Shown piece by piece: positions 1 to 34,499 of a stretch of 34,499 bases of DNA. Under the pieces are notes generated by a model. It worked only from the letters and a program-made list of their open reading frames with translations. It searched no databases and was not told where the DNA came from. Position 1 is the stretch's first letter, and every line of letters starts with the position of its first letter. This DNA comes from Candidatus Parcubacteria bacterium. GTDB lineage: Bacteria > Patescibacteriota > Patescibacteriia > PEXW01. The DNA lies in the NCBI GenBank assembly GCA_003597955.1, contig QZJU01000006.1, forward strand, positions 1 to 34,499, given 5' to 3'. The translations under genes and the position numbers were made by a program.

Positions 1-24
1 CCTGGCAAGAGAGGTTCCATTCAT

Positions 25-77
25 CCCCGCACTTAAAGCGGCTAAAAGACTACTCCTGACGCCGCTTCCGTGCGGGG
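25..77. other. Two-tier inverted repeat, unidentified structured element
   Basis: CCCCGCAC (25-32) is complementary to GTGCGGGG (70-77), and inside it GCGGC (38-42) pairs with GCCGC (61-65), leaving an 18-nt apical loop and an asymmetric internal loop. No T-run follows on either strand, so it is not a plain intrinsic terminator. I could not match it to SRP RNA, tmRNA or RNase P signatures. It may be the tail of an RNA or repeat beginning before the window. Confidence 0.45.
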
Positions 78-95
78 TTTCCTGGATTAGAAAAA

Positions 96-124
96 AGGGC
101 GAGGATTTTTAAATCCGTCGCCCT
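96..124. other. Hairpin without T-tract
   Basis: AGGGCGA (96-102) pairs with TCGCCCT (118-124), extended by GGAT/ATCC across one bulged G, with a 6-nt AT loop. An A-run precedes it (91-96), so on the minus strand the hairpin is followed by T residues and could end a minus-strand transcript. The rest of 125-221 holds nothing I can name. Confidence 0.4.
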
Positions 125-221
125 GATGACTTTGCGTTTATCGTCGCCCAACAAAACTTGGCCTATTTTTGGGAAAAAAATAAAAACGCATAAATCCGAG
201 GGTTAAAAACCAATTCGTGGG

Positions 222-250
222 CTGACGGTTTTTAGAATCCACGATATACT
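222..250 (+). promoter_or_regulatory. Sigma70-type promoter of the glycosyltransferase operon
   Basis: CTGACG (222-227), 17-nt spacer, TATACT (245-250). Transcription would start near 257, after the in-frame ATG at 253, which is why the ATG at 280 is taken as the start of the first gene. The leader would be about 23 nt with no Shine-Dalgarno. Confidence 0.6.
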
Positions 251-279
251 AGATGTGGATTTGTTTTAATTTTCAGCCT

Positions 280-1338
280 ATGAAAAAACTAAAAATCGCC
301 CAGTTGGTCCCTTTTGAAGAAACCGTCCCGCCGACCAAGTATGGCGGCACAGAATTGGTAGCGGCGAATTTGTGCGATGGCCTGGTTGGCCAAGGCCACG
401 ATGTCACTCTGTATTCGGTTGGCGGTTCGCGCACTAAAGCCAAACTAGTAAAAATTTTTCCCCAGTCGCTTCGTGCCACAACCGGAACCGATTTAAAAGC
501 CCGGGAATCTTTGAAGTTTATGGGCGTGGGTAAGGTATTAGCCTATATTCTGCAAAACCGCTTTGATGTCATTCATAATCACATTGGCTGGCGGCTGCTG
601 CCATTTTTGGAAGTTTTACCGGCGCCGGTCGTGACCACTTTGCACGGCCCCTTGGATATTGCTTACCAACAAATGGTTTATGGCGCTTATAAACGGGCAA
701 ATTTTGTTTCGATTTCTAATAACCAGCGCAAGCCCTTAAAACTTAATTATGCCGCCACGGTTTACAACGGCATTCAAGTGGAAAAATTTACCTATCAAGA
801 AAAAAAAGATGACTACCTGGCTTTCTTGGGCCGGATGAGCCCGGAAAAAGGGCCGGTGCAGGCCATTCAGGTAGCCAAGAAAACCGGGCGAAAATTAATT
901 ATGGCGGCCAAGGTTGACGCTGTCGACATTAAATTCTTCAATACTGAAGTTAGGCCGCACATTGACGGAAAACAAATCGTGTTCTTAGGCGAGGTTGATC
1001 ACGCAGGCAAAAATAAGCTTTTGGCCAGGGCGTCCGGGCTGCTGGCTCTGATCCAGTGGGAAGAGCCTTTTGGACTTTTCATGGCCGAAGCCAATGCTTG
1101 CGGCACGCCCGTTATCGCCATGGCCCGCGGCGCGGCGCCTGAAGTGATCGCTCATAAAAAAACTGGGTACTTGGTGCATACAATCGAGGAAGCGGTAAAA
1201 ATGGTTGGGCGCTTGGATAAAATTAAGCCGAAAGATTGCCGCCAGCGCGCCGTCGCGCGCTTTTCCGTTGCGGCCATGGTTGGCGGATATGTTCGTGTTT
1301 ACCGAAAGTTAATTCAAAATTGGCGTAAACGAAAATGA
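280..1338 (+). CDS. GT4-family glycosyltransferase (copy A)
   Basis: A 352-residue GT-B fold retaining glycosyltransferase of family 4, which would transfer a sugar from a nucleotide-sugar donor to a glycan or lipid acceptor at the cytoplasmic face. Visible signs: the N-terminal YGGTE acceptor-side loop near residue 23, the linker GRMSPEKGP that opens the donor domain, and the C-terminal EPFGLFMAEANACGTPVIA segment carrying the E-x7-E motif. The start is the ATG at 280, because the paralogue at 2316 begins with the same MKKLKIAQ and because the upstream ATG at 253 falls at or before the expected transcription start. First gene of an operon; its stop overlaps the next start (ATGA). Several stretches are nucleotide-identical to the paralogue at 2316. 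Substrate unknown. Confidence 0.88.
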   Translation: MKKLKIAQLVPFEETVPPTKYGGTELVAANLCDGLVGQGHDVTLYSVGGSRTKAKLVKIFPQSLRATTGTDLKARESLKFMGVGKVLAYILQNRFDVIHNHIGWRLLPFLEVLPAPVVTTLHGPLDIAYQQMVYGAYKRANFVSISNNQRKPLKLNYAATVYNGIQVEKFTYQEKKDDYLAFLGRMSPEKGPVQAIQVAKKTGRKLIMAAKVDAVDIKFFNTEVRPHIDGKQIVFLGEVDHAGKNKLLARASGLLALIQWEEPFGLFMAEANACGTPVIAMARGAAPEVIAHKKTGYLVHTIEEAVKMVGRLDKIKPKDCRQRAVARFSVAAMVGGYVRVYRKLIQNWRKRK

Positions 1339-2312
1339 ACCGACCCGCCCTGCTTCGCCACATTCAAACCATTTTGCAAGCCCGGGGTCTAAAACCCAAT
1401 GCCAGCCTTAATGAGGTTTTGGGGCACCACATGCGATTTTTTCGAACGGCTTGCCAAAACGCCAAAGGTGAAAAATTCACTTTTAAAATTTATTTGCTAA
1501 AAAGAGCGCGAACCCGAAAAGATTTTCAAAACGAGATTGCCTTTTATCACTATGCCAGCCAGGCGCGCTTGCGCCAGTTCCCCCGCTTTGTCGCCGGCAA
1601 CCGCAACTCCCAGCACCCGTGGATTCTCTACCACTTCATTCCGGGCGTTTCCTTCACGGCGTACCTGAAAAAAAATAAACGCCCCAAGCCGAAGTTAATC
1701 AAGCAGCTGGCGCAAACCATGCTGGCTTATGGATCGCTAAAATTACCCGCTCGCACCAAAAGGCAGCTGCGTTGGAATAACAGCGCTTTGGATTTTGCGG
1801 CTCGGTTCCGAAGTCTGATCAGCGGCTCACGCAAGCCGGTTCTGCTAAAATACCTGCGTCAAAATGAATTAGAGGCCCTGGCGAGAATTATTGCGTTCCA
1901 TAAAGACGCGGATCGCCGGGACTTGCCGGTCGGCTTGAGTCATGGTGATTTAAGCACCAACAACCTCTTGGTTCAGCCAAGGGGTTTTGCGGTTTTGGAT
2001 TGGGAGCATGTGCAAAGCGCTTCGCCCGCCTATGATGTGGCCGAGCTCTGGGTGAAAGAATTCTCCAAATCACCTTGGCGAAATCAATTGGTCGCCTCGC
2101 TGGCCAAAACCCAAACCGATTCCCAAAAATTTCGTTGGCTTTTTTGCGTAGAGGTTGCGCTGTTTTGCTTAAGGGATCTGCTCTTGCACGATCGCATCTG
2201 GCACGAACTGCATTCGCTTCAGCGGAAACGCATTATAAAAAAATTGCTCAACTATTACTCGCGGACTTACCGCGCTGCCTTGCGAGGCTTTGTGGCCTTA
2301 AACAAAAGTTAA
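1335..2312 (+). CDS. APH/choline-kinase-fold phosphotransferase
   Basis: A 325-residue protein of the aminoglycoside phosphotransferase/choline kinase superfamily. The catalytic loop reads H203-G-D205 followed by N210, and the metal-binding site is D222-W-E, both in the family spacing; K51 in FTFKIYLL is the likely ATP-binding lysine. The family phosphorylates small hydroxylated compounds including sugars and choline. Lying between two glycosyltransferases in a translationally coupled operon, it more likely phosphorylates a sugar or a lipid/polyol acceptor than an antibiotic; that is inference. The ATG overlaps the stop of the upstream gene by ATGA. The next gene starts 3 nt after its stop. 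Confidence 0.8.
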   Translation: MNRPALLRHIQTILQARGLKPNASLNEVLGHHMRFFRTACQNAKGEKFTFKIYLLKRARTRKDFQNEIAFYHYASQARLRQFPRFVAGNRNSQHPWILYHFIPGVSFTAYLKKNKRPKPKLIKQLAQTMLAYGSLKLPARTKRQLRWNNSALDFAARFRSLISGSRKPVLLKYLRQNELEALARIIAFHKDADRRDLPVGLSHGDLSTNNLLVQPRGFAVLDWEHVQSASPAYDVAELWVKEFSKSPWRNQLVASLAKTQTDSQKFRWLFCVEVALFCLRDLLLHDRIWHELHSLQRKRIIKKLLNYYSRTYRAALRGFVALNKS

Positions 2313-2315
2313 AAT

Positions 2316-3371
2316 ATGAAAAAATTAAAGATCGCTCAGGTCGCACCCCTGGCCGAGCGCGTGCCGCCGAAAAAATACGGCGGTACGGAAATCGTCATTT
2401 ACAACCTGGTGGAGAGCTTGATTACGCGAGGCCACCAAGTGACACTTTTTGCCAGATCAGATTCGAAGACCTCGGCCAAATTATCCCCCCTTTACCGTCC
2501 CGATCCTCGCGCGAAAAAACGTCAAAGCGCGCGGGGCTATTTGGTTCCCAATTTCTGGCAGACCCTAGAGCTTGGCCGAGTCTTTGAAAATGCAAACGAT
2601 TTTGACATTATACATTTGCACATCGGTACGACTTTTTTCCCTTACGCCCGATTAGTTAAGACCCCGTGCGTATTAACTTTGCACGGGCGTTTGAATACGG
2701 CTGAAGCAAAATTCGTTCACTCGGCTTATCCGGAAATCCCTTTGGTTTCTATCTCCAACAACCAACGAAGGCCGCTGCCAAAATTAAATTATGCCGCCAC
2801 GGTTTACAACGGCATTGATTTGCAAAAATTTAAGTTGGGTGCCGGCCGCGGCGGCTACCTAGCATTTTTGGGCCGGATGAGCCCGGAAAAAGGGCCGGTG
2901 CAGGCCATTCAAGCGGCGAAAAAATCCGGCCGCAAATTGGTAATGGCGGCCAAGCTTGACTTGGTTGACCGAGCTTATTACCAAAAAAAGGTCGAGCCAC
3001 TTATCGACGGCAGGCAAATTGTCTTTTTGGGTGAAATAAATCAAAAACAAAAAATTGAGATGTTAAAAAACGCATCCGGGCTATTGGCCCTGATCCAGTG
3101 GGAAGAGCCTTTTGGTTTGTTTATGACTGAAGCCATGGCTTGCGGCACGCCCGTGATTGCCACGGCCCGGGGTTCGGTGCCAGAAATCGTAAAAAACGGC
3201 GAGACTGGGTTTGTGGTAAAAAACCTTTCGCAAGCCCTGAGGGCGATTAATAATTTGAGCAAAATTTCGCGCCTCGCTTGCCGCCAAAGAGTCGAGAATT
3301 ACTTTTCCGCTCAGACTATGGTGGACAATTATGAAGCCGTGTACTATAAGCTTATCTGCTCAAAAAAATGA
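2316..3371 (+). CDS. GT4-family glycosyltransferase (copy B)
   Basis: A 351-residue paralogue of the protein at 280, with the same order of landmarks: KKYGGTE near the N-terminus, YLAFLGRMSPEKGP at the donor domain entrance, and EEPFGLFMTEAMACGTPVIA with the E-x7-E motif. The N-terminal acceptor-binding half differs clearly from copy A while parts of the donor half are identical even at DNA level (2787-2816, 2868-2911, 3090-3115), suggesting duplication followed by divergence of acceptor specificity or by partial gene conversion. Stop overlaps the following start by ATGA. No Shine-Dalgarno; translation is probably coupled to the upstream gene. Confidence 0.87.
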   Translation: MKKLKIAQVAPLAERVPPKKYGGTEIVIYNLVESLITRGHQVTLFARSDSKTSAKLSPLYRPDPRAKKRQSARGYLVPNFWQTLELGRVFENANDFDIIHLHIGTTFFPYARLVKTPCVLTLHGRLNTAEAKFVHSAYPEIPLVSISNNQRRPLPKLNYAATVYNGIDLQKFKLGAGRGGYLAFLGRMSPEKGPVQAIQAAKKSGRKLVMAAKLDLVDRAYYQKKVEPLIDGRQIVFLGEINQKQKIEMLKNASGLLALIQWEEPFGLFMTEAMACGTPVIATARGSVPEIVKNGETGFVVKNLSQALRAINNLSKISRLACRQRVENYFSAQTMVDNYEAVYYKLICSKK

Positions 3372-4399
3372 AACCGAAAATCGCCATCTTGGCATCCAAT
3401 CTCTTCCCGGTTCCTCCCGCGGCCACGGCCGCGGCCGAACTGATTGTCTCGCAAATCACCGAGGGTTTGGTAGATTTGGGCTTCCCGGTTACGCTCTACG
3501 CCGCCGGCGATGCGAAAACCCAAGCCCGGCTGGTTTCCGTCACGCCACGAGCTTCGGCTTTGGAACCCAAAATCGGCATGGCGAATCACAAGGCTTATGA
3601 ACTTTTGCTGGCGGCAAAAGCTTATGCCGACGCAAACGCTTGGGGCGCCAAAATCCTGCTTTCGCATATGTCCATGATCAGCGCGAATTTTGCCCGTTTT
3701 GGTAAATTCCCTACTCTGGCCCTGCTTCACAGTCCCCCAACTTATACTGATGCGCGGGTAATGCTGGCGAACAAAAATTTTCAAAAATACATTTCCATTT
3801 CCAATGCTCAAAGAAAACTTGTGCCCGGCGTAAACTATGTCGCCACAATTTACCACGGGGTGGATACGCAAAAACTTAAATTCCATCCGCAGCCCGGATC
3901 GTACCTGGCTTTCCTGGGCAGGATTCGAGATTACAAAGGCGTCTTGGAAGCAATCCAAGTGGCGCAAGCCGTAAAAATGCCTTTAAAAATTGCCGGGCCG
4001 ATTGGCGATCCGGTTTATTTTGCCAAAAAAGTAAAGCCCCGCCTGGGCGGGCTGGTAAAATATGTAGGCGAAATAAAACACTCACAGAAAAATGAATTTC
4101 TTGGCCATGCTCTGGCCACGCTTTTTCCCATTGGCTGGGCCGAGCCTTTTGGCTTGGTCTTGCCCGAATCCTTGGCCTGCGGCACGCCTGTTATCGCTTT
4201 TCCGCGCGGTTCGGTTAAAGAAATTCTACGAAATGGCAAGACCGGGTTTTTGGTTTATGGTGTCAAAGCAATGGCCAAAAAGGTTAAAAAAATTCGCCAC
4301 ATCAACCGCCAAATCTGCCGGCAAGAAGCTGAAAAAAGATTTTCCCTAAATCGGATGGTTAATGATTACGCAAAAATCCTAACAAAGTTTGCCAAATAA
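3368..4399 (+). CDS. GT4-family glycosyltransferase (copy C)
   Basis: A 343-residue member of the same GT4 subgroup but more distant: YLAFLGRIRDYKG replaces the GRMSPEKGP linker, and the donor site segment is AEPFGLVLPESLACGTPVIAFPRG, still with the E-x7-E spacing. The acceptor-domain loop is PPAATAAAELI instead of YGGTE. Third glycosyltransferase of the operon, so the cluster probably adds consecutive sugars to one glycan. Starts inside the stop of copy B (ATGA). The next gene follows after 3 nt. Confidence 0.85.
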   Translation: MKPKIAILASNLFPVPPAATAAAELIVSQITEGLVDLGFPVTLYAAGDAKTQARLVSVTPRASALEPKIGMANHKAYELLLAAKAYADANAWGAKILLSHMSMISANFARFGKFPTLALLHSPPTYTDARVMLANKNFQKYISISNAQRKLVPGVNYVATIYHGVDTQKLKFHPQPGSYLAFLGRIRDYKGVLEAIQVAQAVKMPLKIAGPIGDPVYFAKKVKPRLGGLVKYVGEIKHSQKNEFLGHALATLFPIGWAEPFGLVLPESLACGTPVIAFPRGSVKEILRNGKTGFLVYGVKAMAKKVKKIRHINRQICRQEAEKRFSLNRMVNDYAKILTKFAK

Positions 4400-4402
4400 C
4401 CT

Positions 4403-5320
4403 ATGCGTCAAGCCGAACTAAGAATTGATTCCGTCCACGACCGTGCCGTCATCATTTCGCCCCGACGCAGCAATCGGCCGCATGATGTGGCCGAAACCAC
4501 CACAGCCATTCACCCTCCGGAGTGCCCTTTTTGCCCGCAAGCTTTAAAAAAACTGCCCGCAATTTACCATCTGGGTCGGGGCGAACGCGCCATCCAGGTT
4601 ATTAAAAATTCTTTTCCGGCCGTCAGCTTAAACAACCCGCGGGCGTACGGCTACCAAGAGGTAATAATCGAAACGCCCAAGCACGATTTGGAGCTGGGTG
4701 AATTGCCGGTTGCCCAGCTTGACCGACTCCTCAAGGTTTACCAGCACCGGACTCTGGCTATTGGCCGTTTGAAAAAAATCGAGTATATTTTGATTTTTAA
4801 AAATCACGGCGGCAAGGCCGGCGCTTCTTTGATTCATGCGCATTCGCAAATTTTCGCCACAGGCTTTGTGCCGCCCCACATAATTTTAAAACTGAAAAAT
4901 GTCCGCGCTTATAAAATTGAGCACGGCGCCTGTTACTATTGCGATACCTTAAAAAAAGAGGGGCGGAGTCCGCGCAAAATTTTAACCAACCGATATGTCA
5001 CGGCTTTTGCGCCTTATGCTTCAAGTTACCCTTATGAGGCATGGCTGATGCCCAACCGGCACCTGGACAATCTGACTCGTTTAAACCCAACCGAACGCCA
5101 GGCTTTTGCCCAGGCTTTGCATAAAATTTTAAAAAAACTGAACAGCATTCGAGTCTCTTATAATTTTTACCTGCACCAAACCCTGACTGACAAGGACGAA
5201 CATTTCTATTTACGGATATCGCCCCGCGAGCAGACCTGGGGCGGAGTGGAGGTCGGTTCGCGCCTGATCATAAATTCCGTGGCGCCCGAAGACGCGGCCA
5301 GGTTTTACCGAAGCAAATAG
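4403..5320 (+). CDS. galT: Galactose-1-phosphate uridylyltransferase-like HIT-superfamily enzyme
   Basis: A 305-residue nucleotidylyltransferase of the GalT branch of the HIT superfamily, which moves a nucleotide monophosphate between a nucleotide sugar and a sugar 1-phosphate. The active site is H145-A-H147-S-Q149; H147 corresponds to the histidine that carries the nucleotidyl group. A CPFC pair (C41, C44) and a second CYYC pair (C177, C180) fit zinc sites of this family. Length and motifs fit GalT or the related ADP-glucose phosphorylase group, and I cannot separate these from sequence alone. Last gene of the operon, 3 nt after copy C, and it would connect sugar phosphates with the donors used by the glycosyltransferases. 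A terminator-like hairpin follows. Confidence 0.8.
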   Translation: MRQAELRIDSVHDRAVIISPRRSNRPHDVAETTTAIHPPECPFCPQALKKLPAIYHLGRGERAIQVIKNSFPAVSLNNPRAYGYQEVIIETPKHDLELGELPVAQLDRLLKVYQHRTLAIGRLKKIEYILIFKNHGGKAGASLIHAHSQIFATGFVPPHIILKLKNVRAYKIEHGACYYCDTLKKEGRSPRKILTNRYVTAFAPYASSYPYEAWLMPNRHLDNLTRLNPTERQAFAQALHKILKKLNSIRVSYNFYLHQTLTDKDEHFYLRISPREQTWGGVEVGSRLIINSVAPEDAARFYRSK

Positions 5321-5340
5321 CTTGATAACCTTGCTGCTTG

Positions 5341-5372
5341 AGGCGTAAGGCTTGAGTCACGCTTATTTTTTT
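5341..5372 (+). terminator. Probable intrinsic terminator of the sugar operon
   Basis: AGGCGT (5341-5346) pairs with ACGCTT (5359-5364) with one G-T wobble, followed by A and seven T. A weak stem but a good T-tract. Confidence 0.5.
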
Positions 5373-5374
5373 GC

Positions 5375-5408
5375 GAAAAAAATGCCCCGCAATTTTTCTT
5401 GTGGGGCA
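5375..5408 (-). terminator. Intrinsic terminator of the small basic protein gene
   Basis: On the minus strand TGCCCCAC (5408-5401) pairs with GCGGGGCA (5390-5383, one wobble), followed by a run of seven T (complement of the A-run 5376-5382). Confidence 0.7.
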
Positions 5409-5461
5409 AAGTGGTTTAGGCAACTAATCCGACTCTGGTGGTGACTTAAGAAATCCAAGCC

Positions 5462-5563
5462 TCATTTTTTTCGAATTTCCCGTGCTACTGCTTTTGGGAG
5501 TCGAACTTTCTTGCGGGTCTTTTTTGGACCAAGTTTCTTTTTGATTTTTTTGGAACGAGACAT
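5462..5563 (-). CDS. 33-residue highly basic protein, possibly ribosome-associated
   Basis: Starts at the ATG read from 5563, 7 nt after a near-perfect AAAGGAGGTT (5580-5571, minus); a longer upstream reading frame exists but is ignored for this reason. The peptide MSRSKKIKKKLGPKKTRKKV plus 13 more residues has about half Lys/Arg, no hydrophobic core, and ends REIRKK. Composition resembles small ribosomal proteins of the bTHX or bS22 (AURKAIP1/COX24) kind, but I see no diagnostic match. Monocistronic, with its own terminator. The gene is convincing from the RBS and terminator; the function is not known. Confidence 0.72.
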   Translation of the reverse strand: MSRSKKIKKKLGPKKTRKKVRLPKAVAREIRKK

Positions 5564-5646
5564 CTTCCCAAACCTCCTTTTTGTGATTTGCCGATAAACA
5601 GATAATTTTCTAAGCGCTGTCTGAATAATCGGCATTGAACCAAAAT

Positions 5647-5675
5647 TTGAGAAAAAGGTCAAGGACTTATATAGT
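5647..5675 (+). promoter_or_regulatory. Promoter of the glycosidase gene
   Basis: TTGAGA (5647-5652), 17-nt spacer, TATAGT (5670-5675). The ATG at 5687 is only 11 nt after the -10, so the mRNA has a leader of about 5 nt or none. Confidence 0.7.
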
Positions 5676-5686
5676 TAATAGCAGTT

Positions 5687-7537
5687 ATGCCTCAACTCGA
5701 CAACAATTTATGGATTGCCGGCGGTTACTATGTTGACTTTGACCAGCTAAACCAATTCCGGATTATCGGGCCGAATAACCATTTGTACTGCGGCTTGATC
5801 GATGTGCCGCGTCACCGCATCGCGATTGACAAGGTGGAAGTGGCGCCGGATCAAAAATGCGTAGTTGTGGGCAAGTTTTTAAGCAAAAATTTGAACCTCT
5901 ACCATCCGATGCTTGGCGATATGCGGACTATGCGCGGTTTAGTGGTCGACGCCAAAACTAGCGCCATGCGTTCTTTTTTGGAATTGCGCAAAATCGAACA
6001 CAGCGAATCCGTGCCCATGTGGATTCACAAAAGCGTAGGCAGCGAAGGCAAGGCTTTGGTTTTCCGGCGGTCTTACGGCGAAAAATGGTATGGCGTAAAT
6101 TTCACCTTTCCAAAAAACATTTCGATTCACAACCTCACGCGACCGTTCGGCGGGTTCCGCCTAGAAACCAAAAGCAAAAACCACATACCCTTTACCATTA
6201 CCGCAGACACCAATGACTTGCCCGAGCTTGCTTATCGCTGTTCGGTGTTGCCGAGCGAAGCAATTGACTGGAAGGTCTTCGGTAAAGAAGCCAAGATGAT
6301 AAAAAGGCTCTGGGAGCGCTCAAAAATTGAAATCGACCACCTGATTACCTGGGGCAAATCTTCGGGCGATCGGTTTGGCACGGTTTTTCCGCGCGACTGG
6401 ATGGAGTCCGTGCTTTTGGGCGCGGGCGATATTCCCTCAGAAACCATCGATGCGATGGTCTGCCGCTGTTTGACCAATATCGACAGTCAAGGCCGGCTTT
6501 GGCACGAAGACGCGGTCGGCGAATACCGCTACAAACACCATTTAGCCGGACGGGATATCTTTGATCGAAAAATGATTGACATTGAGCCTTTGACAATTCT
6601 GGCCTTGCGTTTTGTTTCGCCCTACTTTTGGACGAACAAGGAGGCTATAAAAAAACTTCGATTGGTGGCAAATTACCTGGCTACCCGAGCCCGAAAAAAA
6701 TATTTCATCGCTTTTAAGAAAAAGCCCAAAAACCGACAAACCCAGGAAGAACCGTATTATTTGGTGGGTAATTGGCGCGACAGCACTTGGGCTTTCAAAA
6801 AAATCCATCCCCACATCGCCCCGTTTGATGTTAATGCGGTTTTGTATCCTTTGGCTTTACGCCAAATTTTAGCATTAAATCAAAAATTGGGGCTGCACAT
6901 TCCTGACTTGAAAAAACTTTGCGCGCGCTGGGAGAAAAAAATCAGCGCTTTTGCCTTTCAAAATCCCGACCGTTTGCCGGCTTACGCTTTGGCCGCATAT
7001 GGTTTCCCCAGCAATGTTCCCGCTTCAGCGAAAAAAATGCGCTACCAACTTTTAAAAGTCAACCATTTGGACGAATGCTACCGTTACGCTTTGGGCGAGG
7101 GCGTGGAGGCGGACTTGGCGAGTTTTTGCAAAAGGCTGGGTTCCAAAGAATACTTTTTCACGCCCTCGGGCCCCACGCTAATCGCGGCCAATAACGGTTT
7201 AGGCTACACCACCCAGGAATACCATGGCTTGGTGATTTGGACCAAACAGGTGGCTTTTACCGTGCTGGGTTTGGTCAAACATTACGAGCGCCGACAGACG
7301 ACCTGGCGGCCCGCAACTTTGAAATTGTTAAAAGCCACGGCCTTGACTATGTGCCGAACTATGCTGAAGGTCTTTGCTAAACTTGGCGCCATACCCGAGC
7401 TCCATTATGACGATCATGGTTCCCCACGACTTTTCACTGACCAGCAGGCTGTGGGCGAAAGAATGAGTCGGGTGCAATTATGGTCGGCTGTTGGCGCTCG
7501 CCGAATTTTTCGGGAATATTACAAATTACTGAAATAA
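5687..7537 (+). CDS. Six-hairpin glycosidase, glucoamylase/debranching-enzyme-like
   Basis: A 616-residue protein resembling the amylo-alpha-1,6-glucosidase and GH15-type (alpha/alpha)6 barrel enzymes. The N-terminal 190 residues are beta-rich, as in the N-terminal domain of these enzymes. The barrel follows, with the conserved-looking SSGDRFGTVFPRDWMESVLLG segment, an acidic LWHEDAVGEYRY loop, and NWRDSTWAFK. No signal peptide, so it probably acts in the cytoplasm on a storage or imported alpha-glucan, releasing glucose units. It lies just after the glycosyltransferase/GalT operon but has its own promoter, consistent with a shared glycan economy. Exact linkage specificity cannot be read from the sequence. 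Confidence 0.7.
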   Translation: MPQLDNNLWIAGGYYVDFDQLNQFRIIGPNNHLYCGLIDVPRHRIAIDKVEVAPDQKCVVVGKFLSKNLNLYHPMLGDMRTMRGLVVDAKTSAMRSFLELRKIEHSESVPMWIHKSVGSEGKALVFRRSYGEKWYGVNFTFPKNISIHNLTRPFGGFRLETKSKNHIPFTITADTNDLPELAYRCSVLPSEAIDWKVFGKEAKMIKRLWERSKIEIDHLITWGKSSGDRFGTVFPRDWMESVLLGAGDIPSETIDAMVCRCLTNIDSQGRLWHEDAVGEYRYKHHLAGRDIFDRKMIDIEPLTILALRFVSPYFWTNKEAIKKLRLVANYLATRARKKYFIAFKKKPKNRQTQEEPYYLVGNWRDSTWAFKKIHPHIAPFDVNAVLYPLALRQILALNQKLGLHIPDLKKLCARWEKKISAFAFQNPDRLPAYALAAYGFPSNVPASAKKMRYQLLKVNHLDECYRYALGEGVEADLASFCKRLGSKEYFFTPSGPTLIAANNGLGYTTQEYHGLVIWTKQVAFTVLGLVKHYERRQTTWRPATLKLLKATALTMCRTMLKVFAKLGAIPELHYDDHGSPRLFTDQQAVGERMSRVQLWSAVGARRIFREYYKLLK

Positions 7538-7548
7538 CGCTTTGGGGG

Positions 7549-7577
7549 TTGCAAATTTCGAATTTTTTTTGTAAAAT
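7549..7577 (+). promoter_or_regulatory. Promoter of the class A PBP gene
   Basis: TTGCAA (7549-7554), 17-nt spacer, TAAAAT (7572-7577). It overlaps an in-frame TTG at 7577, which therefore cannot be the start; the ATG at 7595 lies 17 nt after the -10. Confidence 0.7.
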
Positions 7578-7594
7578 TGGGGTTCAAAAAACCT

Positions 7595-10156
7595 ATGCCC
7601 ATTCCATACCTCAAACGCATCACTTACCGAAATCGCCTGCAAAAATCTTCCGACCCCGAATCCAAACCGGGTCGCTGGTTTAAAAACTGGAACAAAAAGA
7701 AGGTCTGGAGGGCTTTGGGTTTAATCGCCGCTTTCGGGGTTTTGGCTTGCGTGATTGTCGGCATAGGCGCCTTTGCGTGGATTGCCAAGGACTTGCCCGA
7801 TCCAAATAAGATTAAAGACCGGGCCGTAGCGCAAAGTACAAAAATTTATGCCCGCGACGGCGAGACTTTGCTCTATGATATTCACGGCGACATCAAGCGA
7901 ACGCTAATAAAATTGCAGGATGTTCCCGAGCACGTGCGGCAAGCCACCATCAGCCTGGAAGACCGGGAATTTTACAAACACGGCGGCATCAGCTTCCGGG
8001 GCTTGATCCGCTCCATAATTGTGGATATTTTTTCCGGCAGTAAGTCTCAGGGCGGCTCGACCATCACCCAGCAATTTGTAAAAAACTCGATCCTGACGAC
8101 TGAAAAAAAATTCACCAGAAAAATTAAAGAGATTGTTTTGGCTTATGAAATTGAAAAGCGTTTCAGCAAAGACGAAATTTTACAGCTGTACTTTAATGAA
8201 ATCCCGTACGGTTCCAATATTTACGGCATCGAGGCCGCGGCACAGAGTTTTTTTGACAAATCCGCCAAAGATTTAACCCTCTCTGAAGGCGCGCTTTTAG
8301 CGGCCCTGCCCCAAAGGCCCACCTATCTTTCGCCTTATGGCAACAATACCGATGCTTTAGTGGCCAGGCAACGGTATGCTTTAAACCTGATGTATGAGCA
8401 GGGCTTTATTGAGAAAGCCGAGTTGGATGGCGCTTTGGCCGTGGATATTTCCAAAAGAATCAAGCCCAAACGCGAACAAATGCGCGCGCCCCATTTTGTG
8501 ATGATGGTCAAAGAGCAGCTGGCTGACCGTTACGGCGAAGCGGTTTTAGAAAAGGGCGGCTTGAAGGTCGTCACCACCCTAGACTGGACCAAACAGGAAA
8601 TTGCCGAAAAAGCCATAACTGATTTGGTGGCAAAAAATGAAAAAAGCTACCGGGCCGAAAATGCGGCCATGGTGGCTATTGACCCAAAGACGGGTCAGGT
8701 CGTGGCCCTTGTCGGTTCGCGGGATTATTTCGACGCCACACACGATGGCAATGTGAATGTCGCTATTCGCGAAAGAAATCCAGGCTCGTCTTTTAAACCA
8801 GTGGTATATGCCACGGCTTTTAACAAAGGCTACGGCCCCGACACTCTGCTTTTCGATTTGGTGACTAATTTTGGCGGCAGCCCGGCCTACATTCCCAAAG
8901 ATTACGACGGCGGCGAGCGCGGGCCTGTGACTATGCGCAAGGCTCTGGCTGGTTCGCTTAATATCCCGGCGGTAAAAACCCTATATCTCGCCGGCATTCC
9001 CGAGGTTATTGATACGGCCAAAAAACTTGGCTACACTACTCTAACCGATCCAGACCGGTACGGCTTGGCTTTGGCTTTGGGCGCGGGCGGCGCAAAATTA
9101 ATCGAGCACACCAACGCCTTTGCGGCATTTGCGGCCAACGGGGTTCATCGGCCCATTGCAACGATTTTGAAAGTCGAGGATAAAAACAGAAAAATTTTGG
9201 AGCAATTCAAAGACCAGCCTGAGGAGGTTTTACCCAAGGAAGTTGTGGCCAACATTTTAAGCGTTTTGACCGACAACAATGCCCGCAGTTTTATCTTTGG
9301 TTCCCGAAGCCCTTTGGTTTTGCCTGATCGCACAGTTTTTGCCAAAACCGGCACGACCAACGACTGGCGCGATGGCTGGACCATTGGCGGCACGCCATCT
9401 CTGGTGGCGGGTTTTTGGGCAGGCAACAATGATTATTCGCCCATGGCCAAAGGCGCGGATGGTGTTTACGTGGCCGCCCCGGGCTGGAATAAATTTTTAA
9501 GCCAGGCCCTGAAGGGCAGCAAACGCGAATCCTACCCAAAGCCGCCCGAAAACAAAGCCGACAAACCGGTTTTGCAGGGCAAATTGACGGCCGAAGTTCC
9601 GGTAGCGGTTGATCGCGTTACAGGCAACCGCATTCCAGATGTGTGTAAAGAAACTTACCCCAAAGAATTTATTACCGAGGTTCTGATAAAAGAAGTTCAC
9701 GAAATCCTTCAGTACGTGAAAAAGGACGACCCGCAAGGCGCGGTCCCATCAAATCCGGCCAGCGATCCGCAGTACGCACGCTGGGAAGAGCCGGTCCAAA
9801 AATGGGCCAAGGCCAAAGGCTATGTGGCCAAAGAGCCGGATTTGGGCGATTGTAGTTTGCGCGATCCGGGCGCCGCGCCAACTGTTAATATTGTTTCGCC
9901 TACGCTAAACCAAACCGTAATCACAACGGTTTTGAGCGTGACGGCAAACGCGAGCGGACCGCGGGCCATCAGCAGGGTGGTTTACGCGGTTGATGATAAA
10001 GTGCTAGGTGAATCTTTGGTTGGCCCGGATTACTCAGTTAATCTGGATTTAACGGGCTTTGAAAGCGGTTTTCATACTTTGAGTGCGCAGGTTTTTGATG
10101 TGGTAGAAAATTCCGGTACCACCAGTCTGACTTTCAATTTTCTAATCAGTGGTTAG
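7595..10156 (+). CDS. Class A penicillin-binding protein (bifunctional transglycosylase/transpeptidase)
   Basis: An 853-residue PBP1A-type enzyme that polymerises and cross-links peptidoglycan outside the membrane. Order: basic cytoplasmic tail, one transmembrane helix (about 39-63), glycosyltransferase GT51 domain with the catalytic EDREFYKHGG (E122) and GGSTITQQFVKN, then the transpeptidase domain with S398-S-F-K401, an SLN triad element and K584-T-G-T. The last 90 or so residues, starting near TVNIVSPTLNQ, look like an Ig-type beta-sandwich, an addition seen in some Gram-positive and CPR PBPs. The ATG at 7595 is chosen because the earlier TTG overlaps the promoter. It converges on dnaN with a 12-nt gap and no obvious terminator between. 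Confidence 0.93.
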   Translation: MPIPYLKRITYRNRLQKSSDPESKPGRWFKNWNKKKVWRALGLIAAFGVLACVIVGIGAFAWIAKDLPDPNKIKDRAVAQSTKIYARDGETLLYDIHGDIKRTLIKLQDVPEHVRQATISLEDREFYKHGGISFRGLIRSIIVDIFSGSKSQGGSTITQQFVKNSILTTEKKFTRKIKEIVLAYEIEKRFSKDEILQLYFNEIPYGSNIYGIEAAAQSFFDKSAKDLTLSEGALLAALPQRPTYLSPYGNNTDALVARQRYALNLMYEQGFIEKAELDGALAVDISKRIKPKREQMRAPHFVMMVKEQLADRYGEAVLEKGGLKVVTTLDWTKQEIAEKAITDLVAKNEKSYRAENAAMVAIDPKTGQVVALVGSRDYFDATHDGNVNVAIRERNPGSSFKPVVYATAFNKGYGPDTLLFDLVTNFGGSPAYIPKDYDGGERGPVTMRKALAGSLNIPAVKTLYLAGIPEVIDTAKKLGYTTLTDPDRYGLALALGAGGAKLIEHTNAFAAFAANGVHRPIATILKVEDKNRKILEQFKDQPEEVLPKEVVANILSVLTDNNARSFIFGSRSPLVLPDRTVFAKTGTTNDWRDGWTIGGTPSLVAGFWAGNNDYSPMAKGADGVYVAAPGWNKFLSQALKGSKRESYPKPPENKADKPVLQGKLTAEVPVAVDRVTGNRIPDVCKETYPKEFITEVLIKEVHEILQYVKKDDPQGAVPSNPASDPQYARWEEPVQKWAKAKGYVAKEPDLGDCSLRDPGAAPTVNIVSPTLNQTVITTVLSVTANASGPRAISRVVYAVDDKVLGESLVGPDYSVNLDLTGFESGFHTLSAQVFDVVENSGTTSLTFNFLISG

Positions 10157-10168
10157 TTGTAAAAACTC

Positions 10169-11275
10169 CTACTGCCGGATGGGCATAACCAGATAGCGGA
10201 AATTTGTGGGCTGTTCTTTGGTGGTTTTTGGCTCTAGCAAGCCTGGGCTTTTTTCGTCATTTAAATGCAGAACCACGCCCTCGGCACCAACCACATTCAG
10301 GCCATCTAGCAAAAACCGCCAGTTAAAAACAATTTTACCAGTTTGGTCATTGATTTCCGCGGGCAATTTAACATCGCTCGCACCCACCTGGGCGTTCGCG
10401 GCAGACAGCGTGATCTCGTTATTGCTTTGATAAGCCAGGGTCACATCATTTATGCCCGAACGGCAAAACAGGCCGACTTGTCTTAGGGCTTTTGCCAGAC
10501 TTTCATTGTCCAAGACAAGGTGGGTGGAAAACTGCGCTGGGATTATTTGGGTGTAATCCGGAAATTGCCCTTCAATGAGCCGGGAAACCAACTCAATGTT
10601 TTCTCCACTAAAGCACACTTGATTGTCGCTGATGGTTAAATTGACTTCCCCGGCTTCCGGCGCAATCCGCAACCACTCCTGCAGGCTTCGGCTTGGCACG
10701 ATGATTTTTTGTTCTTCCTTGGTGGTGGTTAATTTGGCTTTTGCTTCAGCAAGGCGGTAGCTGTCAGTGGCGGCCACGACCAATTCTTGCTCTTTTAGGT
10801 GAAACAAAACCCCGTTTATTTCTGGCCGGGCTTCGTCAGCAGCAACCGCAAAAACTGTTTGGTTTAAAAGGGTTTTTAGGGTTTTTGCCGGCATGGAAAA
10901 TCGGGTGCCGTCGTGGACTTTTGGAATGACTGGAAAATCTTCGCCCGAAAGGCCTTTGAGGGTGGTTTTGGAATCAGCGCTGGCGATTACCAGCTCGCCA
11001 TTTTGAAGCTCGAGGGTAACATTCCCGGCCGGCAAGAGACTAACATAATCCAAAATCACGCGGGCCTGAACTGAAAACTCGCCCGGGCTTTCCACCTTAC
11101 CCCGGACTTGGGCTGTAATCCCAATTTCCAGGTTTGTGGTCATTAAAACAATTCCTTCGGCCGATGCGCGGATTAAAACATTTTTTAAAATCGGCAGCGT
11201 GGTTGAGCGGCCCGCAATGTGGCTGACAAAACTCAAGCCACTCAATAAGTTTTCTTGTGTACAAATTATTTTCAT
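10169..11275 (-). CDS. dnaN: DNA polymerase III subunit beta (sliding clamp)
   Basis: A 368-residue three-domain clamp that encircles DNA and tethers the replicative polymerase. It starts MKIICTQENLLSGLSFVSHIAGRSTTLPILKNVLI, the usual first-domain signature, and ends with the family-typical YLVMPIRQ, where most clamps have YLIMPMRL. It lies downstream of dnaA on the same strand across a 246-nt spacer, the common origin-proximal order. recF does not follow; instead a convergent PBP gene does. Confidence 0.96.
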   Translation of the reverse strand: MKIICTQENLLSGLSFVSHIAGRSTTLPILKNVLIRASAEGIVLMTTNLEIGITAQVRGKVESPGEFSVQARVILDYVSLLPAGNVTLELQNGELVIASADSKTTLKGLSGEDFPVIPKVHDGTRFSMPAKTLKTLLNQTVFAVAADEARPEINGVLFHLKEQELVVAATDSYRLAEAKAKLTTTKEEQKIIVPSRSLQEWLRIAPEAGEVNLTISDNQVCFSGENIELVSRLIEGQFPDYTQIIPAQFSTHLVLDNESLAKALRQVGLFCRSGINDVTLAYQSNNEITLSAANAQVGASDVKLPAEINDQTGKIVFNWRFLLDGLNVVGAEGVVLHLNDEKSPGLLEPKTTKEQPTNFRYLVMPIRQ

Positions 11276-11521
11276 AAATATTTTATTAAGAAGGAAGAAT
11301 AAGAAGGGGTTGTTGAAAGGTTAATAAGTAAGATTAGTCTGGGGTTTTTTAGGAAAAAATGCGGAATTTTTTTAAAGCGGTGTGGGTGTGTTGGGTAAAA
11401 AATCGTGGATAAGATTGTAGAAGTTTTTTGGTATTGGTTTTGAAAAAACTTTTAAGTGTTTTTTTAACAATCAGTGGGTGGTTTTTAAAAGACTTATACC
11501 CAAGCGCCGCACAATTTTTAA
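11276..11521. other. dnaA-dnaN spacer with one DnaA-box-like site
   Basis: A 246-nt gap rich in G/T on plus and AT-rich overall. CGTGGATAA (11404-11412) differs by one base from the DnaA box TGTGGATAA. T-runs of 6-8 occur repeatedly. It may be part of a bipartite origin with the other side of dnaA, or simply hold the dnaN promoter, which I could not define. Confidence 0.4.
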
Positions 11522-12904
11522 TTATACATAAAGCCTTTGGCGTATTAGCTTTACGTCTTGTTGAAGTTTTGGGTCCTCTTTGATTTGTCCACTAACCTTT
11601 TCCACCGCGTGCATGGCTGTGGAATGATCGCGCCCGCCCAATTCGTCGCCAATCGTTGGGAAAGAGGCCTGGATTTCCTCGCGCATTAAATACATTATCA
11701 TTTGCCTGGGCTTTACAAGTTCTGAGCGCCGGCTTTGGCCCAAAACCTCAGAAACCTTAACATCATAAAATTGGCAGACCGTGGCAATGATTTGTTTGGG
11801 TGTAACCGCGTGTTGCCGTTTAGTTTGGGCGGCCTGGCTGACAGTGACCAAAACCTCCTTAATAGACTCTAGGGTTGGCGACTGCTTGCTTAAATTGTGT
11901 GTTGCCACTATGCGATTTAAAGCACCCTCAAGCTCTCGGATGTTGTCTTGGATTAAGTTAGCCACGTAATTTAGACAATCATTGTTTAGATTAAAGGATT
12001 TTTCGTGGCACTTGGCCCGCAGAATCGCAATGCGGGTTTCCAAATCCGGCTCCTGGATGTCCGCGATCATACCCCATTCAAAACGTGAAAGCAGCCTGGC
12101 TTCCAGGGCAGCAATGGCCTTCGGCGGCCGGTCTGAAGAAAGCACAATCTGTTTGTTGGCCTGGTAAAGCGCGTTAAAAGTATGAAAAAATTCTTCTTGA
12201 GTCCCCTCTTTGCCGGCTAAAAACTGCACATCATCTACCAACAAAACATCTACGGAACGCCAGCGCTCCCGAAACGAAGTCATTGAGCCTTTGAAAATAG
12301 CCTGGATGAATTCGTTGGTAAAGTATTCACTGGAAACATACAAAACCTTGGTCTTTCGGTTGGCTTGTAAAACCTCGTGACCGATTGCCTGCATGAGATG
12401 GGTTTTACCCAAACCAGCGCCGCCATAGATAAACAAAGGATTGTACACATCACCCGGTTTTTCCGCGCAGGCTCGCGCCGCCGCCTGAGCCAGCTCATTG
12501 CCCTTGCCCACAATGAAGTTTTCAAAAGTGTAGCGCGGGTTGAGGCCTGTGATTTTGGAAACACCGTTCTTGACGCTAACCTGATCGGGGTCGTCCCCGG
12601 ATTTGGTTTTTGCCAAAACCGCGCCGTCTTCCGAGAGCTTAGCGTTTTGGTTTTGCACCCGATACTCAATTTCCGAGATTTCGTTTTCGGTTAAGTGTTT
12701 AATGGCCCCCAAAATGTGGCTGTGGTACTTGTTTTCAAGCCAGGCTTTGGCAAAAGCGTTAGGCACGCCAATAACCAACTTGGAGCCGTTAACTTGGCTT
12801 ATAAAAGTATTTTTAAACCAAGTCGTAAAATTGGCCTTGCTCAACTTTAGCTCTAATTCGCCCAAAGTTGCTTGCCAGAGCTTGTCGTTTGGCAGTTTTA
12901 GCAT
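11522..12904 (-). CDS. dnaA: Chromosomal replication initiator DnaA
   Basis: A 460-residue initiator that binds origin boxes and opens the duplex in the ATP form. Domain I (1-80) begins MLKLPNDKLWQATLGELELK; the AAA+ domain III carries Walker A GGAGLGKTH (161-169) and Walker B VLLVDDVQFL (D224, D225); domain IV ends with the box-binding GGRDHSTAMHAVEKV. Length is normal. No Shine-Dalgarno. A TAATAT -10 lies about 33 nt before the start. Divergent from rpmH, with box-like sites in the gap. Confidence 0.98.
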   Translation of the reverse strand: MLKLPNDKLWQATLGELELKLSKANFTTWFKNTFISQVNGSKLVIGVPNAFAKAWLENKYHSHILGAIKHLTENEISEIEYRVQNQNAKLSEDGAVLAKTKSGDDPDQVSVKNGVSKITGLNPRYTFENFIVGKGNELAQAAARACAEKPGDVYNPLFIYGGAGLGKTHLMQAIGHEVLQANRKTKVLYVSSEYFTNEFIQAIFKGSMTSFRERWRSVDVLLVDDVQFLAGKEGTQEEFFHTFNALYQANKQIVLSSDRPPKAIAALEARLLSRFEWGMIADIQEPDLETRIAILRAKCHEKSFNLNNDCLNYVANLIQDNIRELEGALNRIVATHNLSKQSPTLESIKEVLVTVSQAAQTKRQHAVTPKQIIATVCQFYDVKVSEVLGQSRRSELVKPRQMIMYLMREEIQASFPTIGDELGGRDHSTAMHAVEKVSGQIKEDPKLQQDVKLIRQRLYV

Positions 12905-12937
12905 GAAAAACGCCTTATTTAAAAGTGGGGTTTTTTG

Positions 12938-12966
12938 ATATTACCATACTTAAAATCAGCAAAAAA
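12938..12966 (-). promoter_or_regulatory. dnaA: Possible dnaA promoter
   Basis: On minus, a T-run as -35 (12966-12961), 17-nt spacer, TAATAT (12943-12938). The -10 is good, the -35 weak. The leader would be about 26 nt. Confidence 0.4.
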
Positions 12967-12997
12967 TAGGGAAAAAGTGGGTAGCAAGGGCATAATT

Positions 12998-13017
12998 TGT
13001 GGATTAAATATGGATAA
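12998..13017 (+). promoter_or_regulatory. Tandem DnaA-box-like sites, candidate oriC/dnaA autoregulatory region
   Basis: TGTGGATTA (12998-13006) and TATGGATAA (13009-13017), each one base off TGTGGATAA, start 11 nt apart in the same orientation and so lie on one helical face. An AT-rich stretch (CTATTTTAAATAATC and onward) follows. Position between divergent dnaA and rpmH is a classical origin or dnaA-autoregulation site. Confidence 0.55.
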
Positions 13018-13102
13018 CTATTTTAAATAATCAAGCCTTTAATTTTCCTCTTTTAGGTGATACACTTTGGCTACAAATTTAAATCTTTTTGAAAACTACC
13101 GT

Positions 13103-13243
13103 ATGCCCAAAAGAACCTATCAGCCAAAAAAACACCGCCACGCTCGTGTTCACGGATTTTTTGCCAGAAAGCGAAGCGCGGGCGGTAGACGAGTCGTGCG
13201 GGCTCGCCGTCGAAAGGGCCGGAAGCGAATTTTTGTAAAATAA
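13103..13243 (+). CDS. rpmH: 50S ribosomal protein L34 (bL34)
   Basis: A 46-residue basic protein starting [19 protein letters not shown], the L34 signature, with the [17 protein letters not shown] tail. It binds 23S rRNA in the large subunit. The initiation context is CCGTATG without Shine-Dalgarno. Followed by rnpA after 10 nt, as in nearly all bacteria. Confidence 0.97.
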
Positions 13244-13253
13244 AACCCCAAAA

Positions 13254-13610
13254 GTGCTGCCTCGCGTCCAGAGACTTCAGCAAGAAAAGGAAATTATGAG
13301 GGTTTTGCGTTTTGGCCGGCGCCGCCGAGTTGCTGATTTGCAAATTATTTATTTGCCCGGCCAAAAAGTCCAAAGCCGCGCCTGCGTAGTTGTTTCCAAA
13401 AAAATTTCTAAAAAAGCCCATGAGCGCAATCATCTCCGCCGTTTGACTCACGCCCTGCTGCCGCGATTTTTAAAGACTCTTGAGGCCCCACTTGATTTGG
13501 TAATCAGATTAAATTCCACCTTTAATTTTAAGCAGAAAAATTTAGAAAAATCCCTTACTTATGTCTGGCCCAACCGCTCCCACGCAGTTTTTTCGCCAAA
13601 GCGCCATTAA
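13254..13610 (+). CDS. rnpA: Ribonuclease P protein component
   Basis: A 118-residue basic protein that helps RNase P RNA mature tRNA 5' ends. It starts at GTG (13254) giving MLPRVQRLQQEKEI, matching the family's MLPxxxRL opening. The RNA-binding signature appears as KKISKKAHERNHLRRL near residues 49-64. The 3' end overlaps yidD by 50 nt in another frame. Confidence 0.9.
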   Translation: MLPRVQRLQQEKEIMRVLRFGRRRRVADLQIIYLPGQKVQSRACVVVSKKISKKAHERNHLRRLTHALLPRFLKTLEAPLDLVIRLNSTFNFKQKNLEKSLTYVWPNRSHAVFSPKRH

Positions 13611-13887
13611 GCTTTTGCGTTTTTACCAAATCACACTCTCGCCTGACCATAGTTGGCTTCGAACCAGGCGCCTGACCGGCGTCTGCCGCTTTCAGCCGAC
13701 CTGCTCAACCTACGCCATTATGGTCATTGAAAATTTTGGTCTCTGGCGGGGCGGCTGGCTGGCCTTTAAGAGATTGATGCGTTGCAATCCGTTTAACGCC
13801 GGCGGCTATGATCCCTGCCCCAACGCCAAAACAAACCGCGGGCCGCAGGAAAATTCTTCAGTTTTTAAAACCTCTTCGAGCCTATGA
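13561..13887 (+). CDS. yidD: Membrane protein insertion efficiency factor YidD
   Basis: A 108-residue YidD protein with the family core LLRFYQITLSP and the cysteine-rich CRFQPTCSTYAI, then RLMRCNPFNAGGYDPCP. It assists YidC-dependent membrane insertion. The N-terminal 15 residues lie within rnpA and the C-terminal tail after the core is low complexity. The stop overlaps the yidC start (ATGA). Confidence 0.92.
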   Translation: MSGPTAPTQFFRQSAIKLLRFYQITLSPDHSWLRTRRLTGVCRFQPTCSTYAIMVIENFGLWRGGWLAFKRLMRCNPFNAGGYDPCPNAKTNRGPQENSSVFKTSSSL

Positions 13888-14669
13888 ATATTTTCGTAAC
13901 CTTTTTATACGACCCGCTTTTTAACGGCCTTATCTTTTTGTACAAATACATCCCCGGCCACGATTTGGGTGTCGCCATAATTTTACTGACCCTGTTGATA
14001 AAAGCCTTGCTGTTTTGGCCTTCGCTTTCGGCAATCCACAATCAGCAAAAAATGCAGGAAATTCAGCCGAAGCTTAAAGAGCTGCAGGAAAAATACAAAG
14101 ACAACAAGGAAGAGCTCTCCCGCCAGCTTATGGTTTTTTACAAACAAAACAAAGTCAATCCCTTTTCTTCGTGCCTGCCTTTGCTTTTGCAGTTGCCGAT
14201 TTTAATTGCGCTTTATAAAGTCTTTTTTGCCGGGATTAACGTGAATCCGGCCACCCACCTATTCAACGCCGATCAACTTTCGCACCTTTACCCCTTTTTA
14301 CGTTCGACCTTTGAAACTTCCCAGGTAAGCACCACCTTTTTGGGCTTTCTGGATTTAACCGCCAAACACAATATCGTTTTGGCGCTCTTGGCCGGCGCCG
14401 CGCAGTTTTGGCAATCCAAGATGATGATGTCCAAAAAACCGCCGAAAGTGCCGGGCGCCAAGGACGAGCAGGTCAGTGCAATCATGAGCACGCAGATGAC
14501 CTATCTCCTGCCCGCGATTACCGTAATTTTCGGTTACCAGTTCCCCGCCGGCCTCTCGCTTTATTGGGTTGCTTCCACGCTGTTTCAAGTCGCTCAACAA
14601 TATTATTATTTCAAGTGGCACAAACCTAAGCAGTCTGGTCAAACACCTGAGGTTTTGCCCAGAGCTTAA
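13884..14669 (+). CDS. yidC: Membrane protein insertase YidC/Oxa1
   Basis: A 261-residue insertase of the short, Gram-positive-like type without the large periplasmic domain. Hydrophobic segments occur near 7-25, 30-50, 97-115, 155-175 and 208-235. The cytoplasmic coiled region NQQKMQEIQPKLKELQEKYK is typical. It inserts membrane proteins alone or with SecYEG. Translationally coupled to yidD. Confidence 0.95.
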   Translation: MNIFVTFLYDPLFNGLIFLYKYIPGHDLGVAIILLTLLIKALLFWPSLSAIHNQQKMQEIQPKLKELQEKYKDNKEELSRQLMVFYKQNKVNPFSSCLPLLLQLPILIALYKVFFAGINVNPATHLFNADQLSHLYPFLRSTFETSQVSTTFLGFLDLTAKHNIVLALLAGAAQFWQSKMMMSKKPPKVPGAKDEQVSAIMSTQMTYLLPAITVIFGYQFPAGLSLYWVASTLFQVAQQYYYFKWHKPKQSGQTPEVLPRA

Positions 14670-14674
14670 AATTT

Positions 14675-14974
14675 ATGCGAATGTCCTGGTCACAATTAAA
14701 AAACTTGCCGGTGGAAACCCTGACCGGAAAAAAACTGGGTCATGTCATCGGGTTGGTTATTGATCCCGAAACCCACGATGTTGTGCAATATGAAGTTAAA
14801 CAAGGCTTGGGTTTTAGTCGTCACGCCCTACTAATCGGCGCCAGCCAAGTTATCAGTATTTCCGTTGAGAAAATGACGGTTGAAGACCTGTATGGACAAG
14901 CCAAAGCCACAACCAACGCCAAAAACGCCGAAGCCGCAACCCCGACTCTTTCCGGCCTAGCCTCGAAAGGCTAA
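14675..14974 (+). CDS. PRC-barrel domain protein
   Basis: A 99-residue protein with a PRC-barrel-like core: LKNLPVETLTGKKLGHVIG, VIDPETHDVVQYEVKQG and the ALLIGASQVISISVEKMTV strand pair. Such domains occur in RimM and in small stand-alone proteins; the role here is unknown. An Ala/Thr/Asn-rich tail follows. Last gene of the rpmH operon, 5 nt after yidC, and its stop overlaps tsaE by 4 nt tail to tail. Confidence 0.7.
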   Translation: MRMSWSQLKNLPVETLTGKKLGHVIGLVIDPETHDVVQYEVKQGLGFSRHALLIGASQVISISVEKMTVEDLYGQAKATTNAKNAEAATPTLSGLASKG

Positions 14975-15411
14975 ACCGGCGCCCGGTTATTGAAATAAAT
15001 CCTCCGGCCCCTTGGCCGTAAATCGATTCTTACCCAGAGCGGCTGAAATTTTTTTAGCCAAACCTTTATTTTTTCAGCCCATTCGATTATTACCAGGGTG
15101 TGATTTTGGTTTAACCAATACTCCAAATCCAGGGCCGGAATTTCGTTTTTGGATTTTAAGCGATAGCAGTCAACATGGACTAAAAAGCGATATTTTTTTA
15201 GCCCGGGGACTTGATAAATTTGCTCAATCACAAAAGTCGGTGAGGTGGGGACCTGTTTTATGCCCAAAAACTCGGCAATAGCTTGGGTTAGGACGGTCTT
15301 GCCCGCGCCCAGGGGCCCAGACAACGCAATCACTTTGGGTTTTTGGGCCAAGAGGGCCCGGGCTGCCAGCTTTAGCTCTCGGGGGGTTTTAAGATTGAAA
15401 ACTTTTTGCAT
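14971..15411 (-). CDS. tsaE: tRNA threonylcarbamoyladenosine biosynthesis ATPase TsaE
   Basis: A 146-residue P-loop protein of the t6A pathway, which with TsaB and TsaD modifies A37 of ANN-decoding tRNAs. The P-loop is SGPLGAGKTVLTQ (residues 35-47), followed by the family's SPTFVIEQIY and HVDCYRL. The partner tsaD is at 24351 in this window; tsaB is not seen. Confidence 0.94.
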   Translation of the reverse strand: MQKVFNLKTPRELKLAARALLAQKPKVIALSGPLGAGKTVLTQAIAEFLGIKQVPTSPTFVIEQIYQVPGLKKYRFLVHVDCYRLKSKNEIPALDLEYWLNQNHTLVIIEWAEKIKVWLKKFQPLWVRIDLRPRGRRIYFNNRAPV

Positions 15412-15456
15412 AAACTAATTAAAACACAGAAATTTCTATTTAAGAAACGCAAAGTA

Positions 15457-15485
15457 TTGACGCCTAAACAAGCAGGGTGTAAATT
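15457..15485 (+). promoter_or_regulatory. Promoter of the DHH-like gene
   Basis: TTGACG (15457-15462), 17-nt spacer, TAAATT (15480-15485), giving a leader of about 19 nt before the ATG at 15511. No Shine-Dalgarno. Confidence 0.55.
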
Positions 15486-15510
15486 CATTTACTGACCCGA
15501 ATAAGTTTTT

Positions 15511-16647
15511 ATGTCTAATGATAGCTACAAGCAGGCCGCGGAAATCCTTAAAAAAGCCAAAAACGTTTTGGTATGCTTGCCGCGGGTTCTTTCGACCGAC
15601 GCGATTTCCAGTGGGGTGGCCTTGCACCTGGTTTTAAGCGCCCAAGGCAAGCGGGTCAGAGTGATTGGCTCGGATCAGGAGCTGCCCGCCAGCCACGGGT
15701 TTTTGCCGAAAAGTGGAGAGATTGCCACGAATCTGGCCAATCTGAAGAAGTTTGTCATTTCCGTGGATTTGCGCCGCGCGCCGATTTCCGAATTGTCTTA
15801 TGACACCCAAGACGACAAGCTGAACATTTACCTCTCACCCAAGCAGGGTTTTTACCAGCATTCTGATATTTCTACCAGCACAACACAGCCCGAGTTTGAT
15901 TGCGCCGTCACTCTGGATTGCCAGGACATGGATCATCTGGGCGCGCTTTTTGAGCAGAACACAGAATTTTTTTACGCCACGCCAATTCTGAACATCGACC
16001 ACAGTCCGGCCAACGAACATTTTGGCCAGGTTAATCTGGTAGACCTGGTTGCCACCTCGGTTTCGGAAATCGTGACCGATTTAATCAAGCGCCTGGATCC
16101 GAACAGCGTGAACAGCGATGTAGCTACCGCGCTTTTGGCCGGCATGATAGCCAAAACCAAAAGTTTTCAAACTTCGACCGTCACACCGAAATCCCTGACC
16201 CTGGCTTCGGAATTGGTCGCGGCCGGCGCCAGACGCGAAGAAATCATCAAGAATTTATTTCAAAATAAATCTTTATCCGTATTAAAACTCTGGGGCCGGG
16301 CTTTGGCCAGGCTTCGCGCCACTGAAGACGGCCGTCTGGTTTGGGCAATTTTAAATCGCGCGGATTTCGAGCGCGCTGGCGCCACCCCGGCGTCTTTGCC
16401 CGGCGTTTTGGATGAGCTGATAATTAATACGCCAGACGCGCTTATTACCGCGGTTATTTATGAAAACCCCGAGGGCGGGGTGACGGTTTTGGTGCAGACC
16501 CACCACTCGGTCAACGGCCTAAAAATTTTTGCGGCCCACCAACCCGAGGGCACGGCGCATTCTTTGTCTTGGCGTTTAAACCAGGGTGGCCTGGTTGATG
16601 CGGAGGCCCAACTGCGTTTGGGTCTGGATTTATTGAGCAATAAGTAA
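15511..16647 (+). CDS. DHH/NrnA-like protein with degenerate active site
   Basis: A 378-residue protein with the layout of DHH-DHHA1 phosphoesterases such as NrnA (nanoRNA/pAp hydrolase). The landmark NIDHS-x2-N-x2-FG-x2-N-x-VD (residues 161-178) is clear, but the DHH triad is D163-H-S165. Motif I, normally H-x2-PDxDAxGS, reads LPRVLSTDAISSG with only D30 retained. The C-terminal glycine-rich GGGGH loop is replaced by HQPEGTAHSLSWRL. Several metal ligands therefore appear lost, so it may be a non-catalytic relative. It has its own promoter and is followed 48 nt later by the PilB-like ATPase. Confidence 0.75.
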   Translation: MSNDSYKQAAEILKKAKNVLVCLPRVLSTDAISSGVALHLVLSAQGKRVRVIGSDQELPASHGFLPKSGEIATNLANLKKFVISVDLRRAPISELSYDTQDDKLNIYLSPKQGFYQHSDISTSTTQPEFDCAVTLDCQDMDHLGALFEQNTEFFYATPILNIDHSPANEHFGQVNLVDLVATSVSEIVTDLIKRLDPNSVNSDVATALLAGMIAKTKSFQTSTVTPKSLTLASELVAAGARREEIIKNLFQNKSLSVLKLWGRALARLRATEDGRLVWAILNRADFERAGATPASLPGVLDELIINTPDALITAVIYENPEGGVTVLVQTHHSVNGLKIFAAHQPEGTAHSLSWRLNQGGLVDAEAQLRLGLDLLSNK

Positions 16648-16679
16648 TCTTAAAACTTTCGGTTAGGTCAAAGAACCGC

Positions 16680-16685
16680 TATACT
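16680..16685 (+). promoter_or_regulatory. -10 element of the PilB-like gene, near-leaderless
   Basis: TATACT lies 10 nt before the ATG at 16696, which predicts a transcript start around 16692 and a leader of 0-4 nt. The -35 (TTTCGG, 16657-16662, 17-nt spacer) is poor. Confidence 0.5.
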
Positions 16686-16695
16686 GTTTTTAGTT

Positions 16696-18369
16696 ATGCC
16701 AACGCCCTTGCAAATTGCGCCGGAAGAAGCGCAAGAAAAATTTAAGGAAAAAATGGTCGAGATTGCCATTAAAGACCAAGAGCGGGCCGTACAGCGCCAC
16801 GCCGACGAATTGCACATTGGCTATATAAATTTGAAGGGTTTTCCCATCGGGCCAGAAGTTTTAGTGCTGATCCCCGAAAATGTGGCGCGAGATTTAAAAA
16901 TCGTCGCGTTTTTTAAGGAAGAGCAGGAATTGCGCGTGGGCGCAGTGGATCCGGCCAACGAACACGTTTTGGCATTTCTGGAAAACTTGACCGCCGATAC
17001 CAAGGTCAATGTTGTTCCCTATTTAATTTCCGAACACAGCCTGGAACTGGCCCTGCGCCTTTACGCGGCTGTGCCCAAAGTAAAAAAGTTCACAAGCGGC
17101 GTTCAAGTCAGCCCCGAGGATTTGGAAAAATTTAAAAAGGAATTAAAAAGCATTCGCGAGCTAGAAGCTAAACTTAGGGAAGTTTCTTTGACCCAGGTCA
17201 TTACGCTTTTAATCGCCGGGGCGGTTATCAGCCGCTCTTCAGATATTCACATTGAAGCCGAAGAAAAGACTGTTTTAGTTCGCTACCGAATTGATGGTGT
17301 TTTGCACGAAATCGCGCACCTACCGGTGGAGAACTGGAAAAAAATTATTTCCCGCGTGAAACTTTTAGCCCATCTGAAACTAAACATTACCCAAAAACCC
17401 CAAGATGGGCGGTTCACCATCTATTTAGACAAAGAAACCATTGATGTGCGGGCCTCGACCTTGCCCACCACCTTTGGCGAAAGCGTTGTCATGCGGCTGT
17501 TGATGTCTTCAGCCATCGGCTTGAAATTGGAAGATTTGGGCATGCGGCCAAGCGCCCTGGCCATTATTAAAAAGCAGGTGCAAAGACCCAACGGCATGGT
17601 TTTAACCACTGGACCGACCGGTTCAGGCAAGACCACGACCTTGTACGCTTTTTTAACCACCCTTAACAAGCCCGACACCAACATAATCACCCTGGAAAAT
17701 CCCGTTGAATACCACTTAGCCGGCATTAACCAAAGCCAAGTCAACGAGGAAAAGGATTACACTTTTGCCAAAGGTCTGCGATCGATTATGCGGCAAGACC
17801 CGGATGTGGTTATGGTCGGCGAAATTCGCGATGGCGAAACTGCGGAAATCGCAACTAACGCCGCTTTAACCGGCCATCTTATGCTTTCCACCCTGCACAC
17901 TAATGATGCGGCCGGCGCCATCCCGCGACTAATTGCTCTGGGTGTCAAGCCCTTTCTACTGGCGCCCGCGCTGAATGTGATAATCGGCCAGCGTTTAGTC
18001 AGGCGCATCTGCCAAAAATGCAAAACTAAAGCAGCAATAAGCGTCGAATTGTTGGAGCGGGCCAAAGAAGCCCTGGGCAAAATATCACCGACCAGCGGCG
18101 AAAAAGTTGATATGCAGAATCTGGTTTTTTATAAAGGCCAAGGCTGCGAGGCTTGCCAGGGCATTGGCTACCGCGGTCGGATTGGAATTTACGAAATACT
18201 GGTGATGAATTCCGAAATTGAAAAGATAATTTTATCCGCCCAAGTTTCGGAATACGACATTCGTGATATCGCCGCCAGACATGGCATGCTGACCATGGCG
18301 CAAGACGGGCTGTTAAAAGCTCTGGAAGGCATCACTACCCTTGAAGAAGTTTTCCAGGTTATTGAATAA
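16696..18369 (+). CDS. Type IV pilus/type II secretion assembly ATPase (PilB/GspE family)
   Basis: A 557-residue secretion ATPase that powers pilin polymerisation at the inner membrane. The N-terminal MshEN-like region (about 30-130) is followed by the N2 domain (SSDIHIEAEEKTVLVRYRIDG), Walker A GPTGSGKT (306-313), the Asp box ITLENPVEY, Walker B VVMVGEIRDGETAE, the His box TGHLMLSTLHTNDAA and a C-terminal zinc finger with CQKC and CEAC pairs. No pilC or pilin genes are adjacent, so its pilus partners lie elsewhere. A strong bidirectional terminator follows. Confidence 0.92.
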   Translation: MPTPLQIAPEEAQEKFKEKMVEIAIKDQERAVQRHADELHIGYINLKGFPIGPEVLVLIPENVARDLKIVAFFKEEQELRVGAVDPANEHVLAFLENLTADTKVNVVPYLISEHSLELALRLYAAVPKVKKFTSGVQVSPEDLEKFKKELKSIRELEAKLREVSLTQVITLLIAGAVISRSSDIHIEAEEKTVLVRYRIDGVLHEIAHLPVENWKKIISRVKLLAHLKLNITQKPQDGRFTIYLDKETIDVRASTLPTTFGESVVMRLLMSSAIGLKLEDLGMRPSALAIIKKQVQRPNGMVLTTGPTGSGKTTTLYAFLTTLNKPDTNIITLENPVEYHLAGINQSQVNEEKDYTFAKGLRSIMRQDPDVVMVGEIRDGETAEIATNAALTGHLMLSTLHTNDAAGAIPRLIALGVKPFLLAPALNVIIGQRLVRRICQKCKTKAAISVELLERAKEALGKISPTSGEKVDMQNLVFYKGQGCEACQGIGYRGRIGIYEILVMNSEIEKIILSAQVSEYDIRDIAARHGMLTMAQDGLLKALEGITTLEEVFQVIE

Positions 18370-18386
18370 TTAAGAAGAAAAAAATA

Positions 18387-18415
18387 ACGGGCGAAATTGC
18401 ATCCGCCCGTTTTTT
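18387..18415. terminator. Bidirectional intrinsic terminator
   Basis: ACGGGCG (18387-18393) pairs with CGCCCGT (18404-18410), followed by six T on plus and, through the upstream A-run, by T residues on minus. It serves the PilB-like gene and the convergent small gene at 18424. Confidence 0.85.
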
Positions 18416-18423
18416 GGTTTTGG

Positions 18424-18654
18424 CTAATTGCCGTGAGCAATGTCATTCGGATCCAAGTCAATAAAGACACATAAACTTCCTTTGTTTTTTTGAGCGACCT
18501 CAAGTTTTCCCTTATATCCATATTCGGTCAAATACAATGTGCCTTTTGGCTTGATATCCGGCGTCATCATCTCCAGCAGCCTTTTGCCAAGCGCAATTTG
18601 TCGACTTAGAATCTCTGGGTTTTCCGGACTTGGCGGAATCGACCGTGCCCTCAT
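18424..18654 (-). CDS. Small unknown protein, SD-led
   Basis: A 76-residue protein, MRARSIPPSPENPEILSRQI and onward, ending in a DLDPNDIAHGN tail. A helix, ILSRQIALGKRLLEMM, is followed by short strands (GTLYLTEYGYKGKLEVAQ, GSLCVFIDLD). The GGGG of AAGGGGTG is 8 nt from the ATG at 18654, favouring it over the ATG six bases earlier. I do not recognise the family. It is transcribed divergently from 18827 from a shared palindromic promoter, so the two genes are probably co-regulated. Confidence 0.62.
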   Translation of the reverse strand: MRARSIPPSPENPEILSRQIALGKRLLEMMTPDIKPKGTLYLTEYGYKGKLEVAQKNKGSLCVFIDLDPNDIAHGN

Positions 18655-18731
18655 TTTCATCACCCCTTTCTGCTTTTTTGGGTTTTTGGCCGGCGAGGGC
18701 TGGTTAAAAGAGCTATTGATTTGCAGAAAAC

Positions 18732-18793
18732 AGTATCGTCTTTTTAAAAATTCTGTCAAGGTTCTTGACAGAATGCCTAGATTCTGTTAGGGT
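18732..18793. promoter_or_regulatory. Divergent promoter pair built on an 11-bp palindrome
   Basis: ATTCTGTCAAG (18750-18760), GTT, CTTGACAGAAT (18764-18774) is a perfect inverted repeat whose two arms each contain a TTGACA -35 box pointing outward. Plus: TTGACA 18765-18770, 17-nt spacer, TAGGGT 18788-18793. Minus: TTGACA 18759-18754, 16-nt spacer, GATACT 18737-18732. A dimeric repressor on the palindrome would block both promoters. A half-site-like ATTCTGT recurs at 18781-18787. Confidence 0.65.
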
Positions 18794-18826
18794 CCAGAAA
18801 GACAAAAACAAAAAGAGGTTTATTAA

Positions 18827-19195
18827 ATGCGCAGCAAGAAATCTCGGCCAGCCGAAATGGCTCATGGGGCCGAAACAAAAAATTTGGTTTCAATCTTAAA
18901 ACTTTTTCCGCCAAGCGAAAGCCGAAAAAGACGAGTGAGTAATTTTGTTCGACTGTGTTACGATTATTATTTTTGGTACCAGGTTGACGAAGGGCGGTTG
19001 GAAATCTCTTATTTGCCTAACGCGGGGAAAAAACGGAGGGAAACCCACGATCAGGTAATGGCGATAATTTTCAAGTTATTTTTGCAGCCCAATGCCGAAA
19101 AGTTGTTCGGCGGCAAAATGCCCGACCGGGTTAAGGTTCGGGAAATGATTATCGCGCATTATCAAAAATTTGGCCAAAAGCGCAAATGGAACTAA
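18827..19195 (+). CDS. Unknown protein, family shared with 19344-19784
   Basis: A 122-residue basic protein without signal peptide or membrane segment. Landmarks: NFVRLCYDYYFWYQ (about 45-58), THDQVMAIIFKLF (about 78-90) and DRVKVREMIIAHY near the C-terminus. The same order of motifs is found in the protein at 19344-19784 (FIKLCQDY, IHNEIMQIL, DRKAVEKML), so the two form a small family I cannot name. AAGAGGT precedes the ATG by 7-8 nt. Controlled by the divergent palindromic promoter; an intrinsic terminator follows immediately. Confidence 0.65.
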   Translation: MRSKKSRPAEMAHGAETKNLVSILKLFPPSESRKRRVSNFVRLCYDYYFWYQVDEGRLEISYLPNAGKKRRETHDQVMAIIFKLFLQPNAEKLFGGKMPDRVKVREMIIAHYQKFGQKRKWN

Positions 19196-19198
19196 TCG

Positions 19199-19227
19199 AA
19201 CCGCTTGTTTAACCGAGCGGTTTTTTT
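19199..19227 (+). terminator. Intrinsic terminator
   Basis: AACCGCT (19199-19205) pairs with AGCGGTT (19216-19222), running into seven T. It begins 3 nt after the stop of the gene at 18827. Confidence 0.88.
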
Positions 19228-19231
19228 ATCC

Positions 19232-19336
19232 GCCACCGCAGAAAACCATGGCTTTAGCCGTGGATGAATGCCAAGGCGGGCGTGCTTCGGCGGAATCCGC
19301 CGAAGGGGTGCCATGGGCTTGCCCACGGGGCCCCAC
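19232..19336 (+). mobile_element. IS200/IS605-like terminal hairpin remnant with adjoining palindromes (no tnpB)
   Basis: CCATGGC-TTTA-GCCGTGG (19246-19263), preceded by CACCGCAGAAAA and followed by ATGAATGCC, resembles the right-end/omega-RNA hairpin of IS200/IS605 (TnpB) elements as I remember it. Next comes a near-perfect 21-nt palindrome with 10-bp arms (19285-19305), then a related hairpin CCATGGGC-TT-GCCCACGG (19311-19328) and GGGGCCCC. No transposase or tnpB frame lies nearby, so this would be a non-autonomous end or relic. The resemblance is from memory, not a search. Confidence 0.4.
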
Positions 19337-19343
19337 TTGCTGT

Positions 19344-19784
19344 TTAAATTGAAAGATTGTTCAGCATCTTTTCAACGGCTTTTCGGTCTTGCAGTTTATC
19401 TAACAAGCGGTAATCATCCTCCGGCCAATTTTTCGCGGTTATTAAATTTCTTAAAATTTGCATTATCTCGTTGTGGATTGCCGATTTTTTGGAATCCGGT
19501 GAAGAGCTGGTTTGGCGCGAGTGGGTTTCCGCCACCTGCCTCTGTTGATAGGCATAGGTTTCGTCGCGGTAGTCTTGACAAAGCTTGATAAACCGGCCTC
19601 GGGCTTTTTCTGTGCCGAACAAGGAAAGTAACCGATCCCAGGAGTCGGCCAATTCGCGGCCTTCAGTTTCAGTGTCCAGTTGCGAATTTATCGATTCGCG
19701 CACTATTTTTTCAGTCTTGCTGTCAAACTTGGATTGTTCGACAATTGGGTTTTCTTCCGGTGAATAGGCGATTTTTTCCAGCAT
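19344..19784 (-). CDS. Unknown protein co-transcribed with valS
   Basis: A 146-residue acidic-to-neutral protein, predicted mostly helical, with no membrane segment. It starts 4 nt after the valS stop, so it is probably the second gene of a valS operon. Residues from about 60 contain RFIKLCQDYRDETYAYQQ, then KSAIHNEIMQILRNLI and DRKAVEKMLNNLS, matching in order and spacing the protein at 18827. The N-terminal 55 residues are not shared. Unknown function. Confidence 0.65.
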   Translation of the reverse strand: MLEKIAYSPEENPIVEQSKFDSKTEKIVRESINSQLDTETEGRELADSWDRLLSLFGTEKARGRFIKLCQDYRDETYAYQQRQVAETHSRQTSSSPDSKKSAIHNEIMQILRNLITAKNWPEDDYRLLDKLQDRKAVEKMLNNLSI

Positions 19785-19788
19785 AAAA

Positions 19789-22326
19789 TTAAGCGCTTAA
19801 TTTTTTAAGTTTTTCTCTAGCCGCGGCTAATTTTCGTTTTTCGTTTTTCACCACAGGCGCGGGCGCGTTTTTTAGGAAGTTTTGGTTTTGTAATTTTGCA
19901 CTTTGGCTCTGAATGTAGGCTTTTAAATCTGCCAAAGCCTTTTTAACTTGAGCTAAATTAGCCTTGGGCACTTCCAGCCAGAAATTCACGCCGGCTTCAT
20001 GGCCGTGGGCTTTGTGTGCCAACTTGGCCGTGGGCACCAAGATCGCCCGGCTTAAAAATTCAACAATCTCCCGATTCGCCAGCAGCAATTTCGTGCCCGT
20101 GCCCTCTAGGTAAACCGGAACTTTTTCTGCTGGCGTGATTTTATGTAGCGCCCGGAAGTTTCGAATTTGGGTTATGAATTTTTGTATTTTCTCAAAATCT
20201 TTCGCTGGGGAAGGCTTTGGTTTTTCCGCCCGTGGCCACTCGGCAATCAGCAACAAGTCTTTTTTTTTCAGTCTGGCCCACAACGCTTCGGTGACGAAAG
20301 GCGCGAACGGATGTAAAAGTTTTAAAGAGTCTTCATAGACTTTTAAAAGAACCGGTTGGTTGGGCTGAATTTTTTGAGTTTCCACATACCAGTCGGCTAA
20401 CTCGTGCCAAATAAAATCATATAAAGCCTGGCCCGCTTCGGAAAAGCGGAAATTATTAATATCCGTCGTGACCAGGTTAATCAGCGCTTGGTTTTTGTTT
20501 AAAATCCATTGATCAGCCAAAGAGGCTTTTGGCGCCGCGCCCTTGGTATTGTCAGCAGACCGGTGGTCTATGAAATTTCCAATGTTCCACAATTTGTTTA
20601 TGAAATTTCGATAACCCGCGATTTTTTCTTCGCTCAAGCGGAAATCCTGGCCAGGGGCCGTGCCCAAAACCAAGCTTAAGCGAATGGCGTCAGTGCCGTA
20701 CTTCTCGGCCATGGGCAAAGGATCAATCCCCGTGCCCTTGGATTTGGACATTTTCTTGCCCTCTTTATCCAAAACCAACCCATGGATGAAAACTTTCTTA
20801 AAGGGAATTTGTCTGGTGAATTTTAAAGAAAACATAATCATGCGAGCCACCCAGAAAAATAGAATGTCCCAGGCGGTTTCCATGACTGAGGTTGGGTGAA
20901 AAAGTTTAAGATCTTTGGTTTTTTGGGGCCAGCCTAAGGTGGAAAAAGTCCAAAGCCCGGAGGAAAACCAGGTGTCGAGCGTGTCTTGGTCTTGCACAAA
21001 ATGCGTCCCGCCGCACTTGCATTTCTTAGGCGCGGCGACTGACGCAATGGGCGGGCAATTCAGCCGGATGGCAAAATGATCCGTGCAATACCAAACCGGA
21101 ATTTGGTGGCCCCACCAAAGTTGCCTGGAAATGCACCAATCGCGGATGTTTTTCATCCAATGAAAGTAAACCTTCTCAAATCTTTTGGGCACAAACTGGA
21201 TTTTGCCGGATTTAACCGCGGCCATTGCCGGCTTGGCCAGAGGCCCGATTTTCAAGAACCACTGTTTGGAAATTAGGGGCTGAACGATTGAGCCGCAGCG
21301 GTCGCAGTGCGGCATGCTGGCAGTGTAAGGCTCGATTTTGATAAGTAATTTTTTTGCCTGCAAGTCGGCGATAATTTTGTCTCGGGCCTGGGTGGCCAGC
21401 ATGCCCGCATAATTACCGGCCAGCTTGGTCATTCGGTTATCTTCGCCAATCACCTGCTTGATAGCCAGCTTGTGCCTTTCGCCCATTTCCCAGTCTGCCG
21501 GATCGTGCGCCGGCGTCACCTTGATCACGCCCGTGCCGAATTTGGGATCCACCAGGCGGTCGGCAATCACGGGCAAGGTTAAAGTTCCCGATTCGGTTTC
21601 AAAGGTAATTTTTTTGCCGATGAATTTTTTGTATCTTTTGTCTTTGGGGTTCACTGCCAAAGCCGTGTCGCCCAGCTTGGTTTCCGGCCGCGTGGTGGCC
21701 ACGGTTAATTGTCCGTATTTAATGAAATACAGATGCCCGGCTATGTCTTTGTGTTTCACTTCCAAATCCGAGAGCGCGGTTTGGCAGCGCGTGCACCAAT
21801 TAATTAATCTTTCGCCTCGGTAAATCAAGCCCGCCTTAAAAAGTATAATAAAAGCTTTTTGCACGGCCTGGGTTAAATTTGGATCCATGGTAAAGTGTTC
21901 CCGCGACCAGTCGCAGGAGGCGCCCAAGGATTTAATCTGGTCGGTTATGCGGGTGCCGTATTTCTGCTTCCAAGCCCAGACATGCTTTAAAAAAGTCTCC
22001 CGGCCGATTTCGTGCCGGCTGATGCCCTCAGTTTGCAAAAGCCTTTCCACCATTATTTGAGTGGCAATGCCCGCGTGATCCGTTCCTGGCAGCCACAAAG
22101 CTTTAAAGCCGGCCATGCGGTGGTAGCGAGTCAAAATGTCTTGAATCGTCATGCCCGTGGCATGGCCCAAATGCAGTTCGCCCGTCACATTGGGCGGTGG
22201 CATGCTGATGGAAAAGACTTTTTTCCTTTTATCCGGCAGGTTGTCAGGGTTAAAAAAACCCGACGCTTCCCAACGCTTGTAAATTGGCTCTTCAATGCCT
22301 AAATGATTGTATGCTTCATTTGCCAT
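19789..22326 (-). CDS. valS: Valyl-tRNA synthetase
   Basis: An 845-residue class I synthetase charging tRNA-Val, with editing of mischarged Thr. HIGH-type motif HLGH (52-55) in PPPNVTGELHLGH, KMSKS in GKKMSKSKGTG, the CP1 editing domain with TTRPETKLGDTALAVNP, and a short C-terminal coiled coil rich in Lys/Ala. A zinc-ligand-like pair CDRCG and a CKCGGTH knuckle are also visible. Slightly shorter than the E. coli enzyme. The promoter lies within a palindrome and the leader is only about 7 nt; no Shine-Dalgarno. Confidence 0.97.
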   Translation of the reverse strand: MANEAYNHLGIEEPIYKRWEASGFFNPDNLPDKRKKVFSISMPPPNVTGELHLGHATGMTIQDILTRYHRMAGFKALWLPGTDHAGIATQIMVERLLQTEGISRHEIGRETFLKHVWAWKQKYGTRITDQIKSLGASCDWSREHFTMDPNLTQAVQKAFIILFKAGLIYRGERLINWCTRCQTALSDLEVKHKDIAGHLYFIKYGQLTVATTRPETKLGDTALAVNPKDKRYKKFIGKKITFETESGTLTLPVIADRLVDPKFGTGVIKVTPAHDPADWEMGERHKLAIKQVIGEDNRMTKLAGNYAGMLATQARDKIIADLQAKKLLIKIEPYTASMPHCDRCGSIVQPLISKQWFLKIGPLAKPAMAAVKSGKIQFVPKRFEKVYFHWMKNIRDWCISRQLWWGHQIPVWYCTDHFAIRLNCPPIASVAAPKKCKCGGTHFVQDQDTLDTWFSSGLWTFSTLGWPQKTKDLKLFHPTSVMETAWDILFFWVARMIMFSLKFTRQIPFKKVFIHGLVLDKEGKKMSKSKGTGIDPLPMAEKYGTDAIRLSLVLGTAPGQDFRLSEEKIAGYRNFINKLWNIGNFIDHRSADNTKGAAPKASLADQWILNKNQALINLVTTDINNFRFSEAGQALYDFIWHELADWYVETQKIQPNQPVLLKVYEDSLKLLHPFAPFVTEALWARLKKKDLLLIAEWPRAEKPKPSPAKDFEKIQKFITQIRNFRALHKITPAEKVPVYLEGTGTKLLLANREIVEFLSRAILVPTAKLAHKAHGHEAGVNFWLEVPKANLAQVKKALADLKAYIQSQSAKLQNQNFLKNAPAPVVKNEKRKLAAAREKLKKLSA

Positions 22327-22339
22327 ATCGTGATTGCTG

Positions 22340-22368
22340 ATTTTACCCGCCTTCGCAGAAAATTACAA
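22340..22368 (-). promoter_or_regulatory. valS: valS promoter
   Basis: On minus: TTGTAA (22368-22363), 17-nt spacer, TAAAAT (22345-22340), with ATG 13 nt after the -10. The spacer contains one arm (GCGAAGGCGG) of the palindrome at 22347-22417. Confidence 0.6.
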
Positions 22369-22417
22369 GAAATGATGATGTTTTGGGCGGGTATCCACCG
22401 TAGCGTGGCGAAGGCGG
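22345..22417. repeat. Palindromic repeat cluster before valS
   Basis: CCGCCTTCGC (22347-22356) pairs with GCGAAGGCGG (22408-22417); alternatively ACCCGCC (22345-22351) pairs with GGCGGGT (22386-22392). CCACCGTAGCG within it recalls CCACCATAGCG at 26010-26020 beside the tRNA region. These look like copies of a GC-rich palindromic repeat family scattered through intergenic DNA. Confidence 0.5.
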
Positions 22418-22421
22418 ATTT

Positions 22422-22599
22422 TATAATTCTGCTTCGGCGGGTTTTGCGAAATGGTTTAAGGTTTTTATTATGGTTCCCAAAACCTACAGGCTAATATTAC
22501 CAGGCTTTGATTAATTAAACCAAACCAGAATCAATTTAAATCTTGTTTTATCCGTGTGCATATAAAGCATCATTATTGGCTCAATAATGATATTTTTTT
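22422..22599 (+). ncRNA. Possible small transcript from TATAAT to terminator
   Basis: TATAAT (22422-22427) follows GAAGGCGGATT, the same junction seen before the two small-RNA-like units at 25558 and 26469. No frame of note follows, and ATCATTATT (22569-22577) pairs with AATAATGAT (22583-22591) before a T-run (22593-22599), a good intrinsic terminator. A transcript of about 165 nt would result. No -35 is evident, so this is tentative. Otherwise I see nothing in 22428-22568. Confidence 0.3.
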
Positions 22600-22638
22600 A
22601 AAAAATCAGCCTCCATAAAAATCAATGAAGGCTGATTT
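22600..22638 (-). terminator. Intrinsic terminator of the HsmA-like gene
   Basis: AAATCAGCC and GGCTGATTT arms (22638-22630 and 22611-22603) with T residues on the minus side. The distal arm contains the end of the coding frame (stop at 22624-22622). Confidence 0.8.
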
Positions 22639-22984
22639 GTTTAAAAGCGCCGGTCAGGAAGGCAACCAGCCAGATGCCCCAAGCATAAACCGAGTATTGA
22701 TGGAAAAAATGTCGAGTTCGCCCGCTTTTTTTCAAAGCCAACAATGCCCAGATTAGATGGAGGAACATTATTAATAACGCGGCAAGCCCACAGCAAGTAT
22801 GCAAATTGGAAGCATGGGTCGGAGCGAGCCAGGACATTATCGAAGTGCCAAGAAAATCGCAAGCAAATCCGCCAGCAAACGCGCATACCATCCAAACCGC
22901 GAGTGAGCCCTTGATTTGCTCTGCCCAAACAGCCAGTGTATAAAAAATCAGCGCCAAAGAGACCAAAGCTATACCAAAGAACAT
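22622..22984 (-). CDS. HsmA-family small membrane protein (TIGR03987-like)
   Basis: A 120-residue integral membrane protein with four predicted helices (about 3-20, 29-48, 62-83, 98-114). FYTLAVWAEQIKG, CDFLGTSIMSW, NLHTCCGLAALLIMFLHLIWA and FHQYSVYAWGIWL match my memory of the TIGR03987/HsmA family; conserved histidines lie on the helices. Function unknown. A strong GAGGAGG lies about 6 nt before the ATG, with a consensus promoter and a clean terminator: a complete monocistronic unit. Confidence 0.72.
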   Translation of the reverse strand: MFFGIALVSLALIFYTLAVWAEQIKGSLAVWMVCAFAGGFACDFLGTSIMSWLAPTHASNLHTCCGLAALLIMFLHLIWALLALKKSGRTRHFFHQYSVYAWGIWLVAFLTGAFKQISLH

Positions 22985-23011
22985 CTAACCCTCCTCTAGT
23001 TTTGAAGAGTT

Positions 23012-23040
23012 AATTTAGGCCTTGGGTGCTAGTTTGTCAA
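23012..23040 (-). promoter_or_regulatory. Promoter of the HsmA-like gene
   Basis: On minus: TTGACA (23040-23035), 17-nt spacer, TAAATT (23017-23012). Confidence 0.7.
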
Positions 23041-23069
23041 TTGCTTATTTATCCAGTTCTAATATTGGA

Positions 23070-23098
23070 TTGACTTGGACAGATAATTAAAATAGGAT
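23070..23098 (+). promoter_or_regulatory. Promoter of the 50-residue membrane peptide
   Basis: TTGACT (23070-23075), 17-nt spacer, TAGGAT (23093-23098). Divergent from the HsmA-like promoter. Confidence 0.65.
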
Positions 23099-23128
23099 GT
23101 TATTAGCAAAATTACATAAGGAGACGGT

Positions 23129-23281
23129 GTGCGAATTTTCTTGTTTTGTCTGGTTGCAGAACTTATCGTTGTTTGTGCAGCAACATGGCTCATTCTTCGC
23201 CGAAAACTTAAGGCCAAAGACGCCTTAATTCATGAGCTTTATGCTTCAGAAGAACAGCTGTTCAACAAGCTTATCGAATAG
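23129..23281 (+). CDS. 50-residue single-pass membrane peptide
   Basis: GTG start at 23129, 5 nt after AAGGAG (23118-23123). The product begins MRIFLFCLVAELIVVCAATW, a hydrophobic helix of about 20 residues, followed by RRKLKAKD and an amphipathic acidic helix ending FNKLIE. Positive charges after the helix suggest an outside N-terminus and cytoplasmic C-terminus. Not homologous to anything I recognise. Promoter, ribosome binding site and terminator are all in place, which makes the gene credible despite its length. Confidence 0.7.
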   Translation: MRIFLFCLVAELIVVCAATWLILRRKLKAKDALIHELYASEEQLFNKLIE

Positions 23282-23285
23282 GCGC

Positions 23286-23325
23286 AAATAAGCCCACACC
23301 TATTCAGGCGTGGGCTTATTTATTT
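23286..23325. terminator. Bidirectional terminator
   Basis: AAATAAGCCCAC (23286-23297) and GTGGGCTTATTT (23310-23321), 12 perfect pairs, T-rich beyond on both strands. It ends the small membrane peptide gene and tsaD; two bases of the tsaD stop codon are within the stem. Confidence 0.85.
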
Positions 23326-24351
23326 CCCCAATTCCCAAACCGGATTAATTTTTAAAGTTTGCCAAGACGACCTTTGCTGATTTAAGTATTGAAAATACCC
23401 GGCCGCGGCAATCATGGCGCCGTTGTCGGTAGTGTAAGCGTGCGGCGCTAAAGAAAGCTCAAAGCCGTTTTTGGTAAGCGCATTTTGCAAATTATCCCTT
23501 AATTTTTCATTCGCGGCAACTCCACCAGCCAAAAGGACGCTTTGGGGCTTTAATTTCTCGGCCGCCTTTAAAGTTTTGCCGATTAAGGTTTCCACAATCG
23601 CTTGTTGCACAGAAGCGGCCAGATTCGCTTTGGTTTGAAAATTTAATCTTGGCTTGTTTCGCAAATAATACATAACTGAAGTTTTTAGGCCGGCAAAACT
23701 GAATTCGAAATTATCTCCATTTAACATTGGTCTTGGTAAGTCAATAACCGGGCGACCTTTTTTTGCCAGTTTGGCGATTTCTGGACCACCGGGATAAGGC
23801 AGGCCCAAAAGCTTGGCGGTCTTGTCAAAAGCCTCGCCAGCCGCGTCATCGCGCGTTTTGCCTATCAAGCGGATAGTTAGCCAGCCCAAGTTTTTTGGAT
23901 TTTTCACAAGCCACAGAAGTTCCGTGTGCCCGCCCGAGACCACCAGAGCCAAGGCCGGCAGTTTGGGGGCTTTCTCGCCCAGCCAGCAGCTGGCCAAGTG
24001 CCCGGCAATATGGTTGACGCCAAATAAAGGAATGCCCGTGGCAAAATTTAGAGCCCGGGCGGTTTCCACGCCAACCAGTAAGGCCGTGGCTAAACCGGGG
24101 CCGGCCGTAACCGCCAAGGCGCTTATATTTTTTAATTCCAAACCAGCTTTTTTAAGCGCAGCAACCAGGGTGGGCATAATCGTGGCCGCGTGTTCCCGGG
24201 CCGCGACTTCAGGCACAACCCCAGCGGTTTTTTGGTGGATTAAAATTTGCGAGGCTGTCACGCAACTTACAACCCGCAATTTTCTTGCTTCAGCTTTTAT
24301 GACCGCGACCGATGTATCGTCGCAGGAAGTTTCAATGCCAAGGATGTTCAT
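23320..24351 (-). CDS. tsaD: tRNA N6-adenosine threonylcarbamoyltransferase TsaD
   Basis: A 343-residue ASKHA-fold enzyme that transfers the threonylcarbamoyl group to A37 of tRNA. MNILGIETSCDDTSVAV is the N-terminal signature; the metal-binding histidines are in NHIAGH; VVSGGHTELL and AGGVAANEKLR are the nucleotide-binding loops. Full length. TsaE is encoded at 15411. A TATGCT -10-like hexamer sits 11 nt before the ATG, again suggesting a nearly leaderless transcript. Confidence 0.97.
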   Translation of the reverse strand: MNILGIETSCDDTSVAVIKAEARKLRVVSCVTASQILIHQKTAGVVPEVAAREHAATIMPTLVAALKKAGLELKNISALAVTAGPGLATALLVGVETARALNFATGIPLFGVNHIAGHLASCWLGEKAPKLPALALVVSGGHTELLWLVKNPKNLGWLTIRLIGKTRDDAAGEAFDKTAKLLGLPYPGGPEIAKLAKKGRPVIDLPRPMLNGDNFEFSFAGLKTSVMYYLRNKPRLNFQTKANLAASVQQAIVETLIGKTLKAAEKLKPQSVLLAGGVAANEKLRDNLQNALTKNGFELSLAPHAYTTDNGAMIAAAGYFQYLNQQRSSWQTLKINPVWELGK

Positions 24352-24408
24352 AATATTAGCCTAGCATATTCGGATTTTAAAAAAGCCAAAACTCAGCCAT
24401 GGTGTGGA

Positions 24409-24517
24409 CAATCCCGCAGCACTTTCCAGCCAAATGCCGTTAGTGTTTTAAGATATTCAGCCTGGCAAATATCTTGTAACTTTTTTAAAGTTTTGTTTGG
24501 AAAGTGCTGCGGGATTG
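24409..24517. repeat. Inverted-repeat promoter module, copy 1
   Basis: CAATCCCGCAGCACTTTCC (24409-24427) and its exact complement (24499-24517) form a 19-bp perfect inverted repeat around a 71-nt interior. The interior contains AAGATATT/AATATCTT and AACTTTTTTAAAGTT. The right arm ends in GGGATTG, its last bases being the start of the TTGACA -35 of the next gene. CCCGCAGCACTTTCC recurs exactly at 25169-25183. It may be a MITE-like insertion or paired operators; GAC flanks on both sides could be a 3-bp target duplication or chance. Confidence 0.7.
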
Positions 24518-24543
24518 ACATTTTTTGTTTTTTGTCTTATTAT
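24515..24543 (+). promoter_or_regulatory. Promoter of the Nudix-like gene
   Basis: TTGACA (24515-24520), 17-nt spacer, TATTAT (24538-24543), the -35 overlapping the end of the inverted repeat. Confidence 0.75.
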
Positions 24544-24603
24544 GGTTTTGTTAAAAAAAGGAAAATAAAAAATAAACACTTGATATAAACAGGAGGTTTT
24601 GTC

Positions 24604-25119
24604 GTGTCCTCACGCTCGTTAAAAAAACCCAGGATCATTCGAAGTTACCGGGCGATAATTCCAACCATAAGCCTTGCTGGTCGGCCAGAATTTCTGCTTT
24701 TTCAAAGGGCAACCAATGTCCATTACCCCGGATTTTGGGAGTGTTTGGGCGCCACACCCGAAGATGGTAACAAAGTTAAAGCGAGTTGGATTTTGCCCAA
24801 GGGCGGTTTGAGCGAAGGCGGAATCCGGATCACTAGAATTTTTGAGGAGATTTATCGGCACCAAAGGCCAATTGAAGAATGGCCGGGTAGCCGATGCAAC
24901 GATTATGATATCTACGAATCTTTGTATTTCTTAGTGGATTGCGCCACCATAAAACGCATCGATTTGTGCCCCCAGCACCGTGGTTTCGGCTGGTTCCCCT
25001 TGCCGGCAATCATTTGCTTGAAGAAAATCGTCAGGGAAAGCACCTGGGAAGCCTTTAAAAGGCTAACTTCAATTGATCTTTCAAAATACCAGCCCCAGAT
25101 AAATCACCGTCATCACTAA
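24604..25119 (+). CDS. Nudix-fold protein with degenerate Nudix box
   Basis: A 171-residue protein starting at GTG (24604), 7 nt after AGGAGG (24591-24596). FLLFQRATNVHYPGFWECLG resembles the usual strand and loop before a Nudix box (LLxxR...HPGxWExPGG). The box itself is poor: GGLSEGG-x6-FEEI keeps a Glu and an EE pair but lacks the canonical RE-U-x-EE-x-G. Later YESLYFLVDCA and HRGFGWFPL fit the closing strands. Either a diverged Nudix hydrolase or a non-catalytic derivative. Its promoter lies at the end of inverted-repeat module 1, and it is followed by a strong terminator. Confidence 0.55.
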   Translation: MSSRSLKKPRIIRSYRAIIPTISLAGRPEFLLFQRATNVHYPGFWECLGATPEDGNKVKASWILPKGGLSEGGIRITRIFEEIYRHQRPIEEWPGSRCNDYDIYESLYFLVDCATIKRIDLCPQHRGFGWFPLPAIICLKKIVRESTWEAFKRLTSIDLSKYQPQINHRHH

Positions 25120-25130
25120 AATTGTTTTTT

Positions 25131-25161
25131 AAAAAGACTGCCCCATACTCGCAGTCTTTTT
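25131..25161 (+). terminator. Intrinsic terminator
   Basis: AAAAAGACTGC (25131-25141) pairs perfectly with GCAGTCTTTTT (25151-25161). Ends the Nudix-like gene; works in both directions. Confidence 0.9.
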
Positions 25162-25166
25162 ATTTG

Positions 25167-25299
25167 ACCCCGCAGCACTTTCCGAAAATGGTTGTTAGAG
25201 GTTTTGGGTATAGATATTGGTATCGTTTTGGGGGCGCGGTTTTTAAATTAAACTTTAAACCACAACCAAGACCACGCCCAATAAAAAGTGGCGCGGGGT
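25167..25299. repeat. Inverted-repeat promoter module, copy 2
   Basis: ACCCCGCAGCACTTT (25167-25181) pairs with AAAGTGGCGCGGGGT (25285-25299) at 13 of 15 positions. The interior (103 nt) differs from copy 1 and has its own nested complementarity (GGTTGT/ACAACC, GGTTT/AAACC). As in copy 1, the right arm runs into a -35 (GGGGTTGACT). No gene is apparent inside. Confidence 0.65.
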
Positions 25300-25327
25300 T
25301 GACTTTCTTTTTAAAGTTTGATAATTT
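25299..25327 (+). promoter_or_regulatory. Promoter of the 44-codon membrane peptide
   Basis: TTGACT (25299-25304), 17-nt spacer, TAATTT (25322-25327). The leader would be about 30 nt. Confidence 0.7.
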
Positions 25328-25350
25328 GAATAACTAAAACCAAAAAAACC

Positions 25351-25358
25351 AAGGAGGG
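25351..25358 (+). promoter_or_regulatory. Shine-Dalgarno that points to an ACG start
   Basis: AAGGAGGG, 5 nt before ACG (25364). No ATG, GTG or TTG in any frame lies at a workable distance; the first in-frame alternatives are TTG 25388 and GTG 25391, about 30 nt away and inside the hydrophobic helix. Confidence 0.6.
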
Positions 25359-25363
25359 TAAAA

Positions 25364-25498
25364 ACGGAAATTTTAGGAATTGTTCTTTTGGTGATTGGGT
25401 TAGTCGCTTTAGTATGCTGGGCTTGCCCTAAAATGTTCGGACACAAGTTTTCCAGAACCAGCCAGGGCAAACCCTTTAATCAATGGCGCCACTTATAG
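25364..25498 (+). CDS. 44-residue single-pass membrane peptide, apparent ACG start
   Basis: Reading from ACG (25364) gives (M)EILGIVLLVIGLVALVCW, then ACPKMFGHKFSR and a polar tail ending QWRHL, stop TAG at 25496. One hydrophobic helix of about 18 residues then a basic cytoplasmic-type tail, the usual plan of small bacterial membrane peptides. Promoter, strong Shine-Dalgarno at the right spacing and a terminator make a complete gene except for the start codon. Possible explanations are a genuine ACG (non-AUG) start, a T-to-C base error or variant, or a very recent start-codon loss. Shares its upstream inverted-repeat module with the Nudix-like gene. Confidence 0.55.
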   Translation, partial: TEILGIVLLVIGLVALVCWACPKMFGHKFSRTSQGKPFNQWRHL

Positions 25499-25524
25499 GC
25501 AAAAGCCCAAAACCCCATTTCTAA

Positions 25525-25557
25525 AAATCCGCCTTGCTTTACAGAAGGCGGATTTGT
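25525..25557 (+). terminator. Intrinsic terminator merging into the next promoter
   Basis: AAATCCGCCTT (25525-25535) pairs with AAGGCGGATTT (25545-25555). The T-rich end continues directly into TGTTATAAT, an extended -10, so one sequence appears to end one unit and start the next. Confidence 0.75.
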
Positions 25558-25665
25558 TATAATTATCTTGTTGGTAAACTGGAAATAAAAAATGTTATCA
25601 TTGAGGCTTTACCAACATAGTGAGGTCCCTTACCGCCAGTGGATTATCCCTGGCGGTATTTTTTT
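25558..25665 (+). ncRNA. Candidate small RNA unit, copy 1
   Basis: Extended -10 TGT-TATAAT (TATAAT 25558-25563); predicted start near 25570. GTTGGTAAA (25570-25578) pairs with TTTACCAAC (25608-25616), a 9-bp stem starting at the predicted 5' end. Then AGTGAGG, and TACCGCCAG/CTGGCGGTA (25631-25658, loop TGGATTATCC) followed by seven T, an excellent terminator. A 57-codon frame from ATG 25592 crosses the terminator, lacks a ribosome binding site and is not kept in copy 2, so RNA is favoured. Partner copy at 26469-26548. Confidence 0.5.
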
Positions 25666-25818
25666 GACATCAATATGTGCAAGGGATACGCTAAATCTAG
25701 CTTTTTTGACGAGTTCAAACCTCGCCCATGATGTCACAATTATGGTGATCAAATTGGAAGTTTAGCGTTAAAAAGCCTCGGCTGTATGGCTTTCCATTGG
25801 CCGGGGCGATTTTTATTC
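25664..25818 (+). other. Unassigned structured stretch with terminator
   Basis: TTGACA (25664-25669) begins inside the T-tract of the previous unit; 17 nt later TACGCT (25687-25692) could be a poor -10. ACGCTAAA (25688-25695) pairs with TTTAGCGT (25761-25768), closing a 65-nt region. It is followed by GCCTCGGC/GCCGGGGC (25775-25807, one wobble) and a T-rich run, a terminator. No coding frame is convincing. Possibly a further small RNA; function unknown. Confidence 0.35.
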
Positions 25819-25829
25819 TTTAAAAGCCC

Positions 25830-25858
25830 TTGACCCACAGCCAGCAATCAGGCAGTAT
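25830..25858 (+). promoter_or_regulatory. Probable ancestral tRNA-Glu promoter
   Basis: TTGACC (25830-25835), 17-nt spacer, CAGTAT (25853-25858). It ends 15 nt before the 5' tRNA-Glu fragment, where a tRNA promoter should be, and may still transcribe through the GIY-YIG gene into the intact tRNA. Confidence 0.45.
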
Positions 25859-25886
25859 TTATTTTGTATTTATGGCCCTATCGTCT

Positions 25887-25916
25887 TCCGCCAGAGGCGG
25901 ATCCGCTTTTAACGGA
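25887..25916. repeat. 30-nt twin-hairpin insertion 1
   Basis: TCCGCC-AGA-GGCGGA (15 nt) followed by TCCG-x7-CGGA (15 nt), inserted in the D-arm part of the tRNA fragment. Same 15+15 plan and length as insertion 3. Confidence 0.7.
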
Positions 25917-25926
25917 AACGGTTAGG

Positions 25927-25962
25927 CCTGCCCGCCGTACTCGCATACGCGAGGCAGGCGGG
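25927..25962. repeat. 36-nt palindromic insertion 2
   Basis: CCCGCC (25931-25936) pairs with GGCGGG (25957-25962) and CTCGC with GCGAG around ATAC; alternatively CCTGCC (25927-25932) pairs with GGCAGG. A single long hairpin, unlike insertions 1 and 3. It resembles GC-rich intergenic palindromes that I recall from other CPR genomes. Confidence 0.7.
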
Positions 25963-25974
25963 ACATCGGCTTTT

Positions 25975-26004
25975 TCCGGCAAAGCCGGACCCGGCTTCGC
26001 CGGG
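25975..26004. repeat. 30-nt twin-hairpin insertion 3, within the anticodon
   Basis: TCCGGC-AAA-GCCGGA followed by CCCGGC-TTC-GCCGGG: two perfect 6-bp stems with 3-nt loops, each 15 nt. It separates U35 from C36 of the anticodon in the tRNA fragment. Confidence 0.75.
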
Positions 26005-26026
26005 CAAGCCACCATAGCGCTTTTAT

Positions 26027-26287
26027 ATGTTCTACCTTTACATCATACAAAGCTTTAAGGATAAACGGTGGTATATTGGGATAACACAGGATGTGCAAAA
26101 TCGAGTTGCTAAGCACAATAGCGGGAGCGTGCGCTCTACCAAAGCCTTCCGACCCTATAAATTAATTTATACTGAAATTTTCAAAACAAAAACTGAAGCT
26201 CGTAAAAGGGAAATTACTTTAAAGCGTTCTGGATTACTTAGGAAGCAGTTAAAAGATAAACTCATGGCCCTATCGTCTAACGGTTAG
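26027..26287 (+). CDS. Single-domain GIY-YIG nuclease ending inside tRNA-Glu
   Basis: An 86-residue stand-alone GIY-YIG endonuclease domain (UPF0213/YhbQ-like size). FYLYII and WYIGIT (Y16-I-G18) form the GIY-YIG strands; R26 in QNRVAKHNSG, S37-T38-K39 and E62 in ARKRE match the catalytic Arg, the conserved STK and the metal-binding Glu. All key residues are present, so it should be active. The last six codons (ALSSNG) and the TAG stop are the first 22 nt of the intact tRNA-Glu. It lies between a 41-nt tRNA-Glu fragment and the intact gene, which suggests a mobile or homing role at this tRNA. No Shine-Dalgarno. Confidence 0.88.
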   Translation: MFYLYIIQSFKDKRWYIGITQDVQNRVAKHNSGSVRSTKAFRPYKLIYTEIFKTKTEARKREITLKRSGLLRKQLKDKLMALSSNG

Positions 26288-26340
26288 GACATCGGCTTTT
26301 CAAGCCGGTAATCGGGGTTCGATTCCCCGTGGGGCTACCA
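26266..26340 (+). tRNA. tRNA-Glu (anticodon UUC)
   Basis: A 75-nt gene with encoded CCA. Acceptor GGCCCTA/TGGGGCT (G1-U72 and U6-G67 wobbles), D arm GTC/GAC, anticodon stem TCGGC/GCCGG with loop TTTTCAA (anticodon TTC, reading GAA/GAG), and T arm CGGGG-TTCGATT-CCCCG. The cloverleaf is intact. The first 22 nt also encode the end of the GIY-YIG protein, and the first 41 nt are duplicated upstream. Confidence 0.96.
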
Positions 26341-26342
26341 AA

Positions 26343-26381
26343 ATGAGCGGGCATCACGAAGTGGTGGCCGATCATTTTTTT
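26343..26381 (+). terminator. Terminator after tRNA-Glu
   Basis: ATGAGCGGGCATCAC pairs imperfectly with GTGGTGGCCGATCAT around GAA (two mismatches, one wobble), followed by seven T. Confidence 0.7.
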
Positions 26382-26386
26382 CTTCT

Positions 26387-26399
26387 CGGGGAATCGAAC
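26387..26399 (-). repeat. Inverted 13-nt copy of the tRNA-Glu T arm
   Basis: CGGGGAATCGAAC is the exact reverse complement of GTTCGATTCCCCG (26317-26329) in the tRNA T arm. On minus it could be a relic of a second tRNA 3' part or an attachment-like sequence. Flanking cloverleaf parts are not recognisable. Confidence 0.5.
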
Positions 26400-26408
26400 G
26401 GGCGAGGA

Positions 26409-26427
26409 CGACTGCCAGTGGCAGTCG
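26409..26427. repeat. 19-nt palindrome with 3-nt loop
   Basis: CGACTGCC-AGT-GGCAGTCG, 8 perfect pairs, in the 312-nt gap after tRNA-Glu. Same compact three-base-loop style as the insertions in the tRNA fragment. The rest of 26428-26460 is GC-rich with no feature I can name. Confidence 0.5.
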
Positions 26428-26468
26428 ACGCCGCCTGTGCGCCGCAGTTTTAACGAAGGCGAATTTGC

Positions 26469-26548
26469 TATAATAAAAAACTTTATTTAAATGCAACGAA
26501 GCCAGTGAGGCGGTTTGGTGCCAGTGGATTATACCTGGCGGCATTTTT
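26469..26548 (+). ncRNA. Candidate small RNA unit, copy 2
   Basis: Extended -10 TGC-TATAAT (TATAAT 26469-26474) follows AAGGCGAATT as in copy 1. The transcript would run about 65 nt through AACGAAGCCAGTGAGG to the hairpin GCCAG/CTGGC (26520-26539, loop TGGATTATAC) and a T-run. The hairpin region, T-run and trailing TTGACA match copy 1 closely, while the middle differs in length and lacks the 9-bp 5' stem. The stem is weaker than in copy 1. Confidence 0.42.
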
Positions 26549-26593
26549 GTTTGACAGCATAAGCTCGAATTTTCTTGGCACGCGTTTTTAAAT

Positions 26594-26622
26594 TTGTTTA
26601 ATGGAGCTTTAAGTAATAGAAT
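26594..26622 (+). promoter_or_regulatory. Promoter of the exported-protein pair
   Basis: TTGTTT (26594-26599), 17-nt spacer, TAGAAT (26617-26622); leader about 24 nt to ATG 26653. Confidence 0.55.
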
Positions 26623-26652
26623 TAACTTGACTGGTCTTTAGCGCAGAAGCTT

Positions 26653-27411
26653 ATGAAAAAATTTTGGATAGTAAGCTCAGGCCTAATCGCGGCTGGTTTG
26701 TTGTGGTCAGCGCCACAAGCTTGGGCGATTCAGACAGATTCAGAAAATCCGCGGGTTTCCAGCGTGGCTACGTTTTTGCCTTTAGGTCGGGTTTTGGGCG
26801 AAGCCACAGTAAAGCCCACCATAAAACCCATCACCTTAACCAAGGGCGTTTATAAGTTTAAAGTTGGTACCAAAACCTATAGTCTAAAGCCTTTTAACAA
26901 CTACTCGGGTGCGGTCATGGCTCGGCAGATTAATTTTGGCACCAAGCTCGGTTCGGTTTACCTTTTTATCCCGCAAGGCGCTTACAGCAAAGCCATCATC
27001 AATTATTATTTGCCGGGCAGCTACAGCCAAAAAAGGGAGCTTTATGTTTTTGGCACCATCAGTAATTTTAAAGGCTGGAACGCCAGCATCAGCGTAGAAG
27101 CATACAGCCACAAAGTTTATATCGCCCTTGGCACCAAAGGAGCCGGAGCTAGCGCTCGGGTCATGGAAATTACCAGCAAAGGCTTGCGACAAGTGAATAA
27201 TCCAACGGTCGCCCCAACCGAGAGCAAAGGGCCGGTCTTGGTGCAGTTTCTAAAACTTTACCCCCTGCAAAATGGCCTGGTCACCCTGATCAAAGGCAAT
27301 ACCGCAACCTTGAAAGTTTGGAAGTACAATGGTGCCAAAAATCGGTACGACCAAGATCCTGATTATGATTTAAGCAAAATTAAAATTCAAAACGAAAAAA
27401 TTTCGCTTTAA
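26653..27411 (+). CDS. Exported protein of unknown function
   Basis: A 252-residue protein with a Sec signal peptide, MKKFWIVSSGLIAAGLLWSA and cleavage expected after the AWA at residues 23-25. The mature part is beta-rich with Thr/Lys/Gly and contains repeated short strands (GVYKFKVGTKTYSLKPF, GSVYLFIPQGAY, ELYVFGTISNF). It ends with IKIQNEKISL and no membrane anchor or sortase motif. Function unknown. The next gene, also exported, starts 11 nt later, so they probably act together at the surface. Confidence 0.75.
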   Translation: MKKFWIVSSGLIAAGLLWSAPQAWAIQTDSENPRVSSVATFLPLGRVLGEATVKPTIKPITLTKGVYKFKVGTKTYSLKPFNNYSGAVMARQINFGTKLGSVYLFIPQGAYSKAIINYYLPGSYSQKRELYVFGTISNFKGWNASISVEAYSHKVYIALGTKGAGASARVMEITSKGLRQVNNPTVAPTESKGPVLVQFLKLYPLQNGLVTLIKGNTATLKVWKYNGAKNRYDQDPDYDLSKIKIQNEKISL

Positions 27412-27422
27412 ATACGAAAAAT

Positions 27423-28130
27423 ATGAAAAAACCAATTTATTTAATTTGCGGTTTGATTATCGTCGGCGTGGCGGCAGTCATCTTACCGAGTTCGGCACAA
27501 ACTTTGTATAAAGCTTTTACCGAAAACGTGATTTTTCATAAGATTACCGATTTCCGCACAGGCATAAAAAATTCTCAAGGTCCGGTCAGAGTGTTTGACA
27601 GCATGCAAGTCAGAGGGAATCTAAGCGTGACCGGTTCGATTACCACGCCAATCTCGGCTCAAACCATTACTTTCAATAAAAATGTAAACGCAGCAAATTA
27701 TATTGCCTCGACAAATTTGCAGAAAGCCTTGGATGAGGAATTGGCGGTTGATCTCACAAAATTGTTGCCCGGTACCACCTGGAATGTGGCGAATTATCCC
27801 CCAACCGAAGGTCATTCCGAATGGGATTCGGGCCAAGTGACATTTTCCAGCACCGGCTTGACCGTCACCATAAATACCGGCGCAATGTTGGCTGCGGATT
27901 TGTATCATACCACCGCGCCGAACCTTAATCTTCACACTTGCAATAACGCCAACACCTACCAATTATTCAATCGCCGCATTTACTATTCGTATGTGGGACT
28001 GTGCGTGGCTGGTAGCGCTTCTGCCTCGTCTTATGCCAACGGTAGCGCGCAGATATTCGTGGAAAACCCATATTCCCTCGGTTTTTACGGGAACGACGGC
28101 ACAATTTCGATTTTGACAAAAGTCAGGTAA
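27423..28130 (+). CDS. Surface/exported protein of unknown function
   Basis: A 235-residue protein with an N-terminal hydrophobic segment (residues 4-23, signal or anchor). Next comes a stretch RGNLSVTGSITTPISAQTI of the kind found in repetitive surface and tail-fibre-like proteins. Then a Ser/Thr/Asn-rich beta region (GQVTFSSTGLTVTINTG) with two cysteines around CNNANTYQLFNRRIYYSYVGLC. It may form a beta-structured surface appendage; that is inference. Second gene of the 26653 operon. Confidence 0.72.
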   Translation: MKKPIYLICGLIIVGVAAVILPSSAQTLYKAFTENVIFHKITDFRTGIKNSQGPVRVFDSMQVRGNLSVTGSITTPISAQTITFNKNVNAANYIASTNLQKALDEELAVDLTKLLPGTTWNVANYPPTEGHSEWDSGQVTFSSTGLTVTINTGAMLAADLYHTTAPNLNLHTCNNANTYQLFNRRIYYSYVGLCVAGSASASSYANGSAQIFVENPYSLGFYGNDGTISILTKVR

Positions 28131-28158
28131 AAACCTCATCTCAAGTCGACTTAAACCC

Positions 28159-28187
28159 TTGCCACACCAAGTAAATCTTGTTATAGT
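28159..28187 (+). promoter_or_regulatory. hsp20 promoter, leaderless
   Basis: TTGCCA (28159-28164), 17-nt spacer, TATAGT (28182-28187). ATG lies 9 nt after the -10, so transcription probably starts within a few bases of the start codon. No CIRCE-like repeat is seen. Confidence 0.72.
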
Positions 28188-28196
28188 TTTTTCACC

Positions 28197-28613
28197 ATGC
28201 CCAAAAAAACAAGTCAAACCAAAAACATAGAAATTTCTAATACCCCGAAAGAAAAAGATTGGCTGGAAGAAAGATACGACGGCCAGCTGGCCGTGGATGT
28301 TTACCAAACCCCCACCCACATTGTCGTTCAGTCCACTGTGGCCGGCATAAAACCTGAAGACCTGGATGTGGCCATCAGCAATGATTTGGTGACTATTCGC
28401 GGCGTCAGGCGACGGGAAAATGTTGTGGAAGATCAAGATTATTTTATCCAGGAATGCTATTGGGGCGGATTCTCCCGATCAATTGTCTTGCCCGTTGATG
28501 TTCTAAGCGAAAAAGCCGAAGCAGGCATGAAGAACGGCATTTTGACAATAACCATTCCCAAAATCAAAACCGCCAAAACCCAAGTGCTGAAAGTTAAAAA
28601 CGAAGCCGACTAG
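28197..28613 (+). CDS. Hsp20/alpha-crystallin small heat-shock protein
   Basis: A 138-residue ATP-independent chaperone that holds unfolding proteins. The alpha-crystallin domain runs from about residue 33 (QLAVDVYQTPTHIVVQSTVAG) through PEDLDVAISNDLVTIRG to GMKNGILTITIPK, which contains the G-x-L-x-I/V signature followed by the usual IPK. A short basic N-terminal arm replaces the longer hydrophobic arm of many homologues. Single gene with a leaderless promoter. Confidence 0.93.
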   Translation: MPKKTSQTKNIEISNTPKEKDWLEERYDGQLAVDVYQTPTHIVVQSTVAGIKPEDLDVAISNDLVTIRGVRRRENVVEDQDYFIQECYWGGFSRSIVLPVDVLSEKAEAGMKNGILTITIPKIKTAKTQVLKVKNEAD

Positions 28614-28682
28614 CTTCTGGGTTAAAAAATAGCGGTTGTGGCGGTGGGCTTAACCCACCCATTTTTCTTTAATAAATTTTTT

Positions 28683-28901
28683 ATGAAAGGCATTATTGAA
28701 AAGATTGACGGCGCGCACGCCACGATTCGACTGGTCAGCGGCGAAGCTTTAATCTGGCCGACAGCCGCTCTGCCCGAGAGTGCCAAAGTCATGTCAGTCG
28801 TGGATTGCAATTTGACCATAAGCCCGCGGGAAGCCACGGATCAGAACGAAATTTCGCGCCGCCAACTGAACGAAATTTTAGCCAGCCAACCGGAAGAATG
28901 A
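28683..28901 (+). CDS. Small DUF3006-like protein
   Basis: A 72-residue protein from ATG 28683 (a GTG 45 nt upstream is in frame but follows the hsp20 stop closely and adds a non-conserved hydrophobic stretch). GIIEKIDGAHATIRLVSGEALIWPTAALPESAKV recalls the DUF3006 pattern (IDR-x-E-G-x-A-V-L...P...LPEG). The acidic C-terminal helix ends SQPEE. The stop overlaps the VanW gene start by ATGA, so the two are translationally coupled and may act in the same process. Confidence 0.62.
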   Translation: MKGIIEKIDGAHATIRLVSGEALIWPTAALPESAKVMSVVDCNLTISPREATDQNEISRRQLNEILASQPEE

Positions 28902-30718
28902 GTGGCGCAAAAAGAAATTTAATAAAAAAGAAAGTCGGTCGGCTTAGCTTAGTCGATTTGGGTTTTGGCTTTGGCCTGGCTGCGGTCTTGGCCGCAGTTT
29001 TTTTTGCCGTTCCCCAGGTCTATGCCAAGAAATTTTTGCCCGGCGTTTGGATCGGTCAAGTGCCGGTTGGCGCCAAAACCCAAGCTGAAGCCAAAGCCAA
29101 ACTTGAAAAGAGCGTGACAGCGCTACTGGACCAGGGCTTAAGCGTGGAAATCGACGGTAAGATTAAAAAAGTTCCAATCCAGCAGGCCGTGACCTCCAGT
29201 GATATCACTCCTCCGTTGATCGAGATTGATGAAGCCGCGAGCCTGGATAACGCCTTCAAATACGGACACGCTTTTGGGCTATTCCGAAACTCTTTGCAAG
29301 CCTGGCGAGCCATGATTTTCCGCAAGCACATCGAGCCGATTTACCAGGCCGATGAAATCACCATCGAGAATGCTTTGCGGAAGCAGTTCGGCGCCAAAGA
29401 TGTGTTGCCGGAAAACGCGCATCTTAGTTACGCGGACGGAGTTTTTAAGGTGACGCCGGAAAAGGCCGGCCAAGGCTATCAATATCAAGCGGCCATCAAA
29501 AGCGCGCTGGCCCAATGGTTAAACCTGCAGCCCGCAAAGATAAAGCTGACTTCAGGCGAAGAACCAGCCAGAATAAATGCCGAGAGCGCGAATAAATTCA
29601 TTGACGACGCTGGGGCGATTGTCAAACTTGCGCCGTTGACTTTAAATATTCCCGAAGCTAAAGCCGTGACTCTGGATGCTGCTGCCGTCGGCCAAGCTCT
29701 GGATGTGGGGCTGAATAAAAAGAATTCTTTAACTTTAGTTTTTGCTGAAAACAAGATGCAAAAGCTGATTAAAAAAATTCAAGACCAAGTGGATGTGGAA
29801 GCGAAAGACTCGAGATTTAAAATGGAGAACGGGCGGGTCGTGGAATTTCAGCAAGGCCAGGTCGGCAAGCAACTGGATGTCAATGCGACCTTAGCCAATT
29901 TAAACGAAACGATTATCAATCAAAAAAAGTCCGTAGCCCAGGCTGAGGTGAAAACTATTAACCCAATTTCCGCTTCGGAAAACGCGCAGAATTTGGGGAT
30001 TACGGAATTAGTGGCTACGGGCAAAACCAATTTTGCCGGCAGCCCGACCAACCGGCGCCACAATATTGCCAATGCCGCTAAGCTTTTAAACGGCCTGCTA
30101 ATTAAGCCCGGGGAAGAGTTTTCGTTGGTGGCCGCCCTGCAGCCGATCGAAACTTCCAACGGGTATTTGCCAGAATTGGTGATAAAGGGCAACCGGACGA
30201 TTCCCGAAGTGGGCGGCGGGCTGTGCCAGGTGGGCACGACCATGTTTCGCTTGGCTTTAAATTCCGGCTTGCCAATTCTGGAACGGCGGAATCACAGTTA
30301 TCGCGTGAGTTATTACGAGCCGCCCGTTGGCATGGACGCCACTATTTACGACCCCAAGCCGGATTTTCGTTTTAAAAACGATTATGCTTCGGCCCTGCTG
30401 CTGCAAACCCGGGTTGAGGGCAATAATTTGATTTTTGATTTTTACGGCACCAAAGACGGCCGGAGCGTGACTTTGTCCAAACCCAAACTATTTAATGTCA
30501 CCAAGCCGCCGCCGACTCAATATATTAAAACCACGGATTTGAAGCCGGGCGAAAAAAAGCGCCTGGAGCGGGCGCATAACGGCGGCGAAGCCAGCTTTGT
30601 TTATTCCGTAAGCAAAGACGGCAAAACCAGCGCCCAAACCTTTGCCAGCAAATACCGAGCCTGGCAAGAGGTCTGGTTGGTCGGCGCCACAGCCGAAGAA
30701 GTGGCGGCGGAAAGTTAA
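28898..30718 (+). CDS. VanW-family cell-envelope protein
   Basis: A 606-residue membrane-anchored extracytoplasmic protein. Start at ATG 28898 by ATGA coupling; an upstream in-frame ATG lies within the previous gene. Order: basic tail, one transmembrane helix (about 18-42), two peptidoglycan-binding-4-like segments (TQAEAKAKLEKSVTALLDQG and a later repeat), a linker, then the VanW domain (FAGSPTNRRHNIANAAKLLNG, GGGLCQVGTTMFRLAL, RNHSYRVSYYEPPVGMDATI). A G5-like C-terminal segment follows. VanW proteins are associated with the cell wall; their catalytic role is not settled. Confidence 0.88.
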   Translation: MSGAKRNLIKKKVGRLSLVDLGFGFGLAAVLAAVFFAVPQVYAKKFLPGVWIGQVPVGAKTQAEAKAKLEKSVTALLDQGLSVEIDGKIKKVPIQQAVTSSDITPPLIEIDEAASLDNAFKYGHAFGLFRNSLQAWRAMIFRKHIEPIYQADEITIENALRKQFGAKDVLPENAHLSYADGVFKVTPEKAGQGYQYQAAIKSALAQWLNLQPAKIKLTSGEEPARINAESANKFIDDAGAIVKLAPLTLNIPEAKAVTLDAAAVGQALDVGLNKKNSLTLVFAENKMQKLIKKIQDQVDVEAKDSRFKMENGRVVEFQQGQVGKQLDVNATLANLNETIINQKKSVAQAEVKTINPISASENAQNLGITELVATGKTNFAGSPTNRRHNIANAAKLLNGLLIKPGEEFSLVAALQPIETSNGYLPELVIKGNRTIPEVGGGLCQVGTTMFRLALNSGLPILERRNHSYRVSYYEPPVGMDATIYDPKPDFRFKNDYASALLLQTRVEGNNLIFDFYGTKDGRSVTLSKPKLFNVTKPPPTQYIKTTDLKPGEKKRLERAHNGGEASFVYSVSKDGKTSAQTFASKYRAWQEVWLVGATAEEVAAES

Positions 30719-30740
30719 ATTTTTTGGAATCGCAATTTGG

Positions 30741-31181
30741 CTAAAGCCAAATGGCGATAAACAAAGCGCCCCACCAGCTTATGACCGAAAAGGCCCCGGA
30801 TATGAACATCCGAATTTTTAGACTTCTTGGCAAAGCTTGCATCCGAGTTTCATCAGGCAGTTGCTCAAGCTTTGGCCGCATAACCCAGTTGATTAAAATG
30901 CCATCAATAATCAAAATCGCCACAAAAGCCAATTTGAGGTAAAAAAGTCCGGGCCGCGGTCCTGGAATGCGGGCCCAAATCCAAATGCCAGTAATTATGG
31001 CCAAACCAAGGCCGATCCAAATAACCCTGGAACCGAAGTGGAAAAAATTTTTTAGTTTACCCCAGGTTAAATCTTTCCGGACGAATTGCAGATGTATAAA
31101 AACCGCCGCGCCCATGGCCATGACAATGGCGCCGACATGCGTGAAAGCCAGAATAAATGCCAAGAATCCGTATTTGCTCAT
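30741..31181 (-). CDS. Four-helix integral membrane protein
   Basis: 146 residues from ATG 31181. An earlier in-frame ATG (31205) precedes the -10 element TATACT (31201-31196) and is rejected. Predicted helices near 4-27, 48-68, 78-97 and 122-144; His15 and the FHFGSRVIWIGLGLAIITGIW stretch suggest a CopD/DUF2269-like or cytochrome-like fold, but I cannot assign it. It lies downstream of another membrane protein gene on minus, separated by a terminator. Confidence 0.65.
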   Translation of the reverse strand: MSKYGFLAFILAFTHVGAIVMAMGAAVFIHLQFVRKDLTWGKLKNFFHFGSRVIWIGLGLAIITGIWIWARIPGPRPGLFYLKLAFVAILIIDGILINWVMRPKLEQLPDETRMQALPRSLKIRMFISGAFSVISWWGALFIAIWL

Positions 31182-31195
31182 ATTGCTTATGCGCA

Positions 31196-31201
31196 AGTAT
31201 A
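31196..31201 (-). promoter_or_regulatory. -10 of the four-helix membrane protein gene
   Basis: TATACT on minus, 14 nt before ATG 31181; the -35 is not evident. Confidence 0.45.
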
Positions 31202-31204
31202 GCA

Positions 31205-31238
31205 CAAAAAGAAAACCCGACTTATTTTAAAATCGGGT
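31205..31238 (-). terminator. Intrinsic terminator
   Basis: On minus ACCCGA (31238-31233) pairs with TCGGGT (31220-31215), followed by TTTCTTTTT. Ends the membrane protein gene at 31271. Confidence 0.75.
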
Positions 31239-31270
31239 CTGGTGGCGTGTAAATTTTTTGACATGGAGGC

Positions 31271-31810
31271 TTAGCGCCCCTTAGATTCGTTGAATTTCGA
31301 ATCTTCATCCAATGTGTTGGCGAAGAATCGAAGTGTGGCGGAAGTGGCATCGCTCAAGACGGCTACGGTCGCTTGCGCCGGCCTCATGCCCGTGGCTTTG
31401 GTCAAGTTGGCGCCGGCATGGAAACCCAGGAATGAATAGATTCCCAGGAATAGAACCGCAAGCGCAAAGACCGAGATTTGACCTGGAAGTTTAGTGTTGG
31501 CTGAATACCAGCCAGCCAGCTTAGTGATGATCGGCTTAAAAATATGCCGCACGACCCAGAAGGCCAAAATTAAAATCAGGAAAAAACCTGCATAAATTGG
31601 GCCTTGGGTAAAATCCAAGCCAAAGAACCAGGGCAAAGCATTGTGCGAGTCAAAGTAAGACTCACCCATTGAGGCGGCAAAGACGATCATGAGCGCGAAG
31701 CAGATGCCCGCCCCCTTTACCCAGCCGTATTTGGTTGACTTTGACCAGATGTGGAAGATAAGCATCACGACAAAGGCAAAGAATGCCCAGGACAACAGGA
31801 ACAGTGTCAT
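31271..31810 (-). CDS. Integral membrane protein behind a long leader
   Basis: A 179-residue membrane protein with hydrophobic segments near 3-22, 33-48, 66-90 and 107-130, followed by a soluble tail (GANLTKATGMRPAQATVAVL, DATSATLRFFANTLDEDSKF). AAGGAGGTT (31823-31815, minus) lies about 6 nt before ATG 31810. Its promoter is about 300 nt upstream, leaving a roughly 268-nt structured leader, unusual in this window and suggestive of RNA-level control. Family not recognised. Confidence 0.7.
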   Translation of the reverse strand: MTLFLLSWAFFAFVVMLIFHIWSKSTKYGWVKGAGICFALMIVFAASMGESYFDSHNALPWFFGLDFTQGPIYAGFFLILILAFWVVRHIFKPIITKLAGWYSANTKLPGQISVFALAVLFLGIYSFLGFHAGANLTKATGMRPAQATVAVLSDATSATLRFFANTLDEDSKFNESKGR

Positions 31811-31902
31811 ATCAAACCTCCTTGTAAAGGATCCTGTTTTTGTTTTTACAAAAAAACCAGCTTTTTACACTTTAGCCTGTTCTAGTTTTTTTGACCAACA
31901 AT

Positions 31903-31991
31903 CTGCAGCCAAGAAGATTGCACCGAGGAGAAACCAAGAGACGAGCTCCGTGTTGACCTTGGTGCAACCCCCATGCTTGTCGTGGCTGCAG
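31903..31991 (-). ncRNA. Structured 5' leader element (cis-regulatory candidate)
   Basis: Within the leader of the 31271-31810 gene, CTGCAGCCA (minus 31991-31983) pairs with TGGCTGCAG (31911-31903). Inside it TTGCACCAAGG (31967-31957) pairs with CCTCGGTGCAA (31928-31918) over 11 positions (one wobble). An asymmetric internal loop, about 15 nt against 6 nt, separates the two stems. I do not recognise a known riboswitch; the cobalamin and SAM consensus sequences are absent. The remaining leader (31811-31902 and 31992-32078) holds runs of A and T but no gene. Confidence 0.45.
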
Positions 31992-32084
31992 GTAGCTGGC
32001 CGAAATAATCAGGTTTTTTTCAAAAAGTGTTTGGCTGGTTTTCAAGGGCTCAAACCCCCCCTTTTTCAGATTTTCGAACCCTGT

Positions 32085-32113
32085 AACTTAGCACCGATTG
32101 AATTTTTTGTCAA
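32085..32113 (-). promoter_or_regulatory. Promoter of the 31271-31810 gene
   Basis: On minus TTGACA (32113-32108), 17-nt spacer, TAAGTT (32090-32085). The predicted start near 32078 leaves about 268 nt before the ATG. Confidence 0.65.
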
Positions 32114-32175
32114 CGCCCCCCACCCCCTCCAGCTAGCGCAATCAGCACAAAACCCTTTAAAAACAGCATAAAAGC

Positions 32176-32203
32176 TTGTTTTTTTAAGGTTAAATGCTAA
32201 AAT
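32176..32203 (+). promoter_or_regulatory. pepA: pepA promoter
   Basis: TTGTTT (32176-32181), 16-nt spacer, TAAAAT (32198-32203); leader about 21 nt without Shine-Dalgarno. Confidence 0.55.
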
Positions 32204-32230
32204 TTAAGCCACCTTTAGTTCACAAACATT

Positions 32231-33724
32231 ATGAAGATTTCCATAAAACCCTTGACCCAAAGCCCCAAAGCCAAAACTTTGGTTTTGGCGGTTTTCCAAA
32301 ATCAAGACCCGCGAAAGCATCCATTTTACAAAAATTTGCCTTTAAGCCTGAAACAAACAATTTCGGCGTATGTTCGAACAAAAGAATTTATGGGCCGGCC
32401 GGACGAAACCAAGGTCATTCCCTACGGCACTCAAGCCCAGACTTTATTGCTGGTCGGCAAAGGCGAGTTTAAAAACTGGTCAGCCCGAACCGCGCGGGTG
32501 ACTTTGCGGCAGATCATTGCCATCGGCAAATTGCACCGACTAAAAGAATTAGCCTTGGTTTTTGAAGATTTTGGAACGAAAGGCTTGTCAGCTCAGGCCC
32601 AAGCCGAACTTATGGCCGAAAGTTTTGAATTGGCGGCTTACGAATATACGGCTTATAAAACCCCCCCGCCCAGCGGCTGGCCGAAAATTCAGCAAGCAGT
32701 AGTCTTTATCCAAAAGCCCGGCTTGAAATTAACCAAAAGCTTTGAAGCCGGAAAACTGATCGGCCAATCAGTGAATGCGGCGCGGGATTTGGCCAACACT
32801 CCGGGCGGCGATATGACGCCGAGAGTTTTGGCCGCAGCCGCCACCAAAGCCGCCAAAGAATTTGGATTTAAATGTTCGGTTTTAAAAAATCAACAACTGC
32901 GCAAGCTCAAGATGGGTGGAATTTTAGGCGTCGCTCGCGGTTCAGATGAGTCGCCGACTTTTAGCGTTTTGGAATATGCGCCAAAAGGCCACGCCAAAGA
33001 CCAACCTTTGGTATTCATCGGCAAGGGCATTACTTTTGACAGCGGCGGTTTGAATGTAAAGCCTGATACGGCCATGTATGAAATGCACATGGACATGTCG
33101 GGCGCGGCCAGCGTAATTGCGGCGATTAGCGCTATTGCCCGGCTGAAAATAGCGGCTCGCGTGATCGGCTTGGTGCCCGCCGCCGAGAACATGTCTGCCG
33201 GCTCGGCTTACCGGCCTAGCGATCAACTGCGCAGCATGTCAGGCAAAACCATTGAAGTGAAGCACACCGACGCCGAGGGTCGGATTATTTTAGCCGACGC
33301 CTTGACCTATGCCAAAAGATTTAAACCCAAAGCCGTGATTGATGTGGCAACCCTGACTGGCGCGGCCGTAGTGGCCTTGGGCCAAAGAGCCGCGGCGATT
33401 TTGACCCCAGACGAATTTTTTGGCCGCAAGATCCACGCCTTAGCTGAAAGTTCAGGCGATTACGCCTGGCCTTTGCCGCTCTGGCCCGAATACGAAACTG
33501 AAGTAAAAGGTATTTTTGGCGATGTGGCAAACATCGGCAACACACGCTTTGGCGGCGCAATCACGGGCGCGGCGTTTCTGTGGCAATTTGCCAAAGATTT
33601 TAAATATTGGGCGCACGTGGATATAGCGCCGACCATGACGAGCATTGAAGGCATGCATTTGGCCAAAGGCGCGACTGGCGCGGGAACGCGCTTGTTGATC
33701 GCTCTGGCCCGGCAACCCAAGTAA
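32231..33724 (+). CDS. pepA: Leucyl aminopeptidase (M17 family)
   Basis: A 497-residue cytosolic two-metal aminopeptidase that removes N-terminal residues from peptides. The variable N-terminal domain covers about 1-165. The catalytic domain has [18 protein letters not shown] (metal-binding Lys and Asp), [15 protein letters not shown], and the family signature HTDAEGRI where most members have NTDAEGRL. Full length. ruvB follows 10 nt after the stop, probably in the same transcript. Confidence 0.94.
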
Positions 33725-33734
33725 TAATAATTTT

Positions 33735-34499
33735 ATGCCTAAAACCACAGACATCTTAGCGCCGGTTGAGCAGCCCGATGACCAGATATTCGACATTTCA
33801 TTGCGGCCAAAGAGTTTAGGCGAGTATGTTGGCCAAACGGCGGTGAAAGTAAATTTGCAGATAGCTATTGGCGCGGCCAAACATCGCAAAGAACCCTTAG
33901 AGCATGTTTTGTTGCACGGCAGCCCGGGCCTGGGTAAAACTACTCTCGCCCATATTATTGGCTCGGAATTAAACTCAAGCGTGCGGGTAACTAGCGGTCC
34001 GGCCTTGGAAAGAGCCGGTGATGTGGCGGCGATTTTAACCAACTTGGCCGAAGGCGACATTCTTTTTATCGACGAGGTTCACCGTCTGCCCAGAACCGTG
34101 GAAGAAATTTTATATCCTGCCATGGAAGAATTCGCCATTGATATCGTGGTGGGCAAAGGTCCGTCCGCGCGGACTTTGCGTTTGGATCTGCCCCGGGTGA
34201 CCATTGTCGGCGCAACAACGCGTCTGGCTTTGTTGTCAGCGCCTTTGCGGGATCGGTTTGGCATGACTTTTCACCTGGATTATTACAACGAAGCCGATAT
34301 TGACACGATTTTGGCGCGTTCGGCAAAGATTTTGAAAATCAACCTGGAGCCTGAAGCTAGGAAATTATTAGCCTCGCGCTCACGTCGAACGCCGCGGGTC
34401 GCGAACCGGCTTTTAAAAAGGGTCAGGGATTTTGCGCAAGTGAAATCCGGTGGCGTGGTCAGCGTATCCAGCGCCACCCAAGCCTTGGAGCAATTGGGC
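33735..34499 (+). CDS. ruvB: Holliday junction branch migration ATPase RuvB (3' truncated by window end)
   Basis: 255 codons are present and the frame stays open to the last base. RuvB is the AAA+ motor that drives branch migration with RuvA. Visible: [16 protein letters not shown], Walker [10 protein letters not shown] (usually GPPGLGKTT), Walker [10 protein letters not shown], sensor 1 GATTR and the arginine finger region LRDRFG, then the [18 protein letters not shown] segment that opens the winged-helix domain. About 80 further residues would be expected. Start ATG 33735 without Shine-Dalgarno. Confidence 0.95.

Follow-up and report, generated by a model that had tools for sequence, protein, structure and literature searches.

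SegB, a free-standing GIY-YIG homing endonuclease of T4-like phages, has been described as driving the amplification of a tRNA region (PMC13096335, in its passages on this enzyme). In fungal mitochondria, mobile endonuclease ORFs bring a spare end of the gene that they enter, and the relevant sections of one report describe this for atp6 of Allomyces and for atp6, atp9, cox2 and nad3 of Glomus (PMC3630166). The rRNA insertions of CPR bacteria also contain GIY-YIG ORFs, whose spread by homing is doubted in the corresponding part of the paper describing them (PMC11270868). A full-text search of openly licensed papers returned no account of tRNA cassettes that have cognate hairpins.

We analysed a stretch of 34,499 nucleotides from a Candidatus Parcubacteria bacterium (contig QZJU01000006.1; hereafter, the window). 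The sole tRNA detected in the window by ARAGORN and Rfam is tRNA-Glu(TTC), which is also the only tRNA-Glu-like gene of the 990-kb genome, where the second-best match reaches 71% identity and the only other one is a broken copy of the same gene. The locus has the following features.

26266-26340, + strand: intact tRNA-Glu(TTC) (ARAGORN, Rfam)
26027-26287, + strand: GIY-YIG nuclease ORF of 86 amino acids (PF01541, E 2.7e-16)
25874-26010, + strand: broken 5' copy of tRNA-Glu (alignment z about 14-17 against shuffles)
25874-25886, 25917-25924, 25961-25974 and 26005-26010, + strand: tRNA-derived blocks of the 5' copy (tRNA nt 1-13, 14-21, 22-35 and 36-41), from the sequence
25887-25916, + strand: insert 1, 30 nt, after tRNA nt 13; double hairpin TCCGCC-AGA-GGCGGA + TCCGCT-TTT-AACGGA with one mismatch in the second stem
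25925-25960, + strand: insert 2, 36 nt, after tRNA nt 21; a longer palindrome of a different type, CCTGCC...GGCAGG
25975-26004, + strand: insert 3, 30 nt, between tRNA nt 35 and 36, in the anticodon; perfect double hairpin TCCGGC-AAA-GCCGGA + CCCGGC-TTC-GCCGGG

The broken copy is exactly 137 nt long and, after removal of the three inserts, retains 41 tRNA nucleotides without a single substitution, as the initial annotation had noticed. Local alignment of the tRNA-Glu 5' half with the upstream region gave a score of 53, compared to 15.5 ± 2.5 for shuffled sequences, none of 200 being as good. The stop codon of the ORF was likewise correctly placed inside the intact tRNA, where it occupies nt 20-22, and the final 22 nt of the ORF are shared with tRNA-Glu. 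What the initial annotation missed is the hairpin nature of the three insertions. Inserts 1 and 3 each consist of a tandem double hairpin of 30 nt, the form of insert 3 recurs at the equivalent position in other tRNA-Glu cassettes, and the region of the copy folds with -79 kcal/mol (shuffles, -53 ± 3.9 kcal/mol). The upstream copy had been interpreted as the old 5' half left behind after insertion, but it is more than a plain remnant and carries nuclease-specific hairpins at the presumed target motif. Two further proposals found no support. Cleavage near nt 41 is not indicated: most tRNA-Glu copies have the insert at the junction of nt 35 and 36, and in tRNAs of other kinds it occupies different motifs. 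A consensus sigma-70 scan of 25700-26550, which is a weak kind of evidence, returned no site for the old promoter suggested at 25830-25858.

The tRNA-Glu locus is flanked by a 45-nt direct repeat (25619-25663 and 26504-26548, 80% identical) comprising a hairpin and a T run, with a TATAAT-like stretch before each copy. Its core pattern occurs at only these two places of the genome. The repeat appears to be a separate terminator-like element, or may represent a pair of small RNA genes.

The window protein, as modelled with AlphaFold2 (pLDDT 85), has the GIY-YIG fold, with a single catalytic domain and two C-terminal helices. Its nearest solved relatives are UPF0213 proteins (PDB 1zg2, 1ywl), followed by SLX1 and I-TevI, and no NCBIfam model scored above its cut-off for this protein. 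Among 26 proteins, the catalytic-type residues Y5, Y16, R26 and H30 are invariant, and G18 and E62 are near-invariant.

The initial annotation had suggested looking for short GIY-YIG ORFs that overlap tRNAs elsewhere. From 19 genomes of the window's class, nearly all short GIY-YIG ORFs (a handful is missing) were collected, and in 27 of about 80 the ORF terminates -45 to +20 nt from an intact tRNA on the same strand, compared to about 0.1 expected by chance according to our estimate from tRNA density. Upstream of most of these 27 ORFs lies a hairpin-interrupted 5' copy of the same tRNA; across the 19 genomes, the isotypes with such a copy are Glu, Leu, Gly, Thr, Met, Phe, Asn, Lys, Gln, Trp, Arg and Ser. 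There is also a mirror form, in which the intact tRNA is followed by the ORF and then by a hairpin-broken 3' copy (Val, Cys and some Ser). Profile searches revealed further cassettes, including those on contigs labelled Lentisphaerae, Kiritimatiellae, Cloacimonadota and Omnitrophota, one contig being 1.17 Mb long. In total, 102 loci have a significant partial copy, 88 of them a 5' copy and 14 a 3' copy, with one frameshifted ORF contributing two of the counts. Because the profile searches enriched this set, only the first 19 genomes give a valid fraction of tRNA-linked ORFs. The original proposal of a cassette, made of a nuclease ORF and a tRNA 5' part that reconstitutes the tRNA, is therefore borne out by its repetition at many tRNAs, and this architecture is established directly. 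Duplication of the 5' rather than the 3' part holds for the window and for the 88 loci, but not for the mirror forms.

With a profile built from four tRNA-Glu-side proteins, 18 of the leading loci in 192 genomes, including the four seeds, are at tRNA-Glu. In a tree of 196 proteins (FastTree; short proteins and poorly resolved), the observed numbers of changes in tRNA linkage, in isotype and in form were each below those of all 200 shuffles, at 24 compared to at least 52 for tRNA linkage and 51 compared to at least 73 for isotype. Many short GIY-YIG ORFs (L063, L081, L085 and similar, with the type ...AREKQLKKWRREKK... as one example) lack a neighbouring tRNA, and the tRNA-linked and unlinked proteins lie apart on the tree.

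Nearly all partial copies are interrupted by hairpin inserts. Perfect tandem double hairpins occur 68 times in 617 kb of fetched sequence, mostly in tRNA copies, compared to three in shuffles. The partial copies contain 110 inserts and 165 mismatches over 4187 aligned nt, the latter count being biased low by the small gap-extension charge of the aligner, and in many copies the inserts are the sole difference from the intact tRNA.

The hairpins differ between nuclease subfamilies. Loops with TCATNCGA or TCGNATGA were found at 41 of 62 loci whose protein carries the C-terminal motif LKTTEG(K/R)RLLKQQ (TTEG), and at 6 of 145 other GIY-YIG loci (Fisher P 2e-21), these six being mostly decayed relatives or neighbours of a TTEG gene. 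The TTEG loci contain 86 hairpin copies in 35 kb. The match spans Ser, Gln, Lys, Arg, Tyr, Cys, Leu, Ala, Ile, Glu and Gly tRNAs; the hairpin loop tracks the nuclease subfamily and not the tRNA, a match that is directly established, as is the placement of the hairpins. The TTEG pair is usually 42 nt long, with the layout CG-N5-TCATNCGA-N5-CG-N5-TCGNATGA-N5-CG, and the opposite order was found 0 times. It sits at YT^CGA, which falls in the T-loop of most tRNAs and, with the same letters, in the anticodon loop of tRNA-Ser(CGA). Proteins of the Trp and Leu(TAG) types, represented by few loci, are associated with different hairpin cores. The link between hairpin and nuclease is weaker for the Glu-type subfamily of the window, since the hairpins there have a common form (6-3-6 twice) more than a constant loop sequence. 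Two simpler rules were considered and set aside: the protein tail encodes the identity of the tRNA in the Glu type, but not in the TTEG type, which occurs at many tRNAs and is tied to its hairpin; and the hairpin stem, which in fMet seems to be copied from the acceptor strand of the adjoining tRNA, does not follow this pattern in general.

The TTEG hairpin pair alone was then used as a search pattern against 380 genomes of the phylum, with the reversed pattern as a control. The pair was found at 15 places in 9 genomes, the control at none. Twelve of the 15 places are partial tRNA copies beside an intact tRNA, several of them without an ORF, and the other three have no tRNA gene nearby. These three (L263, L270 and L274) are all in one genome, G414, and two of them lie at GTGA^CG and GGTT^CG. 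The TTEG nuclease is present in five of the nine pair-bearing genomes and in 10 of the 371 others (P 5e-6); in the remaining four pair-bearing genomes, it was not found at E <= 1e-24.

A comparison with a related genome lacking the cassette, another of the checks originally suggested, was possible for two members of one genus. The tRNA-fMet gene is uninterrupted in G000 and carries a cassette in G001, with homologous flanks on both sides, and the intact tRNA of the filled locus matches the empty one over 71 nt, only the extra copy being broken. Both the empty site and the restoration of the tRNA are thus directly established. At tRNA-Gln(TTG), where G001 has the full cassette, all that remains in G000 is a GIY-YIG reading-frame tail preceding the tRNA; this decayed tail abutting the tRNA (L040, G000:C10) is a fossil cassette. 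The elongator tRNA-Met of G001 is preceded by two stacked 5' copies without an ORF, the nearer of which is resident sequence, the intact tRNA being different. Together, the empty fMet site, the Gln remnant and the stacked Met copies suggest that gain, loss and repeated invasion all occur. In the data at hand, in which the empty site is that at tRNA-fMet, nothing spoke for what the initial annotation had named as contrary outcomes, namely relatives without an empty tRNA-Glu site, no tRNA overlap at other GIY-YIG genes, or a tandem tRNA duplication unrelated to the nuclease gene.

Several loci of G000 have other arrangements. At L042 (1450-1690; G000:C14, about 8768-9008), a tRNA-Tyr is interrupted after nt 30, where a second, complete tRNA-Tyr with mutually complementary flanks lies; all copies are identical, there is no ORF, and the 3' half has a double hairpin at the anticodon. 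At L005 (2277-2475; G000:C20), a complete tRNA-Ala(TGC) lies within the anticodon of another tRNA-Ala and has the inverted flanks CGATAACTTTGGT / ACCAAAGTTATCG. At L016 (G000:C6, 83400-84530), an intact tRNA-Val(GAC) lies between two hairpin-broken copies, and a tRNA-Phe is followed by a broken 3' copy; for several intact tRNAs of this locus (Phe, Pro), leader and trailer lengthen the acceptor stem by about 10 bp.

Our best explanation, in which belief and doubt are about equally balanced, is that these loci are homing-like GIY-YIG cassettes that restore the tRNA that they invade and have cognate, apparently mobile hairpins. The unit would be a short single-domain GIY-YIG gene joined to part of the host tRNA, and its insertion would yield one intact tRNA and a leftover partial copy, mostly a 5' copy upstream or, in the mirror form, a 3' copy downstream. 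The nuclease may cut the tRNA gene at or near a short loop motif, the presumed site in the window being TTTT^CAA in the anticodon loop of tRNA-Glu. Repair from a cassette-bearing copy, with the tRNA halves as homology arms, would then copy in the ORF and restore the tRNA. The nuclease would also recognise its own hairpins, which would enter at the motif by a nuclease-dependent process in cis or in trans and be confined to copies that are spared by selection for a working tRNA. The presence of many hairpin-bearing partial copies without an adjoining ORF requires either action in trans or loss of the ORF. Simple homing by target destruction fails, because the intact tRNA of the filled locus retains the presumed target motif, and this retention is also the weak point of our explanation; with the intact copy unchanged, simple immunity via target disruption is insufficient. 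Protection of the filled locus could come from expression control, from protein bound to the neighbouring hairpins or from another DNA state.

A rather unlikely alternative is that the hairpins are a fixed immunity part of the homing cassette, which blocks re-cutting of the leftover copy and which drift and compensation have made different. A hairpin at a nuclease site has been proposed to block re-cutting in the case of the T4 MobA endonuclease and the gene 60 bypass hairpin. Fixed hairpins would fit the hairpins of independent cassettes at one motif (Glu 35|36), the association of hairpin type with nuclease type and the covariation of stems in related cassettes (L006/L056, L009/L108). However, retention of the site in the intact copy would leave this immunity incomplete, and the pairs occur in ORF-less tRNA copies and, for three of the 15 blind matches, without a tRNA gene in reach. 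In addition, the tRNA-Ser(CGA) cassettes of the congeneric G000 and G001 are orthologous by flank; one of their hairpins has compensatory stem changes and, in G001, an extra 22-nt hairpin with the same core in its loop. This fresh nested hairpin, the non-tRNA sites and the ORF-less copies favour moving hairpins over hairpins that are merely carried.

It is quite improbable that the hairpins act at the RNA level, with the hairpin-bearing fragment acting as a protein-binding leader that regulates translation of that protein, or else preventing misfolding with the tRNA, in which case the protein may act on RNA. The common form does place a strongly folding fragment in the likely 5' leader, some hairpin loops resemble a tRNA loop (TCGNAT and the T-loop TTCGAAT; CTTTAG and the Leu-TAG anticodon loop), and RNase P would remove the stop codon of an ORF ending inside the tRNA. 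Against this role, the same hairpins are found downstream of the tRNA in the mirror forms and in ORF-less copies, and the relatives SLX1 and I-TevI are known to cut DNA.

We regard as very improbable a natural cleave-and-rescue or defence system, in which any tRNA gene lacking protection, whether it belongs to the resident, to a competitor or to a phage, is eliminated by the nuclease, a functional tRNA being provided by the cassette. The tRNA is single-copy here and presumably essential, and some loci combine a foreign intact tRNA with a resident-type broken copy (elongator Met of G001), but in most loci the broken copy equals the intact one, so that the rescue copy is not resistant by sequence, and a search of viral contigs for Ser-type GIY-YIG proteins returned none. 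Scarcely credible, and largely refuted, is neutral decay of ordinary tandem tRNA duplications in palindrome-rich genomes, with the nuclease gene present by chance or hitch-hiking: ORF-less duplications do occur and 46 of 97 control windows have a perfect hairpin, but the excess of tandem double hairpins in tRNA copies, the many insertions relative to mismatches with many copies free of mismatches, the binding of loop type to nuclease type and the far from random placement of the ORF relative to the tRNA all contradict it.

With more doubt than conviction, the tRNA-restoring cassettes can be read more broadly. GIY-YIG nucleases and their cognate hairpin pairs would then represent a new class of mobile system, in which the nuclease has two kinds of recognition target, a tRNA loop motif and hairpins that mimic it, hairpins are put or let into tRNA genes in cis and in trans, cassettes rebuild the tRNA, and a code between C-terminal helix and hairpin loop sets the specificity. 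If true, this would show how selfish nucleases persist in essential single-copy tRNA genes without death of the host, and would explain why many small GIY-YIG proteins have an odd C-terminus encoded by a tRNA and why Patescibacteria genomes contain broken tRNA copies. It would also provide a natural set of nucleases with a readable pairing of protein tail and DNA hairpin, a code that could be tested with small proteins and short oligonucleotides.

The cassettes share features with several known systems. As with SegB, the GIY-YIG gene adjoins tRNA genes of many isotypes (PMC13096335); a conserved catalytic GIY-YIG domain and the existence of alleles with and without the gene at one site (fMet) are also shared with this type of enzyme. 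Unlike in the SegB type, the filled allele here retains an intact target (fMet, 71 nt). SegB is phage-borne, and the passages describing it report no insertion-duplicated tRNA half or hairpins (PMC13096335), whereas the cassettes here are bacterial, chromosomal and located at single-copy tRNAs. The short GIY-YIG proteins of UPF0213 (PDB 1zg2, 1ywl), nearest in sequence and fold, are labelled hypothetical. The initial annotation had rightly set the cassette apart from introns and integrase islands. In the window, Rfam detects no intron RNA but only the tRNA, which is restored in DNA, unlike with a group I or II intron; the inserted unit contains no integrase and has only the GIY-YIG ORF between the broken copy and the tRNA, unlike a tRNA-integrating genomic island. 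As in the REPIN/RAYT system, inverted hairpin pairs with a conserved head are bound to one enzyme subfamily, but RAYT is a tyrosine (HUH) transposase and REPINs lie between genes (PMC3116915), whereas here the enzyme is a GIY-YIG nuclease and the hairpins lie in tRNA copies. The GIY-YIG ORFs of CPR rRNA insertions come from the same bacteria and also reside in structural RNA genes without a recognisable intron; their host is rRNA, and the relevant part of the report gives no duplicated gene part (PMC11270868). The mobile ORFs of fungal mitochondria enter protein genes and duplicate 3' ends, and the sections describing them mention no hairpins in the displaced part (PMC3630166). Like these ORFs, the cassettes combine an endonuclease ORF with a duplicated part of the target, the native part being displaced and the gene restored (PMC3630166); a gene-restoring 5' or 3' tRNA part was found at the 102 loci, and the likeness is one of working rather than of demonstrated kinship.
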